Under the pieces are notes generated by a model, which saw only the letters and a list, made by a program, of their open reading frames with translations, was not told where the DNA came from and searched no databases. This document shows, piece after piece, positions 1 through 64,000 of a stretch of DNA of 64,000 nt. Made by a program: the position numbers and the translations under genes. The stretch comes from Alkalicella caledoniensis (GTDB lineage Bacteria > Bacillota > Proteinivoracia > Proteinivoracales > Proteinivoracaceae), in assembly GCF_014467015.1 (NCBI RefSeq), contig NZ_CP058559.1, positions 1,798,001 to 1,862,000 on the forward strand, read 5' to 3'. How positions within the stretch are numbered: the first letter of the stretch is position 1; the number at the start of each line of letters is the position of its first letter.

Positions 1-464
1 TTATCATTAATCCTTTCAGCATTATATGCCTGAAATTCTTGAATATCAGACGAAGCATCTGCGTTCCTTGCTGGCACACCGCCGTCCTCGTCAATTCTCT
101 GCAGTGCAAATGTCCTAGCCTTGATTGCTTGTGCTGCTAGAGCCTCTTTTTCCCATGTGGGTTCCATCTCAGCAGCTACTACCCCCATAATATACTCTTC
201 CATCATCAGCGTCTGAATAGAGCCTGTTTCTGCTATGAATACCCTTAATTGCGGTTCGCTCTCTTCACCTTGAGAAACTTGTTCAGGTATTTCAACTGTT
301 GTCTCTTCTTCAACATCTGATTCTGTGTCATCTTGAGGTTGAGAATCTTGAGGTGGTGGATCTGGTACAGGATCTGGCACTGGTCTTCTAAACGCTCTAC
401 ACCCTGATAAAGATAGCAATATTAATGACGCACATAGTATGTATACAGCAAATTTTTTGTTCAT
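1..464 (-). CDS. SpoIID/LytB-domain lipoprotein, 3' end beyond window
   Basis: Only the first 154 residues are inside the window and the frame is open at base 1. The start ATG (462-464) follows a good AAGGAGGAG site. Residues 1-22 form a lipoprotein signal with lipobox L-S-G-C and lipid-acceptor Cys22. Residues 28-72 are a Pro/Asp/Glu/Gln-rich linker. From about residue 73 the sequence resembles the SpoIID/LytB domain (EEYIMGVVAAEM, then KARTFAL). SpoIID is a lytic transglycosylase for engulfment; relatives are LytB-like amidase enhancers. Because this copy is a lipoprotein, it may be a paralogue and not SpoIID itself. It is separated from hup by a terminator. Confidence 0.75.
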   Translation of the reverse strand, partial: MNKKFAVYILCASLILLSLSGCRAFRRPVPDPVPDPPPQDSQPQDDTESDVEEETTVEIPEQVSQGEESEPQLRVFIAETGSIQTLMMEEYIMGVVAAEMEPTWEKEALAAQAIKARTFALQRIDEDGGVPARNADASSDIQEFQAYNAERIND

Positions 465-611
465 ATTTTCTGCTCCTCCTTTTTATGTTATTTTTAGTAT
501 TTGTAAGGAAAATAAAAAAAATGCAATAAGAAGTTACATTTGTAACCTCCTCAATTGCATTTATCCTTTGTTCTCTCTTTTTAATTTAACGGCAGTCACT
601 TACGAAGACAA

Positions 612-650
612 AAAAAATTGGGCCTTTTTGATAGGTCCCAATTTTCTTTA
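612..650 (-). terminator. Rho-independent terminator after hup
   Basis: Read on the minus strand, AAAATTGGG and CCCAATTTT pair around a short loop and run into a T tract, immediately after the hup stop codon. Confidence 0.8.
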
Positions 651-651
651 A

Positions 652-924
652 TTACTTAACGCTATCTTTGAATGCTTTACCAGCTTTAAAAGCAGGTACC
701 TTTGTTGCAGCGATGTTAATTACTTCTCCTGTACTTGGGTTTCTACCTTCTCTTGCTGCTCTTTCTCTAGCTTCGAAAGTACCGAAACCGATTAGTTGAA
801 CTTTCTCATCTGCACTTACCGCCTCGATGATAGTTTCTAAAATAGCAGTAACAGCTTTCTCACTGTCTTTTTTGGTTAAACCGCTTTTTTCAGCTACACT
901 TTGAATTAATTCAGTTTTGTTCAC
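652..924 (-). CDS. hup: HU-type DNA-binding protein
   Basis: A 90-residue histone-like protein of normal HU length. It shows the N-terminal helices ([16 protein letters not shown]), the hinge GFGTFE, and the DNA-binding arm with GRNPSTGE followed by the C-terminal helix [14 protein letters not shown] dimers bend and compact DNA in the nucleoid. The start is GTG with CAGGAGGT eight bases upstream. It follows the MazG gene in the same direction, as HU (hbs/yabO-region genes) often does in this type of cluster, and ends at its own terminator, so it can be transcribed separately from the AT-rich 95-base gap upstream. Confidence 0.95.
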
Positions 925-1019
925 GGATATTACCTCCTGATTTAGATAGATTTCAAATATATTTATTCTCTATATATCCCTTAATTCCTGCAAGATTATC
1001 GGTTTTTTTTTAAATTTCC

Positions 1020-1838
1020 CTATAATTTACAAGTTTTTACGGCATTTTCCCACTTTTTGATACTTTTTAGTAGTTCAAAAGTTGTATTAAAGCCTTGTAG
1101 CTTACCATAAATTATTAATTCCATCAGATATTGCCCATAGTCTTCTTGAGTAATATTCTTTCTAGAAATTTGACTCAATAGCCCCTTACCAATATTTTTG
1201 TCCAAATCCTGTAACTTATTCTGTTTTTTTAGTATATCTAAGTTTTTTTCTATTCTCTGGATTGGGGGTAAGCTTTCTAAGGAGGATGAATTTGCTTTTT
1301 CCTTTTTCTTTTGCTGTTCCCAGATTTTTTCTACGTCCTGAGAGCTAGTTACATTATTCTCTTTTCCCGCTCCCTTAAGAAAGATATGGGGATGTCTAAA
1401 TATCAATTTATCCTTTATGGTTTGCGAGACCCTATCGAAGTTAAACTCATTGTTTTCCTTGGCGATCTGGCAATGAAAGACTATTTGCAGTAATAAGTCT
1501 CCCAATTCTTCAGTTATTTTATTCATATCTTTTGACACTACAGCATCACAGTATTCATTAGCCTCTTCTAAGAGATAAGGCAATAAACTTTCATGGTTTT
1601 GTTTTTTATCCCATGGACAACCAGTATCTGACCTTAGTTTCTCCATAATATCTAATAGTTGTTCTATTTCAGATGGTATGTATATTAGTTGGATATTTCT
1701 GATTAAAGGAACCCTATCTAACAAAACCTTAAAAACTGATTTATTATTTCTTACATATACGGTCATCTTTGGCCCAAACCTATTTATCATTAGATCTATA
1801 ATTTTTTTGTTAGGATTAAGATAAATTCTATTTTTCAT
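1020..1838 (-). CDS. mazG: MazG-family nucleoside triphosphate pyrophosphohydrolase
   Basis: A 272-residue protein. MazG hydrolyses NTPs and aberrant dNTPs to NMP plus pyrophosphate. The MazG core starts near residue 61 (LLDIMEKLRSDTGCPWDKKQ), with the metal-binding EEANE and EELGD helices and the RHPHIF motif typical of the family, followed by a second helical half. In the Bacillus homologue YabN an N-terminal tetrapyrrole methylase domain precedes MazG. Here only about 60 residues precede it and they lack a recognisable methylase motif. It lies 6 bases downstream of the spoVB-like gene, so the two are probably co-transcribed. Confidence 0.9.
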   Translation of the reverse strand: MKNRIYLNPNKKIIDLMINRFGPKMTVYVRNNKSVFKVLLDRVPLIRNIQLIYIPSEIEQLLDIMEKLRSDTGCPWDKKQNHESLLPYLLEEANEYCDAVVSKDMNKITEELGDLLLQIVFHCQIAKENNEFNFDRVSQTIKDKLIFRHPHIFLKGAGKENNVTSSQDVEKIWEQQKKKEKANSSSLESLPPIQRIEKNLDILKKQNKLQDLDKNIGKGLLSQISRKNITQEDYGQYLMELIIYGKLQGFNTTFELLKSIKKWENAVKTCKL

Positions 1839-1844
1839 AACTAC

Positions 1845-3470
1845 CTACCTATATATTTTTAGTTTAGTCAGCATTCCTACTAATTTATTCCCTATTTTGG
1901 GTATATTCGTTAATTCCTCTTTACTAATTGTACCTGATACAAGTAGTAATATTCCGTATACTACCACGCCAATACCTACAGAAGCTAAAACTGATAAAGA
2001 TATTACAATTCGTTCTCTGAGCATTCCTAGTCCGTCTAAAACGTTAAAAAGAAAAGGATATGATAAATAAACTACGGCTCCCATGGAACCTGCAGTAAAT
2101 AGCGGTTTAAAAACAAATTCCTTTATGCTAAAGGGCATTCCTATAACCTTTAGTATTATATATAAATTTAGCCCTGAACTTACAAAATAACTTATGACCG
2201 TACCTAATGCGGGCCCCCTAATGTTGAGTGCAGGTATGGCTGTCAAGAAGTAGTTGATTCCCATCTTAAAAATGACCCCTATAAAAAGATTGGTAACAGG
2301 AACTACCGTTCTCCCTAACCCTTGTAAAAGGGCGGATGTTGTCTGGTGCAAGGTCAAAAAAACAACTGCAAAGCATGCTACTGCCAAGGGTGCAGCAACT
2401 GCAATATTATCGTAGAGCATAATACTTATTGGTTCAGCCAGTACAAACATTCCTATTGTAGATGGTAGACCTATTAAAAGAGTCAGCTTTATAGCAAGGT
2501 TAGCTTTTGATTTAATACCAGAGTAATTCTTCAAAGCATTAGCCGAGGAGATTGATGGAATTAGGCTCTGAGCTAATGCTAAGGTAAACAAAGTTGGTAC
2601 ATTGACAAGGGGCATAGCTGCTCCTGATAAGTTTCCATAAAGGGCTGCAGCTTCTTGTTGGCTAAATCCTGCTACATTTAGCCTTAGTGGTACTATCAAT
2701 AAATCCACCATCTGAATAAGGGGTAGCACTAGACTAGCTATGGTTATAGGAAGGGCTAATAAGACCATTTGTTTTAGTACTTTTTTGTTTGACTGTTGGA
2801 TTAGTTCGCTGTTTAATACAAAGTCATGCTTATCCTTCTTATAAAACATAAAAAATATCAGTAGGGCGCAAACCCCAGCTAAAGAACCGGTAACTACACC
2901 AAATGTTGCCCCAGCTGCCGCAAATTCTACCCCTTTAGGTAAGAGTATCCAAGATAAGTAAAATATTGTAGCGACCCTTATTATCTGTTCAAGTATTTGT
3001 GAAATTGCTGTGGGTAACATAGTTTGGTTCCCCTGAAAAAAGCCTCTAAAAGCTGCCATGATAACAACTAAGAATATCCCTGGGGAAATAGCTCTTAGTG
3101 AATACATGGCAGGAGGTTGCCCCATTAGGTTAGCCCAATACTCTGCTCCAAAGTAAAGAACTAAACTGAATGTCAGCCCAGTTATGAGCATGAGTGTCAG
3201 TGCTATTTTCAGTACTTGATATGCCCCTTTTACATTATTATTAGCCATCCTTTCAGCCACCATTTTAGATATGGCTACTGGGATTCCAGCTGTGGAGATT
3301 GCTAATAGTGACGAGTATATAGGGTACGCCATTTGGAAATATCCCATTCCTGTATCTCCTAAGATGGAATACAGAGGAATTCTGTATACAGCACCCATTA
3401 TTCTAACGAATATGCCGGCCGCTGCAAGTATAATTGCACCTTTGATAAAAGAGTTGTCTTGTTTACTCAA
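1845..3470 (-). CDS. spoVB: MOP-superfamily lipid flippase, SpoVB/YabM-like
   Basis: A 541-residue integral membrane protein with about 14 hydrophobic segments. It belongs to the MATE/MVF-like polysaccharide exporter family that includes SpoVB and MurJ-type lipid II flippases. The N-terminus (FIKGAIILAAAGIFVRIMGAVYRIPL) is typical of this family. The start is TTG with AAGGAGAGG upstream. Its place after spoVT and before mazG matches B. subtilis yabM, so this may be the YabM paralogue and not SpoVB sensu stricto; the two cannot be separated by eye. Expected role is cell-wall or cortex precursor export. Confidence 0.85.
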   Translation of the reverse strand: MSKQDNSFIKGAIILAAAGIFVRIMGAVYRIPLYSILGDTGMGYFQMAYPIYSSLLAISTAGIPVAISKMVAERMANNNVKGAYQVLKIALTLMLITGLTFSLVLYFGAEYWANLMGQPPAMYSLRAISPGIFLVVIMAAFRGFFQGNQTMLPTAISQILEQIIRVATIFYLSWILLPKGVEFAAAGATFGVVTGSLAGVCALLIFFMFYKKDKHDFVLNSELIQQSNKKVLKQMVLLALPITIASLVLPLIQMVDLLIVPLRLNVAGFSQQEAAALYGNLSGAAMPLVNVPTLFTLALAQSLIPSISSANALKNYSGIKSKANLAIKLTLLIGLPSTIGMFVLAEPISIMLYDNIAVAAPLAVACFAVVFLTLHQTTSALLQGLGRTVVPVTNLFIGVIFKMGINYFLTAIPALNIRGPALGTVISYFVSSGLNLYIILKVIGMPFSIKEFVFKPLFTAGSMGAVVYLSYPFLFNVLDGLGMLRERIVISLSVLASVGIGVVVYGILLLVSGTISKEELTNIPKIGNKLVGMLTKLKIYR

Positions 3471-3536
3471 AGCTTCCCTCTCCTTAATATTAAGTTCAAT
3501 TCAATTAAGTTTTCTTTATGTATAACTATTCTACAC

Positions 3537-3566
3537 AAAAAAGGTGGTTTTATAACCACCTTTTTT
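3537..3566 (-). terminator. Terminator after spoVT
   Basis: A perfect hairpin (AAGGTGGTT / AACCACCTT) flanked by six A and six T residues, so it would work on either strand. It touches the spoVT stop codon. Confidence 0.85.
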
Positions 3567-4108
3567 CATTGAGCCATCTGTTTAGCTAAAAAACTAGCTG
3601 CTGCTTCTGCCATTTTAATTTCCACATCATTAAAGGTAGCCCCAGATTCCTTACTACATACAATAACTCCTCCAATGGGGTCACCATTTGCAATTATTGG
3701 AGCTACTACTTTAGCCGTATAGTTATTATCCTCATCTTGTAATATTGCTAAGTCTTTATCCTGATCACCTTTTACAGTTCTTCTTTCTTCCATAGCTCTC
3801 TCAACGGCGTTACCTATAGTTTTATTCAAATACTCTTTCTTAGCACCACCTGAGACTGCTATAATCATATCCCTGTCTGCTATGGCACAAATGTGACCTA
3901 GTGAATCATGTAAACTCTCAGCATATTCTTTGGCGAAGTCCCCCAACTCCCCAATGGGGGAATATTTTTTAAGTATAACTTCACCATCTCTATCAACAAA
4001 TATTTCTAAAGGGTCACCTTCTCTAATTTTCAATGTTCTACGAATTTCTTTAGGTATAACTACTCTTCCAAGATCATCAATTCTTCTGACTATTCCTGTT
4101 GCTTTCAT
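3566..4108 (-). CDS. spoVT: Stage V sporulation transcription regulator SpoVT
   Basis: A 180-residue protein. Residues 1-50 are an AbrB-type swapped-hairpin DNA-binding domain (MKATGIVRRIDDLGRVVIPK). Residues 55-178 are a GAF-like sensory domain, as in SpoVT, which modulates sigma-G-dependent forespore genes. The start at 4108 is chosen over the open frame reaching 4147 because GAGGAGG lies 8 bases before it and homologues begin MKATG. A sigma-G-like promoter lies upstream (4159-4189), and an inverted repeat overlaps its ribosome-binding site. Confidence 0.95.
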   Translation of the reverse strand: MKATGIVRRIDDLGRVVIPKEIRRTLKIREGDPLEIFVDRDGEVILKKYSPIGELGDFAKEYAESLHDSLGHICAIADRDMIIAVSGGAKKEYLNKTIGNAVERAMEERRTVKGDQDKDLAILQDEDNNYTAKVVAPIIANGDPIGGVIVCSKESGATFNDVEIKMAEAAASFLAKQMAQ

Positions 4109-4113
4109 CTGAT

Positions 4114-4180
4114 AAAACCTCCTCGCTGAATAATTTGTGTAGGTCATTCCTCTATTGCTATTATTTATCAGCGAGGTTTT
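4114..4180 (-). other. Inverted repeat covering the spoVT ribosome-binding site
   Basis: CCTCGCTGA (4121-4129) is repeated as its exact complement TCAGCGAGG (4168-4176), separated by 38 bases. On the minus-strand transcript the downstream arm contains part of the spoVT Shine-Dalgarno site. The upstream arm lies inside the spacer of the proposed sigma-G promoter, so only read-through transcripts from prsA could form it. Confidence 0.6.
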
Positions 4181-4189
4181 TTTTATTCA
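4159..4189 (-). promoter_or_regulatory. Sigma-G-like promoter of spoVT
   Basis: On the minus strand, TGAATA (-35) is followed by 18 bases and AATAATA (-10). The forespore sigma-G consensus is TGHATR-N18-CATWHTA, so only the first -10 base differs. spoVT is sigma-G-dependent in B. subtilis, which supports the reading. Confidence 0.6.
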
Positions 4190-4216
4190 TTATTTACCAC
4201 TTAACAAATTAGCTAA

Positions 4217-5170
4217 TTAGCCTAGTTTTTTCTCAACATTGGCCTTTTCACGGAGATCATTTAATAAATTTACCACTACATTTTCCTTATTTTGGTTATT
4301 TAAATACCCAAAAATTTGCTCTGCTAGCTCACCATCTAGCTCCCTAACACCAGCAGGCTCTATTTCCAAAACTTCCAAAATATGAAATCCATGCTGTGTT
4401 TGCACAACATCACTTAATTCACCTATCTCAAGGCTAAATGCCACCTCTCCGAAGGGTTCAACATAGTTCTTTTCTTCAGCAGGGTCAAGTATACCACCAT
4501 TTGCAGCGGTCCCTGCGTCTGTTGAGTACGCTACTGCCAATTCAGCGAAATCTTCCCCAGCTTGTAGACGTTTTAATAGTGCTTTAGCTACATCCTCAGA
4601 TTTTACTAAAATATGGCGAATTGTTCTCATCTCATCATGTGTAAAAATTTCATCTACGTTCTCGTCATAAAAAGACTGAACATCACTTGACGATACCGGT
4701 TGTACTTCTTCTCTTAACTTTTCAATAAACTCAGTAATTACAACGTTTCTTACAATTATCTGTTCCTTTAGATACTCTTCATCTAAACCTAAATTTCTCA
4801 TTCTACTGTTAAAAGTAGATTGATTATTGTCAAAATGTAGTTCTAGTACAGTCTTTTTATACTCATCAAATTGTTCATCAATAAGTTCTTGGTTAACCTC
4901 AATACCTTGCTTTAAGGCTTCAGTATAAAATAGTTCTTCGTTTATGAAGTACTCCAAAAACTGGTTCATTTGTTCAGCTGTGAAATCTGTGTCATTACTG
5001 TATAGTGAATCACTTGCATACAAATATTTGTTAAATTCTTCTTGTGTTATTTCGCGACCATCAATAACTGCAACTATTCCATTACCTTTATCATTACTTT
5101 GGAAACAGCCTGATAAAACGGCAACAAGCATTACTGACAATATTGTTATAGCAATTATTCTTTTTGCCAC
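4217..5170 (-). CDS. prsA: PrsA/SurA-type peptidyl-prolyl isomerase lipoprotein
   Basis: A 317-residue foldase. Residues 1-22 are a lipoprotein signal with lipobox L-S-G-C. A SurA-N-like helical region follows, then a parvulin rotamase domain at about 180-275 (RHILVKSE, FAELAVAYSTD, GFHILEVLEIE). Such proteins sit on the outer face of the membrane and fold secreted proteins. The start is GTG. It lies 60 bases after mfd and before spoVT, as in many Clostridia, so it is probably read from the mfd promoter. Confidence 0.9.
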   Translation of the reverse strand: MAKRIIAITILSVMLVAVLSGCFQSNDKGNGIVAVIDGREITQEEFNKYLYASDSLYSNDTDFTAEQMNQFLEYFINEELFYTEALKQGIEVNQELIDEQFDEYKKTVLELHFDNNQSTFNSRMRNLGLDEEYLKEQIIVRNVVITEFIEKLREEVQPVSSSDVQSFYDENVDEIFTHDEMRTIRHILVKSEDVAKALLKRLQAGEDFAELAVAYSTDAGTAANGGILDPAEEKNYVEPFGEVAFSLEIGELSDVVQTQHGFHILEVLEIEPAGVRELDGELAEQIFGYLNNQNKENVVVNLLNDLREKANVEKKLG

Positions 5171-5230
5171 TTCCCCACTTCCCTTCTTTTTTATCTCTTA
5201 ATTTTAACAGAGAACAAAAATATTGACAAG

Positions 5231-8200
5231 TTAATTTGCTTTGGCAATTAATTGATGCAATAACTTTTCTGTCTCTGGCAACAAGGAATTCACTTCTACC
5301 TTTTTCAGCTTAATCACAAGTGATTCATTTTTCATGGCAAAGTCTAAATTCTTGTTTTTATCGTATATTTCAAGGAGTTCTTTACCTGTTAAGCTTGTAT
5401 TAGGATAAAATTTAATTTCGACACTATAATTATTCTCGCCGGGTTTTTGAAGATATCCTAGCCCCTTAGCACTGATTGATTTAATCTTAATCTTTTGTCC
5501 ATATATTTTTAGTCTTGCCATATCAATAAGATTAGCCACTTGTTCTGGCAACTTCCCGAATCTATCATACATTTCTTCTTCGATTTCTGAGATGTTCTCC
5601 AAGTTATTTGCCATAGAAATCCTTCTATAAAATGACATCTTTAACGACCTATTCATAAGTTTTTCAGGTATATATGCATCAATAGGAAACTCTATATTTA
5701 GCTCTAAAGGTCTCTGTTTAGGTTTTTTACCCTTAAGCTCTGCTATAGCTTCTTCTAGCAACTGACAGTAAAGATCAAAGCCTATACTAGCTATAAATCC
5801 GTGTTGTTCTAGTCCTAATATATTTCCTGCACCACGTATCTCTAAGTCTCTCATTGCTATTTTGAATCCTGAACCTAGATCTGTAAATTCTTTAATGGCT
5901 TGTAGTCTTTTTTGGGCCACTTCTGTCAGCACTTTGTCTTTATGATATGTCAAGTATGAATATGCTACTCTGTTACTCCTGCCAACTCTACCCCTTAGTT
6001 GATATAATTGCGAAAGACCAAATTTGTCTGCATCATAAATTATCAATGTATTTACATTGGGTATATCTAGCCCTGTTTCTATTATTGTTGTACTTAGTAA
6101 CACATCATACTCACCGTCTAAAAAGCCTAGCATTGTTTTTTCTAGCTGAGTTTCTGCCATCTGGCCGTGCCCAATTGCTATTTTACAATCAGGAACCATC
6201 TTTTGTATTTTTGCAGCCATGGCATCTATGGATTGTACTCTATTGTATACAAAATAGACCTGTCCACCCCTTTCAATTTCTCTTTTGATAGCTGTTGCTA
6301 TTACATCTTCATTGTATTCCAACACATAGGTTTGTACTGGGAACCTGTCCTCGGGGGGAGTTTCGATAACACTTAAATCCCTTATACCAAGCATTGACAT
6401 GTGTAACGTCCTAGGTATTGGAGTTGCCGTCATGGTTAATACATCTACATTCATCTTAAGTTCCTTTAATCTCTCTTTATGTGCAACACCAAAGCGTTGT
6501 TCTTCATCTACTATTATTAAGCCTAAATCCTTAAATTTTACATTCTTTTGTAGAAGTTTATGTGTTCCTATGGCTATATCGACAACTCCTGTCATTAGAT
6601 TAACTAGCCCTTCATCTGTCTCTTTCTTAGACCTAAACCGGCTAAAAACTTCAATATTTACTGGAAAGTCTTGAAACCTCTCTTTAAAGTTCTTAAAGTG
6701 TTGCTGAGCTAATATTGTGGTGGGAACTAAAACAGCTACTTGTTTTCCATCTAGTACACATTTCATGGCAGCCCTCATAGCTACTTCTGTCTTCCCATAC
6801 CCAACATCCCCACATATCAGTCGATCCATGGGTTTTGGTTGCTCCATATCTATTTTAACTTCTTTTATAGCCTTTAACTGATCTACTGTTTCCGTATATG
6901 GAAAGTTATCTTCAAACTGGTTCTGCCATGTTGTGTCATGGTCAAACTGATATCCTTGGCTACTTTGCCTCTTTGCATACAAGTATACTAGACTTTGGGC
7001 CATCTCCCGGATAGATTGTCTAGCTTTTTTTGTTGTTTTTGCCCAGTCATTGCCACTAAGGCTGTATATCTTTGGTTCCTTGCCTTCCCCTCCAACAAAT
7101 TTTTGTAGTACTTCTACCTGATCAGTTGGTATATATAATTTGTCGTTACCAGCATACTGAACGTATATGTAGTCCTTTTTCCCTCCGGCAACTTCTAAGG
7201 TGTTAATCCCCTTAAAAACACCAATACCATGATTGATGTGAACTATATAATCACCTATGTCTAAGTGAGAAATATCTGTAATACTTACTCCTTGATTTAA
7301 TGATTTACCTTTTCTGCCTTTTGTGCCCTTATAAATCTGTCTTTCAACAAAGCAGGCTATCTTAGCTCTGTCAAATATAAATCCTTCTTCAAGAAACCCT
7401 TCCTTAAATTCAATTAGTGGACCATCTTTGGACTCTATTTCTAGTTTTTTCTCTACAAACAAGTTTTTAAGTCCTTGCATTACTTCTTTTTTTGTATAGT
7501 AGATGGCAATGTGAAATCTCTCTTTAACCAATCTTTTTATTTCTTCGAAAAATAACTCCACATTACCAGCAAATACGGGAGCTTGCCTAAAGGGTAAAGA
7601 TACTGTATTATCAACTTTAAAATTTCCTAAGGTTCTTAAAAGCAAGCAAAAGTGCATGGCGTTTGATTTGTTAACTTTTGTCACTATTTCTTCTGGCTGA
7701 TAATATAGTGGGATTTTAGGGAAGACTTCACCCTTTTCTATTAATTGTTTTAATCTCTCACTGTAATCTTTTAACCAGGTCTCTAAATCTTTTTTAATAA
7801 AAGGCGTTTCATCCATTACTATTATATGATCACTAAATATGTCAATTAAGCTTTGTCCACCATTGTAAATTTCATGATTATACTGAGTTAACTCATCAAA
7901 TATAATATCATTTTCTATTTTTTCTATATCTTGCCTTAGCTTTTGCTTAATTTTAGAGTCCTTTGCTTGGTTTAAAAAGTTATTAAGTTTTAGTAATAAA
8001 GCTTCTTTCTTATGGTTTTCTAAAACATTTAAGGTGTTTGTAAAAAGGTCAAATTCCTTTATGTTCTCCATGGATGACCTTTGAGTTCTAACATCAAAAT
8101 AACGTATGGATTCTAATGTGTCACCAAAAAACTCTAGTCGTATTGGCTTTTTGCCTATAGATGGAAAAATATCAATTACTGAACCCCTTATACTGAAATC

Positions 8201-8707
8201 TCCTTGTTTTTCTACTATTCCACATCTAACATATCCCAGCTGTATTAGTTTTTTCTCTAATATAGGAAAGGAGAGGTCCTCGTCCACTTTTAGAATAATC
8301 TTTGCTTTGTTGATTGCCTCCCAATGGGGTAAAATTTCAAGACAACTGGTTATCTGAGCTACTACTACTCTGGCTTTTCCAGTAGATTTTGCATGTAGGG
8401 TGGATATTCTTTCAATTTCTATGTCCTTGCTCCTAAAGTCAACTTCCCCTGGCATCAAAGGATTAGCAGGAAAATGATAGACATTGTCTTCACCTAAATA
8501 CGTATTCATTTCCCGGAAAATTTTCTCAGAGTTACTCTGACTATTAGTTATTATTATTAGGTCTTTACCAGTTTCTTTCACTAGGCTAGACAGTAAAAAA
8601 CCCTTTTGTCCTCCAGACAGACCGTAAATCAACTGTTTTCTCCCCAAATCCATGTTCCTTACGATTTCTTGAAATTCTACGGTTTCTTTGATCTTTTCTA
8701 AGTTCAT
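5231..8707 (-). CDS. mfd: Transcription-repair coupling factor Mfd
   Basis: A full-length 1158-residue Mfd. It removes RNA polymerase stalled at lesions and recruits UvrA. In order: UvrB-like N-terminal module, RNA polymerase-interaction (CarD-like) domain near residue 494 (DYIVHINHGIGVF), superfamily 2 translocase with Walker A GDVGYGKTE near 637 and DEEQRFG near 736, the helicase C-terminal motifs (TTIIETGLDIPNVN, QLRGRVGRS), and the C-terminal TRCF domain. ATG start with AGGAGAG. A terminator-like hairpin lies just upstream, so mfd probably has its own promoter or depends on read-through. Confidence 0.98.
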   Translation of the reverse strand: MNLEKIKETVEFQEIVRNMDLGRKQLIYGLSGGQKGFLLSSLVKETGKDLIIITNSQSNSEKIFREMNTYLGEDNVYHFPANPLMPGEVDFRSKDIEIERISTLHAKSTGKARVVVAQITSCLEILPHWEAINKAKIILKVDEDLSFPILEKKLIQLGYVRCGIVEKQGDFSIRGSVIDIFPSIGKKPIRLEFFGDTLESIRYFDVRTQRSSMENIKEFDLFTNTLNVLENHKKEALLLKLNNFLNQAKDSKIKQKLRQDIEKIENDIIFDELTQYNHEIYNGGQSLIDIFSDHIIVMDETPFIKKDLETWLKDYSERLKQLIEKGEVFPKIPLYYQPEEIVTKVNKSNAMHFCLLLRTLGNFKVDNTVSLPFRQAPVFAGNVELFFEEIKRLVKERFHIAIYYTKKEVMQGLKNLFVEKKLEIESKDGPLIEFKEGFLEEGFIFDRAKIACFVERQIYKGTKGRKGKSLNQGVSITDISHLDIGDYIVHINHGIGVFKGINTLEVAGGKKDYIYVQYAGNDKLYIPTDQVEVLQKFVGGEGKEPKIYSLSGNDWAKTTKKARQSIREMAQSLVYLYAKRQSSQGYQFDHDTTWQNQFEDNFPYTETVDQLKAIKEVKIDMEQPKPMDRLICGDVGYGKTEVAMRAAMKCVLDGKQVAVLVPTTILAQQHFKNFKERFQDFPVNIEVFSRFRSKKETDEGLVNLMTGVVDIAIGTHKLLQKNVKFKDLGLIIVDEEQRFGVAHKERLKELKMNVDVLTMTATPIPRTLHMSMLGIRDLSVIETPPEDRFPVQTYVLEYNEDVIATAIKREIERGGQVYFVYNRVQSIDAMAAKIQKMVPDCKIAIGHGQMAETQLEKTMLGFLDGEYDVLLSTTIIETGLDIPNVNTLIIYDADKFGLSQLYQLRGRVGRSNRVAYSYLTYHKDKVLTEVAQKRLQAIKEFTDLGSGFKIAMRDLEIRGAGNILGLEQHGFIASIGFDLYCQLLEEAIAELKGKKPKQRPLELNIEFPIDAYIPEKLMNRSLKMSFYRRISMANNLENISEIEEEMYDRFGKLPEQVANLIDMARLKIYGQKIKIKSISAKGLGYLQKPGENNYSVEIKFYPNTSLTGKELLEIYDKNKNLDFAMKNESLVIKLKKVEVNSLLPETEKLLHQLIAKAN

Positions 8708-8736
8708 TTTATCTCTCCTAGCCCTTTAAAATATAA

Positions 8737-8757
8737 AAAGGCGCCCCAGGCGCTTCT
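8737..8757 (-). terminator. GC-rich hairpin terminator before mfd
   Basis: On the minus strand AAGCGCC pairs with GGCGCCTT (one bulged base), followed by a T-rich tract, 30 bases before the mfd start. It would end transcripts from the upstream CBS/PrsW-like genes. Confidence 0.55.
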
Positions 8758-8793
8758 ATCTAGAACCTAGGTTCCCTTTGCAAAAAATCCCAC

Positions 8794-8831
8794 TTATTAT
8801 CTTATAGGAATGCTGCCCTATAAGATAATAA
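8794..8831 (-). terminator. 15-bp perfect hairpin after the PrsW-like gene
   Basis: TTATTATCTTATAGG and its exact complement are separated by 8 bases, directly after the PrsW-like stop codon. On the minus strand it is followed after six bases by T6. AT-rich stem, so efficiency is uncertain. Confidence 0.6.
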
Positions 8832-8839
8832 AATGAATT

Positions 8840-9238
8840 TCAAGACTGATTATTTAAGTTGTTGACCACACCTACCACAAGGGTGTTATAAATAACATGG
8901 CTAAATACACCAGAAAGCAACCCATATGTAATGTTTCCAGTAAGATTATATACAGTTACAGTTATGTATCCAAAAGCAGCATGTCCCAGCAGGGAAAAAA
9001 TAGCTGGAAATACCCCCATTTTACCGTTGTTTTTTATATCTATAAAGCCCTCTACAACACCAAAAACTATATGTACTAATAGAATCTGCCCTAGGACATA
9101 TCCTCCATAGGTTTTTAAGAACTCTTCTATAATAGCTGCAGTTATCACCGAATAATCCTTCAATTTTGTAAATAAATAAGAGTTAGTTAAATAAGAAATT
9201 ATCGCTACAGTTGTAATAATCAAACCAAAGTTTAAAAT
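8840..9238 (-). CDS. PrsW/CPBP-like membrane protease candidate
   Basis: A 132-residue hydrophobic protein with about four membrane segments. It carries ordered motifs EEFLK, F-G-V-V-E-G, G-H-A-A-F-G and S-H-V-I-Y-N, which resemble the EExxK, FxxxE, HAxxS and HxxxN set of PrsW/CPBP intramembrane metalloproteases, though it is much shorter than PrsW (about 220 residues). No ATG/GTG lies at the front of the frame. An AGAGGTG site inside the end of the CBS gene is spaced 7 bases from an in-frame ATT (9236-9238), which I take as start; TTG at 9223 is the alternative. Function is inferred from motifs only. Confidence 0.55.
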   Translation of the reverse strand: MLNFGLIITTVAIISYLTNSYLFTKLKDYSVITAAIIEEFLKTYGGYVLGQILLVHIVFGVVEGFIDIKNNGKMGVFPAIFSLLGHAAFGYITVTVYNLTGNITYGLLSGVFSHVIYNTLVVGVVNNLNNQS

Positions 9239-9250
9239 AAAACAACACCT

Positions 9251-9697
9251 CTATTTCTCTAGGGCCCTTGTTATATCGCCTTTTGTAATTATTCCTACCA
9301 ATTTATTATTTTCATCTACCACCGGTAGCCTACCTATTCTATTTTCGTATAGTATTTGCATTGCTTCTTTTATAGATTTTTCTTCATGTATCACTATAGG
9401 GTCTTTAATCATGGCTGCCGTTACAGGCAAGTCTGCGCTATCTGCCAGCTCAGAAATAAATCTTTGTGGATTCCTTAAGTTTAAAAGGCTACCTAACAAC
9501 AGGTCATTATCCATTTCCACTTGTTCTTTAGGCCTATATATTTCTTTTTCAGTTATTAAACCTAGTATTTTCCCCTTGTCATCAACAACAGGTAAGCCTC
9601 CCACTCCATAAACAGCTAGGAGGTAGGCTACATCTTTTAAAGTGCCTTTATTGTTTATAGAGTGCACATTTCCAGTCATTATCTCTCTAACTAGCAC
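9251..9697 (-). CDS. CBS-domain pair protein
   Basis: A 148-residue protein built from two CBS motifs (about 1-60 and 85-148), each ending in the typical GRLPVVDE / GGLPVVDD and LVGIITKGDI patterns. CBS pairs bind adenosyl compounds and act as energy or nucleotide sensors. No catalytic domain is attached, so the target is unknown. GTG start with GGGGGG upstream. It overlaps the leader of the PrsW-like gene, and the two may be a functional pair. In B. subtilis the pth-mfd interval instead contains fin. Confidence 0.9.
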   Translation of the reverse strand: MLVREIMTGNVHSINNKGTLKDVAYLLAVYGVGGLPVVDDKGKILGLITEKEIYRPKEQVEMDNDLLLGSLLNLRNPQRFISELADSADLPVTAAMIKDPIVIHEEKSIKEAMQILYENRIGRLPVVDENNKLVGIITKGDITRALEK

Positions 9698-9810
9698 TTA
9701 GTATCCCCCCCTCAGAAAAATAATTCCCTTTTGTTGTATACTATATTCGATAAATTTTAAAATTTTCCTTTTATAATTAAAAAAATAAATATAATTTAAC
9801 AAGTATTCAT

Positions 9811-10377
9811 TTATTTTTTGTTAAATCTATTCATTACTAAGTCTATATCTCCTGTTTCTACGAAAAGAAGTATGGCTTCTACTGCTAAATCAATACATTC
9901 ATTTACCATAGATATATCCTCTTTTGGGAAATCCCCAAGTACATAATCAGTAACTTGATGAAATTCTGGACGAGAGATGCCCATCTTTAGTCTTGGTATA
10001 TTCTCACTTCCTAGCTTCTCTATTATAGATCCTATACCCTTTTGTCCTCCAGAGCTACCCTTTATTCTAATTTTAAATTTACCAGTCTCAATATCCATAT
10101 CATCATATACAACTAGAATATCATCCTTGTCCATCTTAAAATAATCTATTATGGCTTTGACTGAGTTACCACTTAAATTCATGTAGGTGTGTGGCTTTAA
10201 TAAAATAACTTTCTCATTATGGATTTTTGTTTCGCTTACTTCCCCATTAAATTTAACTTGTTTATTGAAATTTATATCTAGCTTTCTCGCTAGTTTATCT
10301 AATACCATAAAGCCTATATTATGCCTATTATTTTCATATTTTTCCCCAGGGTTTCCTAGACCCACTATAAGTTTCAT
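9811..10377 (-). CDS. pth: Peptidyl-tRNA hydrolase
   Basis: A 188-residue bacterial Pth (SpoVC in Bacillus). It cleaves peptidyl-tRNA released from stalled ribosomes. Visible signatures are VGLGNPG at residues 5-11, catalytic His in NRHNIGFMVLD, KPHTYMNLSG, and DDMD with GSSGGQKGIGSI. ATG start with GGGAGAG. It follows rplY/ctc, separated by a terminator, the standard order in this cluster. Confidence 0.97.
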   Translation of the reverse strand: MKLIVGLGNPGEKYENNRHNIGFMVLDKLARKLDINFNKQVKFNGEVSETKIHNEKVILLKPHTYMNLSGNSVKAIIDYFKMDKDDILVVYDDMDIETGKFKIRIKGSSGGQKGIGSIIEKLGSENIPRLKMGISRPEFHQVTDYVLGDFPKEDISMVNECIDLAVEAILLFVETGDIDLVMNRFNKK

Positions 10378-10392
10378 AATATCTCTCCCTTT

Positions 10393-10425
10393 TAAAAAAG
10401 TGACGCTTTTTCAGCGTCACTTTTC
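10393..10425 (-). terminator. Terminator after rplY
   Basis: AAAAGTGACGC / GCGTCACTTTT perfect 11-bp hairpin with a 7-base loop, directly after the rplY stop. Confidence 0.85.
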
Positions 10426-11021
10426 TAACTTATTTCTGCAACTGGTGTTTCTGCTGTTTCATCAACTTCCTCCGCATATGATACAGACATAAGTGATAAA
10501 ACAACTTCCTCTTTCGGTGAATAAATTTCTAAATTTGATGATACTGGTACTTCTCCTACAGAAACTGTTGTTCCCGCAGTAAGTGCCCCTATATCTAAAT
10601 CGATATGGTGGGGAATTTCATGGGGTAAGCCCCTGACTTCTATTTCCCTTTTTTGGAATTGTATTATACCAGCTTTTTTAGCCGCTTGCTCCCCAACTAG
10701 GTGAATTGGGACTTCCTTAAAAATTGGTTGATCTGAAAATACTTTTTGAAAATCCACATGAACTGTTTTCCCTGTAATTTTATTTGTTTGGATTTCTTTT
10801 ACAATTACAGAATGCTTCTGGGAGTCCACTTCCAAATCAATAAGGGTACTGTTTAATCCATTATTCATTACATAAATTAGGTCTTTGGAATATACCGAAA
10901 TTGCAATATTTTGGATTCCCTTTCCGTAGATAATTGCTGGGATATAACCATCTTTACGGAGCTGAGTATTTACCCCATTAGAAGTGGTTTCCCGACTCTG
11001 CCCTTTCAAAATAAGAGACAC
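10425..11021 (-). CDS. rplY: Ribosomal protein L25, general stress (Ctc) form
   Basis: A 198-residue L25/Ctc protein that binds 5S rRNA. It has the N-terminal L25 domain (RDGYIPAIIYGKG-like region, VDFQKV) and the C-terminal TL5/Ctc beta domain (RGLPHEIPHHIDLDI, ending in an acidic tail). The frame opens at 11048, but AAAGGAGG lies 7 bases before an in-frame GTG at 11021 and homologues begin at that point, so GTG is the start. Its place between prs and pth is the conserved ctc position. Confidence 0.93.
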   Translation of the reverse strand: MSLILKGQSRETTSNGVNTQLRKDGYIPAIIYGKGIQNIAISVYSKDLIYVMNNGLNSTLIDLEVDSQKHSVIVKEIQTNKITGKTVHVDFQKVFSDQPIFKEVPIHLVGEQAAKKAGIIQFQKREIEVRGLPHEIPHHIDLDIGALTAGTTVSVGEVPVSSNLEIYSPKEEVVLSLMSVSYAEEVDETAETPVAEIS

Positions 11022-11092
11022 GAGAATTCCTCCTTTGGTAATCTTCAATTCCTAAGTAGTATATCCCTTTTTATTTTAATTACTCATATATC

Positions 11093-12040
11093 TTAGTAAA
11101 ATAAATTGCTAATTGACAAATCCTCATGTATTCTGATGATGGCGTCAGCAAAAAGATCTGCTAGGGTTATTTGCTCAACTTTTTCTATCATGTTTTCTGA
11201 AGATAATGATATGGAATCAGTTACTACAATTTTTTGTAGCGGGGAGTTTTCAAGTCTTTCTATTGCAGCACCTGAAAAAACTGGGTGAGTACAGCACGCA
11301 GAAACAGTTTTTGCTCCCCTATCTAAAAGTGCTGCGGCACCTAAAGAGATAGTTCCAGCTGTATCAATAATATCATCAACCATAATAATGTCTTTGCCGT
11401 TGATGTCACCAATAATGTTTAATATTTCAGCAACATTTGGTTTTGGTCTTCTTTTATCCATTATTGCCAATGGAACCCTTAACTTTTCAGCTAAGTCCCT
11501 AGCCCTTGTTACCCCTCCCATATCCGGGGATACAACTACTGTATTCTCTAGATCCCTGTTCTTATAGTATTTAGCTAAAAGGGGTATGGCAGTTAAATGG
11601 TCCACAGGTATATCAAAGAATCCTTGAGTTGCAGGTGCATGCAGATCCAGTGTTAAAACTCTGTCGGCACCTGCTGTTGTTATAAGGTTAGCCACTAACT
11701 TAGCTGTAATAGGATCCCTTGATCTAGCTTTTCTCTCCTGACGTGCATAGCCATAATAGGGAATTACAGCAGTAATTCTTCTGGCCGATGCCCTCTTTAA
11801 TGCATCAATCATTATTAAAAGCTCCATAAGGTTCTCGTTTGCTGGTGCACTGGTGGACTGAATTACAAAAACATCAGCACCCCTTACACTTTCTTCAATT
11901 TTTACAGTTGTTTCACCATCGCTGAATCTAACAACCTCACCATCCCCTAAGGGGCATCCTATTTTCTCTGTGATAGCTTTTGCTAGGTCTTGATTTGCAG
12001 AGCATGAGAAGATTTTTAGTTTCTTGTCTAAATAAGGCAT
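11093..12040 (-). CDS. prs: Ribose-phosphate pyrophosphokinase
   Basis: A 315-residue enzyme that makes PRPP from ribose 5-phosphate and ATP, for purines, pyrimidines, His and Trp. It shows the flexible loop [16 protein letters not shown], the class I signature [18 protein letters not shown], and the PRPP-binding loop DDIIDTAGT near residue 221. ATG start with AGGAGGAACA. It lies 24 bases after glmU, forming the usual glmU-prs operon. Confidence 0.98.
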
Positions 12041-12064
12041 TAAAATGTTCCTCCTAAAAATGTT

Positions 12065-13423
12065 TTATTTATTCCAGTTTTCCTTGACTGTTTGTCTACA
12101 TCTGGCAATTGCAAGGCTATTTTCTGGAGTATCATCTGTTATAGTAGATCCTGCAGCGATAAATGATCCTTTTTTAAGGGTTACTGGTGCAACAAGATTG
12201 CTGTTACTTCCTACAAAAACATCGGATTCAATAATTGTTTTAAATTTATTTTTACCATCATAGTTTACTGTTATTGTTCCACAACCAATATTTACATTTT
12301 CACCCACTTGGGCGTCACCTAAGTAAGCCAAATGGGCAGCCTTTGAGTTATCTGCCATGGAAGTATTCTTTAGTTCCACAAAATTTCCCACCCTTACACT
12401 ATTTCCAACCTTTGTGTTCGGCCTTAAATAAGAATATGGGCCCACAGAGCAATTCTCTCCTACCTGACTGTCTAGCACTGTTGACTGAGTTACTTCTGAG
12501 TTATTTAATATGTGGGAGTTAACTATTTTTGTATTAGGCCCTATTATACAGCCCTGTCCAATACTGGTGTTACCTTCAATAAATGTCATAGGATATATAA
12601 CTGTATCAGGGCCTATACTGGCTTTTGTGCTAATATAAGTATTTAATGGATCAATAATTGTTACTCCTTCTAGCATCCAACTCTCATTAACCCTTTGCTG
12701 TAGGATCCGCTGGGCTTCATATAGCCTAATTCTATCATTAATCCCAGCCATTTCATTAGGTTCATCCATTGTTTGAGCTCCTAATTTTAGTCCATTTTTT
12801 ACTATTAGCTTTAGTACATCGGGGAGATAATATTCCCCTTGGGCATTGTCATTCTTTACTTTCGGTAGTAATTCGAAAAGAAGCTTGGAGTTGAATACAA
12901 AAATCCCTGTATTAACTTCTTTTATACCCTTTTGATCTGCAGTGGCATCTTTCTCTTCCACAATTAACTCTACTTCATTAGCTTTGTTTCTAATTATTCT
13001 ACCATATCCCCTAGGATCTTCTTGATAGGCTGTTAATACAGTCCCAGCGTATAGGCCCTCTCTATGATAATCCACAAGTTTTTTAAGGGTTACATGGCTT
13101 AAAAGAGGTGTGTCACCACATAAGATCAATACGTCTTCATCTTCATCTCCATTAAAAAATTCTTGGGCTTGTAATACGGCATGTCCTGTTCCAAGCTGTT
13201 CTTTTTGTTCAGCGAAAAGACTCTCGTTTTTATATAGCTCTAAGACTTTATCCTTTTGATGCCCAACGATAGTTACAATTTTTTCTACACTTAGGGGTTC
13301 TAATGCGTCATAAATATATTCTAACATGGGTTTGTCCAGCAATTTATGTAGCACTTTTATGGTATTGCTTTTCATGCGAGTACCTTTACCCGCAGCTAAT
13401 ATTATAGCACTTAACTTTTTCAC
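12065..13423 (-). CDS. glmU: Bifunctional UDP-GlcNAc pyrophosphorylase / GlcN-1-P acetyltransferase
   Basis: A 452-residue GlmU that makes UDP-GlcNAc for peptidoglycan. Residues 1-230 are the uridyltransferase Rossmann domain (LAAGKGTRMKS, CGDTPLL). From about 250 to the end is the left-handed beta-helix acetyltransferase, with repeated hexapeptides and the conserved AHLAYLGDAQVGENVNIGCG run. GTG start with GGAGGGATAGCA. It lies downstream of spoVG and upstream of prs, as in Bacillus gcaD. Confidence 0.97.
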   Translation of the reverse strand: MKKLSAIILAAGKGTRMKSNTIKVLHKLLDKPMLEYIYDALEPLSVEKIVTIVGHQKDKVLELYKNESLFAEQKEQLGTGHAVLQAQEFFNGDEDEDVLILCGDTPLLSHVTLKKLVDYHREGLYAGTVLTAYQEDPRGYGRIIRNKANEVELIVEEKDATADQKGIKEVNTGIFVFNSKLLFELLPKVKNDNAQGEYYLPDVLKLIVKNGLKLGAQTMDEPNEMAGINDRIRLYEAQRILQQRVNESWMLEGVTIIDPLNTYISTKASIGPDTVIYPMTFIEGNTSIGQGCIIGPNTKIVNSHILNNSEVTQSTVLDSQVGENCSVGPYSYLRPNTKVGNSVRVGNFVELKNTSMADNSKAAHLAYLGDAQVGENVNIGCGTITVNYDGKNKFKTIIESDVFVGSNSNLVAPVTLKKGSFIAAGSTITDDTPENSLAIARCRQTVKENWNK

Positions 13424-13494
13424 TGCTATCCCTCCAAATATATTTGTCCACTAAAAATATACCCTATTCATGGCGTTGGGTCAAGGTTATAAAA

Positions 13495-13525
13495 AAATAA
13501 AAGAGCAAGAAATACTCGCTCTTCT
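13495..13525 (-). terminator. Terminator after spoVG
   Basis: AAGAGCGAG / CTTGCTCTT (one G-T pair), then a T-rich run, on the minus strand directly after the spoVG stop. Confidence 0.75.
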
Positions 13526-13799
13526 ATCCTTCTTGTGGAACTGTTTCTAAAAAAGACTGATATGCATCTAGTACAGCTTCTTGTATCATTCCCCTAGTGT
13601 TTGATGTTATTGGGTGAGCAATATCCCTATGTTCTCCGTCGGCCCCTTTTCTGCTAGGCATCGCAACAAAGAACCCGTTATTACCCTCAACAACTCTAAT
13701 ATCATGCACTACAAACTCATTATCGAAGGTTACTGAAACAACTGCTCTCATTTTACCGTCTTTATTCACCCGTCTAACCCTAACATCAGTAATTTTCAT
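13524..13799 (-). CDS. spoVG: Septation/sporulation regulator SpoVG
   Basis: A 91-residue SpoVG (family length about 85-97). It begins [11 protein letters not shown] and holds the family core [19 protein letters not shown] and [10 protein letters not shown]. SpoVG is a small DNA/RNA-binding protein that affects asymmetric division and many other genes. The ATG at 13799 is chosen over a GTG at 13808 because AAAGGCGGTGG precedes it and homologues start there. A sigma-H promoter lies upstream. Confidence 0.97.
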
Positions 13800-13843
13800 G
13801 AAGTCCACCGCCTTTTTGCAATTTTTTGAATTATATCAATACT

Positions 13844-13868
13844 ATTCAACAGACATCATGAAAATCCT
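13844..13868 (-). promoter_or_regulatory. Sigma-H promoter of spoVG
   Basis: Minus strand AGGATTT, 14 bases, GAAT. This matches the sigma-H consensus (RnAGGAwWW ... GAAT) and closely resembles the classic B. subtilis spoVG promoter. It lies about 45 bases before the spoVG start. Confidence 0.75.
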
Positions 13869-13887
13869 TCATTATTCTTTTACTTTT

Positions 13888-15105
13888 TTATAAATTCTCT
13901 AAAATCTGTGCACTGTAGCCTGATTTCAATAGTTCTTTTACAATATTTTCACCATGGGCAAGATCCCTTGTTTCTAACATGAGGTTCACTTTTGCATATT
14001 TGATAGGTATTTTAGGATTTAATCTATCATGGTTTACTGCAATTACATTTGCTTTGTGTAGTGCTATTGTACCCAGAAGCCTTTGTAATGAGCCAGGAAT
14101 ATCTTGTAGCACAACCTCTAAAAAAGTGGTTTTACCTGCTTTTATCATACCTCTTTCTATAATTCTAGAAAGTATATTGGGGTCTATGTTACCACCACTC
14201 AACACAGCCACTGTTTTTCCCTTCAGGTTGTCAATCTTGTTGTATATCAAAGCAGCTACTGTAACAGCTGCTGCCCCTTCTACCATTGTCTTATTTCTTT
14301 CTAACAGTAAAAGGATAGCTCTGGCGATTTCTTCCTCATCTACTGTTACAACATCATCTATATACTTGTTGATAAGGGTAAATGTTAAGTCCCCTGGTTT
14401 TTTAACAGCTATTCCATCGGCGATGGTGTTAACCATGTCTGTCTGGGTTAGTTTCCCCATTTTCACTGAGTTCACCATGGCAGATGCTCCTTCAGCTTGT
14501 ACTCCTATAACCCTAATAGATGGATTTAATTCTTTAACGGCTAATAATATTCCTGCCAGTAGACCTCCTCCTCCAATGGGTACAATGATGTTTTTAACGT
14601 CTTGAAGCTGGCTTATGATTTCTAGGCCGATTGTCCCTTGCCCCGCAATTACATCTTTATCATTGAAGGCATGAACATAGTTTAATTTCTTTTCCTTTGC
14701 TAGCTCCATAGCATGCTGGTAGCAGTCGTCATATGTAAGTCCTTTTAAAATAACCTCTGCGCCATAGCCTTGTGTTGCCATTATCTTTGTTATGGGAGCT
14801 CCCTCAGGCATTACTATTTTAGATAGCATATTACTTTTTGTTGCAGCAAAAGCGACTCCTTGAGCGTGGTTGCCTGCAGATGCAGCAATGACGCCTTCTC
14901 TTTTCCCTTCCTCTGAGAGAGAAAGAATTTTACTTGTAGCACCCCGGAGTTTAAAAGATCCAGTCTTTTGCATATTTTCATATTTCAAAAATATTTCCTG
15001 TCCCACTAATTGGGTCAGTGTCTGAGATTTTTCTAAAGGAGTTACCCTCACGATTTCAGCAATTTTTTTCTGCGATTTTTTCACATCATCTAGTGTTATT
15101 TCCAT
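13888..15105 (-). CDS. ilvA: Threonine ammonia-lyase
   Basis: A 405-residue PLP enzyme (fold type II) that deaminates threonine to 2-oxobutanoate. The PLP-lysine motif is KTGSFKLRGA near residue 50, and the phosphate loop is GGGGLLAG. Residues about 330-403 form a C-terminal ACT domain, as in TdcB/IlvA-like enzymes of Clostridia. ATG start with AGGAGGATGAC, overlapping the end of purR. It occupies the purR-spoVG interval where Bacillus carries yabJ/ridA. Biosynthetic versus catabolic role cannot be decided here. Confidence 0.93.
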   Translation of the reverse strand: MEITLDDVKKSQKKIAEIVRVTPLEKSQTLTQLVGQEIFLKYENMQKTGSFKLRGATSKILSLSEEGKREGVIAASAGNHAQGVAFAATKSNMLSKIVMPEGAPITKIMATQGYGAEVILKGLTYDDCYQHAMELAKEKKLNYVHAFNDKDVIAGQGTIGLEIISQLQDVKNIIVPIGGGGLLAGILLAVKELNPSIRVIGVQAEGASAMVNSVKMGKLTQTDMVNTIADGIAVKKPGDLTFTLINKYIDDVVTVDEEEIARAILLLLERNKTMVEGAAAVTVAALIYNKIDNLKGKTVAVLSGGNIDPNILSRIIERGMIKAGKTTFLEVVLQDIPGSLQRLLGTIALHKANVIAVNHDRLNPKIPIKYAKVNLMLETRDLAHGENIVKELLKSGYSAQILENL

Positions 15106-15114
15106 GTCATCCTC

Positions 15115-15915
15115 CTAATAAATAATGTCTACTTCACCTGTCAACTCGTTTACGCTCTTCAACTTTAAAAGTGAGAAATAATCATTAACCATTTTGTTTT
15201 CCGGGTTTTGGCTATCTATAACAACACCAATTCCTGCTAATGAGCAGCTAAATTCTTTTACTAGCTCAACAAGTCCTTTAGCTGCACCACCGGCTTTCAT
15301 AAAGTCATCTATTATCAAAATTCTTTTCCCAGGCTTAATTGCTTTTTTTGTAATAGACATGGTTTGGATTCTTCGTGTTGATCCTGTCACATAGTTTATT
15401 GTAACTACAGGTCCTTCTGTAACTTTTGCTTCTCTTCTAGCTACTACTACCTCTGCATTGAGATAGTTCGCTGTAGCCATAGCAATAGGTATCCCTTTTG
15501 TTTCCATAGTCAAGCAATAGTCTACCTTTTTTTCAGCATATTTTGATGCAAATATTAGCCCCAGCATATTAGTTATTTTTGGGTCAAATATTAAATCTGA
15601 ATAGTAGAGGTAGCCTCCAGGTAATACCCTTTCCTTTGCTTGTAGCTTTCCTTTTAAATCAGTTAAAAATTCCTGTGTTTTTTCAGTGGTTATTTTCGGT
15701 ATAAAGTATGCGCCACCTGTGGCGCCTGCATTACTTATTATTTCTCCTAAACCATTTTGTTTAAAAGTTGTATTCAAATGAAAAAGATCTTCGCTAACAC
15801 TTGATTTTGCAGCATCATATTTTTCACAAAAATAGTTAAGAGAAAATGTTTTATTAGCTGAAAACAAAAATTCCATAGCCATTAATGCGACCCTTTGACT
15901 TCTTTTAAATTTTAT
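15115..15915 (-). CDS. purR: Purine operon repressor PurR, probable non-AUG start
   Basis: A PurR of about 266 residues. The N-terminal winged helix (KFKRSQRVALMAMEFLF) is followed by a phosphoribosyltransferase-fold domain with the PRPP loop ILIIDDFMKAGGAAKGL near residues 190-206. It represses purine genes and is released by PRPP. The frame is open to a TTG at 15951, but that has no Shine-Dalgarno site. GGGGGAGG lies just before in-frame ATT (15918) and ATA (15915), and B. subtilis PurR begins MKFRRS, aligning with the ATA codon. I therefore place the start at ATA, with ATT as alternative. Confidence 0.9.
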   Translation of the reverse strand: MKFKRSQRVALMAMEFLFSANKTFSLNYFCEKYDAAKSSVSEDLFHLNTTFKQNGLGEIISNAGATGGAYFIPKITTEKTQEFLTDLKGKLQAKERVLPGGYLYYSDLIFDPKITNMLGLIFASKYAEKKVDYCLTMETKGIPIAMATANYLNAEVVVARREAKVTEGPVVTINYVTGSTRRIQTMSITKKAIKPGKRILIIDDFMKAGGAAKGLVELVKEFSCSLAGIGVVIDSQNPENKMVNDYFSLLKLKSVNELTGEVDIIY

Positions 15916-15952
15916 AATTTTGTCCTCCCCCTTATTTTTTCCATAATACAAT

Positions 15953-15987
15953 TTATTTAAGCAACCCAGAAGGTTGCTTAAATTAAG
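15953..15987 (-). terminator. Hairpin over the end of the nucleotidyltransferase gene
   Basis: TTTAAGCAACC / GGTTGCTTAAA perfect hairpin with a 5-base loop. It includes the stop codon of the nucleotidyltransferase gene and lies before purR. It lacks a clean T run, so it may attenuate and not end transcription. Confidence 0.55.
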
Positions 15988-16739
15988 TTTGCTAAATACT
16001 CCTCTGCAATATCTATATCTGAGTCTTTATCTACATCTGTTCCTAGCTGGGGATATGACGAGATAATAGCCTTAGCCTTTAGTTCTAAAATGCTAGAGAC
16101 TCGTTGTTCAAGTCCCTTTATGGTTAGTTTTTTACTTAAGAGTTTAAGAAGAAAGGACCATCCCAAAAAGTTTGCTAACTTTACTGGACTTTTACGCAGA
16201 GCGATTAGCCTCTCCCCAGCTTTTGCAGCCTTGTCTATACAATTGGCATCAACCAAGCAAATATTACCACCTGTAAATGTTCCTTCTTGTAAGGTTACGT
16301 AAGTTCTTTTAACTTTCGGGTATACTTCTTCATTTTTTGCCCTCCGAACAATAGGATAAAAAAGTTCATCATCAAACTCTTGGGTTTGAGCTAAAAAATC
16401 TTTTATAGACTCCACTGTTATCATGGGAATGTCTGATGTTACTATGAGTAACCTACCATGATCCCAACCAAACTTGCTTGCTTTTACGTTGTCCATAATA
16501 CTTCTTTGATTATGAACAACTGATACATCATAAGATTGCTTTAGGGGTTCTAGCTCCCTTTGAGGGCCAACTACAACTATTTCAGAAATTTCAGATACTG
16601 ATACCAATACATCCAGCACATAACAAAGCATGGGCCTTTTATTTATAGGGAAAAACGCTTTATTTTTTATCTTCTCCCCACGCATAAAATCCCCTTTTTC
16701 GCTATCACCGGCTAATATCACCGCTCTAATTGGTCTCAT
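15978..16739 (-). CDS. MobA-like NTP transferase family protein
   Basis: A 253-residue protein with an N-terminal nucleotidyltransferase fold: VILAGDS in place of the usual LAGGxGxR loop, the following K (EKIKNKAFFPINKRPM), and acidic metal site TSDIPM. A C-terminal helical tail (from about 175) is unlike GlmU or IspD. The substrate is unknown. Its start overlaps the ispE stop by 14 bases, so it is translationally coupled to ispE. GGAGTG precedes the ATG. Confidence 0.8.
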   Translation of the reverse strand: MRPIRAVILAGDSEKGDFMRGEKIKNKAFFPINKRPMLCYVLDVLVSVSEISEIVVVGPQRELEPLKQSYDVSVVHNQRSIMDNVKASKFGWDHGRLLIVTSDIPMITVESIKDFLAQTQEFDDELFYPIVRRAKNEEVYPKVKRTYVTLQEGTFTGGNICLVDANCIDKAAKAGERLIALRKSPVKLANFLGWSFLLKLLSKKLTIKGLEQRVSSILELKAKAIISSYPQLGTDVDKDSDIDIAEEYLANLI

Positions 16740-17592
16740 TTATTTCACTCCAATCAGTAGTTTTTGTTACAAAGACTTCCTCTGCTAGGGTACCTAAACT
16801 TTTCGCTATTTTTAATGCCCGTTCATATGTGGAACATAACCCAAACACAGTGGGTCCACTACCAGACATCAATGTTCCGCATGCACCAAGCTGAGTTATT
16901 CTATCTTTCAGTATCTTAACTGTAGAATATCTCCTTAATGTTACTGTTTCTAATACGTTACATAAGTTGTTACTTACTTCTTTAATGTTCCCCTCAGTTA
17001 TGGCAGATATCATGGCTTGGGTATTTGGCCTCTTAGTTATTTTGTCTATTTCTAGACCTAAATACACTTCCTTTGTGGAAACACCTAGGTTCGGTTTTGC
17101 TAATACCACCCACACAGGGGGCAGGCTAGGCAATAGGGTAAGATCTTCTCCTATCCCCTTAGCTAGCTGAGTTCCTCCTTTAATAAAAAATGGCACATCA
17201 GCTCCTAATTCTTTGCCTAATTTGGCTAGTTCTTCTAAGCTTAAGTTTAATTTCCAAAATTTATTTAATCCCATAAGGGTAGTGGCACAGTCACTGCTTC
17301 CTCCGCCTAGCCCTGCTGCCACAGGTATTCTTTTTTCTATTGTTATCTTTGCTCCTTTTTTTGTTCCCGTATATTTTTGTAATGACTTAGCTGCTTTATA
17401 AACTAAATTGCCTTCATCTGTAGGAACAAAAGGGTGTGAACATACAATTTCAATACCTTCGCCTTCTCTAATTTCTAGACTATCATATAAATCAACAAGC
17501 TGCATGATCATTTCTATCTCATGATAATTGTCAGACCTTTTATGTAAAACGTCAAGGGTTAGGTTTATTTTCGCTCTAGCCTTAAGCTTCAT
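16726..17592 (-). CDS. ispE: 4-diphosphocytidyl-2-C-methyl-D-erythritol kinase
   Basis: A 288-residue GHMP kinase of the MEP isoprenoid pathway, phosphorylating CDP-methylerythritol. It shows the N-terminal AKINLTLDVL, the GHMP ATP loop VAAGLGGGSSDCA near residues 92-104, and the C-terminal MSGSGPTVFGL motif. ATG start with AGAGGGGT. It is the ispE-purR neighbour seen in B. subtilis, here with the nucleotidyltransferase inserted between. Confidence 0.97.
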   Translation of the reverse strand: MKLKARAKINLTLDVLHKRSDNYHEIEMIMQLVDLYDSLEIREGEGIEIVCSHPFVPTDEGNLVYKAAKSLQKYTGTKKGAKITIEKRIPVAAGLGGGSSDCATTLMGLNKFWKLNLSLEELAKLGKELGADVPFFIKGGTQLAKGIGEDLTLLPSLPPVWVVLAKPNLGVSTKEVYLGLEIDKITKRPNTQAMISAITEGNIKEVSNNLCNVLETVTLRRYSTVKILKDRITQLGACGTLMSGSGPTVFGLCSTYERALKIAKSLGTLAEEVFVTKTTDWSEINETN

Positions 17593-17676
17593 TTTAATAC
17601 CCCTCTCATTTATGTCAAAATCTTTTTATCTACTTTTCTATTTATTATACCAAATTTTTGTAATATATCCATAAAA

Positions 17677-17709
17677 AATTAAGGAAGAGCTATTATGCCC
17701 TTCCTAAGG
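17677..17709 (-). terminator. Terminator after cphA
   Basis: AGGAAGGGC / GCTCTTCCT (one mismatch pair) then TTAATTTTTT on the minus strand, directly after cphA. Confidence 0.8.
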
Positions 17710-17710
17710 T

Positions 17711-20341
17711 CTATACAATTTTTTTTGCTTTTGTTTTTATTCTTTTTAAGCAATTTTCCACCGTCATACTAGCTTCATGGAATTTTTCATAAAATATAAC
17801 TATCAAATCACCCTTTTGGGCAATATCCATTGCTTTAGCTATGGCTTTTGTTTCGTCGTTTATTATTTCTACCTTTTCTCTTTTTACGCCACTTTCCATA
17901 AGTCCTTTACAGATAAGACTAGCAACCTCACTCATCTTCCTACCCCTAAGGTTTTCATCTTCTTTTACTATAAAATAGTTGCCATAAGGACTTGCCACTG
18001 TACCAAGTTCTTTAAGTTGGTCATCTAGCCTATCACCTGGTGCCCCTAAGACTAAAATTATATGGTTGCTATCCATCTCCTTAGCTAGATCAAGTACCTT
18101 TTTGTATCCTTCTTTGTTGTGTCCGTAGTCTAGTAAGACTGTTATGTCATTCCCTTGATAAATATTTGCTCTTCCTGGATTATGCTTATTACTATCAAAG
18201 GTCTGTAGTCCACTTATAATTTCTTTTTTTTCAATCCCCAATGAAATCATGGCACCTATGCTAGCCATGGCATTTTCAACATTATGAATAGCTTTTCCAT
18301 TTACTGTTATGGGCACCTTTGATGTAGATATGATTGGATATGGCTTTTCACCTTCTACCATGTAGATAATACTATCTTTCAAATAAATACCTACCCCTCC
18401 ACTAGCAAGGTGTTTCTTTAACACATTATTTTTATATGTCATAGAAAAGTAGATCACTTTTGCTTTAGGATTCTTATTAGCCATCTTAACTACATATGGA
18501 TCATCGGCGTTTAAAACTAAATATCCATTTTCCTTTACTGCTTCCACTACTAAGGATTTAATAAAAAATAAGTCATCTATACTTTCCAGTCCATCTTGTC
18601 CTAAGTGATCTTCCCCTAGGTTAGTAACTACTGCTACATCTGCTAAATCATATCCTAAGCCTCTCTTAACTATTCCGCCCCTTGCGGTCTCCAAAACAGC
18701 TATTTCTACGGTGGGGTCATCTAAAACTGCTTGGGCACTGATAGGACCTGTGTTATCACCTTCCATAACATTCACATCATTTATATAGATGCCATCTGTG
18801 GATGTAGAGCCCACCACAAGACCCTTTTGTTGAAGTATATGACTTATTAGTCTTGTGGTAGTAGTCTTGCCATTAGTTCCTGTTATTGATATTATCGGAA
18901 TTTGACTTATAGTTCCTTCTGGATATAGATAATCCACTATTTTTTCTCCAACTGGCCTTGGCTTACCATGACTAGGGAAAAGGTGCATGCGTATTCCTGG
19001 TGCAGCATTCACCTCGATTACTGCTCCGCCGGTTTTCGTAACAGGTTTAGATATGTCATCTGTTACTAGATCTATACCTGCTATATCAAGTCCCACTACC
19101 TTGGCTATTCGTTTTGCCATTATCACATTATCCTTATGTATCTCATCAGTTACATCCATTGCAATTCCACCGGTGCTAATGTTGGCATTTTCCCTTAAAA
19201 ATACTATTTGATCTTTATGAGGTATATAATTTATTGTCATATTTTGCCTCGCCAAAACCATAAAAATCACTGGGTCTACTTTTATCTTTGTCAGTGGTTG
19301 ATCGTGGTCATATCCCCTTAGGGGATTTTGATTTTCTAAATCTATTAGCTCTTTTATGGTATGTTCCCCATCTCCTACAACATGGGCGGGTATTCTATCG
19401 GCTACTGCTACCACTTCACCGTTTATTACAAGTATCCTGTAATGTTTTCCTGTAATATGTTTTTCTACGATTATATTTTTACTATAATTCTCTGCAAGCT
19501 TGAATGCACTGCGGATTTCAGTTTCCGTTTCTAAATTTAGGGTTACACCCTTCCCTTGATTTCCATCACAGGGTTTCACTACCACAGGTGTGCCGATTTC
19601 TTTAGCTATCTTCAATGCTTCTTCTTCGGTTTTAGCTATTTTTCCAAAGGGCACAGATATACCGCTTTTTTCAAGGACCTTTTTTGTTAATGTTTTATCA
19701 CATGCGATATCTACTCCTACACAACTTGTCTGGGATGTAATAGTAGCTTCAACTAATTTTAAATACACACCTAAACCAAGTTGTAAAATGCTACCTCCAC
19801 TATCAAATCTCTTGACAGGGATTTTTCTGTTCTTAGCTGCTTCGTATATGGCCATGGTACTGGGACCTAACTTAGATTGGTTATTAAAATTATGAAGTTT
19901 TTCTAATTCCTTTGGGAGGTTTATAGGATTTTTTTGTAAGATGCCCTTTACTAAGTTAATGGCTAAATCCGCCACTTTATCTCCTATTTCCTCCATGGGA
20001 CATTCAAATACACTAAAGTAGTGACTAGGTTCTTTTATAATCCTAGTCTTTCCGTATCTAACACTATAGCCTAGTAAAGTTAGAATTTCTAGAGCTACAT
20101 GTTCAATTATATGGCCAAAAAAGGTGCCTTCTTCAAGTCTGTTTCTAAATCCAAATTCTTCACTTACCCCACACTGATGTTTTGCTAAATTAGGCAGCAA
20201 AGACAAGAGTTCATCATTGAAATTATTGAACTCTTTGCTTTCCTTCTGTCCGTACTTCCCCAGATCTATTTCATAGTAGTAAATAGGTCTGTGACAATAT
20301 ATATTTTTTCCCTTAAAATAAGTTCTTTTAATTATATCCAC
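17711..20341 (-). CDS. cphA: Cyanophycin synthetase
   Basis: An 876-residue CphA, normal length. It polymerises Asp and Arg into cyanophycin using ATP. The N-terminal domain (1-170) precedes an ATP-grasp domain (about 210-470; VVKPCDGNQGKGV, GIDLVTDD, EVNAAPGIRMH) that adds one residue type, and a Mur-ligase-like domain with ITGTNGKTTTTRLI near residue 482 that adds the other. GTG start with AGGAGGTATATGTA. It lies 12 bases after the cyanophycinase gene, forming a two-gene operon. In Clostridia such genes have been linked to spore formation; that role here is inference from the neighbours. Confidence 0.96.
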   Translation of the reverse strand: MDIIKRTYFKGKNIYCHRPIYYYEIDLGKYGQKESKEFNNFNDELLSLLPNLAKHQCGVSEEFGFRNRLEEGTFFGHIIEHVALEILTLLGYSVRYGKTRIIKEPSHYFSVFECPMEEIGDKVADLAINLVKGILQKNPINLPKELEKLHNFNNQSKLGPSTMAIYEAAKNRKIPVKRFDSGGSILQLGLGVYLKLVEATITSQTSCVGVDIACDKTLTKKVLEKSGISVPFGKIAKTEEEALKIAKEIGTPVVVKPCDGNQGKGVTLNLETETEIRSAFKLAENYSKNIIVEKHITGKHYRILVINGEVVAVADRIPAHVVGDGEHTIKELIDLENQNPLRGYDHDQPLTKIKVDPVIFMVLARQNMTINYIPHKDQIVFLRENANISTGGIAMDVTDEIHKDNVIMAKRIAKVVGLDIAGIDLVTDDISKPVTKTGGAVIEVNAAPGIRMHLFPSHGKPRPVGEKIVDYLYPEGTISQIPIISITGTNGKTTTTRLISHILQQKGLVVGSTSTDGIYINDVNVMEGDNTGPISAQAVLDDPTVEIAVLETARGGIVKRGLGYDLADVAVVTNLGEDHLGQDGLESIDDLFFIKSLVVEAVKENGYLVLNADDPYVVKMANKNPKAKVIYFSMTYKNNVLKKHLASGGVGIYLKDSIIYMVEGEKPYPIISTSKVPITVNGKAIHNVENAMASIGAMISLGIEKKEIISGLQTFDSNKHNPGRANIYQGNDITVLLDYGHNKEGYKKVLDLAKEMDSNHIILVLGAPGDRLDDQLKELGTVASPYGNYFIVKEDENLRGRKMSEVASLICKGLMESGVKREKVEIINDETKAIAKAMDIAQKGDLIVIFYEKFHEASMTVENCLKRIKTKAKKIV

Positions 20342-20353
20342 TACATATACCTC

Positions 20354-21157
20354 CTAATTTAGCAGGGGTTTCCTCTCTTTTAAATCATAGCAATATCCGT
20401 GTGGCAATATATGAACTAACACATCTGTAATAGCCAGTGGTTGTTCAGGCTTTAGTTCAGACACATTTGTAAATCCTGAATCTCTCCCATCAACTATTGT
20501 GACAGTTTGAGATCCAATAACTTTTAGCTTTGCTTCCCTGTTTATAAGGACAGATGTATCTTCATCTATTCCTATACCTAAGATATATGGGTTTTGGGCA
20601 ACTGCTGCTAATAGCCTTCCTAACCTACCCCTTTGTGCAAAGTGTTGATCTACAACAGCTTCATTAAGTAAACCCATGCCTGGGGCCATATTCAGTATCC
20701 CCATTTGGGGAGTTGATTCTCCATTACCACCAATTATCATTGTAGAGCTCATGGCTGCTGCACCAGCACTAGTTCCTGCTATGACCACTCCCTCTTTGTA
20801 TACCTTTTGTAAAGAATGATCAACGGGGGTTCCACCAAGTAAACTTGTAATTCTAAGTTGATCACCACCAGTAAAAAAAATGCCAGTGGCATCTTCGATG
20901 CTTTTTTGAGCCTTTTGACTTAGTGCATCCTTTCTACAATCTATTTTTAGTACTTCGACTTCAGAAACACCTATATCTTTAAAAATTTCACTATATTGTT
21001 CTCCTACTTTGTCTGGTTGTTCAGTGGCTGTAGGCATGATGACAATTTTACCGTCTCTTCCCTTTGCGAGGTTTACAAATTCCTTAAGGATTAAGCAGTC
21101 ACCTGTTTTATCTTCAGCCCCTCCTATTATTAGGAGATTACCATCTACTTTCTCCAT
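20354..21157 (-). CDS. cphB: Cyanophycinase
   Basis: A 267-residue serine exopeptidase of family S51. It degrades cyanophycin to Asp-Arg dipeptides. The nucleophile motif is GTSAGAAAMSS with Ser near 131; TGGDQLRIT and the His motif in VVDQHFAQRGRLGRL complete the active-site signatures. ATG start with GGGAGTG. It is the first gene of the cphB-cphA pair. The 145-base upstream gap carries the nrdJ terminator but no promoter I can name confidently. Confidence 0.95.
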   Translation of the reverse strand: MEKVDGNLLIIGGAEDKTGDCLILKEFVNLAKGRDGKIVIMPTATEQPDKVGEQYSEIFKDIGVSEVEVLKIDCRKDALSQKAQKSIEDATGIFFTGGDQLRITSLLGGTPVDHSLQKVYKEGVVIAGTSAGAAAMSSTMIIGGNGESTPQMGILNMAPGMGLLNEAVVDQHFAQRGRLGRLLAAVAQNPYILGIGIDEDTSVLINREAKLKVIGSQTVTIVDGRDSGFTNVSELKPEQPLAITDVLVHILPHGYCYDLKERKPLLN

Positions 21158-21261
21158 GACACATCACTCCCTATTTTCTCTTAATTTTATTAGTAACCAT
21201 AAACATTGCTAAATATACATACCTAGCTTAATAGTTTGTTTTGTTAAATACTCCAGTAAAA

Positions 21262-21299
21262 ATTAAAGAACAGGCTCAAAAAAGCCTGTTCTTTAATTT
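21262..21299 (-). terminator. Terminator after nrdJ
   Basis: AAAGAACAGGCT / AGCCTGTTCTTT perfect hairpin directly after the nrdJ stop; it would work in both directions. Confidence 0.85.
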
Positions 21300-21302
21300 C
21301 CC

Positions 21303-23558
21303 CTATCCGCATTTGGAATATCCACAGTGAGTGCATATTACGCATCCACTTTCAAACCTTATTGTTTTTCCACACTCCGGGCAACCAATACCTGGTTTAT
21401 CTGTTTCTTCCCCTTTGTCTTTCGCCACTGAAGTCTCTTCTGTGGCCTTTTTATTTTGCAAAGTAAAATTACCTACTTTCTTTATAGCTTTGGCTATGGC
21501 ATCAGGGCATGAAGTCACGTTAATTCCTGGTCTTCTTATACAAGCAGGACATCTAATGCCTTTTAATTGCTCCATAATGGTTTGTTCCGAAATCCCAGAC
21601 CTTAAAGCCACAGATATCAGCCTACTGGTAGCTTCTGATTGAGAAGAACAACCGCCCTCCCTCCCGGTGTTGGTAAAGACTTCACAAATCCCATATTCAT
21701 CAGAGTTTACACTAATATATAAATTCCCACAGCCTATCTTTGCTTTTTCTGTAACACCCATGGTGACATCTGGCCTAGGGCGGGGTATGATTTTCTCTGC
21801 AAGTGCTTGTGGAAATGCTTCCATTTTAGCTGTGCTTTGTTTTTTTACATCACCTTTTGTTAGTACCTGGTTATCTCTACTTCCATCTCTATAAACAGTT
21901 ACCCCTTTACATTTAAGCTTATAGCTCAGCATAAATACTTCTTTAATATCTTCCCTTGTTGCTTCGTTGTGGAAGTTTACTGTTTTAGATACTGCATTAT
22001 CTGTATATTTTTGAAAAGCAGCTTGTATTTGAACGTGCCACTGAGGACTTATATCATGGGCTGTAACAAAGAGCTGCTGGATATCTATAGGTATACCTTT
22101 AATCCCTCTTACGGTACCTTTTTCTGCAATTTCCTCCATCAACCCTTCGCTATAAAAACCTCTGTTTTTGGCTAGCTCTTCAAATAAAGGGTGCACTTCT
22201 AATAATTCATCGTTATCCAATATATTCCTTTTATAACAAACAGCAAATAACGGTTCTATACCACTAGAAACACCTGCTATGATACTTATGGTGCCAGTTG
22301 GCGCTATTGTAGTTGTGGTTGCATTACGAAGACCCTTCATCCCCTTTCCTGGGTATACACTCATTTCAAAATTAGGGAAAGATCCTCGCTCTTGAGCTAA
22401 TTCTTCTGACGCCACCTTAGTTTCTTGCTGAATAAAACCCATTATTTCTTCCGCAAAGGTAACAGCTCCTTCACTGTTATATGGTATTCCTAACTTAATT
22501 AAACTGTCAGCAAATCCCATTACTCCCAGGCCTATTTTTCTGTTAGCTTGTACTATATCTGTGATTTGCTGTAGGGGGTACTGCCCCATGTCGATAACGT
22601 TATCTAAAAATCTAACTGATAGTTTTATTGCTGTCCTTAGATGCTTATAGTCTAGTTTCCCTTTATTAACAAAATTGGCAAGATTAATTGAACCTAGGTT
22701 ACAAGCTTCATAGGGCAAAAGTGGTTGTTCCCCACATGGGTTTGTGCTCTCTATTTCGCCTATCTTAGGTGTAGGATTAGTTTCATTCATTCGATCTAAA
22801 AATATTATTCCAGGTTCTCCACTTTTCCAAGAAGAGTCTATAAGTAGATCAAAAACTTCTTTGGCCATAAGTTGCTTAACTACTTCCCCATTTCTTGGGT
22901 TTATTAGTTCATAAGTCTCTCCTTTTTCAACTGCTTCCATAAATGCCTCTGTTATTCCTACAGATAAGTTAAAGTTTGTTAATTCTTTGTTGTCTTCTTT
23001 TATTTTAATAAATTCTAAGATATCAGGGTGATCTACCCTTAAAATACCCATGTTCGCTCCTCTTCTAGTCCCTCCCTGCTTAACAGCTTCTGTAGCAGCG
23101 TTAAACACCTTCATGAAAGATATAGGGCCACTAGCTACACCGCCTGTAGTTAGAACACGATCTCTTTGAGGACGCAGCCTTGAAAAGGAAAATCCTGTGC
23201 CACCACCACTTTTATGTATCAACGCAGCATGTTTGATTGTTTCAAAAATACTCTCCATGGAATCTTCAACTGGCAGTACAAAACATGCAGCTAGCTGTTG
23301 CAATTCATTTCCCGCATTCATCAATGTGGGTGAATTAGGTAAAAAATCTAGTTTAGTCATCAACTCATAAAAATCATTGGCTATTTTTTCTACCTCACTA
23401 TCTTCTTTACCATATCTTAACTCTGCTTCACTAATATTTTGGGCTACCCTTTTAAACATATCCTCTGGTTTTTCTGTGACCTTACCCTTGTCCTTTTTTA
23501 AGTATCTTCTTTCTAGTACAGTTAAAGCGTTGGCAGAAAGTTCAATTTTTTTATTCAT
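21303..23558 (-). CDS. nrdJ: Adenosylcobalamin-dependent ribonucleotide reductase (class II)
   Basis: A 751-residue enzyme that reduces ribonucleotides to deoxyribonucleotides using B12. Visible are LPNSPTLMNAG, the HKSGGGTGFSFS loop, the active-site NPCGEQPLLPYEACNLGS, and APTGTISIIAG. The C-terminus carries a CPECG...CTHCGYSKC zinc/redox tail. ATG start with GGGGGAACAAATA. It needs no oxygen or tyrosyl radical. A pair of NrdR-like boxes lies upstream, suggesting repression by NrdR. Confidence 0.97.
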   Translation of the reverse strand: MNKKIELSANALTVLERRYLKKDKGKVTEKPEDMFKRVAQNISEAELRYGKEDSEVEKIANDFYELMTKLDFLPNSPTLMNAGNELQQLAACFVLPVEDSMESIFETIKHAALIHKSGGGTGFSFSRLRPQRDRVLTTGGVASGPISFMKVFNAATEAVKQGGTRRGANMGILRVDHPDILEFIKIKEDNKELTNFNLSVGITEAFMEAVEKGETYELINPRNGEVVKQLMAKEVFDLLIDSSWKSGEPGIIFLDRMNETNPTPKIGEIESTNPCGEQPLLPYEACNLGSINLANFVNKGKLDYKHLRTAIKLSVRFLDNVIDMGQYPLQQITDIVQANRKIGLGVMGFADSLIKLGIPYNSEGAVTFAEEIMGFIQQETKVASEELAQERGSFPNFEMSVYPGKGMKGLRNATTTTIAPTGTISIIAGVSSGIEPLFAVCYKRNILDNDELLEVHPLFEELAKNRGFYSEGLMEEIAEKGTVRGIKGIPIDIQQLFVTAHDISPQWHVQIQAAFQKYTDNAVSKTVNFHNEATREDIKEVFMLSYKLKCKGVTVYRDGSRDNQVLTKGDVKKQSTAKMEAFPQALAEKIIPRPRPDVTMGVTEKAKIGCGNLYISVNSDEYGICEVFTNTGREGGCSSQSEATSRLISVALRSGISEQTIMEQLKGIRCPACIRRPGINVTSCPDAIAKAIKKVGNFTLQNKKATEETSVAKDKGEETDKPGIGCPECGKTIRFESGCVICTHCGYSKCG

Positions 23559-23573
23559 TATTTGTTCCCCCAG

Positions 23574-23619
23574 TACTAAATATAGTGTTACTGTAAATTA
23601 TAAACCACTATATCTAGTA
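23574..23619 (-). promoter_or_regulatory. Pair of NrdR-box-like operators before nrdJ
   Basis: Two imperfect palindromes, CACTATATTTAGTA-like (23574-23589, complement) and CCACTATATCTAGTA (23604-23619), start 30 bases apart, close to three helical turns. NrdR boxes have consensus ACACTATATATAGTGT and normally occur as such pairs upstream of ribonucleotide reductase genes. Confidence 0.65.
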
Positions 23620-23747
23620 TTTCAAGATGTTTTTTGTAATATTAATTAACAATTCCATCCTTACCAAACTATCATATAATGTATTAAGAAATATCGTAAC
23701 CCTTGCCGAAAGGTTAGCATTAGTGAGCTCGTGAAGGAGGTGTTTTT

Positions 23748-24311
23748 ATGGCAAAAATTATAGTTAGCCTAACTGATAGGAAGCTTTATGTATATCTAAG
23801 TAATTCCTTATATGGAGTTTACCCTGTAGCTATCGGTAAGGCAAGTACACCAACTCCCCTTGGAGAATTCAAAGTTATTGAAAAATCAATAAACCCTGGT
23901 GGCGCCTTAGGTACGAGGTGGATTGGTTTTACTAGAGAGCGACACGGTATTCATGGTAATAATAATCCTTCATCTATTGGAAGTGCAGCATCCTTAGGTT
24001 GTGTAAGGATGTACAACCACGATGTCGAAGCAATATATCCCCATATACCAATGGGTTCACCCATAATAGTAAAAGAATATTTTACAGACAATAATGGTGC
24101 TTCATATCATTCACCTACTAATAGCCCTAACAACCCCAACCATAGCAAATCCTACAATAGTGGAAATGAAAAAGTATATACTGTTATGTCTGGAGATAGC
24201 CTCTGGAAAATTAGTCAGCGATTTAGTGTCTCTTTAAACCAACTTAAATCCATAAACAACCTAACAAGTGATTTAATATATCCTGGGCAAACGTTAAATA
24301 TACCTAATTAA
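23748..24311 (+). CDS. L,D-transpeptidase (YkuD) with LysM domain
   Basis: A 187-residue protein. Residues 1-105 are a YkuD catalytic domain that forms or edits 3-3 cross-links in peptidoglycan: HGIHGNN and the active-site stretch SIGSAASLGCVRM with catalytic Cys. An Asn/Ser/Pro linker follows, then one LysM (about 140-187). There is no signal peptide, a feature of spore-type YkuD proteins. ATG with GAAGGAGGTG. It is one of few plus-strand genes here, divergent from nrdJ and sharing a terminator with the CAP gene. Confidence 0.92.
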   Translation: MAKIIVSLTDRKLYVYLSNSLYGVYPVAIGKASTPTPLGEFKVIEKSINPGGALGTRWIGFTRERHGIHGNNNPSSIGSAASLGCVRMYNHDVEAIYPHIPMGSPIIVKEYFTDNNGASYHSPTNSPNNPNHSKSYNSGNEKVYTVMSGDSLWKISQRFSVSLNQLKSINNLTSDLIYPGQTLNIPN

Positions 24312-24386
24312 AATACCTTAATGTTCGCCATCTCTACGGGCAATTCTATCACAATGCTTTTGTCTATTGTATACTTGCAATTCTAT

Positions 24387-24424
24387 AAAAATAAGGAGCC
24401 CGTTTATATGGCTCCTTATTTTTT
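24387..24424. terminator. Bidirectional terminator between ykuD-like and CAP genes
   Basis: AAAAATAAGGAGCC / GGCTCCTTATTTTT hairpin with a 9-base loop lies between two convergent genes and has T runs on both strands. Confidence 0.85.
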
Positions 24425-25316
24425 ATCTGCCCACAAACATTTGTGTGAACATTATTCCGTATGGTCCACCTTCTACAATCCCAATTCCTATGTGAGTAAA
24501 GGATGGGTTTAAGATGTTCGCCCTGTGACCTGGGGAGTTCATTAGATTAGTATGGGCTCTACTTACACTAGAAGCTCCAGCTAAGTTTTCTCCTGCAGTT
24601 CTGTAGGTAATACCAAAGCTCCTCATCATATCAAAAGGACTACCATAAACAGGTGAATTATGTGCAAAATAGTTGTTTTGAATCATATCTTGACTCTTCA
24701 ATCTTGCTACTCGTACTATATCTTGATCCATAGCAAGTGGTGATATTCCATTTCTTGCTCTTTCTTGGTTAATTAGACTTAGCATTTCTTGCTCCATCTG
24801 TTGTTGCCTAGTTGACGGTTGTGGCTGTGGTTGTGGCTGTGGTTGTGGTTGTGGCTGTGGTTGTGGTTGTGGTTGTGGCTGTGGCTGTGGCTGTGGTTGT
24901 GGCTGTGGCTGTGGCTGTGGTTGTGGTTGTGGTTGTGGTTTTTGTTCTTCCTCTACAGGAATAAGTACTCTTTGACCTGCAAAAATTATGTGTCCCCTTA
25001 TATTATTAGCTTCCATAATAGAACCTATTGTTAAACCAAATTCCCTTGCTAGTGTAAAAAGGGTATCCCCAGCTTTTACATTATAAGTCTTATACTTTTC
25101 TAGTTGGTGCTTACTTGTATTAAGAATTTCCCTCAACCTTTGGCTTGATACTTCACCACGTATAATGTCTTCAGATTGGATCCTAAAAACAACATTTTTG
25201 CTTGTACCTAACCTAATAACTTGGTCGGTATTTTGAAAAGATAGTGCATACCCACTTGTAGACATAATTACGAATAAGAAACACATTACTAAAGCTACTA
25301 CTTTAACTTTTCTGAT
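24423..25316 (-). CDS. Secreted LysM-(PQ)n-CAP (SCP/YkwD) protein, probable ATC start
   Basis: About 297 residues. With the proposed start the N-terminus is a good signal peptide (RKVKVVALVM...SGYALS). Order: LysM near 65-110, about twenty Pro-Gln repeats, then a CAP domain with HNSP, AGENLAG, SPGHRANILNP and HIGIGIV motifs, as in YkwD. The first ATG (25286) has no ribosome site and cuts off the charged n-region. AAGGGAGGG lies 6 bases before an in-frame ATC (25314-25316), which I take as the start. Likely wall- or spore-associated; CAP function in bacteria is poorly known. Confidence 0.85.
   Translation of the reverse strand: MRKVKVVALVMCFLFVIMSTSGYALSFQNTDQVIRLGTSKNVVFRIQSEDIIRGEVSSQRLREILNTSKHQLEKYKTYNVKAGDTLFTLAREFGLTIGSIMEANNIRGHIIFAGQRVLIPVEEEQKPQPQPQPQPQPQPQPQPQPQPQPQPQPQPQPQPQPQPQPQPSTRQQQMEQEMLSLINQERARNGISPLAMDQDIVRVARLKSQDMIQNNYFAHNSPVYGSPFDMMRSFGITYRTAGENLAGASSVSRAHTNLMNSPGHRANILNPSFTHIGIGIVEGGPYGIMFTQMFVGR
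24817..24936. repeat. 20-unit hexanucleotide tandem repeat
   Basis: Twenty consecutive copies of GGYTGT (plus strand), coding Pro-Gln repeats on the minus strand. Units differ only at the third base (C or T), so length change by slippage stays in frame. Confidence 0.95.
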
Positions 25317-25393
25317 AAATATCCCTCCCTTGTTTAGTTAACATAATTCTACATTTCGGGTGGTGTAATGTAAATGGTAATAATGGGTATATA

Positions 25394-25422
25394 CCAAAAA
25401 AGGTGTGGGAATCCACACCTTA
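25394..25422 (-). terminator. Terminator after the SPOCS-LysM gene
   Basis: AAGGTGTGG / CCACACCTT perfect hairpin with loop GAAT, ending in a T run on the minus strand. Confidence 0.8.
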
Positions 25423-27060
25423 TCCTTTTGGTTTTGGTAAGCAAGGAACTATTATTTTTTGCCCTGGGAAAATCAAATTTGGATCTTTAATTTGAGGATT
25501 AGCTGCTATAAGGTCATTTAAGCTTACACCATATTTTTTAGCTATCTTGAACAAACTATCACCTGGTTGAACCACATAGATAACAAATGTGGCTTCTGGT
25601 GGACAGAAATCATCATCTGGTACATTTACATCTGTAACCAGTTCTACTTGCTCAGTTTGGGTAACCTTAGCAAATAACTCAAGCACAGCTGTTTGTCTTC
25701 CAGTAAATCCATCCTCTGCCAAGTCTATATTGACATACTCTACTCTTGGGGTAACGTCTACATTCATACCTGGGCGGGCTCCAGGAATGTGAATAAAGTG
25801 GGTAAATGCTTCACCTTCTACTAATAATTCTTTTAAAACATTGGTGTTTTCATCTACATAAAAAACCTGTTTGTCTAACTCGCCTTTAATAATAACCTTA
25901 TCTTCAATGGCTTTAGCCTCTGTTATATTAACATTAGAAACAATATTTGCTATTTTTCTAGCTGGTGATGGGAAATGAATGTCAGCAGTTACACTTAACT
26001 GATCTGAATCTTCTCCCACAACATTTTCTACCTTGAATAACTCAGTGAAAACGTCGATTCCCTTGGCTCCAACTACAACTTCTATTTGAACTGATTCAGT
26101 AACTTTTACAAACAGCTCAATTACCGCAGTTTGCTTTGCCATTCTCCTATTGTTATTATCTATTACATGGTCGATAAACTCAACTCTGGGGTAAACTTGA
26201 ACATTCATACCAGGACGAGCGCCTGGTATGTCGATAAATTGTGTGAAACTATCGTCGACAGATTGTTCTTTTACTATGCCAGTTCCTTCTTCTACATAGT
26301 ATATTTGCTTGTGTAGTACTCCTTCAATAACTACCTTATCATCTATAACCCTCGGATTTATGTTTGTAAATGCACTATCAACTGTGGCAATTTTTTTAAC
26401 TGGATCTTCAAACTCAATATCGGATATTACCGATGTCTGAACTGTGCCTTCACCAATTACATTTTGCACCTTAACTAACTCTTTAAATACGTGAATTTTA
26501 GGACCAATAATGTCAGTAACTACTTCAACTTGAACAGTCTCAGTAACCTTTACAAATATTTCAAGTATGGCTGTTTGTTTAACCACTGTCCTAACTGGTG
26601 GCTTTGGTGGCTTTGGTTTGTGGTGGTGAGTACCTTCTACATCATCTTTTTCTTCTTCCTCACTTCTAAATTTCTTTCCTTGTTCAATCACTTCAAACCT
26701 AACGTCTTCTGGTCGTATCTTTACTTGGGCGTGATCACCAGGAGACGCACCATGGATATGAACAAATTCAGTAAATTTTTCTGGTGGAAGTGTTTCTTCA
26801 TATACAACACCATCTTCACCTACGTAGTAAACTTGTTTAACAATTTCACCTTCTATTATAACTTTGTCTTCAATTACCTGGGTTTTAATTTTGTCTTGAG
26901 GTATTGTTACATCTGGAGTTAAAAATCTTCTGACTGGCCTTGGCAAGGTAAATTCACGAATAACCTTAAACTGCTTTGTATCCTCACCTACAACAAAGTC
27001 TATCTTTAACAAATCCTTTAATACTTCTACCTTTGGTAGAAAACCACCTTTATGGGTCAT
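25420..27060 (-). CDS. SPOCS-domain (DUF3794) LysM protein, SipL-like
   Basis: A 546-residue protein. Three repeated SPOCS units (roughly 5-175, 185-325, 340-465), each with a VVGEDT-like start, PxPxRxI strands, 'IEDKVIIEGEL-KQVYYV' and 'H-PGA-PGM-V-V-PRVE' patterns, are followed by a LysM (about 497-540). Such proteins (SipL in Clostridioides) link SpoIVA to spore coat morphogenesis. ATG at 27060 preferred over 27081 because AAAGGAGG lies 8 bases before it. A sigma-E-like promoter is upstream. Two of the three SPOCS repeats are very alike. Confidence 0.88.
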   Translation of the reverse strand: MTHKGGFLPKVEVLKDLLKIDFVVGEDTKQFKVIREFTLPRPVRRFLTPDVTIPQDKIKTQVIEDKVIIEGEIVKQVYYVGEDGVVYEETLPPEKFTEFVHIHGASPGDHAQVKIRPEDVRFEVIEQGKKFRSEEEEKDDVEGTHHHKPKPPKPPVRTVVKQTAILEIFVKVTETVQVEVVTDIIGPKIHVFKELVKVQNVIGEGTVQTSVISDIEFEDPVKKIATVDSAFTNINPRVIDDKVVIEGVLHKQIYYVEEGTGIVKEQSVDDSFTQFIDIPGARPGMNVQVYPRVEFIDHVIDNNNRRMAKQTAVIELFVKVTESVQIEVVVGAKGIDVFTELFKVENVVGEDSDQLSVTADIHFPSPARKIANIVSNVNITEAKAIEDKVIIKGELDKQVFYVDENTNVLKELLVEGEAFTHFIHIPGARPGMNVDVTPRVEYVNIDLAEDGFTGRQTAVLELFAKVTQTEQVELVTDVNVPDDDFCPPEATFVIYVVQPGDSLFKIAKKYGVSLNDLIAANPQIKDPNLIFPGQKIIVPCLPKPKG

Positions 27061-27095
27061 TAGTAATTCCTCCTTTCCCATTTTACCTATACTAC

Positions 27096-27123
27096 AATAT
27101 ATGCGTTTGCCCGTTAAATATTT
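27096..27123 (-). promoter_or_regulatory. Sigma-E-like promoter of the SPOCS-LysM gene
   Basis: Minus strand AAATATT, 13 bases, CATATATT. The mother-cell sigma-E consensus is KMATATT-N13/15-CATACANT. Position (about 36 bases before the start) and the coat-type product fit. Confidence 0.5.
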
Positions 27124-27195
27124 ACCCCTCCCACTTTAGTTCTCATTCTATCTTTATGCTTAAAATCTAAATTTGTGTTATTTTTTTAGAAAAAG

Positions 27196-28056
27196 TTAAT
27201 AATTTTTTAGGATTTTTTCACGTTTTTCTAGATAGCTTTTATAGCCCCCGTCAATAAGTCTAGATGTTTCATTGAAATCCCCTAATGAAACATCTGGAAG
27301 TTCAGGTTCAAGAGCTATAAAAGGGTTAGTATAATACTTGCTATTATCAACAGCTATTGTAATTAGTCTACTACCCAGATCTAAGATGTCCTTAACCTTA
27401 TTGTCAAAGGGAGGTCTACTTGCCACCTCCACTGAAATAACCTTTTTTGCCCCTAGTTTACTAGCTAAGTTTACAGGTAAATTATTAGTAAGACCACCAT
27501 CTACGAAATAACATTTTTTATAGTTTACTCCCTTATAAATTAAGGGAATTGCTATGCTTGACCTAACAGCTAAATACAAGGGTATATCATCTATAACCAA
27601 ACCTTTGAACTCTTTGAATAGTTCCGGTTTGTTCGTGAATATTACATCTAACCCGCAGTTTACATCAACAGCAGTGATTGCTATGGGCTTTATTAACTCT
27701 GAGATTTTTATGTCTCCATAGATCTTGCGCAGTATTTTAGTAATCCTTTCTCCTTCTAGTAAGCTCCAGTGCGCAGTGTCTTGAAAGCTAAACTTGCCTA
27801 AGATTACCCTAACTTTTAGTTTTATAAAGTTCCACAGGTTGGGCCTGATGTCTAGTAGATCACTTTTGCTTAAGTTCAAAGCTATTTTTTCTAATGCTTC
27901 ATAAGGCATGTCTAACGCTACGGCTGCAGCCATTATAGCACCAACACTACTGCCACTTACTGCCCCAATGTATATGCCATCTAGCTGAATTCCTTTTATT
28001 ACGCCTATGTGTGCTATCCCACTTTGCCCTCCACCACTAAAGCTTAATCCCAACAT
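27196..28056 (-). CDS. Patatin-like phospholipase
   Basis: A 286-residue patatin-family acyl hydrolase. The glycine-rich oxyanion loop (SFSGGGQSGIAHIGV), nucleophile elbow G-S-S-V-G near residue 40 and catalytic D-G-G (YFVDGGLTNNLP) are present. It resembles RssA/YchK-type cytoplasmic enzymes, with no signal peptide. The start is ATG 28056, with AGAGGTGATAAAA upstream, not the open frame at 28104. The lipid substrate is unknown. It lies in the spore cluster between veg and the SPOCS gene. Confidence 0.9.
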   Translation of the reverse strand: MLGLSFSGGGQSGIAHIGVIKGIQLDGIYIGAVSGSSVGAIMAAAVALDMPYEALEKIALNLSKSDLLDIRPNLWNFIKLKVRVILGKFSFQDTAHWSLLEGERITKILRKIYGDIKISELIKPIAITAVDVNCGLDVIFTNKPELFKEFKGLVIDDIPLYLAVRSSIAIPLIYKGVNYKKCYFVDGGLTNNLPVNLASKLGAKKVISVEVASRPPFDNKVKDILDLGSRLITIAVDNSKYYTNPFIALEPELPDVSLGDFNETSRLIDGGYKSYLEKREKILKNY

Positions 28057-28115
28057 TTTTATCACCTCTGTACAATTTACACAAAAAAGCAATAAAAGGT
28101 GCAAAAAAAGACAAT

Positions 28116-28146
28116 AAAAAAACCGCCTATTTCGGCGGATTTTTAA
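28116..28146 (-). terminator. Terminator after veg
   Basis: AATCCGCC / GGCGGTTT hairpin with GAAATA loop, then T7, on the minus strand overlapping the veg stop. Confidence 0.85.
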
Positions 28147-28415
28147 GATACTGAAAAGCGAATTTTTTTGTCATCTTTGCTATAGAGCGTTAGTTCGACA
28201 GTTTCTGTTAGTATATCAGCATAAGAAAACGATAAGCGTCTATTGAAGTTCTCTTCGTTAATAAGAACTAAGAAATGGGATGGATAAATTTGCTCTAAAA
28301 TACCTGTTCGTTCCATCGCTTTTTTTCTGCCTCGGTTGGCTTTTAGAGAGATTTTTTTGCCAATGTAGCCCTCTAAATCGTTCTTAATAGCAGCCAAGGT
28401 GGTTTTTGTAGCCAA
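28143..28415 (-). CDS. veg: Veg protein
   Basis: A 90-residue Veg (DUF1021). It keeps the family core (GYIGKKISLKANRGRKKAMERTGIL and SYADILTETVEL). Veg is a small, highly expressed protein that influences biofilm formation in B. subtilis; its biochemical role is unclear. GAGGTG precedes a TTG at 28415 by 6 bases, giving MATKTT, like the Bacillus MAKTL start; the ATG at 28421 would overlap the ribosome site. Two consensus sigma-A promoters lie upstream. Confidence 0.93.
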   Translation of the reverse strand: MATKTTLAAIKNDLEGYIGKKISLKANRGRKKAMERTGILEQIYPSHFLVLINEENFNRRLSFSYADILTETVELTLYSKDDKKIRFSVS

Positions 28416-28445
28416 AGACATCACCTCATAAAATAATTTTATTTA

Positions 28446-28474
28446 ATTCTAACATTTCCGAGGCTTTTTGTCAA
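28446..28474 (-). promoter_or_regulatory. Proximal sigma-A promoter of veg
   Basis: Minus strand TTGACA, 17 bases, TAGAAT, about 30 bases before the gene. Confidence 0.85.
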
Positions 28475-28484
28475 GTGAATAAAT

Positions 28485-28514
28485 ATTATAGCAACTTTTA
28501 TTGTAATCTGTCAA
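28485..28514 (-). promoter_or_regulatory. Distal sigma-A promoter of veg
   Basis: Minus strand TTGACA, 18 bases, TATAAT. The -35 hexamer overlaps the last codons of the amidase gene. Confidence 0.75.
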
Positions 28515-29230
28515 GAGTAAATTTCAACTAAACCTTCAACTACTGCCTCAGCTACTAGTTTTTGGTTTGCTTCATTTCTAATCAACGTCTCTTCAGTAGG
28601 ATTTGTTAGAAAAAGTGGTTCTATCAATATAGCTGGCATCTTTGTTTCTCTAAGCACATAAAAATTTGCTTGCTTTACTCCTCTATTTCTTCTTTGTAGC
28701 TTTTTAATTAGATAATTTTGAACTGTACTAGCTAGCCTTGAGCTTTGATTACTTCCTCGAGTGTGCCAGTAAGTCTCTGTACCATTGGCTGATGGATCAC
28801 TAAATCCATTGTAATGGACACTAACAAAAACATCTGCATTATTTTTGTTAGCAATATTGACTCTTTCTGCTAAAGAGACGTTTTTATCTGTCCTCCTTGT
28901 TAATAATACATTTGCACCTAACTGAACTAACATTTTTTCAATGATTAAACTAGTACTTAGTACAACATCTTTTTCCCTAGTTCCTCTTGGTCCTACTGCA
29001 CCTACAGAAGTGCCACCATGCCCTGGATCTATAACAATGGTTAAACCATCTAGTAGCAGTTTCTGTTCATCAGGAGGCGTTGGACCAGCAGCATCTTTCT
29101 TTTTTATTATTACCAGAACTTCACCACCTGATTTTTCAATAGTACTTTGATATTCATCCTCAAGTTGAACTTCAATCATTGTTGATTGAGAGTCACTTTT
29201 CTTTAAGTTAAGTTCTTTAATACCGTTCAA
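28511..29230 (-). CDS. Leaderless N-acetylmuramoyl-L-alanine amidase (Amidase_3)
   Basis: A 239-residue protein. Residues 65-237 are a zinc amidase_3 domain that cuts the amide bond between MurNAc and the stem peptide: VIDPGHGG (zinc His), then E-K-D, SVHYNGF (second His) and the late catalytic Glu in ILIEPLFLTN. Residues 1-50 look like the end of an AMIN domain, but no signal peptide precedes it. The TTG start overlaps the yabG stop (TTGA) and has AAAGGGGG 7 bases upstream, so it is coupled to yabG and probably shares its sigma-K promoter. Similar to CwlD-type sporulation amidases, but those are exported. Confidence 0.9.
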   Translation of the reverse strand: MNGIKELNLKKSDSQSTMIEVQLEDEYQSTIEKSGGEVLVIIKKKDAAGPTPPDEQKLLLDGLTIVIDPGHGGTSVGAVGPRGTREKDVVLSTSLIIEKMLVQLGANVLLTRRTDKNVSLAERVNIANKNNADVFVSVHYNGFSDPSANGTETYWHTRGSNQSSRLASTVQNYLIKKLQRRNRGVKQANFYVLRETKMPAILIEPLFLTNPTEETLIRNEANQKLVAEAVVEGLVEIYS

Positions 29231-30111
29231 TGTTTTTCCCCCTTTACAGAATATGGTGATTTGGGTAGACCAAGTCTGAATTTTCCCCTTGTTTCCATAC
29301 CACCTATACCATCTATCCCGGTAATCGTGTTTTCTATAACATCATATATACATACCGATTCCATAATGGATGTAAAGTTGATCTTTTCCATTATAAAAAC
29401 TGGGTCTAGGCAGTGAATTAAAATTCTTTGTGGTGAACTGGCAAAATTCGCTCCAGCATCTAAGATAGCCTCGTAGTGTGATTGACAAGCACCAGCAAAA
29501 ATAACTAAATCATCCCTGTTAGGTTCAAACTCCCTAGCTGCCAGCACAGCATCGACGAAGTATTTAGATGTTCTGTAATTCTTTAAGTCGGTAAAATCAT
29601 TATGCTTTTTTGCTAAGCCATCATGTCCTGTTAATACTAAAGTGTCGGGATTATGCTTTTTTAGTAGACTTCTCACAATTTTAGGTTGTTCACTTTCCGG
29701 GATATGGTAAGGGTACACTTTAAGCCCAAGCTCTTTGTACGCTTCTGTACAGATATCCAAATACTCTTTATCTCCATCTAAATGCACTATTGTCCCAGGT
29801 ACTTCAAAATAATTTTTTATATCTTTATGTCTTTTATCTCTTGAAAGACTATAACTTTTTCGCTGTAATGTTCTTTTTGCTTCCACATCATTAATAAGTC
29901 TAAAACTAATGTTTAATATCCTTTTTCTATACTCTGAAATCTCTTTAGGGGATAAGGGGCTCAAGTCTGAAAATTGAGCGTCTGCTAATAGCCTTACATC
30001 AACTCCCTTTAGGTAGGCTATCTCCTTCTCTTTATTGATTGATATTATTTCAAAATATATATCATTGCCATATGATCTTCTTCCTACTATGTCTCCTATA
30101 TTAAACTCCAT
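29227..30111 (-). CDS. yabG: Sporulation-specific protease YabG
   Basis: A 294-residue YabG (peptidase U57). It processes spore coat proteins late in sporulation in the mother cell. The family pattern is clear: N-terminal IGDIVGRRSYGNDIYFEI, then VPGTIVHLDGDKEYL, TLVLTGHDG, FAGACQSHYEAILDAGANFASSP and the final GIGGMETRGKFRLGLP. ATG with AAAGGAGGTATACC. A strong sigma-K promoter match lies 23 bases upstream. Its order yabG-veg is as in Bacillus. Confidence 0.97.
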   Translation of the reverse strand: MEFNIGDIVGRRSYGNDIYFEIISINKEKEIAYLKGVDVRLLADAQFSDLSPLSPKEISEYRKRILNISFRLINDVEAKRTLQRKSYSLSRDKRHKDIKNYFEVPGTIVHLDGDKEYLDICTEAYKELGLKVYPYHIPESEQPKIVRSLLKKHNPDTLVLTGHDGLAKKHNDFTDLKNYRTSKYFVDAVLAAREFEPNRDDLVIFAGACQSHYEAILDAGANFASSPQRILIHCLDPVFIMEKINFTSIMESVCIYDVIENTITGIDGIGGMETRGKFRLGLPKSPYSVKGEKH

Positions 30112-30133
30112 GGTATACCTCCTTTCTTAATAC

Positions 30134-30160
30134 TAGTTTATGATGTAAAAAGATTATGGT
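30134..30160 (-). promoter_or_regulatory. Sigma-K promoter of yabG
   Basis: Minus strand AC, 16 bases, CATAAACTA, an exact match to the sigma-K consensus AC-N16-CATANNNTA. yabG is sigma-K-dependent in B. subtilis. Confidence 0.75.
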
Positions 30161-30243
30161 GAAAGGGTATATGTAATAATTTTGATTACCCATGGTGGCT
30201 TGATAGCATATAATTAACTAACCCCTTATTAGGAGTGGTAATT

Positions 30244-31041
30244 ATGTTAACCGCCGTTATTCCTGCACGAAATGAAGCAGAAAGGATAGAACGTGTATTA
30301 AACCATTTACTTTTTATTGGAATTAAAAACATTGTAATTGTTGTTAACGGATGCCATGATGATACACATCAGATAGTAAAAAATAAATACCCTCAAGTAA
30401 AAATACTGCATTTTTCTGAGCCATTAGGTATAGACATCCCCAAAGCAATTGGCTGTTCGTGGGCGTTACAAAACGGAGCTAGTGATGTTTTATTCTTTGA
30501 TGGAGATATGGTAGGTGAGATCACTAAAGAGCTATCTATGCTTGTATCAACCCATTTTGAAAATGGTTATGACCTAACACTTACAGACTGCTACCCGGCT
30601 CCTATTGAAAGGGATAATATACCCCAGAGGATCTTATATCCACGGCTTCACCTTAACCAACTGCTAAGTATTGATAATTTAATTGGATTTTCTAGCCCTT
30701 CCCATGGGCCCCATATACTCACAAGAAAAATACTGCAATCATTTGACCTAAAAGATTTAGCTGTCCCCCCTGTGATACTCTCACATGCACGTAAAAATGG
30801 ATATCAGGTTGGTATAGGTGTGTCTATTCCTGAAGTTAGGTTAGGTTCAAAGGTGAAGAATCAAGAACATAATATGCAAATTTACGATACCTTGTGGGGA
30901 GATTGTGCAGAAGCAATTTCGGTTTATCTAAATCTCCCCCGAAATCGATTCTTTTATGGTCATTACTATGATGGGTACAACTCCAAGCGGCGTTTTGATC
31001 TATTAGATTCCTACCTAAAAAACACTACCCCCTATGGGTAG
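30244..31041 (+). CDS. Family 2 glycosyltransferase
   Basis: A 265-residue GT-A glycosyltransferase. The N-terminus AVIPARNEAERIERVLNHLL and the metal/nucleotide-sugar DxD motif (FFDGDM near residue 82) mark the family. The acceptor is unknown. ATG at 30244 has AGGAGTGG 6 bases upstream; the GTG at 30235 overlaps that site. It is divergent from yabG, from which it is separated by a 132-base gap holding the yabG promoter, and ends at a terminator shared with the ykuK-like gene. Confidence 0.88.
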   Translation: MLTAVIPARNEAERIERVLNHLLFIGIKNIVIVVNGCHDDTHQIVKNKYPQVKILHFSEPLGIDIPKAIGCSWALQNGASDVLFFDGDMVGEITKELSMLVSTHFENGYDLTLTDCYPAPIERDNIPQRILYPRLHLNQLLSIDNLIGFSSPSHGPHILTRKILQSFDLKDLAVPPVILSHARKNGYQVGIGVSIPEVRLGSKVKNQEHNMQIYDTLWGDCAEAISVYLNLPRNRFFYGHYYDGYNSKRRFDLLDSYLKNTTPYG

Positions 31042-31047
31042 TGTTTT
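31017..31047. terminator. Bidirectional terminator
   Basis: AAAACACTACCC / GGGTAGTGTTTT hairpin lies between the convergent glycosyltransferase and ykuK-like genes. Confidence 0.85.
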
Positions 31048-31516
31048 ACTTTGTATGCCTATCTGCCACTTTACTTGCAGCAAAGGAATTTGGCTTAATA
31101 AGTATCTTATATCCTCTATCCTCCATATATTTTATTATCTCTTTTATAAGTATTTTTGTTTCCCCATTTTGCCCCACATCCACATGAATTTCAAGATTCC
31201 CTTTTACATATCCTTCCATACTATTCGTCTTTAGGGTATCAGCTGTATCTAAAGACATCTTAGTTTCTATATATATTTTCTCTCTCAAGGGAACTGGTTC
31301 TAATCTCTTTTGAGTCCTTAAATAATAAGTACCACCTTTACCTATTCTGTATATTACTATAACTGTTACAAATGTCAATTTGTTGCCTTTTTGTTGTGAA
31401 TCTGTACCAATGATTATTTTAAAAAAATCTTCGGGGTATTGTCCAATCAATTTTGAAATATGATTTCTTATGCTTTTAATTTCCACTTTGTTACCCTTTG
31501 GATCCTCAAAAATCAT
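31046..31516 (-). CDS. YkuK/DUF458 family RNase H-like protein
   Basis: A 156-residue protein of the DUF458 (YkuK) family, recognised from IIIGTDSQQKGNKLTFVTVIVIYRIGKGG and the later VDVGQNGETKILIKEIIKYM with GYKILIKPNSFAASKVADRHTK. The fold is RNase H-like, with an early Asp (GTDSQ) and a late Asp/His as possible metal ligands. Its function is not established; sporulation or RNA metabolism are guesses. AAGGTGG precedes the ATG by 9 bases. It lies downstream of rsmA. Confidence 0.8.
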   Translation of the reverse strand: MIFEDPKGNKVEIKSIRNHISKLIGQYPEDFFKIIIGTDSQQKGNKLTFVTVIVIYRIGKGGTYYLRTQKRLEPVPLREKIYIETKMSLDTADTLKTNSMEGYVKGNLEIHVDVGQNGETKILIKEIIKYMEDRGYKILIKPNSFAASKVADRHTK

Positions 31517-31538
31517 CAGTATCAGCCACCTTAATAGT

Positions 31539-32387
31539 CTATTGTTTATAAAGGGTGTCTGAAAGGTGAGCGAACTCTTCGATACTTAAAGTTTCTCCCC
31601 TTCTATTTCCCTCAATATTTATCTCCTTTAATAGATTATTAAGTTGTTCTTTATTTAATTCCCTTAGTCCTGATAAATTGTTTAACAAAGTTTTCCTCCT
31701 TTGACTAAATGCCTTTCTAACAACCTTAAAGAAAAAATCTTGAGATTCTACCTGTATTTTGTTTTCAACTTTTATGTTTAGAACGGCAGAATCTACCTTG
31801 GGTGCTGGAAAAAAAGCAGAAGATGGGGCTTTGGTGACCATTTTGGGTGTTCCGTAGAAGTTCACAGCCACTGATAAAGCTCCGTAATCCTTTCCACCTG
31901 GGTTAGCAACTATTCTTTGTGCCACTTCTAATTGCATCATAAGGGTTAAACTGTCCCATGGGAGATCTGTTTCAAGGATTTTGAATATTAGGGGTGTTGT
32001 AATGTAGTAGGGTAAATTTGCAGCAACTTTAAGTTTTTTGTCTTTATGTGGTTCAAGTAGCCTTTTAAAGTCTATCTCCAAGGCATCGGAATGAATTAAA
32101 TGAATGTTGGGATACGGCGAAAAATGCTCTTTTAAAATGGGAATTAGATCATTATCTATCTCTATAGCATACACAGTGGCCCCTTTTTGTGCCATTTCTA
32201 CAGCCAGTGTTCCTATCCCAGGACCTATTTCAACTATTACAGAATCCTCGTCAGCCTCAGTTGCATTTATTATTTTATCCAGTATATTTTTGTCTATTAG
32301 AAAATTTTGACCAAACTTTTTTTTGAATCTAAATTCGAACTCAGAAATTATACCTTTTACTTTTGAGATAGAGTATAAACTATCCAT
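31539..32387 (-). CDS. rsmA: 16S rRNA dimethyladenosine transferase RsmA/KsgA
   Basis: A 282-residue enzyme that dimethylates two adenosines near the 3' end of 16S rRNA. SAM-binding motifs are KKFGQNFLID, VEIGPGIGTLAVEMA and the catalytic NLPYYITTP (residue about 120). ATG 32387 is preferred because AGGGGTGAAAATA precedes it; it overlaps the rnmV stop (ATGGATAG), showing translational coupling. Order rnmV-ksgA is the Bacillus order. Confidence 0.97.
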   Translation of the reverse strand: MDSLYSISKVKGIISEFEFRFKKKFGQNFLIDKNILDKIINATEADEDSVIVEIGPGIGTLAVEMAQKGATVYAIEIDNDLIPILKEHFSPYPNIHLIHSDALEIDFKRLLEPHKDKKLKVAANLPYYITTPLIFKILETDLPWDSLTLMMQLEVAQRIVANPGGKDYGALSVAVNFYGTPKMVTKAPSSAFFPAPKVDSAVLNIKVENKIQVESQDFFFKVVRKAFSQRRKTLLNNLSGLRELNKEQLNNLLKEINIEGNRRGETLSIEEFAHLSDTLYKQ

Positions 32388-32946
32388 TATTTTCACCCCT
32401 AACTTTCTTTAAAGCTTCATCAAACTCTTGTCTACTTATACCATAGGTATTTAATCTACTTAAAAAGGTTTTAGCATTTCCGTATCCTATCCCTAAGATT
32501 GCTCCAATTTCTGCTCTGTTTGTAGATGCTTTAGAGCTTAGGGCTAAATCATTTTCTATTAAGTCTAAGGTTGTGAATTCTTCTCTTTGTTCCTCATAAT
32601 TCTTATTTTTATTACTTACCTTGTGAACTTTTTTTAATGCCTCTCTAATCACCTCAGGATCCACATTCTCGATTCCTATGTCATTTTCTTTAGTAGCTTT
32701 CCCCCTTGGAATAAAACAATGCTTAACCCCTGGTACATGCTCTTCTATTTTCTTTCTAATTATCTCTCCCATATGATCAGGATCTGTTAATACTATTACT
32801 CCTCTTTTCTCATGGGCAATCTTTATCCTCTGAATTATCTGGCTATTTAGCCCAAATCCACTCGTTATAATAATTTCTGCCTCGGGTACGGCCCTCTTTA
32901 CAGCATGAAAATCATTTTTACCTTCCACGACAATAACTTCTCGCAT
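32380..32946 (-). CDS. rnmV: Ribonuclease M5
   Basis: A 188-residue RNase M5 that matures 5S rRNA precursor. The N-terminal Toprim domain shows VVEGKNDFHAVKRA, TSGFG, and VLTDPDHMGEIIRKKI; the C-terminal half (from about 110) is the M5-specific helical RNA-binding part ending LNTYGISRQEFDEAL. ATG with GGAGGAAATAG. The gene for a YabE-like wall protein, found between tatD and rnmV in Bacillus, is absent. Confidence 0.96.
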   Translation of the reverse strand: MREVIVVEGKNDFHAVKRAVPEAEIIITSGFGLNSQIIQRIKIAHEKRGVIVLTDPDHMGEIIRKKIEEHVPGVKHCFIPRGKATKENDIGIENVDPEVIREALKKVHKVSNKNKNYEEQREEFTTLDLIENDLALSSKASTNRAEIGAILGIGYGNAKTFLSRLNTYGISRQEFDEALKKVRGENNG

Positions 32947-33008
32947 CTATTTCCTCCATGTATATATAATAAAGGGAAGCTTAGCCCCCCTTATTTATTA
33001 TTTCAGCT

Positions 33009-33791
33009 TTATTTTAATCCTAGTCTAAAAAATTTATTAGCATTTGTAGTAGTTTTAGCTGCTACTTCTTCTGGTTCAACACCTTTGATCTGAGCTATTT
33101 TTTCTATTACATACTTTACATAGTAAGGGTAGTTTAGTTTGCCCCGATAGGGTTCAGGGGTTAGATAAGGGCAGTCCGTTTCAACTAGTAAGTATTCAAG
33201 GGGTATATTTTTAACAACCTCTACAGTCTTTTTGGCGTTTTTAAATGTGATAGGACCACCTATGGATAGCATATAACCCTTCTTAACCAACTCCTTCGCC
33301 GTTTCAAGGCTACCGGAGTAGCAGTGGAATACGCCTCCGTTAATTGGATTTGGAAAATCGTCTATTATAGAAAGCATATCTCCCATGGCATCCCGTTGAT
33401 GAATAACAAAGGGTTTTTTTAAATCAAATGAAAGACTTAATTGCTGTGCAAATACCATCTTTTGAGTTTCCCTTGGTGATAAATCATAATAGTAGTCCAG
33501 CCCTATCTCACCTATGGCAACAACCTTACTATTTTTAGATAAATCCCCCAACTGATTCAAATAACCCTGTTGACTTTCCTTGGCATCATGGGGGTGAATA
33601 CCAACAGTAGCGTATACTTGTTCATACTTTTCACTCAATAAAATTGATTGTTTTGATGAAGGTATATCATAGCCAGTGTTAACCATGGCTATGATCCCTT
33701 CATCCACACAGTCTCTAATCAAGTCATCTACATTTCCTTGATATTTAGGATTTTCCATATGACAGTGGCTATCTATCATTTTATACCTCAA
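33009..33791 (-). CDS. tatD: TatD-family metal-dependent hydrolase
   Basis: A 260-residue TatD/YabD deoxyribonuclease-like TIM barrel. Metal ligands are visible as DSHCHM, the Glu in AIGEIGLDYYYD, His in HQRDAM and FHCYSGS, and Asp in VETDCPYLTPEPYRG. The start is either TTG 33791 (GGAGG, 7 bases) or ATG 33779 (GAGG, 6 bases). It follows metG by 11 bases, the conserved metG-tatD order. Likely role is DNA repair or 3'-5' exonuclease quality control. Confidence 0.94.
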   Translation of the reverse strand: MRYKMIDSHCHMENPKYQGNVDDLIRDCVDEGIIAMVNTGYDIPSSKQSILLSEKYEQVYATVGIHPHDAKESQQGYLNQLGDLSKNSKVVAIGEIGLDYYYDLSPRETQKMVFAQQLSLSFDLKKPFVIHQRDAMGDMLSIIDDFPNPINGGVFHCYSGSLETAKELVKKGYMLSIGGPITFKNAKKTVEVVKNIPLEYLLVETDCPYLTPEPYRGKLNYPYYVKYVIEKIAQIKGVEPEEVAAKTTTNANKFFRLGLK

Positions 33792-33802
33792 TTTAATGCC
33801 TC

Positions 33803-35761
33803 CTATTTAACAATGCTACCAGGCTCTATATCTTTATCTATACCAGTTAGTGTTAGATTACCCTTGTGGTCACTAGCAGCTAGTATCATGCCTTGTGATA
33901 AAACACCCCTGAGCTTAACTGGCTTTAAGTTTGCAACAAATATAACTTTTTTGCCAATTAGTTCATCTGGAGAATAGTATTTTGCTATACCAGCAACAAC
34001 TTGTCTATTCTCTTTTCCTAATGAAAGTGTCACTTTTAGAAGTTTATCTGCTTTTTCAATTTTCTCCACATTTATCACTTCGGCTACTCTCAGTTCTGTT
34101 TTAAAAAATTCATCTATTGTTATTAGGTTTTCTTCTTTTAGTTCTTCTTTTAGTTCTTCTTTTAGTTCTTCTTTTAGATCTTCCTTTACTTCAACTTTAT
34201 CTTCTGTTTCAACTTCAAAAGCCTTAAGATCAACCCTTGGGAAAAGTGGAGGAGCTTTTATAACCTTAGCACCTGGCTTTAGTAGTCCCCATTTTGCTCC
34301 TGACCATCCTCTAATTTTTTCGTCTGAGATCCCTAATTGCTTAAAGATCTCTACAGATGTCTTAGGCATAAATGGCGTTATTAAAATCGACACTAACCTA
34401 ATGGATTCTGCCAAATTGTATAACACTGTATCAAGTCTTTCTTTGTTGCTATCTTCTTTTGCTAAAGCCCAAGGCATTGTTTCGTCAATATACTTGTTAG
34501 TTCTGCTGACAAATCTCCAAATTTCAGCAAGGCCTTCGTTAATTAGAAATTCATCTACCTTCTTTTCCAAAATTCCAGGCAGCTTTTGGGCCATTTGTAT
34601 AAGGTCATTGTCCACATCTGTGGTTTCATGTGCTGCAACAGGAATTATACCGTCATTATATTTTTCAATCATTGTTACTGTCCGGCTTACTAAGTTACCT
34701 AGGTCATTTGCCAAGTCAAAGTTTAACCTCTTAGCTAGTGCTATCTCAGAAAAATTACCATCGGTGTTTAGGGAAAATTCCCTTAGCAAGAAATACCTTA
34801 ATGCATCACTACCGTACTTTTGCACTAATACCTTAGGGTCGATGACATTACCCTTAGATTTAGACATTTTATCGTTGTCAAATAACAACCAACCATGTCC
34901 AAATACCTTTTTAGGAAGGGGAAGATCTAGTGCCATTAGTATAATAGGCCAGTAAATAGAGTGAAACCTAACAATTTCTTTTGCCATAAAATGAACATCT
35001 GCTGGCCACCATTTTTTAAATTTATCATCATCATCTAAGTAACCGATGGCTGTTATATAGTTAGATAGAGCGTCCAGCCATACGTAAATAACATGCCTTG
35101 AGTCAAAGGGTATTTTAACGCCCCAGTCAAAGGTAGTCCTTGAAACACATAAGTCCTCAAGACCAGGCTTTAGGAAATTGTTTAGCATCTCATTTTTCCT
35201 TGACTCCGGTTGTATAAAATCTGGGTTTTCTTCTATGTACTTTATAAGCCTTGGTGCATACTTAGACATCTTGAAGAAATAGCTTTCTTCTCTAACTTTC
35301 TCAACTGGCCTTCCACAGTCAGGACAGTTTCCTTTTTCTAATTGCCTTTCAGTCCAAAAGGATTCACATGGAGTACAGTATAGTCCCTCATAGTAGTCCT
35401 TGTATATATCACCCTGGTTATATAGTTTTTCAAAGATTTTCTGGACAATTTTTTTATGCCTATCTTCAGTAGTACCTATAAAATCATCATATTCAATATC
35501 TAAGACTCTCCATAAATCCATGATCCACTCTCGAATCTCTTCTACAAAAACCTGTGGATCTTTCCCGGCTTCCTTAGCTTTTTTTTCAATCTTTTGTCCG
35601 TGTTCGTCTGTACCTGTAAGGTAGTATACCTCATGACCAGTTAATTTTTTGAATCTAGCTAAGGCATCAGCGATAACTGTTGTAAAGCAATGACCAACAT
35701 GTAAAGTGTTACTTGGATAGTAAATTGGTGTGGTAATATAGTACTTCTTTTTATTTTCCAT
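33803..35761 (-). CDS. metG: Methionyl-tRNA synthetase
   Basis: A 652-residue class I synthetase. The HIGH-like motif is HVGH (residues 18-21), the zinc knuckle is CTPCESFW...CPDCGRP, and the KMSKS loop is KMSKSKG near 300. Anticodon-binding helices follow, then an acidic KEEL-repeat linker (about 528-545) and a C-terminal tRNA-binding (OB-fold, dimerisation) domain. ATG with AAAGGAGAG. A T-box leader with an ATG specifier regulates it. Confidence 0.98.
34130..34177. repeat. 12-bp tandem repeat in metG
   Basis: Four consecutive copies of TTCTTCTTTTAG (plus strand), coding KEEL units in the linker before the C-terminal tRNA-binding domain. Confidence 0.9.
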
Positions 35762-35787
35762 ATTTTTCTCTCCTTTTTTTTGTAAAT

Positions 35788-36026
35788 AAAAAAACTCCGC
35801 CCTTATATATTGTAGGGGCGAAGCTTAAGCTCCACGGTACCACCCTAACTTTAGCATAGTATATGCCCTCATTAGTTAGTATAGGTTCTAACGTTACCAC
35901 CGGAATTTTCTGCTCCATTAGACCATATTCACTGGTTTAAAACACCGCATTCCCACCATCTGCAGCTCTCTTTAGTTCCATTTTCCAGCTACTCATCTAA
36001 TATCTTAGCATTTAAATAATATAATT
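35788..36026 (-). promoter_or_regulatory. T-box riboswitch (methionine) before metG
   Basis: The T-box core GGGTGGTACCGT lies at 35836-35847 (complement). Stem I elements include AGAGAGCTGC and GGTGGGAATGCGG, and the specifier loop reads GTGAAT-ATG-GTC with Met codon ATG at 35924-35926. A terminator hairpin (CGCCC...GGGCGG, 35791-35820) with T7 follows. Uncharged tRNA-Met is expected to favour antitermination and metG expression. Confidence 0.92.
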
Positions 36027-36032
36027 TAAGAT

Positions 36033-36061
36033 ATTTTACCACTTTTTTCTTCAAAGGTCAA
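36033..36061 (-). promoter_or_regulatory. Sigma-A promoter of the T-box-metG unit
   Basis: Minus strand TTGACC, 17 bases, TAAAAT, immediately before the T-box stem I. The -35 hexamer touches the herA stop codon. Confidence 0.8.
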
Positions 36062-37849
36062 TTATACTAGTTTAAAACTATCGCCAAAAGGGGTAACTTC
36101 AATCTTAATATGCCCACTTTTTTCTAGTTTTAGTATTGCTTTATTAAGATCGTCCATGGATGTTATACCTTCTTTTTGAACATTAATCAAAACATCACTT
36201 AAGTCCACACTGTTAAATGGAAAATAAGGTCTTAGAATTTCCAAGGTTTTTCCATCTGTTTTTTTTACATACTCTTTCAATTCATCAAATGGGTTTTGAG
36301 AAAAAGGACTTACCGTGTTTGCAACCCTTATCCTCGTTGCTACTGTCCTTCCAAAAATTGCCGAGGAAATAAAAACATCCCCAGATCGTAAATAGGGTAG
36401 TCTTCTTCCCTCTTGTTCGGTCAAGTCCGTCTCTTCACGAATAGTAGCTATATCTGTCCCTCTTACAGTTCTAAATATAAACTTTGTATTTAGTTGTGCA
36501 GTTACTGTTTCATCCAACAAAGTTGGTCTTTGAGTGGCCAAAAGTAGAAATACTCCATACTTTCTACCCTCTTGAGCAATTTCCTTAATTACTGATTTTG
36601 CAGGGGAGTCATATCCTTTAGGTGCAAAGTTATGTGCCTCATCTGTAACGACCATAAATGGAGGATAAAATTCATTGACACTACCGTCTTTGAAGTGCCT
36701 ACGCTTGTGATAGTAATTGCTAATAAGGTATGTGGCAAAAACCCCTAGTAGCCAAACAGGCCCTTGTATAACCACAGACTTACCATATTTAAGATTGTTG
36801 TTAACTACCTCAATATCATGTTTAAAGAGCCCTGCGTTGTCTAACCGTTTTAGCCTCCACTGTATTCCCTTTAGGGAAGCTTGCGGCAAGCTACCGAAGC
36901 TATCCAATAGTTTGTTAAGCTTGGTTATCTCTTTTAAATCGTTCTCCATATTACTATTAGCCAAGTTATTCAAACTGTTTTTCCCTAACTCCAAAGCCCT
37001 AATTACATCCTCAACCCTCTGACTAAATGTTAAATAAGAATCTCCCCTTTTATGAATCATCTCTATGGCATTTACCATGGCTTCGGTTAATGTATGGGAC
37101 GCCCCCAGTAAGTTAACAATATCTCGCACATTTAGATCACTAAATTCAATCCCTATGTCTTGCCCAAGTTTAGCTACCTCATATTTACTCAAATACGTTT
37201 TCTCTTCGCTATCAAACTCCAACTCAAAATGCGGATCAAATATCAGCATTGGAATACCCTTATCCATAATTTCTTCTAGGATAACCCTAATACCATAGGA
37301 CTTTCCAGAACCGGATCCACCAAATATACCAATATGTGGATACTGGTGCATTTCCCTTATGGGGAATATCAGTGGCACTCCTTTTTGTTCACATTCTTCT
37401 CCTTCTAAAACCGGTGCTATCCCCTTTAGTGACTGAGGTAAACTTTCAAATAGGCCATCAGTGCTTTTTATTTCTCCTAATGTCAAACCGTCTTCCTTAG
37501 AAGCAAAAACAAGCAAGTCCTTTACTTCTTCATATTGGGGTATTCGGACTTGAGCCCCGGTACTTACTGGGTGTGGCGTTTCCACAAAAAACTTAACCCG
37601 AGCTACGCTGATTTCATTGCTACCTATATCATAACCTAAGCTAGAAAGAGACTCCAAAACCTTTGACTCCATCAGTGTCCCATTTAAGTTTAAAGGAATA
37701 TACCTATTGTAACAAAGTGTTTCCACTACCTCTCCCCTAACTATACCTAAGCTTTTATCCTCTATTATAAGTATTTCATTGATTCTAATCTTTCTTTGAT
37801 CTGTTGCTACCCAAACCATTTGTTGAGTTGTCTCACCTACAACTTGCAT
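36062..37849 (-). CDS. herA: HerA-like ATPase/DNA translocase
   Basis: A 595-residue HerA/FtsK-family hexameric ATPase. An N-terminal HAS-barrel precedes Walker A GGSGSGKS near residue 180, Walker B MVVTDEAHNF, and an arginine-finger region RTVRGTDIATIREETDLTE. HerA works with NurA nuclease in end resection of double-strand breaks. ATG with GGGAGGAATAGTC. It lies 16 bases after nurA, so nurA-herA is an operon, and ends at the metG promoter. Confidence 0.88.
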   Translation of the reverse strand: MQVVGETTQQMVWVATDQRKIRINEILIIEDKSLGIVRGEVVETLCYNRYIPLNLNGTLMESKVLESLSSLGYDIGSNEISVARVKFFVETPHPVSTGAQVRIPQYEEVKDLLVFASKEDGLTLGEIKSTDGLFESLPQSLKGIAPVLEGEECEQKGVPLIFPIREMHQYPHIGIFGGSGSGKSYGIRVILEEIMDKGIPMLIFDPHFELEFDSEEKTYLSKYEVAKLGQDIGIEFSDLNVRDIVNLLGASHTLTEAMVNAIEMIHKRGDSYLTFSQRVEDVIRALELGKNSLNNLANSNMENDLKEITKLNKLLDSFGSLPQASLKGIQWRLKRLDNAGLFKHDIEVVNNNLKYGKSVVIQGPVWLLGVFATYLISNYYHKRRHFKDGSVNEFYPPFMVVTDEAHNFAPKGYDSPAKSVIKEIAQEGRKYGVFLLLATQRPTLLDETVTAQLNTKFIFRTVRGTDIATIREETDLTEQEGRRLPYLRSGDVFISSAIFGRTVATRIRVANTVSPFSQNPFDELKEYVKKTDGKTLEILRPYFPFNSVDLSDVLINVQKEGITSMDDLNKAILKLEKSGHIKIEVTPFGDSFKLV

Positions 37850-37865
37850 GACTATTCCTCCCTTA

Positions 37866-38807
37866 CTAAAACCATCTTTCCTTTCGCTTACCTGTTAAAA
37901 GTTTATATCTTAAATCTGGGCTTATATAGTTTTCGACTAATCCATCCACAACCTTATTTGTTATCCTCACTTCACTATCCACTATATCAAGCCATAATGG
38001 AATACCCCTTCCCTTTCGAGGTGTAAGGCTTGCAGCTAAGCTAATCAATTTATCCATATAGCCCCTTTGCTCTAAAAGGCAGTCAATTGCTATAGGTTGA
38101 GGGTCTTCACCTGGTCTCACAAAGGCAGTAATAAACCCTTCTTTAATCTGTTCTTTCAGGATAAATTGTTCCCCTATATCAAGAACTCCAAACATAATTT
38201 CTCTATCATAGACTTCTCCTAAATTAAGATAGTTTGTTAAGTTCTTAGTACCTATCTCTTCAATTACTCCAGCTAAAAGAATTCCTTCGTCTAAAATTAT
38301 TTTCTTAAGCTTTTCCCACTTCTTCTCTGATTCTATTTTGTACCTTACTAAAGATCCATCCATAAAAATAACAGATGGTTTTAAATCAATAGCCCCTTGA
38401 ATTGCAACATCTAGCTCCATCTCAGCTAATTTTTCTTTTACAAAAAAGCCTACACCATCGTATGGTGAAATGTTCCGTGCTTTACTAAACAATTCAACCT
38501 TTTTTCGAAACTGCTGGTCTAAGGGTGTTAAGATATCACTTTGAATAACTTGTCCTCCCCTAGTGGTCTTGGCTAAACCCCTAAACATCCATAATTGATG
38601 GGGGTAATTTGCACCATATGAGTTATATGAACCATCTACGCCTAACAGGTTTTCGTCCTTTGTATCCCCTTGAAGTATGGTCTTAATAACTCCTAATCCA
38701 CTTAATATTGGTTTTACTCTATCCTTACTTATTTTACTTTGATAATTATCTACTAAAAACTCATTAAAAATCTTTAATTTTTCTATTAACTGTTTATCGA
38801 TGTCCAT
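37866..38807 (-). CDS. nurA: NurA-domain nuclease
   Basis: A 313-residue NurA nuclease. The metal-binding motif is LLGVDGSYNSYGANYPH near residues 60-76 and a second acidic patch FMDGSLVRYKIE near 165; a late HerA-coupling region (FVRPGEDPQPIAIDCLLEQRG) follows. ATG 38807 has GGAGGTGTGTT upstream; the open frame to 38924 has none. NurA is better known from archaea; bacterial copies pair with HerA. It is divergent from the abrB-like gene. Confidence 0.85.
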   Translation of the reverse strand: MDIDKQLIEKLKIFNEFLVDNYQSKISKDRVKPILSGLGVIKTILQGDTKDENLLGVDGSYNSYGANYPHQLWMFRGLAKTTRGGQVIQSDILTPLDQQFRKKVELFSKARNISPYDGVGFFVKEKLAEMELDVAIQGAIDLKPSVIFMDGSLVRYKIESEKKWEKLKKIILDEGILLAGVIEEIGTKNLTNYLNLGEVYDREIMFGVLDIGEQFILKEQIKEGFITAFVRPGEDPQPIAIDCLLEQRGYMDKLISLAASLTPRKGRGIPLWLDIVDSEVRITNKVVDGLVENYISPDLRYKLLTGKRKERWF

Positions 38808-38838
38808 AACACACCTCCAGTTTTTTAATGAAAATATA

Positions 38839-38867
38839 TTGACTGTTATGGAAGTAATTGGTACAAT
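38839..38867 (+). promoter_or_regulatory. Sigma-A promoter of abrB-like gene
   Basis: TTGACT, 17 bases, TACAAT on the plus strand, 48 bases before the TTG start. Confidence 0.75.
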
Positions 38868-38914
38868 ATTAATGTCGAAATATGTAGAATAATGAAATCT
38901 GGGGAGGTTAAAAA

Positions 38915-39151
38915 TTGAAATCAACTGGGATTGTAAGAAAAGTGGACGAGCTAGGTAGGGTTGTTCTTCCTATAGAGCTTAGAAGGACTCTAAATATCAA
39001 TATTAAGGATTCTTTAGAAATCTATGTAGACGGAGAAAGAATTATCTTGAAAAAATATCAACCTGCATGTATCTTCTGTGGCGAAGCTGATAATATAAAT
39101 TACTTTAAAGGTAAAAACATCTGCGAAAGCTGTATTGAAGAAATTAAATAG
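38915..39151 (+). CDS. abrB: AbrB-family transition-state regulator with zinc-finger-like tail
   Basis: A 78-residue AbrB-type regulator. Residues 1-48 are the swapped-hairpin DNA-binding domain (KSTGIVRKVDELGRVVLPIELRRTL). The tail carries C-x2-C ... C-x2-C (ACIFCGEA, NICESCIEE), a likely zinc site found in clostridial AbrB proteins and absent from Bacillus AbrB. TTG start with GGGGAGGTT. B. subtilis abrB lies at the same place, beside rsmI and metG. Confidence 0.9.
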   Translation: MKSTGIVRKVDELGRVVLPIELRRTLNINIKDSLEIYVDGERIILKKYQPACIFCGEADNINYFKGKNICESCIEEIK

Positions 39152-39159
39152 TACATAAA

Positions 39160-39193
39160 ATAAGACGGCTTTTATGCTACCGTCTTATTTTTT
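39160..39193. terminator. Bidirectional terminator between abrB-like and rsmI
   Basis: AAAATAAGACGG / CCGTCTTATTTT hairpin with an 11-base loop between convergent genes, T7 on the plus strand. Confidence 0.85.
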
Positions 39194-40009
39194 TCCTTTA
39201 TTTATCATAAATTGGTAAAGATCCCTTTGCCCAAGGTTTAATTCTTTCGCAGCATTCTTACAAGCTTCTTTAAGAAATTGCCCCTGTTCTAACAGTTCTT
39301 CTACCAGGACAATTCCTTGGCTGATAGTATGAATTTCTTCTTCCTTAGCCTCTATGAGTATGGTAAATTCTCCTTTTATGCCACGTTCATTAAAGTGGGA
39401 GATCAATTCTTTAGCATTGCCTGCTATTTTTTCTTCATATATTTTGGTTATTTCCCTAACAGCTACCACTTTACGCTGGTTATCTATTTTTTCTATCTGC
39501 TCAAGGGTACTCAGCAAGTCATGGGGACTCTGATAGAAAACAACAGTGCAGTGTTCACTCATTGCCTTTTCCAAAACAGGTTTCTTACTATTCCCCTTTG
39601 GCATAAACCCTATAAACTTAAACTCACTGGTGTCTAACCCAGAAATGGTAAGTGCGCATATAAGAGCACAGGGTCCAGGTATAGGCACTACTTTATGACC
39701 CTTACCATTTACAGCTCGCACGAGTATTTCTCCTGGATCAGATATACCTGGGGTGCCTGCATCTGACACCAAGGCAACATCCTTGCCTTGATCTAACAAT
39801 TCTATGATGTTGTCAACTTGTTTGCGTTCGTTGAACTTGTGATACTGGATAAGCTTTGACTCTATAGAAAAATGTTTAAGTAGCATTCCAGTTCTTCTGG
39901 TGTCCTCAGCTGCTATAAAGTCTACCCCTTTAAGTGTATTGATTGCCCGTAGGGACATGTCCTCTAAATTCCCAATGGGAGTTGCACAAAGGTAAAGTTT
40001 TCCTGCCAT
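39185..40009 (-). CDS. rsmI: 16S rRNA 2'-O-ribose C1402 methyltransferase RsmI
   Basis: A 274-residue RsmI (YraL/YabC family). It carries ATPIGNLEDMSLRA, AEDTRRT, LVSDAGTPGISDPGE and the SAM/tetrapyrrole methylase fold with P-G-P-C-A-L. The C-terminal HTH-like tail (FLKEACKNAAKELNLGQRDLYQFM) is typical. It modifies the decoding centre. ATG with GGGAGGCTATAAAGC. It is the first... last gene of a yabA-yabB-rsmI run transcribed in the same direction. Confidence 0.96.
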   Translation of the reverse strand: MAGKLYLCATPIGNLEDMSLRAINTLKGVDFIAAEDTRRTGMLLKHFSIESKLIQYHKFNERKQVDNIIELLDQGKDVALVSDAGTPGISDPGEILVRAVNGKGHKVVPIPGPCALICALTISGLDTSEFKFIGFMPKGNSKKPVLEKAMSEHCTVVFYQSPHDLLSTLEQIEKIDNQRKVVAVREITKIYEEKIAGNAKELISHFNERGIKGEFTILIEAKEEEIHTISQGIVLVEELLEQGQFLKEACKNAAKELNLGQRDLYQFMINKGKK

Positions 40010-40023
40010 GCTTTATAGCCTCC

Positions 40024-40758
40024 CTATGTGTAATATATTTTTTTCACTTCTTCTGTGTAGCTACCATCTTGTTCATATATTATTAGTGTAGGTAAAGTTA
40101 TAAGACCGGGCTTTCCACCTTTTATTCCTTCAATTAAAAGAATCCTTGGTGTACTATCTGGTCTAGATTGAACAAGCCTTATTCTTTTAGGCTCCAGCTT
40201 GTAATGTCTCATCAAGTAACATATATCTACTATTCTCTCTGGCCTATGTACCATGGCAAACTTCCCACCGTATTTTACTAGCTTACTGGCTTCAAATATA
40301 ACGTCCTCAAGGTTACAGCTAATCTCGTGTCTTGCTACTGCTTTTGCATCAAGGGTACTAATTTCTCCAGTTTTAGGTATCATATACGGGGGGTTAGATA
40401 CCACAACATCATATTGCTCATGGCCTAATTTTTCATGAATCCTTTTAAGGTCAGTTTTTATTATTTGAATATTGTTAATGTTGTTTAATTCAACAGACCT
40501 TTTGGACATATCGGCCAAAAGGTCTTGTATTTCTATACCTATTACTTCTTTTACTTGTTTTCTTCCTACTATCAGTAGTGGGAGTACCCCTGTGCCAGTT
40601 CCTAAATCCACAACCTTATCTCCCTTTGTTAAGGAAACAAAGGCACTAAGCAATACACTATCCATAGTAAACGAAAATACTTTTTTATTTTGGATAATAC
40701 GTAAACCGTTTCTTTGTAATTCGTCTATTCTTTCTCCAGGTAAAAGTTTTATGTCCAA
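40024..40758 (-). CDS. tRNA1(Val)-type adenine N6-methyltransferase (YabB/TrmN6)
   Basis: A 244-residue class I SAM methyltransferase. VVDLGTGTGVLPLLI is motif I near residue 45, IGIEIQ is motif II, and NPPYM near 125 is the N6-adenine catalytic motif. The C-terminus ends IYEQDGSYTEEV, as in YabB. TTG start with AGGTGAAAAGAA. It lies between yabA and rsmI, its Bacillus position. The exact tRNA target is inferred. Confidence 0.93.
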   Translation of the reverse strand: MDIKLLPGERIDELQRNGLRIIQNKKVFSFTMDSVLLSAFVSLTKGDKVVDLGTGTGVLPLLIVGRKQVKEVIGIEIQDLLADMSKRSVELNNINNIQIIKTDLKRIHEKLGHEQYDVVVSNPPYMIPKTGEISTLDAKAVARHEISCNLEDVIFEASKLVKYGGKFAMVHRPERIVDICYLMRHYKLEPKRIRLVQSRPDSTPRILLIEGIKGGKPGLITLPTLIIYEQDGSYTEEVKKIYYT

Positions 40759-40768
40759 TTCTTTTCAC

Positions 40769-41068
40769 CTATTTCTTTAAAAGTGATATGCAAAATAAAC
40801 AGTCGCCTTCGTTTCGCAAGCTACCATAGTGCAGATGGCATATATGAAATCCCTCATTATAAAGTCTAGCTAGAGCATCTTGTCCTTCTTTTACTGGACT
40901 CAACTCTTTTTTACCCTTTAAATGGGGTATCTGCTCTTTTAGCCACTTATTTTCTTTCTCTAGTCTTTGGTTTTCCTGCATTAAAAGTTTATGATCCTCT
41001 TTCAAAGTTTTCAGTGCTCTATAGAATTCCTCTAGTTTATCCTCTAAAAACTTGATTTGTTCTTCCAT
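40769..41068 (-). CDS. yabA: Replication initiation-control protein YabA
   Basis: A 99-residue YabA. Residues 1-60 form a leucine-zipper coiled coil ([31 protein letters not shown]). The C-terminal zinc site is F-H-I-C-H-L-H-Y-G ... C-L-F-C. YabA binds DnaA and the sliding clamp (DnaN) and restrains initiation. ATG with AGGGGGATTTAG. It lies between ricT and yabB, as in Bacillus. Confidence 0.95.
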
Positions 41069-41078
41069 CTAAATCCCC

Positions 41079-41903
41079 CTAATCTTGTTGCTTTGTTTCT
41101 ACTACTTTAACTTTGCAAGCGGGGAAGTCAACCCATGTTTTACTATCATATATTTCAACTTTAACAGTGTTTTTCAGGGGATTTACTTCTGTTATTCTAC
41201 CCTTGCCAACTTCTGTAAGTACCTCAACACCTACCTCTGGCATGTTTTTACGAGCTTCCTGGTAGTGATGATTTTCATAACGCAAACAACACATTAATCT
41301 ACCACAGATGCCTGAAATCTTTGTAGGGTTTAAAGATAAATTCTGCTCCTTTGCCATCTTTATGGATACCGGTTCAAAGTCCCCTAAAAATGTGCTACAG
41401 CAAAGGGGTCTACCACAACAGCCTAGACCGCCTAGCATCTTTGCTTCGTCCCTAATACCTATTTGCCTTAGCTCTATCCTAGTACGGAATACAGAAGCTA
41501 GATCTTTAACTAATTCTCTGAAGTCAATCCTTCCTTCAGCAGTAAAATAAAAAATAATCTTCGAGGCATCAAAGGTAAATTCAACATCTATAAGTTTCAT
41601 TTCCAAGTTATGTTTTTTAACCTTTTGTTCACATATATCAAATGCCTCTTTTTCCTTGGATTTGTTATCCTTCACTTGGTTAGTATCATCATCTGTAGCG
41701 ATTCTAATAACCTTTTTGAGAGGGAGAACCAATTCAGCCTCGTCTACAGTTTTAGGTCCTACGACAACTTCCCCATACTCTAAGCCTCTGGCTGTTTCTA
41801 CAATAACACTATTTCCTGTGCTAATATCCCATTGTTCTGGATCAAAATAATAAATTTTGCCAGCCCTTTTAAATCTAACTCCCACTACTTTGTATTGTTC
41901 CAT
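41079..41903 (-). CDS. ricT: PSP1-family regulatory iron-sulfur protein RicT (YaaT)
   Basis: A 274-residue PSP1 protein. The cysteine-rich stretch GGLGCCGRPLCC ... GICGRLMCCLRYE (about 163-208) matches RicT, which with RicA and RicF binds [4Fe-4S] clusters and promotes RNase Y processing and sporulation phosphorelay activity. N-terminal VGVRFKRAGKIYYFDP and GLEYGEVV are typical. ATG with AGGAGGTATAAAAA. It follows holB directly. Confidence 0.95.
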   Translation of the reverse strand: MEQYKVVGVRFKRAGKIYYFDPEQWDISTGNSVIVETARGLEYGEVVVGPKTVDEAELVLPLKKVIRIATDDDTNQVKDNKSKEKEAFDICEQKVKKHNLEMKLIDVEFTFDASKIIFYFTAEGRIDFRELVKDLASVFRTRIELRQIGIRDEAKMLGGLGCCGRPLCCSTFLGDFEPVSIKMAKEQNLSLNPTKISGICGRLMCCLRYENHHYQEARKNMPEVGVEVLTEVGKGRITEVNPLKNTVKVEIYDSKTWVDFPACKVKVVETKQQD

Positions 41904-41906
41904 TTT

Positions 41907-42842
41907 TTATACCTCCTGTAGGGCATTAAAAACAACTTCTAAGTTAAGCATGGAATTTATGCTATGTTTTAAGCTATTTCTAATCAACTTAATTTTCTTC
42001 ATTATTTTCTCAGGATCATTTACATTGATATTTATTAGTTTATCATAATAATCCTTATTTATTAGTATATGCTTATTTTGTCCGAATTTCAAATACATAA
42101 GGTCTCTTACCCAAAATTCTAGTAAATCTAAAGTAATATTTATATCAACGTTTTCTAATAAACTGCTAATTTTAATATAATCTGTTCCTTTATTATTACA
42201 TTCGCATAACAGATCATAAAGAGTTTTTCGATTACTTATGAAGTCCGTTTCAATTAGCTGTAACGCTTGTCCTAAAGATCCTTCACAAAAATCCGCTACA
42301 ATTTCAGCTTCCTGAAATTGTAGCTGGTTATTTTTTTCCAGATATTCTGAGAGCTTATTCTTTGATAGAGGTTTCATCATTATAGGTATTGCCCTCGATT
42401 TAATTGTTGTTATAACCTTAGTAACATTATCACTGAGTAAAAAGATGGTAAGATAGGGTGGTGGCTCTTCTATTAAAGTAAGTAATTTATTTGCTCCTTG
42501 AACATTAAGCCTATCCACTCCGTCTAAAATCACAATCTTCCTCTTTCCTTCTAAGGGTGAATACAATGAAGCTTTTTTAAATTCATTTACTGTTTCAAGT
42601 TTAACAATGGAATCCTCGCTAGAAAAGAAGTTTACATCTGGATGGTTATTACTATCAATGTTTCTACAAGTTCTACAAGTACAATCCCAACTTCCACATA
42701 AAATGAACTTAGCTAGTTCTTTTACGAAGGCTTTTTTACCTGTCCCCTTTTTACCGTGGATTAAGTAGCAATGATGAAGTAAACTATTTGCAATAGCTGT
42801 TTCAAAGTACCTTTGATTTTCCTGTTGTCCTAGCAAGTACAT
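41907..42842 (-). CDS. holB: DNA polymerase III delta-prime subunit
   Basis: A 311-residue clamp-loader subunit. It has a nucleotide-binding loop GKKGTGKKA near residue 36 and zinc knuckle C-x-W-D-C-x-C-R-T-C-R near 50-61, followed by VDRLNVQGANKLLTLIEEPP and KSRAIP, where the usual SRC motif Cys is replaced. The upstream ribosome site is weak, with the start 6 bases after the yaaQ stop. No YaaR-like gene lies between yaaQ and holB, unlike Bacillus. Confidence 0.93.
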   Translation of the reverse strand: MYLLGQQENQRYFETAIANSLLHHCYLIHGKKGTGKKAFVKELAKFILCGSWDCTCRTCRNIDSNNHPDVNFFSSEDSIVKLETVNEFKKASLYSPLEGKRKIVILDGVDRLNVQGANKLLTLIEEPPPYLTIFLLSDNVTKVITTIKSRAIPIMMKPLSKNKLSEYLEKNNQLQFQEAEIVADFCEGSLGQALQLIETDFISNRKTLYDLLCECNNKGTDYIKISSLLENVDINITLDLLEFWVRDLMYLKFGQNKHILINKDYYDKLININVNDPEKIMKKIKLIRNSLKHSINSMLNLEVVFNALQEV

Positions 42843-42847
42843 TTAAT

Positions 42848-43177
42848 CTAAACCCTTTCAAACTGATCTACGTCAATTACAAAAATAGTTGCACCACCCA
42901 CTACTACTTCTACGGGATAGGGTACATAGGATTCAACTGATCCACCAATTGGCGACATTGTTGTGACCATTTTTTCTCTACTTTTACAAACTTTTTTAAT
43001 AATTTCAACAACCTCACTTGTCTGATGGTCCTCTACACCGATCAAGACAGTTGTGTTTCCTGATTTCAAGAAACCCCCAGTACTAGCTAATTTTGTAGTC
43101 TTGAAGCCCTCATCAACTAGATTTTCTAAAAGCTTTCCGCTATCTTTATCCTGAATCACAGCAATTACTAATTTCAT
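42848..43177 (-). CDS. yaaQ: Cyclic di-AMP receptor, PII-like (YaaQ/DarA)
   Basis: A 109-residue PII-like protein. MKLVIAVIQDKDSGKLLENL, TKLASTGGFLKSGNTT and the C-terminal GGATIFVIDVDQFERV match DarA/PstA (YaaQ), which binds c-di-AMP. The downstream target is unknown. ATG with GGGAGGGAAGAGT. It lies between tmk and holB, the conserved position. Confidence 0.95.
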   Translation of the reverse strand: MKLVIAVIQDKDSGKLLENLVDEGFKTTKLASTGGFLKSGNTTVLIGVEDHQTSEVVEIIKKVCKSREKMVTTMSPIGGSVESYVPYPVEVVVGGATIFVIDVDQFERV

Positions 43178-43193
43178 ACTCTTCCCTCCCTGT

Positions 43194-43793
43194 TTATTTT
43201 AATGGTATATTCTTTATTAACTCTAAACTTATCTCTTCAACACTTTTATTACCATCAATCTTTATCATACCATATTTTTCTGCAAGATTTAGGTACCCTT
43301 CTCTTACTTTTCTAAAGTATACTTCTCCTCGACTTTCTATTCTATCCTTTGATCTGTTTATTCTGCCGAGGGATGTATTTGTATCAAGGTCTATTAAAAA
43401 TGTAACATCTGGCATCAGACCCGTAGTTGCTATCTTATTAATATCCTCAACAATATCAATACCTAGATCTAAACCCATACCCTGGTAAACAATACTGGAG
43501 TGAAGATAACGGTCTGCAATTACCCATGTTCCTTCATTTAAAGCAGGTTGTATAATTTCATTGACAAGTTGTGCCCTTGCAGAAGCATAGAGTAAACACT
43601 CAGCCATATTTGATATTTTACTTTCAGGGTTTAGTAAAATATCTCTAATTTTGTCCCCAGTCTTTGTTCCCCCTGGTTCTCTTGTATATAAGTATTTTAT
43701 TCCTTTACTGTGTAAAAATTGACTTAGTAGTTTGCTTTGTGTTGTTTTTCCTGCCCCATCTGGACCTTCTATCACTATAAACTTTCCACGCAA
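43194..43793 (-). CDS. tmk: Thymidylate kinase
   Basis: A 199-residue dTMP kinase. P-loop GPDGAGKTTQ near residues 10-18, DRE/TREPGG motif with LYTREPGGTKTGDKIRD, the DRY motif VIADRYLHSSIVYQG, and the LID region NRSKDRIESRGEVYFRKVR. It makes dTDP for DNA synthesis. TTG start with AAAGGAGAGATTGTA. It overlaps no gene and follows the decarboxylase-like gene by 13 bases. Confidence 0.97.
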   Translation of the reverse strand: MRGKFIVIEGPDGAGKTTQSKLLSQFLHSKGIKYLYTREPGGTKTGDKIRDILLNPESKISNMAECLLYASARAQLVNEIIQPALNEGTWVIADRYLHSSIVYQGMGLDLGIDIVEDINKIATTGLMPDVTFLIDLDTNTSLGRINRSKDRIESRGEVYFRKVREGYLNLAEKYGMIKIDGNKSVEEISLELIKNIPLK

Positions 43794-43806
43794 TACAATC
43801 TCTCCT

Positions 43807-45213
43807 TTATTCCCTTACTACCTCTATAATACCATTTTTCACCCCATGTACGCTAGAGGATGTATTTTTTACATAGTCTACAATCTCTTTAGTTATTTCT
43901 TCCCCAGGCATTATCAACGGTATCCCTGGTGGGTAGGGAGTTATTATATCGGTGGCAACCCTTCCAACAGATTGTTCTATTGGAATCTTTTCTTTTATAC
44001 TATAAAACCCTTGCCTTGGAGATATAGCAGAAGATTTAGGCAAGATTGATGTAGCAAATTTTTCATCTTGTTCATCTAGGCGACAAATCAAAGCTCTCTT
44101 TATAGCAATATTAATTAATCGGGCCGTTTTTCTTATATATTCTATTTTTATTTCAGAATTTATAAAAAAGACTATCTTGTTATCTAGTATTAACTCTGGA
44201 TATACACCAAATAGTATCAGGTTTTTATAAACACGTTGAGCAATGGCACTTTTCTCAAACATAATTGTTACTTTAGTAGGATCTAGATAATAACCCCTAA
44301 GATTTTTACCCTCTATATACATTATTTTATATTTATCTAATAAATCCTTCATATACTTAGCTTTTTTTTCAGTTTTATTTAGTATTTCTTTACCTTTATT
44401 TTTGTATCTACTCAGGCTGTACTGCATTGAACTTAGTAATAGATAAGATGGGCTAGATGTTGTAACTAGAGATATATGCCTCCTAAAGTCATTTACAGAT
44501 ATTTCTTCACTGTTTAAGTGTACCATAGCGGTTTGTGTTAGAGCATTTAAATTTTTGTGGAAACTATTTACTACTATATCTATATTTCCATTGTTACCTA
44601 AATACTTTTTAAATCTTGTGAAATTCAAGTGACTACCGTGGGCCTCATCTAAGATTATTTTAATGCCTCTACTTACACATAAGTCTGAGATCTTTTCCAG
44701 TTCCTTAATACCTACACCATAGTAGTTTGGCGAGGTAAGAATTACTCCCTTTATATGGTTATCTTTGTTCAATTCATGCAAAATCTCAGAGTATGTTGGG
44801 GGTAGCAATATACCGTATTCTCTATTCCTACTGTTTAAGAAGTATATAGGTTTAGCTCCTGATATAACTAAACCATACTGCACTGATTTGTGACAGTCTC
44901 TGGTGATTAGTACTTTGTCTTTTTCATTAAAAAAGTACGACATTGCAGCTAACACACCAGATGTGGAGCCATTGACTAAAAATATACTATTTTTACTACC
45001 AAAAACTGTACTAAGCTCCCTTTCTGCTTTTTTAATGATACCATCTGGTGCATGGTAGTCATCCATTCCGTGTATTTCAGTTGTTTCGAAAAAAGGCATA
45101 TTTTTAACGAATCCATAAGGTAGATTCTCGCCACCAAAATTTCCTGGCATATGGAATTTAAATTTTGTTCTTTTGTTGTATTTATATATTTCTTCTAGGT
45201 TTTTTATGTTCAA
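43807..45213 (-). CDS. Orn/Lys/Arg decarboxylase-family PLP protein (YaaO-like)
   Basis: A 468-residue fold type I PLP enzyme of the group that includes B. subtilis YaaO and SpeA. Key features: HMPGNFGG, FLVNGSTSGVLAAM (phosphate contact), LDEAHGSH with Asp, and PLP lysine in VVNSFHKNLNALTQ. The C-terminal domain ends near EVVRE. The substrate (Lys, Arg or Orn) cannot be told. TTG start with AAAGGAGTATATAG. It is the first gene of the tmk-holB operon. Confidence 0.9.
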   Translation of the reverse strand: MNIKNLEEIYKYNKRTKFKFHMPGNFGGENLPYGFVKNMPFFETTEIHGMDDYHAPDGIIKKAERELSTVFGSKNSIFLVNGSTSGVLAAMSYFFNEKDKVLITRDCHKSVQYGLVISGAKPIYFLNSRNREYGILLPPTYSEILHELNKDNHIKGVILTSPNYYGVGIKELEKISDLCVSRGIKIILDEAHGSHLNFTRFKKYLGNNGNIDIVVNSFHKNLNALTQTAMVHLNSEEISVNDFRRHISLVTTSSPSYLLLSSMQYSLSRYKNKGKEILNKTEKKAKYMKDLLDKYKIMYIEGKNLRGYYLDPTKVTIMFEKSAIAQRVYKNLILFGVYPELILDNKIVFFINSEIKIEYIRKTARLINIAIKRALICRLDEQDEKFATSILPKSSAISPRQGFYSIKEKIPIEQSVGRVATDIITPYPPGIPLIMPGEEITKEIVDYVKNTSSSVHGVKNGIIEVVRE

Positions 45214-45331
45214 CTATATACTCCTTTTCTTTGCAATAATATTGAGATTATTATATACAAAATCTTTACTGTGGTAAATAGTAAGTTAACAAAAGATGAT
45301 GCAGTTTTATTATAATAACTTACCTTATTAC

Positions 45332-45382
45332 AAAGACCCAGCAATCTAACGTAGTGCACTTACGCTTAGATGCCAGGTCTTT
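45332..45382 (-). other. Near-perfect 51-base hairpin between gin and the decarboxylase gene
   Basis: AAAGACC / GGTCTTT, GC / GC, ATCTAA / TTAGAT and GTA / TAC pair in order around a TGCA-centred loop. It follows the gin stop by 9 bases and has no strong T run, so it may be a processing site or weak terminator. Confidence 0.6.
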
Positions 45383-45391
45383 ATATTCATC

Positions 45392-45571
45392 TTATTTAGC
45401 TTCACTTACTTCCCATACTCTTTTAATACCACATAGAATTTTATCATATTCTGGGTCATCAACCTGAGTACTGGAAATCTTATCTAAGCACGTGTTGCAA
45501 ATAAAGCTTTGTAAAATATTAATACCCAAACCCAGGTCAGTGTTTTCTTCGCAAACTGAACAACATTTCAC
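45392..45571 (-). CDS. csfB: Anti-sigma factor Gin/CsfB
   Basis: A 59-residue protein. It contains two CxxC pairs (CSVCEE near residues 4-7 and CNTCLDK near 25-28), the zinc ribbon of Gin, which inhibits sigma-G (and sigma-E) to keep them inactive at the wrong time. The rest (VDDPEYDKILCGIKRVW) fits the short family. GTG start with AAGGTGG about 7 bases upstream. Position beside the yaaO-tmk genes is exactly that of csfB in B. subtilis, where xpaC and yaaN lie between. Confidence 0.88.
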   Translation of the reverse strand: MKCCSVCEENTDLGLGINILQSFICNTCLDKISSTQVDDPEYDKILCGIKRVWEVSEAK

Positions 45572-45864
45572 AATAACACCACCTTTTTTAGGGGTATTAT
45601 TTCCCTTATTGTTACTTATTATACACTATAATAACAAAGTATATTTAAAGAAATCTAATAGGCTAAAAACATTAGATAAAAAAGCGCTTCTATTATATAT
45701 ACACTAAATTTTATCTAATGTGCATGAATATATTTTTGACGATTTTTTGACGAAACATAAAAAGACCTCACCATTTTGAATGGCGGGGTCTTAGCTATCT
45801 GTATTTTCTATTTCTACCAGATAATAAAAAAGTTATATTTTAGCAAAATATTCCTATAATATAC
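45572..45864. other. Gene-free 290-base stretch at prophage/core boundary
   Basis: No open frame of note. It holds a 13-bp inverted repeat, ACATTAGATAAAA (45669-45681) and its complement (45709-45721); a direct repeat of TTTTTGACGA (about 45733-45753); and a hairpin GACCTCACC/GGCGGGGTC (45757-45794). These are candidates for regulatory or attachment-site elements but none is proven. Confidence 0.6.
45757..45794. terminator. Terminator-like hairpin at boundary
   Basis: AAGACCTCACCATT / AATGGCGGGGTCTT pair with a short loop (with G-T/mismatch). An A5 run precedes it, so on the minus strand it would end in T5, as if ending a minus-strand transcript from the right. Confidence 0.65.
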
Positions 45865-45893
45865 TTGACTCGAGTAAACTAATTTGATATAAT
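45865..45893 (+). promoter_or_regulatory. Consensus sigma-A promoter of small membrane peptide gene
   Basis: TTGACT, 17 bases, TATAAT, 24 bases before the GTG start. It is one of the strongest promoter matches in the window. Confidence 0.85.
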
Positions 45894-45917
45894 ATAATTA
45901 GAAAGGAGGTGAGGATA

Positions 45918-46013
45918 GTGGTTGAAATAATAAAAGACTTACTTCAAATAGTGGTTTTAGCACTAACAGTCGGCAAACTGGTAATAGAGCTAAAGAAACC
46001 AAAAGAGAAGTAA
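45918..46013 (+). CDS. 31-residue membrane peptide, type I toxin-like
   Basis: GTG start with AAAGGAGGTG upstream (8-base spacing). The peptide begins VEIIKDLLQIVVLALTVGKL, one hydrophobic helix (about residues 4-23), and ends in a charged tail with many Lys and Glu (IELKKPKEK). It has a consensus promoter and a following GGGGG/CCCCC hairpin, so it is a compact single-gene unit. The build resembles type I toxins such as Fst/Hol-Tox peptides, but no sequence family is recognised and no antisense RNA is proven. A small holin-like or regulatory peptide is an alternative. Confidence 0.6.
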   Translation: MVEIIKDLLQIVVLALTVGKLVIELKKPKEK

Positions 46014-46018
46014 GTCCA

Positions 46019-46043
46019 CAGGGGGAAGAAATTCCCCCACCCT
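46019..46043 (+). terminator. GGGGG/CCCCC hairpin after the small peptide
   Basis: GGGGGAA and TTCCCCC pair around GAAA-like loop, 6 bases after the stop. There is no T run, so it may stabilise mRNA or attenuate and not terminate. Confidence 0.5.
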
Positions 46044-46073
46044 AACTATATTATATCACAACCACTTACAATT

Positions 46074-46229
46074 ATGAAAACAAATTTAATTTCTATTATT
46101 TTAGTTGGTCTAGTTGTACTAAACATACTAGACGGTAGTTTTCAGGAGCCAAGTGCTTTTGATTATGTAAAGTTTGTTCTACTTGCTGCAGCTTTAATTC
46201 TAAGCATAATAAAAGCTAGGAGGAAATAG
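46074..46229 (+). CDS. Small two-helix membrane protein
   Basis: A 51-residue ORF with two hydrophobic segments (LISIILVGLVVLNIL and VKFVLLAAALILSII) ending in Lys/Arg. Its stop lies 2 bases before the next ATG, and its last codons supply that gene's AGGAGGAAATAG ribosome site. It has no clear Shine-Dalgarno site of its own, which weakens the call. Holin-like or accessory phage protein is possible; function unknown. Confidence 0.45.
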   Translation: MKTNLISIILVGLVVLNILDGSFQEPSAFDYVKFVLLAAALILSIIKARRK

Positions 46230-46231
46230 CC

Positions 46232-46438
46232 ATGGAATACAGTTTTAGGTCTAAGGAAGAATTATTGAACTTCATCGCCGCTGAGGTAATAACAACAACA
46301 GAGGCCTTAGAAATTCTAGGCTGTTCAAGGCAGTATATTGGGCAACTGGTAAAGGATGAAAAACTAATTCCTATTAAAAGAATGCATAACGCTTCCTTGT
46401 TCTTAAGGTCAGATGTGGCAATGTTTAAAAGAAAATGA
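46232..46438 (+). CDS. Excisionase-type helix-turn-helix protein
   Basis: A 68-residue protein. The segment ITTTEALEILGCSRQYIGQLVKDEKLIPIKRMHNASLFLRSDV is a winged helix of the excisionase/MerR-like HTH_17 type that recognises DNA in mobile elements. ATG with AGGAGGAAATAG. It is followed by a terminator hairpin. Its position at the prophage edge fits a recombination or regulatory role, which is inference. Confidence 0.75.
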   Translation: MEYSFRSKEELLNFIAAEVITTTEALEILGCSRQYIGQLVKDEKLIPIKRMHNASLFLRSDVAMFKRK

Positions 46439-46466
46439 GGGCTAGAGATAGCTCTCTTTTTCTTTT
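46436..46466 (+). terminator. Terminator after HTH gene
   Basis: GAGGGCTA / TAGCTCTC hairpin followed by TTTTTC, directly after the HTH stop codon. Confidence 0.75.
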
Positions 46467-46659
46467 AAAAAAACTAAGAAGTAAGGCAAGGATAACCCCT
46501 TTTGATGTTTGCATTCTCTGAAATTATAGGTTACCTCGTAACTTACTGTTCCTTTTTAGTTATTAAGGGTGTTAACATTGATAAAATTTATAACAATGGA
46601 CAAAAAGCCAATTAGGCAATAATATATAATTTTATATGCCAAAGAATGCTTAATCATTC

Positions 46660-47433
46660 TTACCTATCAATACCCTTTAGCCCTCTTAATACCACAAACA
46701 TTTGTTCCAGGTCGCTGCTTGTAAGTTCATCAAATTTATCTAATTTGTTTTTAATATCTGTAATTACTTCTTTCTCGTAGCTAATAGGTTTTTTTCCTTC
46801 GTTAAGAAAAAAAGTGGCAATAGTACCTGTTAGCATACCAATAAAGCCAATACCTACAAGCATTAATGTGCCTGCCACTATTCTACCTCCAAAACTTACT
46901 GGTGATATATCTCCATACCCTACTGTAGTTGTTGTAACAAATGCCCACCATATGGCATCAAGAAAATTGATATCCTCAAAGAATTTTATACATACGGAAC
47001 CTAAAACAACAATCACAATAGTAATAAAAATAATATAAATAAGACCGTTAGTTTTTATAAATATGAGAAACTTATCTTTAAACCGAGTTAACCATGCCAC
47101 TGACCTAAGAACTCTATTAAACCTACTAAGCCTAGCTAACCTTACTAGCCTTGCTAGCCTAAATACTCTAAAAATAGATGAAAAAGGAATAATGGAAATA
47201 AGCTCTGCTTTATTGCTCAGAACATACCTTTTCTTATTTTCTGCCATGAACAGCTTTATAGAGTAGTCAGCAATAAATATAGCTAAAATGAAGGTATCAA
47301 TCTTTTCAATAAATAAAGCCGTTGTTTCCGGCAAATCAAAAATAATTTCCCCAATTAACATAGATACAACTATTAACGCTAGAATAACCATGGTATATTC
47401 ATAAATAATATATAATTTAGTTTTATCTATCAT
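46660..47433 (-). CDS. Voltage-gated potassium channel protein
   Basis: About 257 residues with six membrane segments. The S4 voltage sensor is arginine-rich (R-x2-R-x2-R: RVFRLARLVRLARLSR) and the pore filter is TTTTVGYGDISP, diagnostic of K+ selectivity. A short cytosolic tail follows. The start is uncertain: ATG 47433 has GGGGGG 15 bases upstream, while an in-frame ATA (47440-47442) is ideally spaced at 6 bases. The gene sits between the HTH gene and a broken XRE regulator. It may be host or phage cargo. Confidence 0.85.
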   Translation of the reverse strand: MIDKTKLYIIYEYTMVILALIVVSMLIGEIIFDLPETTALFIEKIDTFILAIFIADYSIKLFMAENKKRYVLSNKAELISIIPFSSIFRVFRLARLVRLARLSRFNRVLRSVAWLTRFKDKFLIFIKTNGLIYIIFITIVIVVLGSVCIKFFEDINFLDAIWWAFVTTTTVGYGDISPVSFGGRIVAGTLMLVGIGFIGMLTGTIATFFLNEGKKPISYEKEVITDIKNKLDKFDELTSSDLEQMFVVLRGLKGIDR

Positions 47434-47529
47434 CTTATTTATTGTAATCCCCCCATCCTGCATCTCTAATTTTTTCTTTTTAGTCCCAGCTATAATAACA
47501 TAACTAGCACCAGGACTTTTTAAGAAATT

Positions 47530-47674
47530 ATCAATGTATCTAACTTGGGTTGAACCTCATTATTCTCTACCTACTATACTGTGACTGTCCTATACCTAGA
47601 TAGTCTGCAAACTCCCTGCCGTACTTATATCCTAGTGTCACCCTTATTTGTATAAGTCTATTTCTCACTGCCAT
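47530..47674 (-). pseudogene. Frameshifted XRE (Cro/CI) helix-turn-helix regulator remnant
   Basis: From ATG 47674 the minus strand reads MAVRNRLIQIRVTLGYKYGR, then EFADYLGIGQSQYSR and a TAG stop. Moving one base recovers YENNEVQPKLDTLI, the normal continuation of an XRE HTH (SRYEN...QP motif). A single lost base in the Tyr codon (TA-GAG instead of TAT/C-GAG) explains the break. About 50 residues are recognisable. GTGGTGA precedes the ATG. It was probably a phage-type repressor or antitoxin. Confidence 0.7.
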
Positions 47675-47821
47675 AGAATCACCACGCTTAGTCTTAGTTT
47701 ATGTATTCTAGGAGAAATTAGGAATTCCTGCAAATTACTAAGCGATCAGATATTACTAACATAAAAGCCACCAGTAACCTAGGTGCACTCCAATTTATAC
47801 TATAGTAATAATTAAGATAAA

Positions 47822-47857
47822 AATATAAATCCTATGCTCTATATGCATAGGATTTGG
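47822..47857 (-). terminator. Perfect 11-bp hairpin terminator candidate
   Basis: AAATCCTATGC / GCATAGGATTT around TATAGA-like loop, then ATATTTTTATC on the minus strand. It lies about 90 bases after the 386-codon membrane-protein gene, with a possible promoter in between. Confidence 0.6.
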
Positions 47858-47947
47858 TACCGTATTATATCACGAACCGGGGTACCGCGGTCGATATATG
47901 TATCTTTAAATATAAACTACAATATTTTTTTAATTTTGTCAAGTTTT

Positions 47948-49039
47948 TTAAGCTTTTTTTTCAATTTTCATATGTACGCTTATGCCATCATATGTTTCCC
48001 CACTAACTCTCTTACCAACATATGATAGCTCTTTTTTAAATTTTATTTTATATGTTTTCTTAAAATGTTTTACATACTCCATTTTATCTAACTCTCTTGA
48101 TACCATTCTAACGATCCTAATCTTTTGATCTCTTCCAAAAAGATATATGCTGCTTGTCCCCTTTGCTAAGTGCATTTTTAGTCTTTCTATATAAACACTC
48201 TCACCAAAATTTTCATAAGTATCCCACTTAGCTACCAGCATTATCCCTACCTTGTAGTAGTTACCATTAAATGCTAACTGCGTAGAATTATCTCCATTTT
48301 TTCTTACCGCTATTTGATATAAGAAGTCTATAAATTCCTTAGTTTCAATTATAAAACCACTATTATCTATTTTCCCAAACACCTGGTTGCTTTTTTCTTT
48401 TAGTTCTCGTAGCATAATTTGGACAAACATGCCATTATCATCCAGGTTAGAAAGCTTATTAATTGAATCCTTAAGTTCTTCATCATCCTCCATTTCTTTT
48501 GACAAAACTCCCTGAAAAAAATATGAAACACCTTCCTCATATGTAGACATTAGAAGTTTTCTTGTCATGATTAAACAAGAGGATTTAAAAATATTGTTAT
48601 CTATACAGTGCCGTTCTTTCGTTAAAAGTCCGTTTTCTACGAAATCGCTTAGTGCGTGTACTATTGTATGCATTTTATTCCGCTTATTGTCTACACATAC
48701 AACCACATTATTGTCCTGCAAAAAAGCTTCCCTATCTGTTTTAGTAACCCACTGAATTTTTAAATCATAAGGTAAAATATCAGCTATTTCCTTAGTAGCT
48801 TCTTTAGAAGCCTTTAAAATATTAGCGTTTACATAGCTCTCAATCTGTTTCCGCTTAACAGAAGTGCCTATCCATGTAAACATGCTCAAAAAACAAGCCC
48901 TGAATCTCATTAACACTTCAGGCTTGAAAATAACTAAATATAGAAATAATACACTTATTCCTATTATTAACGGCAACCCTGATATCCAGTCTTTATAGTT
49001 CTTAAAATCTTCAAAACTAACTAGTGCTATCACCATCTC
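47948..49039 (-). CDS. Unrecognised membrane protein, prophage accessory candidate
   Basis: About 363 residues. I do not recognise a family. A strong membrane helix (SGLPLIIGISVLFLYLVIF) and possibly a second, weaker one near the N-terminus are followed by about 290 soluble residues rich in Lys, Asp and Glu. No catalytic motif such as HExxH, Walker A or DxD was seen. The frame is open to an ATG at 49108, but that region overlaps the preceding gene; ATG 49039 has AG-rich upstream sites (GAGGGGAG, 11 bases; AGAGGAG beside it). It overlaps the zinc-ribbon gene by 23 bases, so they form one unit. Confidence 0.7.
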   Translation of the reverse strand, partial: EMVIALVSFEDFKNYKDWISGLPLIIGISVLFLYLVIFKPEVLMRFRACFLSMFTWIGTSVKRKQIESYVNANILKASKEATKEIADILPYDLKIQWVTKTDREAFLQDNNVVVCVDNKRNKMHTIVHALSDFVENGLLTKERHCIDNNIFKSSCLIMTRKLLMSTYEEGVSYFFQGVLSKEMEDDEELKDSINKLSNLDDNGMFVQIMLRELKEKSNQVFGKIDNSGFIIETKEFIDFLYQIAVRKNGDNSTQLAFNGNYYKVGIMLVAKWDTYENFGESVYIERLKMHLAKGTSSIYLFGRDQKIRIVRMVSRELDKMEYVKHFKKTYKIKFKKELSYVGKRVSGETYDGISVHMKIEKKA

Positions 49040-49328
49040 CTCTACTACTCCCCTCGATAAGTAGTTTATAACACTTAGTAGAATTACAACAGTAAGCAAC
49101 TTCTCCATCTAGTGGAAAAACTGATTGTATATTATCAAGTGTTATAATTTCACCACAGAATTGACACTTCATTGTACCTGCTATTACTTTGTCATACTCA
49201 CCAAGAGACTGGAGAAAATTTACAAGATCATCATCATGGACAGCTTTAATTTCTCCCCTTTTCATAAGCGTAACCTCCTGACTCCTTAATTTTTCAATAA
49301 TAGCATTATTTAGTACTGATTTTATCAT
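49017..49328 (-). CDS. Small zinc-ribbon protein, partner of membrane protein
   Basis: A 103-residue protein. N-terminal helical part, then C-x2-C (KCQFCGEI) and CC-x4-C (YCCNSTKCY), a likely zinc ribbon. No enzyme motif. ATG 49328 is preferred, with GTGGGGG 5 bases upstream; a GTG at 49340 overlaps this site. The stop lies inside the start region of the membrane-protein gene, suggesting coupled translation. It is not a known phage structural or lysis gene. Confidence 0.7.
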   Translation of the reverse strand: MIKSVLNNAIIEKLRSQEVTLMKRGEIKAVHDDDLVNFLQSLGEYDKVIAGTMKCQFCGEIITLDNIQSVFPLDGEVAYCCNSTKCYKLLIEGSSRGDGDSTS

Positions 49329-49446
49329 AAATACCCCCACTTTCCTATGATTAATTATTAATTATTGCCAAATAAGTTTTTTTTAAACACTATATAGGAT
49401 ATTTATATATATATAATGGGGGTAAAATGATAATTCTCTAGATTTA

Positions 49447-49480
49447 AATCAAAAAAGACCCCACCCAATAAGGTGAGGTC
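49447..49480 (-). terminator. Terminator after the endolysin gene
   Basis: GACCTCACC / GGTGGGGTC (one G-T pair) with TTATTG loop then T6 on the minus strand; end of phage late operon. Confidence 0.8.
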
Positions 49481-49490
49481 AATTTATATG

Positions 49491-50378
49491 CTAGTATTTT
49501 CTAGGGTTGTCCCAGTATCCATCTCCACGGACGCCGCTTCCTGCTTTGTTTATTTGATAGTGAATATGTGGGCCAGTAGCATTCCCTGTAGCTCCCACAC
49601 CACCAATTACAGTTTTTCCTGCGACTATCCTGTCTCCTACTTTTACAACTACCTTAGACATGTGGCCAATAAGGTGAGTTAGGCCTCGCTCACATCTTAC
49701 TCCTACCAAATAACCCCAGCCACTAAACCATTGAGCATATACCACTTCCCCATCCACCGGCATAGTGATAGGGTATCCATTGGGCTTTCCTCCAAAGTCT
49801 ATTCCTCCGTGGAATGAATTTTTAACACCTGTTATAGGGTGTGTGCGATATCCATAATCAGACGTTAACCTATACCCTTGGTCTAGATAGAACTTAACTA
49901 TATCTACACCTGTCGAACCTTCGGAAGGAATGTTTAAGCTAGAGCCTATCTGTAGCTCTCTAGCTTTCACTCCTGGATTCAACTTTTCTAGCTCTGCAAC
50001 AGTGGTATTATATTTCTTGGCCAAGTCCCAAAGAGTATCTTTTCTTTCTATCTTATGCACTCTTGTTTCAACCTGTGGAGGCACAGGGCCTTCTCCTGGT
50101 ATGATTAGCTTATCTTTAGGGTATATGGTATACGGTTCTTTAATGTTATTGACCTCAGCTATTTCCTTCCAATTTACTCCTAGCTTTTGACCTATTTTGT
50201 ATAGGCTATCATTAGGCTGAACTACATATTCATTTTCGTGGATCTTGATTTGTTGGCCAATGTAGATAAGATCTTTATTTGCTATTTCTGGGTTGAGCCT
50301 CATCAAGGCCTCAATAGTAGTTTTATGCCTTGATGCTATTACACCTAAACTGTCACCTTTCTGGACTGTGTATATCAT
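49491..50378 (-). CDS. Phage endolysin: triple LysM plus M23 endopeptidase
   Basis: A 295-residue lysin. Three LysM units (about 1-46, 50-95, 107-152), an uncommon N-terminal wall-binding array for an endolysin, precede an M23 peptidase with zinc ligands HGGIDFGG and HIHYQI (GNATGPHIHYQ) and GMSKV-like loop. It cuts peptidoglycan stem peptides at lysis. No signal peptide, so release depends on the holin. ATG with GGGGGAGTTCAATA; it abuts the holin stop. Confidence 0.94.
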   Translation of the reverse strand: MIYTVQKGDSLGVIASRHKTTIEALMRLNPEIANKDLIYIGQQIKIHENEYVVQPNDSLYKIGQKLGVNWKEIAEVNNIKEPYTIYPKDKLIIPGEGPVPPQVETRVHKIERKDTLWDLAKKYNTTVAELEKLNPGVKARELQIGSSLNIPSEGSTGVDIVKFYLDQGYRLTSDYGYRTHPITGVKNSFHGGIDFGGKPNGYPITMPVDGEVVYAQWFSGWGYLVGVRCERGLTHLIGHMSKVVVKVGDRIVAGKTVIGGVGATGNATGPHIHYQINKAGSGVRGDGYWDNPRKY

Positions 50379-50800
50379 TATTGAACTCCCCCTTGTTTTT
50401 TATTCTGTAGGACTTCTATAGCATTTGTTAATACATCCGGTATAGGCACACCCATTACCCCAGCATTCTCTATAATTGATATAGTCTCATTTACCGTAAA
50501 TGCAATAATAACACCATTTCTTACAACATCAATATTCATCATTACATCAAGCTGAGCACCTACCAGTACAATCAAAAGAGCCATGCCTTTGCGACATAGC
50601 CCTTTAAATCCTGCCTTGCTTTCCAGTGCTCCATTTTTACTTTTATTCGATTGGTGGAATACACCAGCCATCATTAACCCTGTAAAATAATCAACCGCCA
50701 TAAATATCAGTAATGTTTGCAAAGCTGTATCCCACCCTCCCAAATAATGAGCTATAAAAGTACCAACTACCCCTGAAATTGTAAGTATTGAGTTTTTCAT
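50378..50800 (-). CDS. Phage holin (toxin-secretion/lysis holin family)
   Basis: A 140-residue protein with about four hydrophobic segments and the family pattern DTALQTLLIFMAVDYFTGLMMAG, then SKAGFKGLCRKGMALLIVLVGAQLD. It forms the membrane lesion that admits the endolysin. Related to TcdE-type holins of Clostridioides. ATG with AGGAGGAAAGAG. It lies directly upstream of the lysin. Confidence 0.92.
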   Translation of the reverse strand: MKNSILTISGVVGTFIAHYLGGWDTALQTLLIFMAVDYFTGLMMAGVFHQSNKSKNGALESKAGFKGLCRKGMALLIVLVGAQLDVMMNIDVVRNGVIIAFTVNETISIIENAGVMGVPIPDVLTNAIEVLQNKKQGGVQ

Positions 50801-50857
50801 TTTTCTCTTTCCTCCTTAAAATAGTTAAGAGCCCTATTATTGGGCTCCTACAATGTA

Positions 50858-51124
50858 TTATTTAATTCCTAATAAGTAATTTTGCAAAGCTTCAACATCT
50901 TTCTCGTTGACATACCCATCACCGTTAAAGTCAGCTAGTTGCAAATCTTTATTAGGTATTTCCTCTAGCCCTAAAACATGTTTTTGTATTATCAATAAAT
51001 CTAGTATTGTTATCTCTCCGTCCTTACTTATATCCCCAATTTCATATTTTTCCGGAATGACTACGATAACAAGGACGGCCAATAATAATACTGCCAAAAA
51101 GATCATAACAGCCTTTTTCTTCAT
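50858..51124 (-). CDS. Membrane-anchored dockerin-domain protein
   Basis: An 88-residue protein: N-terminal hydrophobic anchor (about residues 4-22), then a type I dockerin with two calcium loops, DISKDGEITILD and DFNGDGYVNEKD, each followed by a helix (LLIIQKHVLGL, VEALQNYLLGI). Dockerins bind cohesins in cellulosome-like complexes. No cohesin or glycoside hydrolase gene is in the window. ATG with GGAGGTGTTGTA. It sits between the DUF1617-like and holin genes in the late phage operon, and its role is unknown. Confidence 0.85.
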   Translation of the reverse strand: MKKKAVMIFLAVLLLAVLVIVVIPEKYEIGDISKDGEITILDLLIIQKHVLGLEEIPNKDLQLADFNGDGYVNEKDVEALQNYLLGIK

Positions 51125-51141
51125 TACAACACCTCCAAGGG

Positions 51142-51516
51142 TTATTCTTTTATAACCTTATCAAGCGCTAAGAGTGTTTTTGGGGATAGAGTAATATTCC
51201 CTAGATCATCTAACTTTAAAGATTTTATATCTAATTCTATGTCAGTGTTGGACAAACTATGAAATTCTTTGTGGAATTCTTCTGCATCTTTAAAAACAAC
51301 CATTCCTTCTTTTGAAATCAACTGTCCTTTTTCGTCTTTTTCACCATGTTTTTCAAGCAGTTTTTGCCTGCTTTCCTCAAACAGGTTATACTCTTCAACA
51401 ACTTTTTTAACCATTTTAGATATTCTGTAACTTACTTTAATAGGTATTTCCTTTTCTATAAGCACCTGCAAACCTTCTAGTATTCCTTTTAATTCACCTA
51501 ATCTTATTTCTATCAT
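51142..51516 (-). CDS. Phage DUF1617-like protein
   Basis: A 124-residue protein with the pattern of the phage family DUF1617: an N-terminal helical part (LKGILEGLQVLIEKEIPIKVSYRISKMVKK), K-E-x-G-E-K-D-E-K-G in the middle and a C-terminal LDDLGNITLSPKTLLALDKVI. The function is not known. ATG 51516 is preferred over the open frame to 51546 because AAGGAGGGA lies upstream. It overlaps the tail fibre gene region by 8 bases at that longer start only. Confidence 0.65.
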   Translation of the reverse strand: MIEIRLGELKGILEGLQVLIEKEIPIKVSYRISKMVKKVVEEYNLFEESRQKLLEKHGEKDEKGQLISKEGMVVFKDAEEFHKEFHSLSNTDIELDIKSLKLDDLGNITLSPKTLLALDKVIKE

Positions 51517-51538
51517 TTTAAAAAATCCCTCCTTAAAT

Positions 51539-54500
51539 TTAAGCAATGAACCTTTTCCATGCAGTCCAAGTAGTCCCTGAATGGCGTGCCCTTATCCATG
51601 CTTCAATAGCTGCTTTCGGGGCAAATTGTATTTGTACAATCCAATCATTACTGTAATTTATAACTATAAAGGTTGATATGCTGTTGAACGCTGAGTTTGT
51701 CTGAGAAAATCCATGGTAAAAGCCCGTGCTTAATACAGTGTTCATATCTACACCATTAACACTTTCACCTCGCATAAAGTTCCAAACATTTTTACCACCT
51801 ACAGACAAATTAGTTGCACTAAGCGAACCTGCAATAAGTGTGCCGTTAACCTCTGCGCCACCTCTTACCATCAAGCTACCGCAATTCACTCTCCCCCCAC
51901 CCAAGCTGGCAAAAAGCTCTACCTTATTATCATTATTGTTGGAGTCGACTATCGACAAAAGACCTCCCAGTAAGTTTGTAAGCCATACGGTAACTTGGCT
52001 CCCATTCATCATCTGTATAGACCCTCCGGAAAAGCGTGAGGCTCTATCTGGGTGAGTATTGCTGTTGATTACTAGAGCTTGCACTCCTGATGTGTCCCCT
52101 GACAAAACAATATTTCCACCATTGATAGTAGCTGAATTAAGATTAACACTATTTATAGTAATACCGTTTATGGTTCCAGCTGTTATTGTACCTAGATTTC
52201 CCGTTATATCCGAAAGAACTGTTACCGCTCCTACTAGATTAATTTTGCTAGCCTGTATTTTCGCAGTAGTTCCTGTTAAATTTATTTTACCTATAAGATA
52301 GTTACCATCTATGTCAGTTTCGCTTACCTTTAACGCTATTTCATTAGACAACAAATTAAGCTGAGAGCTGTGACTAGATATAGCTGCATCTACACTTTGT
52401 AATGTGCCGTCAACCTGTTGCATTTTGCTAGTGTATATATTTTCGTCTACTTTTAGTTGTATGGCACCGTTTAGGATGTTGAATTGGGTGTCGGTATGGC
52501 TAATAGCTGCATTTTGTGCGGCATTTGCTCTTTCATCAGCATAATCCTTCGCATCAGCTATCCCCGAATTGTATACCGTAGTAGTCACCCTAGCTGCAAT
52601 CTGAGTTGCGTGAGTGACAAGAGTACCTTCTGCAGATGTTATCCTTGAATCCAGAGGATTTACTGCATTATTGATGTCCGTCTGTGTAACTTTTATGGCT
52701 ACTTCACCTTGCAACAATGAAATAGCGCTGCTTTGAGTGGAGAGCTGGCTGTTGATATTATCCAAGTCGCTAGTATAAGTCTGGGTATCTACTTTAAGCT
52801 GTATGGCGTTATTTAAGGCTGTTATTTGAGCACCCTGACTGTTAATACTTTGACCATGGCTATTTATAGTTGTTTCAATTGTGCCTATGGCCACATCCAG
52901 CGTTTTATTGTCCATATAAATTTTGCTGGACTCTATTGTGGTTGTTCCTTCGTTTATACGTGTTACTACTTGCGCGATATCGAGTTTCACTGGATTAAGA
53001 CTATTGTCGTCAAGTTTGTTATATCCATCTGTAAAACCTTTATCTGTCAATCCGTTGTTGTCGAAAAGTGTCGTTTGACCATCTGCACCACGGACTAATA
53101 AGCCGTATTCACTACCGTCTCCATGGACATCTCCTAGGGCTACCCTTTCGAACAGCTGTGTAGTTCCTGAGAATACTTGGAGCCTATTGTTAACAATGCG
53201 TAATCGCCCATCAGTGCCTTGGATAGTTACCTGTGCTGCGTTAATTATCCCTGCAGTTAATTTGCTTGCTGACAAATCACTTATTTGAGCTGAACCTATT
53301 GCACCTTCGGCTATGATACTACTTCCTGCTAAGATTTGACCAAACTGAGCTAGTTCAGCAAATACATTCTTGGCGAGGATTGTATCTATACTGGCCACAT
53401 CAGATTCTAGGATTGATATTCTACCTACAGCTGCAGTTAGTTCACCTACATTAGCTTTGATAGTGTACAAATCATTTATTCTGGCTATCTCAGTATCTAA
53501 TTGAGTTATAGTAGCTGATGTTACCTCTAGTGTTCCAATTCGTGCTACAGCTGCAATCAATTCTGTGATGGATGCTTTTTCAGCTACTATCTGGCCAAAC
53601 TCTTGTCGAATTGGGTCGAAATTGATTTTGTAATCGTATACCATACCGTCTTCCGTGGTAATCTGGGATAAAGTATCCGCTGCTTCCATGATGCCAACCT
53701 GTAGATCCTCAAATTTTAATGTTCTATTAGCAATCTCACATGAGTTTCGTTCTGGTTCATCTAGAAACTCAATTGTTTTAACTACACGTTGCTTTTCTTT
53801 AGTCTGAGTATCTTTATTTATAATAGTAATGGTATCCCCTAAATTGAAATCTAAAATATCCTTATACTTATCACTCATTTTCGCCCTATCATAAATATCT
53901 GCTATATAAGAGCATATAGGCTTTGATAGTTCTTCTAATTTTGCTATGGCATCTTCCTTCAATATTTGTGGATCTGTATACCGGTTATCTTCCCATATTA
54001 AAGTGATAATCTTTGAACTGTATTGGTTATTTTCAACATAATCCACGCCATTATTTACTTCATTGATTTTTAAACCATCTTTGCCAATTGGGATAATTCT
54101 AGTATAAAAATCATAAGAGTTGCCTTGAACCGTAAGCTTTTTGAGATTTAACTCATCACTAAAGTAAGCCCCTTTATCTTGACCTAGCTTGTCATATGCA
54201 TAAATTTTCCTATTAACAGCATCATAGACAAGCTCTGCTCTGAAAGTCTTACGGATATTTTCTAAAACGTCGTAACCATTGCAATTGGAACGCCGAACAG
54301 TCCTTCGCCTACTTATATTAGTAAATTCCAAAGTCCACCCTGTTCCGGTAAGTGCAAGGTTTATTGCATCAGTTATGGTTGAGTTTACTACCTCATAATT
54401 TTCTATAGGTTTGCCCCTTATGTCTTCGAGGTTAATCTGAGCATTTACATATAACCATTGTGGTGTTAGGTTGTTTGTTTCTTTTATGACGTATTCTTGA

Positions 54501-54664
54501 TTTTTTGTTCTGATGTAGCATTCTTCTTTAATGTTAAGCGATTTTGTTTCTGGGTAATAAAAAGAGAGGGTTTCCATCCCTGAAAGTTCCCTCTCTACCT
54601 TAGGTTCCTTAGCTAGTTTTAAAGGAGATCCTTTGTTGTGATTTTTGTCGTACAGAATAAGCAT
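51539..54664 (-). CDS. Phage tail endopeptidase/fibre protein
   Basis: A 1041-residue protein. Residues 1 to about 330 resemble the siphovirus tail-associated (prophage endopeptidase tail) domain: IKEECYIRTKNQEYVIKETNN and FNLGDTITIINKD. The middle is repetitive coiled-coil/beta: units with AIQLKVD...YTS at about 640 and 740. The C-terminus (WNFMRGESVNGVDMNTVLSTGFYHGF ... WTAWKRFIA) looks like a pyocin-knob receptor-binding domain. ATG with GGGGATGTGATGTA. Likely baseplate and host recognition. Confidence 0.88.
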   Translation of the reverse strand: MLILYDKNHNKGSPLKLAKEPKVERELSGMETLSFYYPETKSLNIKEECYIRTKNQEYVIKETNNLTPQWLYVNAQINLEDIRGKPIENYEVVNSTITDAINLALTGTGWTLEFTNISRRRTVRRSNCNGYDVLENIRKTFRAELVYDAVNRKIYAYDKLGQDKGAYFSDELNLKKLTVQGNSYDFYTRIIPIGKDGLKINEVNNGVDYVENNQYSSKIITLIWEDNRYTDPQILKEDAIAKLEELSKPICSYIADIYDRAKMSDKYKDILDFNLGDTITIINKDTQTKEKQRVVKTIEFLDEPERNSCEIANRTLKFEDLQVGIMEAADTLSQITTEDGMVYDYKINFDPIRQEFGQIVAEKASITELIAAVARIGTLEVTSATITQLDTEIARINDLYTIKANVGELTAAVGRISILESDVASIDTILAKNVFAELAQFGQILAGSSIIAEGAIGSAQISDLSASKLTAGIINAAQVTIQGTDGRLRIVNNRLQVFSGTTQLFERVALGDVHGDGSEYGLLVRGADGQTTLFDNNGLTDKGFTDGYNKLDDNSLNPVKLDIAQVVTRINEGTTTIESSKIYMDNKTLDVAIGTIETTINSHGQSINSQGAQITALNNAIQLKVDTQTYTSDLDNINSQLSTQSSAISLLQGEVAIKVTQTDINNAVNPLDSRITSAEGTLVTHATQIAARVTTTVYNSGIADAKDYADERANAAQNAAISHTDTQFNILNGAIQLKVDENIYTSKMQQVDGTLQSVDAAISSHSSQLNLLSNEIALKVSETDIDGNYLIGKINLTGTTAKIQASKINLVGAVTVLSDITGNLGTITAGTINGITINSVNLNSATINGGNIVLSGDTSGVQALVINSNTHPDRASRFSGGSIQMMNGSQVTVWLTNLLGGLLSIVDSNNNDNKVELFASLGGGRVNCGSLMVRGGAEVNGTLIAGSLSATNLSVGGKNVWNFMRGESVNGVDMNTVLSTGFYHGFSQTNSAFNSISTFIVINYSNDWIVQIQFAPKAAIEAWIRARHSGTTWTAWKRFIA

Positions 54665-54682
54665 TACATCACATCCCCTAGT

Positions 54683-54913
54683 TTAAATAATAGGATAACC
54701 AAGCTCCTTTGCGGTTTCTTTAACCTTTTGTTCAAATTGAGTATATTGATCTATTACAATATCTTCATTATCCATTGCTAGTTCTTTGTCGACAATGTTC
54801 AAAGTTATGTTCATTCCCATTGCACTTGAGTTTATTCCTGCATTTAAGTGAGCCACAATCTTGTCATTTACTTTTATTTGTCCATTAAGATTTATGGTTC
54901 TGTTAATTTCCAT
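54683..54913 (-). CDS. Small conserved phage tail-region protein
   Basis: A 76-residue protein (MEINRTINLNGQIKVNDKIV ... KETAKELGYPII). I do not recognise the family. ATG with AAAGGAGGACAATTTAG. It lies between Dit and the tail fibre gene, a position where small baseplate accessories occur. Possibly beta-strand rich with one helix at the end. Confidence 0.6.
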   Translation of the reverse strand: MEINRTINLNGQIKVNDKIVAHLNAGINSSAMGMNITLNIVDKELAMDNEDIVIDQYTQFEQKVKETAKELGYPII

Positions 54914-54928
54914 CTAAATTGTCCTCCT

Positions 54929-55627
54929 TTATTTCCATCTAGGTTTGTATTTAATTGTTATATCCGTGTTCGATGTTGAAAAAGATACGTTATTTATCCC
55001 GGGCTTCAGTTTTGGAAAGCCCCATCCCTCATAATCTAGAAATTTGTTTTGTCCATTTTGAAGTACCGTGCATTGTTGGCCATCTACTGTTATTTTATTT
55101 CCTGCAGTGAGATTGTTAATTGTAAAAGATTCCCCAAAACCAGTAATTGTGATTGCTGCCAAATTAATTGATGGAGTAATTTCTACGATAGCAGGAGTTT
55201 TAATAGTACCAGGAACATTCAAGGTTTTAGATGAAACTCTATTTGCTATCTCTATTACCTCTTCCTTGTATTTGGAATAAGCATTGAAGCTTAAAGTTAA
55301 CTGTTTAGCTTTCTGAGCTACACTCTTAGTGATGTTAGCTTCAATATATTCAGCGTCATAGAAGAACTCCATATCGTTAAATTTTAAGGTGCACTCGTCG
55401 CCAATAAAATGGATTAATTCACTACTATTTGTCTCAAATTCTTGCGCTGGCCCCACAAATAGCAAATCCGTCGCAATTGGTACATACCTTATCCTTTTTT
55501 CACCTATAATCGGGTTTAAAGAATTTTTTAGCCAATCTGAACCATATGTGTACACCCTAGCAGGATCAATAAATCGTTTTAGATATTTAAAGTTAAAATA
55601 ACTTACCTCAATATCGTTTATTCTCAT
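54929..55627 (-). CDS. Phage distal tail protein (Dit)
   Basis: A 232-residue distal tail protein. The N-terminal galectin-like Dit core (MRINDIEVSYFNFKYLKRFIDPARVY, then VYTYGSDWLKNSLNP) is followed by a C-terminal Ig-like part ending in W. Dit forms the hub that joins tube and baseplate. ATG with AGGAGATAAG; the tape-measure stop overlaps its leader. Position directly after the tape measure gene supports the call. Confidence 0.85.
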   Translation of the reverse strand: MRINDIEVSYFNFKYLKRFIDPARVYTYGSDWLKNSLNPIIGEKRIRYVPIATDLLFVGPAQEFETNSSELIHFIGDECTLKFNDMEFFYDAEYIEANITKSVAQKAKQLTLSFNAYSKYKEEVIEIANRVSSKTLNVPGTIKTPAIVEITPSINLAAITITGFGESFTINNLTAGNKITVDGQQCTVLQNGQNKFLDYEGWGFPKLKPGINNVSFSTSNTDITIKYKPRWK

Positions 55628-55628
55628 C

Positions 55629-58600
55629 TTATCTCCTGCCTTTCAGTAACATTGCCATTTCAGGTGATAATGCACTCATAACCTCTCGCCCATTTATTAA
55701 AATGCTTTTTCCTTCTTTAAGAGCCACTAGCATTTCTTTTAAAAGTGAAATTGTTGAACTATTATCAAATCCTAAGTCCATTCTCGTTGGTGTTTTTATT
55801 TCTGGAACAGCAACTTCAGCCATATTTTTAGTTTCTTTAGCTATATCGCTTAAAGTTCCCCTGATACCTAATAAAAAACCTTCCCCTGTATCCTCTCCCA
55901 TTTCCATTAGTACTCTAGAAGGAGATCTAATTCCTAGGAGGTTTTTCAACCCACCTGTTACTGATGAAGCTATGTTTGAAACAGATTCTTTCAACTTATT
56001 TTTCATGTTAGATATACCGTTTATAAGACCTTGAATCATGTCTTTGCCTATTGAAGAAAGGTCAATATTTTTTAAAAAACTTAAAGAATTGTTCCAAGAA
56101 TCGGAAATAGTAGATTTAATTTCCTTCATCTTCCCTCCAACGGACTCTTTCATTTCACTAAACTTAGATGATAATGAGCTTTTCATGTTTTGACCGAATT
56201 CTTCTGTTGCTGCAAGGGATTCTTTCCATTTAGCAGATATTGATTCTTTCATATTGGAAAACTTTGTTCCAAGCTTATTTTTGAATGCTTCCCACTTTGA
56301 AAGAATTTCTCCAGTTTCCCAATCTATCAAATTAACATGTTCACCTGCTTGCTCTTTAGCTTCATTAACAACATTTTGATGCATTTCTTCTGCTTCTTTT
56401 ATAGTACCGTCTTTTTGCTTTTCTGCTTCTTCTATAAGCTTTTTAGCTTGTTCTTCAGAAATAGCTCCAAGCTCATCGCGTTGCCTTTTTATCTCTTTCA
56501 CTACATCATTGTATTGATCTTCTGCTGCTTTTACTGCACCATTTTTCTGGTTTAAACTATTTTGAACAACTTCAGCCGCTTGTCTAGCAGATAATTGCCC
56601 TGCATTAGCTCTCATTCGTTCTAAAATAGCTTTAGATTCTATCTCATTCTCGGACAATGTTTTAATACCAGTCTCAACCATGGACTTTTGTATATTATTT
56701 ATTTCTCTTTGTTCTTCTTTAGTTAATGCCCTACTTTCTTTTGATGCTTGTTCCATTATAGCTTTGATACGTGAATTTTTATCTTCCACAGCCTTTTTTT
56801 GTTTATCATGGCCACTGACCATATTCTCTAGTATTTCGGCTTCTTCTTCTTCGGATAGTGCTTTACTATCTTTAAAGTGCTCTACCATTTTTGCATAAGC
56901 TTCATTATGTTGTGAATCAAGAGAGTTAAGTATCTGTTTTTTCATTGTATCAAAGTTTCCAGTTATACTATTAGCCATGTCTTCTGTGACCGCTTTTCCC
57001 GACCAGTTGAGTTGATTTAAGGTTTTTGTAGCTTCGTCATTAAGATCCATGAACCCGCCTACAGCTTCTTGGGTAGACTTAGAGACTTCTTTTCCAAACC
57101 TTTTCACCTCAGGAATAGAGTCTTTTTTTAAGTGTTTGACAAGTTTGCTTAACCCAAAGGCTATTGCACCTATAGCTACAACCGCTACCCCAATTGGACC
57201 CGTCATTGCTGCAAAAACCTTAGCCAATGTTGCTATAGCAGGAGTAGCGGCTGCTGCACCTGTACTTACTACACCTATAGCACCAGAAACTGTAGAGACA
57301 ACCCCAGCTATAGCACCTACAGCGCTTATTAGTTTACCAATTATTATAAGCAGAGGCCCTATTGCTGCAACAAATAATCCAATTTTTGTTATAGTTTCCA
57401 ACTGACTTTTATCCATTTTCCCAAGTTTGTTTGACACTTTGTCTATAACATTTGATATTTTATCTAGTACAGGTGTTAAAGTATCTCCAAGTTTTATGGC
57501 CACGTTTCTTAACTTATTTAAACTCCTCTGAAGCTTTTGACCCGATGTATTATTTACTTTTTCAAATGCAGTATCTGTAGCCCCTGCACTATTTGTCATT
57601 TCTAAAAGCATGTTATTGAAGTCTTGGCCTGCGTTAGTGGATAATACTAAGGCTGCTTTCCCTGCTTCCGCACTACCAAACATGTCAGCTAGATTTAAAT
57701 TGCTCTGTGCCGCATAATCGCTCACCATAGCTAAAACATCACCGACACTGGAGCCTGAATCTATAAGTTCTCCGAATGATTTGCCTGTCATTTCCCTTAG
57801 GGCCTTATCGGTCTTTGTACCTGTTTTCCCCATCTCATTTAACATTGAATTCATGTATGTTGTAGATTCAGCTGCTTTTATACCGTTAGATGTCATAATG
57901 GCATAACCGGTTCCAAGTTGCTCTAAAGATACATTATAAGCAGATGCAGTTGGTATAATTTTACCCATTACGCTTGAAAGCTCACCAACTGTAACTTTAC
58001 CTTTGTTTTGAGTTTGAATAAGGACGTCAGAAACTCTTCCTACTTCTTCGGACTCCATTTTATATGCATTCATAATTGAGGTAAGGACATCCAAAGATTG
58101 CCCTGCTTCAGCAAAGCCACTCTTTGCAAGTTTAGTAGATTCCCTTACAAAATTGACTGCTTGTCCTGTACTTTGCCCTGCAGAGATAGCATCGTAAACA
58201 TTGTTAGCAATCTCAGTAGCTGCAATCCCTGTTTCGTCAGAAAGCTTTAGTATCTGCTTTCTTAGTTCGCCCATAGGGACGTCAGTGTTATCAGCAATCG
58301 TTGAAACTTTGGCCATACTATCCTCAAAATCCGTAGCAAATTTTAAGCTTGCTGCTCCTGCCCCGGCTAAAGGAACAGATACTTTCTTTGTGAGGGATTC
58401 TCCTGTCTTAGAAACAGAATCTCCAACTTTCTTTAGATCTTGAGAAGCTTTTTGTGCTTTTTTACTAAATTGCTCAAAACCAGAAGATGATTTCAACTGA
58501 GATTCTAATTTTTTCAGTTCTAACTCTGTTTTTGATAGTTCCCGTTGAAATGCTCTATATTGCCCTTCACTAATTTCACCTTTATGAAACTGTTCATTGA

Positions 58601-58844
58601 CTTGTTCTTGAACATCCCTGAGAGCTTGTAACTTCTTACTGGTAGTTTCTACCCCTCGCGCAAGCAACTCTTGTTTTTGGGCTAGTAACTCCGTGTTACT
58701 TGGATCAAGTTTTAACAACTTTTCAACTTTATATAATTCGCTTTGAATATCTCTACTTTTTTTATTTACATCACCTAAAGCTTTTGAAAGAGCAGTAGTT
58801 TCAGCGCCTATTACAACATTTATACCTCTAATGGTTTCAGCCAT
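55629..58844 (-). CDS. Phage tail tape measure protein
   Basis: A 1071-residue TP901-type tape measure protein. An N-terminal helical coil leads into the TP901 core (FATDFEDSMAKVSTIADNT, MNAYKMESEEVGRVSDVLIQTQNKG), hydrophobic helices at about 485-575, a long coiled coil, and a C-terminal GLxxGI motif (DMIQGLINGISNMKNKL). Length implies a tail near 150-160 nm. ATG 58844 chosen, with AAAGGGGGTGTGCTT upstream, over the GTG at 58850 in that site. Confidence 0.93.
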   Translation of the reverse strand: MAETIRGINVVIGAETTALSKALGDVNKKSRDIQSELYKVEKLLKLDPSNTELLAQKQELLARGVETTSKKLQALRDVQEQVNEQFHKGEISEGQYRAFQRELSKTELELKKLESQLKSSSGFEQFSKKAQKASQDLKKVGDSVSKTGESLTKKVSVPLAGAGAASLKFATDFEDSMAKVSTIADNTDVPMGELRKQILKLSDETGIAATEIANNVYDAISAGQSTGQAVNFVRESTKLAKSGFAEAGQSLDVLTSIMNAYKMESEEVGRVSDVLIQTQNKGKVTVGELSSVMGKIIPTASAYNVSLEQLGTGYAIMTSNGIKAAESTTYMNSMLNEMGKTGTKTDKALREMTGKSFGELIDSGSSVGDVLAMVSDYAAQSNLNLADMFGSAEAGKAALVLSTNAGQDFNNMLLEMTNSAGATDTAFEKVNNTSGQKLQRSLNKLRNVAIKLGDTLTPVLDKISNVIDKVSNKLGKMDKSQLETITKIGLFVAAIGPLLIIIGKLISAVGAIAGVVSTVSGAIGVVSTGAAAATPAIATLAKVFAAMTGPIGVAVVAIGAIAFGLSKLVKHLKKDSIPEVKRFGKEVSKSTQEAVGGFMDLNDEATKTLNQLNWSGKAVTEDMANSITGNFDTMKKQILNSLDSQHNEAYAKMVEHFKDSKALSEEEEAEILENMVSGHDKQKKAVEDKNSRIKAIMEQASKESRALTKEEQREINNIQKSMVETGIKTLSENEIESKAILERMRANAGQLSARQAAEVVQNSLNQKNGAVKAAEDQYNDVVKEIKRQRDELGAISEEQAKKLIEEAEKQKDGTIKEAEEMHQNVVNEAKEQAGEHVNLIDWETGEILSKWEAFKNKLGTKFSNMKESISAKWKESLAATEEFGQNMKSSLSSKFSEMKESVGGKMKEIKSTISDSWNNSLSFLKNIDLSSIGKDMIQGLINGISNMKNKLKESVSNIASSVTGGLKNLLGIRSPSRVLMEMGEDTGEGFLLGIRGTLSDIAKETKNMAEVAVPEIKTPTRMDLGFDNSSTISLLKEMLVALKEGKSILINGREVMSALSPEMAMLLKGRR

Positions 58845-58861
58845 AAGCACACCCCCTTTCG

Positions 58862-59409
58862 CTATCTAGAATAGAATGCATCTATATCTTCCTGAGTAGC
58901 TTCCCTTGATTCTTCTTGGTCAAGGCCATTATAAGTAGTTATATAACCTATAATCATCCCTATAGTCAGATTTTCAAAATCAGAAAGAGTAAGTCCTCGT
59001 TTTATCGCTCCTACCATTAGTGTTTCTGTGGTAAGACTTTTAGACGAGGACCCATCATTTTCTATTTTTTTTTACTGTCTACAGTGGAGGATATACAACT
59101 AAGAACTAAATCGATAATCTCAGGTATCACGTCCATTAGAGGAAACTCACTAAAAGTATCTAACCAATCAATTGCTGGTGGAAGCGTAGGATCTGCACAC
59201 TTAGCCAAAGACCAAGTTATGTTATAAAACAATTCTAAGTCTAACACATCCATATCCTTTACTTGCTTTGTTTCTTCGTCATAGACTTCAAGGAGTTTCA
59301 GCATATCCTTTAAAGCATCACGTTTAAATTGTGCTTTATACTTTAGTAGGAAAGCCCCCGTAGATTTGAACTTCACTTGCCTTCCATCAATGGTTAGAAT
59401 TTTCTCCAT
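58862..59409 (-). CDS. Tail assembly chaperone G-T fusion via -1 frameshift
   Basis: A 182-residue fusion. The zero frame (G) ends at a TAG after AGT AAA AAA AAA. Nine A (59065-59073) form a slippery site; a -1 slip on A-AAA-AAA opens a frame that continues without a stop to TAG 58862-58864, adding 67 residues (IENDGSSSKSL ... SREATQEDIDAFYSR). Siphoviruses make the G and G-T chaperones this way to load the tape measure. The T frame alone contains ATG 59001-59003 but no ribosome site. Confidence 0.85.
59062..59409 (-). CDS. Tail assembly chaperone G
   Basis: A 115-residue zero-frame product, MEKILTIDGRQVKFKSTGAF ... KK. It matches the position and size of phage tail chaperone G, between the major tail protein and the tape measure. 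ATG with GGTGGAGAAGTATA. The slippery sequence covers its last three Lys codons. Confidence 0.85.
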   Translation of the reverse strand: MEKILTIDGRQVKFKSTGAFLLKYKAQFKRDALKDMLKLLEVYDEETKQVKDMDVLDLELFYNITWSLAKCADPTLPPAIDWLDTFSEFPLMDVIPEIIDLVLSCISSTVDSKKK

Positions 59410-60014
59410 TATACTTCTCCACCTTCACCACCGGTAGCACCAGCACCAAAAGTTGGAGTATAAACTGATTCGAAGAATGAGTTAAAAACAGTTTGGTTAG
59501 TTTCATTTAGTTCTATATCACCTTTAACAAGGACCTTACCAGCTATATCAAGAGGTGATACTGTCATACTTAATACATCTGTTGAAGGCTCAATAGTTTC
59601 ACCTTTAGTGTTTTTCTCCTTAGATGGTCTTTGTGCTTGGCAATCGTAATAAACAAATCGCCTATTCCTTTTGTCTCCATTCACTTCCCCAAGTAAAGCG
59701 AATTTTTCTGGGTTACCGTTTGCCACCTCAACTACCATTCCATTATCGTCTATTTCCCATCCTAACATTCTAGCTAGGATTTCATCTGGTACTAATGCCA
59801 TTTCTAATTCTCCAGTATACCCATTATTAGCAGTAGCCACAAAATATGATCCATCGTCTGCATAGAAAGTGCTAGACTCCCCTTCAGGTGTAGGTGCCCA
59901 CCTAACCGCTCCTGGTATTCTAATAGGTGTATCCCAACTTGGGCCAGTTTCCCCTTCAGTAATAAATGCTACATGCACATTTTTAAAGCCAAAGGTTATT
60001 TTATTTTTATCCAT
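59409..60014 (-). CDS. Phage major tail tube protein
   Basis: A 201-residue protein of the phi13-type major tail family: FGFKNVHVAFITEG, AVRWAPTPEGESSTFYADDG, NGYTGELEMALVPDEIL and the C-terminal TVSPLDIAGKVLVKGD. It polymerises into the tail tube. ATG with AAGGAGGTTTAATAA. Its stop overlaps the start of G by one base. Confidence 0.88.
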   Translation of the reverse strand: MDKNKITFGFKNVHVAFITEGETGPSWDTPIRIPGAVRWAPTPEGESSTFYADDGSYFVATANNGYTGELEMALVPDEILARMLGWEIDDNGMVVEVANGNPEKFALLGEVNGDKRNRRFVYYDCQAQRPSKEKNTKGETIEPSTDVLSMTVSPLDIAGKVLVKGDIELNETNQTVFNSFFESVYTPTFGAGATGGEGGEV

Positions 60015-60027
60015 TTATTAAACCTCC

Positions 60028-60342
60028 TTAAATTAGTTGTATTGAATAAACAACTTGATGCATTTTTTCGCTAGTGATGTAAGTCTCAGACTTAGAATAA
60101 CTTAATTCAAGTTCTTTTAGTTTTTCTTGTATTAATCTTTCTTTTTCTTTATCTTTTTTAGAGGTATATAACTCTATTTGGTAATTGCTTATTTCAGCAT
60201 AGTTTTGATTATCAGCTTTAACATCAGAGTCATTAGTAAATAAATAGGTTATAAAGGGAGGGAGTGTTTTATTTTTGAATGTAAGGTATGCTACAGGCAT
60301 TCCCAAACTTTTTAGCTCTTGCTCTAAATTATTTATATCCAT
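60028..60342 (-). CDS. Phage tail terminator/completion-like protein
   Basis: A 104-residue protein (VAYLTFKNKTLPPFITYL ... YQIELYTSKKD ... HQVVYSIQLI). It has the size, order and pattern of siphovirus tail-completion proteins that cap the tail for head joining; family assignment is tentative. ATG with AAGGGTGGACGGTAA. It follows the gp10-like gene. Confidence 0.7.
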   Translation of the reverse strand: MDINNLEQELKSLGMPVAYLTFKNKTLPPFITYLFTNDSDVKADNQNYAEISNYQIELYTSKKDKEKERLIQEKLKELELSYSKSETYITSEKMHQVVYSIQLI

Positions 60343-60732
60343 TTACCGTCCACCCTTTTGTATAATCTTCTTAATTTTTTCAGGAAGTTTTGCTCCATGC
60401 TTCTCATAAGCTGGAACCAAGTGTGGGTAGGCTTTAACCCTTCCACCATTTCTAGAGGCATGACCAAATTCAAGCAAATGAACTCTTCTGTAATGATCTT
60501 TATTCCAAACAACGCGCCTCATTTTGCCACTTTTATCTTGCTTGGTTTTCTTCCATCCTTTACTATACTTGCCTGTTCTATCATTGTAAGGGTAATTACT
60601 TCTAACCTCTTTATAGACATCATTAGTAGTATCATTTACTTCTTCTTTGATAGCTTCAGTTACATCTTCTGTGTATTCACCAACAGCCTTTGATATTTCG
60701 TTAGCTAGCTGATTTATATTGATACCAGGCAT
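60343..60732 (-). CDS. HK97 gp10-family phage protein
   Basis: A 129-residue basic protein with the gp10-like core (YNDRTGKYSKGWKKTKQDKSGKMRRVVWNKDHYRRVHLLEFGHASRNGGRV, in order) and a C-terminal amphipathic helix. Members join head and tail. ATG with GAGGTGATGTA. Its start overlaps the closure gene stop by one base. Confidence 0.88.
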   Translation of the reverse strand: MPGININQLANEISKAVGEYTEDVTEAIKEEVNDTTNDVYKEVRSNYPYNDRTGKYSKGWKKTKQDKSGKMRRVVWNKDHYRRVHLLEFGHASRNGGRVKAYPHLVPAYEKHGAKLPEKIKKIIQKGGR

Positions 60733-61043
60733 TACATCACCTCATTCAGAAGTTCCTGATCTACAACTAAGAACTCGCATATGAGAAGTAATTTATCATT
60801 CTTTGTTTTTCTGGTTCTGATTATGCTATAAACTGAGCCATCGTAAATTACCTTCTCAGCGTTCTTATAAAGCCTTCTGTATATCTCAAACTGCATTTCT
60901 ACCCGCAATCCAGCATTGGCTGCATTGTAAAACTCTACAGAGCTGACGTTAACTACCCTGCCAAAAGTTTTACTCTTTTCCCACTGTTCATTTTTTTGGT
61001 TTAGTAAAAATAAAACTCTATCAAAGCGAGTCGAGCCTCTCAT
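60732..61043 (-). CDS. Phage head closure/head-tail joining protein
   Basis: A 103-residue protein (SPP1 gp16-like): FDRVLFLLNQKNEQWEKSKTFGRVVNVSSVEFYNA, then FEIYRRLYKNAEKVIYDGSVYSI. It closes the portal before tail joining. ATG 61043 preferred (GAGGGG, 9 bases upstream) over TTG 61052, which lies in that site. Neighbours are standard for the head-tail module. Confidence 0.78.
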   Translation of the reverse strand: MRGSTRFDRVLFLLNQKNEQWEKSKTFGRVVNVSSVEFYNAANAGLRVEMQFEIYRRLYKNAEKVIYDGSVYSIIRTRKTKNDKLLLICEFLVVDQELLNEVM

Positions 61044-61048
61044 CTTAA

Positions 61049-61324
61049 TCAACCCCTCGAACGTATGGCTAACTGGTTTAAAAACAACTGGAATGCTGAA
61101 GAAAACTTAACTTCCCCACTTTCTTGATTCCATAAATCACTTACTCCCAAAACAATCATTCCTATACCCAAGTCATCTGCCAGCATTGCGTCTGAAACCC
61201 CTGCACCTCTTGCAAATGCCTTAACTATCATAATTTTTTGGCTTAAAACCCCGTCAAACTCTGTATTGTCGTCAGGAATATCCATACCTCTTTTGCATTC
61301 CACAAGCACATCAGCGCTAGACAT
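61049..61324 (-). CDS. Phage head-tail connector (gp6-like)
   Basis: A 91-residue protein with the gp6-like helical pattern: MSSADVLVECKRGMDIPDDN, MIVKAFARGAGVSDAMLADDLGIGMIVLGVSDLWN (all helical), ending FLNQLAIRSRG. Forms the ring under the portal. ATG 61324 (AGGTGATG upstream, overlapping the previous stop by 8 bases) preferred over 61336. Confidence 0.78.
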   Translation of the reverse strand: MSSADVLVECKRGMDIPDDNTEFDGVLSQKIMIVKAFARGAGVSDAMLADDLGIGMIVLGVSDLWNQESGEVKFSSAFQLFLNQLAIRSRG

Positions 61325-61550
61325 CTTCGCCATCACCTAGCTTACAAGTATAAGGCATTAAAATAATCTCTACTCCAGTTTTTTGTTGTTCAAACCTTAA
61401 CTTATTAGAAAGATGTTCATGTTCTTTTTGTGTAAGCGGTTTTGTAGCCTGCCACACTATTACTTTCTTTGTAACTTCTTCTGATTCAGATATTTCGATC
61501 TCTTCAGCTTTTACAGCTGGGTCTGTTTTTTGTTCAGTCTTTTTAGCCAC
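61317..61550 (-). CDS. Small phage head-region protein
   Basis: A 77-residue protein with an acidic/basic N-terminal region (AKKTEQKTDPAVKAEEIEIS) and a helical second half. No family recognised. AGGAGG is 8 bases before GTG 61550, taken as start; the GTG at 61559 overlaps that site. It lies between capsid and connector genes. Confidence 0.6.
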   Translation of the reverse strand: MAKKTEQKTDPAVKAEEIEISESEEVTKKVIVWQATKPLTQKEHEHLSNKLRFEQQKTGVEIILMPYTCKLGDGEDV

Positions 61551-61571
61551 TTTTTTCACCTCCTAAAAAAT

Positions 61572-61595
61572 TATAGGGAGCACGAAGCTCCCTAT
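61572..61595 (-). terminator. Hairpin after the major capsid gene
   Basis: GGGAGC / GCTCCC pair around ACGA-like loop just after the capsid stop. It lacks a long T run and probably reduces, not ends, transcription into the connector genes. Confidence 0.6.
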
Positions 61596-61596
61596 C

Positions 61597-62901
61597 TTAT
61601 GTTAAAGGTTCAGCTGCTACCTTTTTAACTCTTACAAAACCTTTGTGCATTGCGACATTACCACCAGCCCAAACAGAACCACGGTAAGCTACTTGCCCAG
61701 TCTTGAATTTGAAATCTCTAGATTCTTCAACTAATATGTCACTAAACACAGGCATTTCGTAAGCTTTTACCATACCGTAAGCCATGCAGTAGGTATCAGC
61801 TACTGTTCCATCAGCGCTCAATGCAGGAGCTGCACTATTAATTACGAAAGGAACTTCAAAGCTATCATCTGAAGAAATTGTACCTGTGTTTCCATTTTTT
61901 TTAATTTTGTACAACTTTTTACCATCAGTGGATCTAACTTTAGCAAAAGCTGCTAAATCCTTTTTATTTAGAATTAATACAGCTCCACCTTCCACATCTT
62001 CGTCGCCACCATACCCAAAAATTATATTATCAAGGGTATCTGCATCTATACTTGAAACTTGAATATCGGTATCCGCAGGAATTACGCTTGTAGGAGCATT
62101 GAAAATCCCTCTAATAGCATTGGAGCCACCCGCTCCCACAAGTATTTGTCTTGTAAGTTTCTTTCTTAGAGCAAGACCAACATCCCTTGCAACCCTTGAT
62201 TGATAGTCTACGTTAGGTAATTTCATAGCCTCATCACTGATTTCAGCATAAGCAGTTATTTTAGCTTTGTTTATATCTACATAGTTGTACTCTGGATCTG
62301 CATCGGTGTAATTCCCTTCTTCGGTGGTGTAGTCACCTTCCCCAGCAGATACTTCAAAACCTTTTTTGTATGCTTCCCCACCTGGAAGTGGTACCGCATT
62401 TACCATATCAACTAAAGAAGATACTTCATTATGCCTTGGGTTCAACTCTGGGGACGTGTGTGTGGCTGTAACCAAAGAACCTCCACCAAGTGTAACTGCC
62501 CTTAACTCAGGAACTTCATCGATACTGAAATTTACTGCTCTTTTTTCTTTAAGGTCCTTACCCCTTTGTTCAAATTTAGCTAATAAATCATTCTCTCTTT
62601 TCTCATCATCGCTAGATTGGCCAGTTCCAACACCATAAGTAGCTAATATTTGGGTTTTCCCTACTGGAGTTTGAGCTCTTTGTTCTCCATCCCCTGTAAT
62701 AACTTGGCCTTCACCGCCATCGTCTTCTGGAATAGAATCAATAATACCTCTTAACTCCTCAATTTCAGTGTTGATAGTTGTTAGTTCTTCATTGATACCC
62801 CTTAGTTCTGCTACATCTTGGGCCTTCTCGGCTTTTGTACCAAGCTCTTTCTTTCGAGCTTCTTTCTTTGCAAGTAGAGCTAGTAATTTTTTCTTATTCA
62901 T
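61597..62901 (-). CDS. Phage major capsid protein (HK97 fold)
   Basis: A 434-residue major capsid protein. The first about 110 residues are a charged coiled coil (scaffold-like delta domain) expected to be cut by the neighbouring protease. The HK97-fold body follows (EVSSLVDMVNAVPLPGG, SDEAMKLPNVDYQSRVARDVGLALRKKLTRQILVGAGG, RSTDGKKLYKI, SRDFKFKTGQVAYRGSVWAGG). ATG with AAGGTGATTAAGA. A terminator-like hairpin (AGGGAGCACGAAGCTCCCT, 61574-61593) follows. Confidence 0.95.
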   Translation of the reverse strand: MNKKKLLALLAKKEARKKELGTKAEKAQDVAELRGINEELTTINTEIEELRGIIDSIPEDDGGEGQVITGDGEQRAQTPVGKTQILATYGVGTGQSSDDEKRENDLLAKFEQRGKDLKEKRAVNFSIDEVPELRAVTLGGGSLVTATHTSPELNPRHNEVSSLVDMVNAVPLPGGEAYKKGFEVSAGEGDYTTEEGNYTDADPEYNYVDINKAKITAYAEISDEAMKLPNVDYQSRVARDVGLALRKKLTRQILVGAGGSNAIRGIFNAPTSVIPADTDIQVSSIDADTLDNIIFGYGGDEDVEGGAVLILNKKDLAAFAKVRSTDGKKLYKIKKNGNTGTISSDDSFEVPFVINSAAPALSADGTVADTYCMAYGMVKAYEMPVFSDILVEESRDFKFKTGQVAYRGSVWAGGNVAMHKGFVRVKKVAAEPLT

Positions 62902-62912
62902 TCTTAATCACC

Positions 62913-63554
62913 TTAACCTTTCAATAATATTTGTGTTTTTATTTTTAATACTTCTAATTCGCTCTTGGAGTTATCCAACTCTGACCTTGCATTCTCCAAT
63001 GCAAGTTTGGCATTATCCAATGCCTCTTTGTCGCGAGCATTTATGTCAGTCCCTGAATAAGCAGGGAAATTGACCGCAGAAACCTCAATTACTTTTGATA
63101 TCTTTTGGATTCTTCTGATAGGCATATCAGAATCTAGATCTTCCCACTTTTCTTCATCAACGTAAAAAATAAAAGACATTCCATCAATGTCTTCTCTTTT
63201 CACTGCACTATATAAGCTTTTAGCTTCAGTGTTGTTATCAACATCTAAATCAGCTTTAATGTAGAGCCCTTTTTCATCAATATTTAAATACATTGTAGAG
63301 TTACCATTATTTCTTCGACTTCTCGCTAGAGGTATCTTTCTAAGGTCGTGATTAGCACTGAAAAGTACATCATCAAAGTTACAGCCGTCAAAGGCCCCTC
63401 TTTCAATAATTTCATAAAACCAGTTCCCAATCTTAGTTTTTTGGTCAAATACGGCTGCGTGCCCCTTAATATAAGAACCATCATCTACAGCCCTTATATC
63501 TTGAATACCAAAACTACGTTTAACGGGTTCCGCTTTATTCGGTTTATTCTTCAT
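62913..63554 (-). CDS. HK97-family prohead protease
   Basis: A 213-residue prohead serine protease. RSFGIQDIRAV, YIKGHAAVFDQ, the His region SANHDLRKIPLARS and catalytic Ser in DGMSFIFYV match the family. A C-terminal coiled coil (LENARSELDNSKSELEVLK) probably binds the capsid delta domain. ATG with AAAGGAGGAAAAAAC. It overlaps the portal gene end by 11 bases. Confidence 0.93.
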   Translation of the reverse strand: MKNKPNKAEPVKRSFGIQDIRAVDDGSYIKGHAAVFDQKTKIGNWFYEIIERGAFDGCNFDDVLFSANHDLRKIPLARSRRNNGNSTMYLNIDEKGLYIKADLDVDNNTEAKSLYSAVKREDIDGMSFIFYVDEEKWEDLDSDMPIRRIQKISKVIEVSAVNFPAYSGTDINARDKEALDNAKLALENARSELDNSKSELEVLKIKTQILLKG

Positions 63555-64000
63555 TGTTTTTTCCTCCTTTACCTGTTGTTGATTTCATGTTATTCATCTG
63601 ATATGCATTCACTAAATTGACATCTATATAATTAAGCGACATCGTTCGTCGGTTTCCACTACCATCTTTAAGGGGTGGATAGCCTAGTATTGCAAGTTTC
63701 TCATCATCAGTTAATAAGCCCTGTTCTCCCACAGTCTGTAATAAATCAAGCTTTGTCTTTGCACTTAAATACATCATTTTCTTTTGGTAAAATACTATTT
63801 CATTTCCAACATCAAGTTCCCTTGAGGTGAAAAGACATTTGGAGAAAGCTTGTCCCAAGCTAATTAAAATAGGTTCAAGGGTCCTTTCGTAAAATGCTTG
63901 ATATTGTTCATCAGTAAAATCCCCAGTAAGGATTGGCACTGACACTCCATACCAGTTCAATACTTTACTTTCTAAAAAACTCATTGTATCCTTGTCTATT
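63544..64000 (-). CDS. Phage portal protein, C-terminal part
   Basis: Frame open through the window end, so the N-terminus is missing; 152 residues are visible. It looks like the C-terminal part of an HK97 portal: FYERTLEPILISLGQAFSKCLFTSRE, then SAKTKLDLLQTVGEQGLLTDDEKLAILGYPPLKDGSGNRR (the known 'G.ls.nE.R...gl.P' part), and SLNYIDVN. The portal is the vertex through which DNA enters. It overlaps the protease start. Confidence 0.85.
   Translation of the reverse strand, partial: IDKDTMSFLESKVLNWYGVSVPILTGDFTDEQYQAFYERTLEPILISLGQAFSKCLFTSRELDVGNEIVFYQKKMMYLSAKTKLDLLQTVGEQGLLTDDEKLAILGYPPLKDGSGNRRTMSLNYIDVNLVNAYQMNNMKSTTGKGGKNNEE

Follow-up and report, generated by a model that had tools for sequence, protein, structure and literature searches.

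Where does translation of purR begin in Alkalicella caledoniensis? In the stretch of 64,000 nucleotides analysed here (the window), the start region of the gene reads, on the minus strand, AATAA GGGGGAGG ACAAA ATT ATA AAA TTT AAA AGA AGT. A first-pass annotation had proposed that purR starts at ATA or ATT, noting that the only canonical in-frame codon nearby was a TTG lacking a ribosome site. Our analysis of the sequence supported a non-canonical start at the GGGGGAGG site as the best reading of purR.

The purR gene and its start region

The open reading frame at 15115..15918 (minus strand; 267 codons from ATT, plus the stop) matched the NCBIfam pur operon repressor profile TIGR01743 with 305.6 bits (cut-off 258.7) over profile positions 1-258 of 268. 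Pfam assigned it a PuR_N domain (PF09182, residues 16-85 in the TTG frame) and the Pribosyltran fold (PF00156). Judged by these profile matches, the product is a Firmicute PurR, with a DNA-binding N-terminal domain and a phosphoribosyltransferase-fold effector domain. The frame is intact, has 74% identity to its closest relatives (loci L005 and L006) over the alignment and is single-copy in the genome, in which the three other matches had E-values of 1e-11 or weaker and covered the C-terminal two thirds or less. A stem-loop is predicted ahead of purR at 15960..15978 (minus strand), directly after the stop of an NTP-transferase-like gene. Within the window, Rfam at gathering thresholds gave no match and ARAGORN found no tRNA.

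Downward from 15960, the minus strand reads TTAAATAAATTGTATTATGGAAAAAATAAGGGGGAGGACAAAATTATAAAATTTAAAAGAAGT, which comprises the purR leader and start. The Shine-Dalgarno sequence GGGGGAGG (15924..15931, minus strand) was predicted to pair with the 16S tail of the same genome (GGATCACCTCCTTTCT, read in two copies) at -11.4 kcal/mol before ATT/ATA. The 36 codons ahead of ATT contain no stop, an in-frame stop stands at codon -37, and TTG 15951 (15949..15951, minus strand) is the only ATG, GTG or TTG between that stop and codon 1. The next canonical in-frame codons, ATG 15882 and ATG 15876 (15874..15882, minus strand), lie inside purR. Predicted pairing was -3.6 kcal/mol before TTG 15951, which bears out the earlier remark on that codon, and -5.0 kcal/mol before each internal ATG. 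The locus shows both features of an AUN start: no usable ATG, GTG or TTG at the ribosome site, and a strong Shine-Dalgarno sequence at a working distance. On re-reading, the GGAGG core stood 5 nt before ATT (15916..15918) and 8 nt before ATA (15913..15915), exactly as first annotated. We also considered a hairpin burying the Shine-Dalgarno sequence and ATT as a structural control and rejected it: 41 of 200 shuffles folded equally well or better (z -0.80), and the corresponding region of L006 folds differently.

Comparison with other purR genes

For comparison, 61 genomes (60 relatives and the genome under study) were searched, 27 of which contained purR at E <= 1e-40, and a scan of named genomes contributed the best 80 of 590 confirmed matches, giving 107 purR loci, i.e., 106 relatives and the gene itself. 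A plasmid search for PurR relatives yielded 14 records with <60% identity, which were left out of the comparison. Among the 107 loci (27 plus the best 80 of 590), 106 had a canonical codon in columns -8 to 4, and the gene studied here was the sole locus without ATG, GTG or TTG there; a canonical start stood in column 1, the ATT column, in 69 loci and in column 2, the ATA column, in 28.

The two nearest relatives, L005 and L006, come from another genus of the same family (genomes G001 and G003). Their Shine-Dalgarno, spacer and start codon match the present block column for column: L005 has GGGAGGATAAA-ATG against GGGAGGACAAA-ATT here, and L006 is alike. From the core onwards, the relatives read GGGAGG ATAAA ATG TCA AAA TTT, compared with GGGAGG ACAAA ATT ATA AAA TTT. 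In both, column 1 is thus ATG and column 2 is TCA, and this ATG likewise lies 5 nt from GGAGG. Because ATT occupies the ATG column of the nearest relatives, we propose ATT rather than ATA as the start codon. The earlier annotation had leaned towards ATA, from the match with the MKFRRS of Bacillus subtilis PurR. That register was correct, in that the B. subtilis locus (L085) has its ATG in column 2, i.e., the ATA column. However, the nearest relatives have ATG in the ATT column, and the preference for ATA gave way to the alignment of close-relative N-termini.

The alternative that purR starts at ATA 15915, giving M-K-F-K-R-S with ATT as the last untranslated triplet, is unlikely, although several lines of evidence point to it. 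Among genes sampled from this genome, a strong Shine-Dalgarno sequence most often precedes a canonical start by 8 nt (148 of 433 pairs) and seldom by 5 nt (19 of 433); the other ATN candidates found here (the YkwD, M32, DUF4015 and AlaX genes described below) are all at 8 nt; column 2 holds the start in the 28 loci counted above; and reporters in Listeria rank ATG > ATA > ATT (PMC13068326). Against it stand the ATG and TCA of the closest relatives, as well as an alternative Shine-Dalgarno register, AAGGGGG, which places ATT at 8 nt with a predicted -9.6 kcal/mol compared with -10.9 kcal/mol for the GGAGG register. From the sequence, ATT would rank first and ATA second, and both codons may be used together. 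We consider it probable that this intact purR, whose closest relatives start with ATG, came to have ATT through a third-position change, leaving a weak start there and possibly also at ATA.

In the four other genomes of the family, purR starts with ATG, ATG, GTG and ATG. On this alignment the ATT is not conserved and is specific to its own lineage, and purR is therefore not filed as a conserved AUN-start gene. In a separate observation, the purR of G046 (L011) has CTG in column 1, 8 nt from GGAGG, and a TTG two codons upstream that is only 2 nt from the Shine-Dalgarno sequence; a CTG start is possible there.

ATN starts elsewhere in the genome and family

The infC gene of the same genome reads AGGAGGTGAAAAGTT ATT AGT AAT AAA. 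It has no canonical start at its ribosome site because a TGA stands in frame inside the Shine-Dalgarno sequence, and, as the sequence reads, it must start at ATT or the preceding GTT. A crude gene scan of 864 kb (the window and 40 further stretches) covered 653 genes, of which 11 had a strong Shine-Dalgarno sequence and no usable canonical codon. Five of the 11 had an ATN codon at 5-9 nt together with a fitting N-terminus, namely purR and the genes for a YkwD protein, an M32 carboxypeptidase, a DUF4015 lipoprotein and AlaX; the rest comprised one ambiguous ATA (L144) and five genes without ATN. The resulting frequency of ATN starts, about 0.8% of 653 genes, is an estimate and not a census.

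The second ATN-start gene in the window encodes a YkwD/CAP and LysM secreted protein (24423..25316, minus strand), with the Shine-Dalgarno sequence AAGGGAGGG at 25331-25323 and an ATC start at 25316. A TAA stop lies just before its ribosome site, and a canonical codon occurs only inside the signal peptide. Its orthologues in G003 and G001 (L219, L220) have ATT, and the best homologues in G002 and G004 have ATG. The DUF4015 lipoprotein gene (L152 16186-17394) starts at ATT in the genome under study (G000), and the corresponding column also holds ATT in G003 and G001 (L203, L204), making three genomes from two genera; in G004 and G002 it holds TTG (five matches, with the G008 start left out). 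For the M32 carboxypeptidase gene (L120), whose candidate start is ATA, a search of nine genomes gave no relative at E <= 1e-20, and this case stays a candidate. Two cases are ambiguous: AlaX (L156) has ATA and a GTG two codons earlier, and the Shine-Dalgarno sequence of the gene at L144 16031 (ATA or CTG) contains a GTG.

Two further genes were compared across the family. For yqeG (L208-L212), no canonical codon was found at the ribosome site in any of five family genomes from three genera: G004 and G002 have ATT there, G003 and G000 have ATA, and G001 offers either ATA or an ATT two codons later. The start column of rodZ (L213-L217) holds ATT in G004, ATC in G002 and TTG in both G003 and G001; G000 has ATA, or ATG two codons on. 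Additional candidates were noted in G001 (C3 58852-60357 and 195228-196091) and at L174 90-962. They comprise a candidate ATT in a gene that by eye looks rny-like and, in rsgA, a candidate ATC in G001 (by eye) and a candidate ATT directly after a stop in G004.

In the control genome G048, from another family, ccpN was found with ATA and matched NF053704 from residue 1 (L191 14421-15886). The published start of ccpN is AUA in Staphylococcus aureus and is conserved in B. subtilis (PMC13009471), so the scan recovered a type of AUN start that is already established. In the same stretch of G048, a ppsR-like gene adjoining ccpN has a candidate ATA start. An enrichment test of strong-Shine-Dalgarno genes without a usable canonical codon, with thresholds set after a first look, gave an ATT/ATC/ATA share of in-frame codons of 7/20 in the sample of this genome (expected 1.9, P 0.0018), 5/17 in G004 (P 0.014), 4/25 in G001 (P 0.21), 2/15 in G048 (P 0.40) and 3/14 in G026 (P 0.12). 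Because this signal is modest and candidates occur in both controls too, we do not claim that the host family is special; ATN starts are therefore probably a trait of Firmicutes more widely. The homology columns, and not the enrichment, carry the argument for ATN starts. In Listeria, 6 of 2265 conserved genes are reported to have fixed non-canonical starts (PMC13068326).

Purine operators and the remaining alternatives

We searched the genome for a PurBox-like pattern of paired CGAA/TTCG elements, with a relaxed version and with the reversed pattern as a control. The PurBoxes of B. subtilis are described as two 14-bp boxes with a central CGAA, separated by a spacer of 16-17 bp and located just upstream of -35 (PMC8789054). 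A pair at 2215362-2215395 of the genome, with AT-rich flanks, lies just ahead of the -35-like hexamer of a permease-like gene, which is followed by a run with purC and ORFs read by eye as purB, purQ, purL, purF, purM, purN, purH and purD. Another pair at 1952584-1952617, also with AT-rich flanks and just ahead of a -35-like hexamer, precedes an oxidoreductase-like gene and then an ORF read by eye as purA. As read, both pairs match the arrangement described for B. subtilis. The strict pattern CCGAA...TTCGG had no site anywhere in the genome, and the relaxed pattern had four, equal to the four of the reversed control; two of the four lie before purine genes, one resembles a terminator hairpin and one lies in the window at 28159-28197. 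Because the count is not above the control, the operator argument rests on the location of the pairs. With a single purR and PurBox-like pairs before two sets of purine genes, the repressor is probably used in the cell.

Upstream of purR itself, an ATTCG/GTTCG motif occurred within 75 nt of the match in 65 of the 80 named loci (the best 80 of 590) and in 13 of the 27 unnamed ones, and it was present near the purR ribosome site in L007 and L008. This motif may be an autoregulatory box. It was absent from the 75 nt upstream of purR in the window and in L005 and L006.

A sequencing or assembly error masking a true ATG, or a very recent loss of the start with PurR no longer made, appears improbable. 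ATT is one base from ATG and the rest of the purR frame is perfect, as either event would leave it. However, the genome is a single contig of 3.70 Mb, the operator-like pairs are in place, and ATN starts recur at the same columns of the DUF4015, YkwD and yqeG genes in other genomes of the family, so that such starts are not confined to this assembly.

The first codons of purR bear on the two other candidate start sites. In codons 3-12, eight of ten amino acids are identical in each of L005 and L006, and five (L005) and six (L006) codons are changed synonymously. Because the nucleotides change and the amino acids are kept, we conclude that these codons are translated. In codons -12 to -1, only 4 of 12 are identical, three of them at the Shine-Dalgarno and spacer end, and stops interrupt the stretch twice in L005 and once in L006. 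Initiation at TTG 15951, the sole canonical codon upstream, would add an extension of 11 residues (MYYGKNKGEDK) and is very improbable, since its predicted ribosome site is weak and the extension, which is not conserved and contains stops in L005 and L006 alike, is no conserved coding segment. We give still less credence to a truncated repressor made from ATG 15882 or 15876, both canonical codons, because the constraint on codons 3-12 places the start upstream of codon 3, the predicted ribosome sites are weak and the DNA-binding domain (PuR_N from residue 16 in the TTG frame) would be cut.

Proposed mechanism and significance

For the preferred start at ATT, possibly with ATA, we propose the following mechanism. 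GGGGGAGG would position the 30S subunit on the purR mRNA, and initiation with the initiator Met-tRNA would take place at ATT (15918), possibly also at the adjoining ATA (15915), giving the N-terminus M-I-K-F-K-R-S or M-K-F-K-R-S, respectively. The pairing of the initiator tRNA with AUU would carry one third-position mismatch, IF3 would disfavour the initiation complex, and the PurR yield would be a fraction of that from AUG, as with measured AUU and AUA starts. PurR would thereby be kept scarce, and its purine operons would be partly derepressed and easier to induce. Initiation at ATT/ATA, the lower yield, the IF3 sensitivity and any adaptive value are what we infer. In S. aureus grown in poor medium, AUN-start reporters reached about 10% of the AUG level, and AUN starts are described for ccpN (a repressor, AUA), cvfC1 (AUU) and infC (AUA) (PMC13009471).

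Several known systems resemble purR in part. Like purR, infC, which encodes IF3, has an AUN start (AUU, AUA or AUC) after a strong Shine-Dalgarno sequence, and the infC of this genome is such a case. However, infC is autoregulated through its own product, IF3 (PMC5472188), a loop that PurR could not close, and the AUN start of purR is lineage-specific. Another is ccpN, which encodes a metabolic repressor and likewise combines an AUN start with a strong Shine-Dalgarno sequence (PMC13009471); S. aureus and B. subtilis share its start, whereas purR has ATG or GTG in the four other genomes of the family. The purR Shine-Dalgarno sequence is predicted to pair no better than those of its ATG-started relatives (-11.4 compared with -11.7 and -10.3 kcal/mol). 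The Streptomyces regulator sigR is also kept at a low level by a non-canonical start, which is repressed by IF3 (PMC5472188), but its codon is GTC, the organism is another one, and IF3 control was tested for sigR and is predicted for purR. A one-base start difference in a negative regulator is likewise reported for rsbW of Listeria (ATG to ATA/ATT; PMC13068326) and lacI of Escherichia coli (GTG or ATG; PMC11445065). In these variants the regulator was lowered and its targets partly freed, with less LacI and higher basal lac expression from GTG, an outcome that for purR is a prediction. The rsbW variants are laboratory-selected mutants and that of lacI is a GTG, whereas purR has a standing ATT in the genome record. 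A non-canonical purR start was not found in the open-licence literature searched; the AUN-start mechanism is already known, and its probable use by purR would be a new case.

A broader reading, which we put forward tentatively and regard as doubtful, is that ATN codons form a standing, exchangeable class of weak starts in the host family (Clostridia), with ATG, TTG, ATT, ATA and ATC taking each other's place in a given column of yqeG, rodZ, the DUF4015 gene, the YkwD gene and purR. This class would amount to about 0.5-1% of genes, most of them missed by gene finders, and purR would have joined it in a single lineage, giving IF3-tuned purine repression.

Few genes besides infC have documented AUN starts, and gene finders work on the assumption of ATG, GTG or TTG. 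The present gene, for a global metabolic repressor, appears to use such a start, and several more occur in this genome and its relatives, some of them across genera. If confirmed, the annotated N-termini of AUN-start genes would likely be wrong (choosing TTG would give purR a false extension of 11 residues), and AUN starts would be more frequent in Firmicutes than currently estimated. Weakening of the start codon would then be a one-base route to a lower repressor dose.

Follow-up and report, generated by a model that had tools for sequence, protein, structure and literature searches.

The two-gene set RexAB of lambda combines a soluble with a membrane protein, and RexB is polytopic. Morons are accessory units able to be expressed in a lysogen, examples of which are given in PMC7067206, and prophage defence genes active in lysogeny are known, such as Tha of staphylococcal phages (PMC11087260). 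Here we describe a pair of overlapping genes in a 64,000-nucleotide stretch of the Alkalicella caledoniensis genome (contig NZ_CP058559.1, positions 1,798,001 to 1,862,000 of the forward strand; hereafter the window, in whose coordinates positions are given). Like prophage morons such as rexAB and bstA (PMC7067206), the pair is an autonomous, AT-rich cassette, set off from the late genes by terminators and variably present among phages, but neither of its proteins is related in sequence to any characterised moron found. With the superinfection-exclusion proteins RexAB and Ltp, the latter from Streptococcus thermophilus phages (PMC3952083), it shares a prophage location and membrane association, but no homology. 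Moreover, Ltp is a surface lipoprotein, whereas the product of the second gene crosses the membrane once and has a large domain that probably lies in the cytosol.

Gene 1 (49017..49328, minus strand) encodes a protein of 103 aa whose translation contains the cysteines C55-x2-C58 and C81-x4-C86. In an alignment of seven zinc-ribbon relatives, C55, C58, C81 and C86 are invariant, as is the Asp-Leu of a D-x-D-L-like motif. The protein had been described as carrying a C-x2-C/CC-x4-C pattern; its CxxC and its last two cysteines are indeed conserved, but the first cysteine of the "CC", C80, is not. The protein is best read as a small cytosolic four-cysteine zinc ribbon with predicted zinc binding. 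Both gene 1 and gene 2 are present as single copies in the genome. Several other candidates for zinc-ribbon relatives were rejected: a profile match in G253 (E 1.6e-4) lies within an open reading frame that reads as a HAD-type hydrolase, one in G046 (E 0.009) lies inside a 461-codon open frame, L036, retrieved by a motif scan, has an E-value of 0.011 and lacks the partner gene, and four loci retrieved by a KAVHDDDL scan (L017, L018, L019 and L021) do not match the zinc-ribbon profile.

Gene 2 (47948..49036, minus strand) most likely starts at the ATG at 49036, giving a protein of 362 aa. One or two transmembrane helices had been proposed for it, of which one is supported: hydropathy reveals a single strongly hydrophobic helix at residues of about 17-38, which is conserved among the relatives. 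A second helix would exist only if translation began at the upstream ATG at 49108; as this codon lies within gene 1 and the resulting extension is missing from every relative, the two-helix form was rejected and the 362-aa form adopted. The single pass distinguishes the protein from the polytopic RexB. The soluble remainder comprises about 290-300 residues and, judging from charge, is predicted to be cytosolic, with the N-terminal helix as its anchor. The middle domain has no known relatives; P-x-D-x-K is invariant in the alignment of six membrane-protein relatives, and no catalytic motif was recognised.

Homologous pairs were found at no fewer than five other loci: a prophage of Carboxydothermus islandicus (L003), where the pair lies behind holin and amidase genes; Marinitoga camini virus 1 (KP836355), where it corresponds to UF08_10/UF08_11 ahead of the terminase; two metagenomic phage contigs, where it lies beside terminase genes; and a Bacillota MAG contig (L013), where it adjoins an N6-adenine methylase gene, identified by eye. 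The preliminary description had named absence from any other mobile element as an outcome that would speak against phage cargo, and the survey instead places the pair in unrelated phages and prophages. A seventh zinc-ribbon gene (G228) stands alone after an amidase-like gene and a holin gene, at the end of a prophage contig. Pairing was counted in the six loci where both genes are visible (the window, L003, L004, L005, L008 and L013); the genes are linked in all six, and five of these have a phage or prophage context. Identity to the window membrane protein is about 28-32% in the relatives and 23% in Marinitoga, and a profile from which the Marinitoga protein was left out recovers it at an E-value of 4e-28. 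UF08_10/UF08_11 are a true family pair, sharing the gene order, a 1-nt overlap, the transmembrane helix and the four cysteines, but they are annotated only as hypothetical proteins and differ from the window pair in their position before the terminase and in having their own predicted promoter and two terminators. A protein in BFVD, A0A8S5TTG3 of Siphoviridae sp. ct5jB2, is a probable further member, aligning over 280 columns at 32% identity. The family spans two bacterial phyla and is rare: it was detected in three of 398 genomes sampled from the phylum (the window's own counted), in two of 397 genomes of a second sample that overlaps the first, and in a single record among 50,697 from phages; metagenomes may hold more members.

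The frames of the two window genes overlap by 20 nt (49017..49036, minus strand), and overlaps of 8 (L003), 1 (L005), 1 (L004), 20 (L008) and 4 nt (L013) occur in the other loci. Since homologous pairs with overlapping frames recur in five other loci, the arrangement goes beyond chance, and since the overlap is found in all six pairs, translation of the two genes is likely to be coupled and a joint product is suggested. A small soluble protein encoded first, a membrane protein encoded second in an overlapping frame, and carriage by a prophage would also suit a toxin-antitoxin pair or a RexAB-like abortive-infection pair, in which the zinc ribbon would sense infection and control a harmful membrane protein. 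Nevertheless, a protein with a single N-terminal anchor helix and a soluble domain of about 290 aa does not look like a pore, no toxin family was matched, and the sequences are related to no listed system, so that we consider such a pair very unlikely.

The prophage is bounded on the left by attL, a 25-bp direct repeat at 45731..45755, whose partner, located behind the integrase, occupies window-coordinate 84307-84331. The two copies are identical at 24 of 25 positions, and 60 controls reach at most 20 of 25; no longer exact att repeats were found, the bounding pair being the 25-bp repeat with its one mismatch. Directly before the second copy, an open frame at 83203-84292 fits a tyrosine integrase by length, position and N-terminal sequence, as judged by eye. 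The host-side neighbours are the gene for Gin, the sigma-G inhibitor, on the left and, on the right, an open frame that by eye looks like guaB. Because the att copies enclose it, the pair lies inside the prophage, with phage genes on one side of it. From the structural genes one passes the endolysin gene, a terminator, the pair, a second terminator, the ion channel gene and the xis-like gene before reaching attL, and the pair is located outside the late operon. An intrinsic-terminator-like hairpin (49457..49480, minus strand) comes immediately after the endolysin gene, whose stop is at 49491, and a second terminator-like hairpin (47827..47855, minus strand) lies downstream of the pair; these hairpins, both recognised as matches to the terminator consensus only, set the pair apart from the late operon. 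The late-operon terminator reported earlier was thus located, and the moron-like position just outside it agrees with the att repeats, the phage genes and the hairpins.

Several neighbouring genes were characterised in passing. Between the pair and attL, inside the prophage, 46660-47463 (minus strand) encodes a voltage-gated-type potassium channel (Ion_trans, Ion_trans_2) that falls into PHROG 7872; its relatives occur in phages of Listeria, Enterococcus and Lactobacillus, pointing to a recurrent phage-borne ion channel. An excisionase-like gene (46232-46438, plus strand; PHROG 4691, E 2e-24) is situated at the attL end, and about 38 kb separate it from the integrase at the opposite end; phage genes named excisionase can have other roles, for example inhibiting a defence protein of a prophage (PMC11087260). 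The endolysin (49491-50378, minus strand) consists of three LysM domains followed by a peptidase M23 domain, and a small protein encoded next to the holin gene (50858-51124, minus strand) combines an N-terminal hydrophobic segment with a type I dockerin domain, which is odd for a phage. The gap between pair and channel gene (47827-47945, minus strand) contains a promoter-like stretch with TTGACA, then a GC-rich hairpin and the terminator, and possibly encodes a small RNA; its fold z-score of -2.97 stems largely from the terminator, and the promoter consensus scan scored none there.

A similar cassette anatomy is seen in the relatives. In each of the seven loci measured, the pair has a lower G+C content than the sequence around it, the window values being 0.321 for the pair and 0.371 for the late genes. 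In Carboxydothermus, a terminator-like hairpin upstream of the pair (5589-5608 of L003) separates it from the lysis genes, and in Marinitoga camini virus 1 hairpins are visible by eye on both sides. In Marinitoga camini virus 1, a sigma-70-like promoter matching 11 of 12 positions precedes gene 1 by 30 nt, and a 9 of 12 match is present in L013; the promoter consensus scan gave no clear match for the pair in the window, L003 or L005. Gene neighbours differ, with lysis genes upstream in the window and in Carboxydothermus, and terminase genes near L004, L005 and L008, which are Marinitoga camini virus 1 and the two metagenomic phage contigs. Given the terminator-like hairpins, the AT-richness, the variable neighbours and the recurrence of the overlapping pair in viruses of distantly related bacteria, the pair is well supported as a real, rare and self-contained prophage cargo (moron) cassette.

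The same neighbourhoods bear on a role in the phage cycle itself, either as a membrane tether for phage DNA during replication or packaging, or as a lysis-timing factor, expressed late in both cases. Such a role would account for the lysis genes next to the pair in the window and in Carboxydothermus and next to the zinc ribbon of G228, for the terminase genes near the three phage loci, and for the combination of a membrane anchor with a predicted nucleic-acid-binding fold (see below). However, terminators stand between the pair and the lysis genes, the location differs among phages, the family is too rare for a core function at the frequencies given above for phage records and for the first genome draw, and the Marinitoga pair has its own predicted promoter. 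The reading as a part of the lysis machinery was downgraded on account of the terminators, the varied location and the rarity, and we regard a phage-cycle role as quite unlikely overall.

Searches of Pfam, NCBIfam, PADLOC and PHROGs revealed no convincing family for either protein or its relatives, in line with the earlier statement that neither could be assigned, and homology to a host housekeeping family, which was looked for as a refutation of the cargo reading, was absent. The two-gene family is contained in none of these four libraries. No match to the PADLOC defence library was obtained for the window pair at E-values up to 10; among the relatives there was one, HerA at E 0.019, judged to be at chance level. 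Sequence matches to solved structures (viral fusion proteins, Trm112, eL24 and TFIIE) had E-values of 0.1 or worse and were likewise judged to be chance.

By structure prediction, gene 2 ends in an Alba-like domain (about 48280-47951, minus strand). AlphaFold models of the family were built from only five usable sequences, and the model of the window protein (mean pLDDT 49.5) is too poor for use alone. The soluble part of the Carboxydothermus relative has a mean pLDDT of 51.7 overall; its last ~90 residues reach about 68-89, lower at the extreme end, and form a beta-alpha-beta-alpha-beta-beta arrangement. A Foldseek search of the PDB with this tail returned Alba and SpoVS proteins almost exclusively in the first two dozen matches, with probabilities mostly of 0.97-1.0, E-values from 9e-4 and TM-scores by target of about 0.4-0.66, most of them at 0.5-0.66. 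The weaker window model has the same strand-helix order, and its top match is Sso10b2 (E 0.16), with many acetyltransferases mixed in. The predicted domain thus resembles the Alba/SpoVS proteins (PF01918; PDB 1nfh, 1udv, 2eh1) in its fold, but gene 2 shows no sequence or profile similarity to them, and here the domain forms the tail of a membrane-anchored protein of ~360 aa. Specifically, the gene 2 family did not match PF01918, a profile of its C-terminal domain found no Alba chain, and hhalign of this domain against Alba scored 12.0, below shuffled-column controls of up to 15.9, so that homology to Alba finds no support in sequence. The fold comparison suggested in the preliminary description gave a match at the level of structure for the Carboxydothermus tail, but not at the level of profiles. 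Since fold searches match while sequence and profiles do not, it is fair to call the modelled tail Alba-like by predicted fold, but not to call gene 2 an Alba family member. Through this predicted fold, the protein is probably nucleic-acid-binding. Neither the libraries nor the literature searched describe a two-gene unit that includes a membrane-anchored protein of Alba-like fold.

What the cassette does for the lysogen can be approached from these features. We tentatively favour, at somewhat less than an even chance, a membrane-tethered complex of this cargo operon that would block superinfecting phage by engaging nucleic acid. In the lysogen, the operon would be transcribed independently of the late genes; the two products, whose translation the overlapping frames would couple, would probably assemble into one complex on the inner side of the membrane; the tethered complex would engage incoming phage nucleic acid at the envelope; and establishment of the phage would thereby be blocked, resulting in superinfection exclusion. 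Exclusion fits best because the protein is anchored in the membrane, probably binds nucleic acid, has a zinc-ribbon partner, is prophage-borne and in one case lies beside a gene of restriction-modification type. Against exclusion stand the failure of both proteins to match any known defence protein, an Alba resemblance seen in fold but not in sequence and weak for the window protein itself, the lack of a clear consensus promoter in the window, and the lack of a recognised catalytic motif. The one restriction-modification case is L013, the only such one among the relatives, whose methylase, judged by eye, resembles a modification subunit of type I restriction. On the same MAG contig (427-3099 of L013), the pair stands beside the methylase gene and a second open reading frame that is maybe endonuclease-like, also read by eye, possibly forming a small defence cluster.

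The terminators, overlap and AT-richness also fit a lysogenic conversion that is not antiviral, in which the complex would alter host physiology, such as envelope stress or membrane-tethered gene regulation, and raise the fitness of the lysogen. Non-defence morons of diverse function are common (PMC7067206), and no defence family was matched in PADLOC; however, no host homologue points to a host pathway, and rarity together with a spread over two phyla fits a general function that is less tied to a single host. We therefore rate lysogenic conversion of this kind as somewhat unlikely.

A more specific form of the exclusion reading, which we consider unlikely as it stands, is a prophage immunity module in which an inner-membrane-tethered Alba-fold domain and its dedicated zinc-ribbon partner would catch incoming phage DNA or RNA at entry. 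The two genes of this family are linked across two phyla and are borne by phages or prophages in all but one case, and if the membrane-tethered Alba-like reading is true, a nucleic-acid-binding domain would be unusually placed where phage genomes enter the cell.
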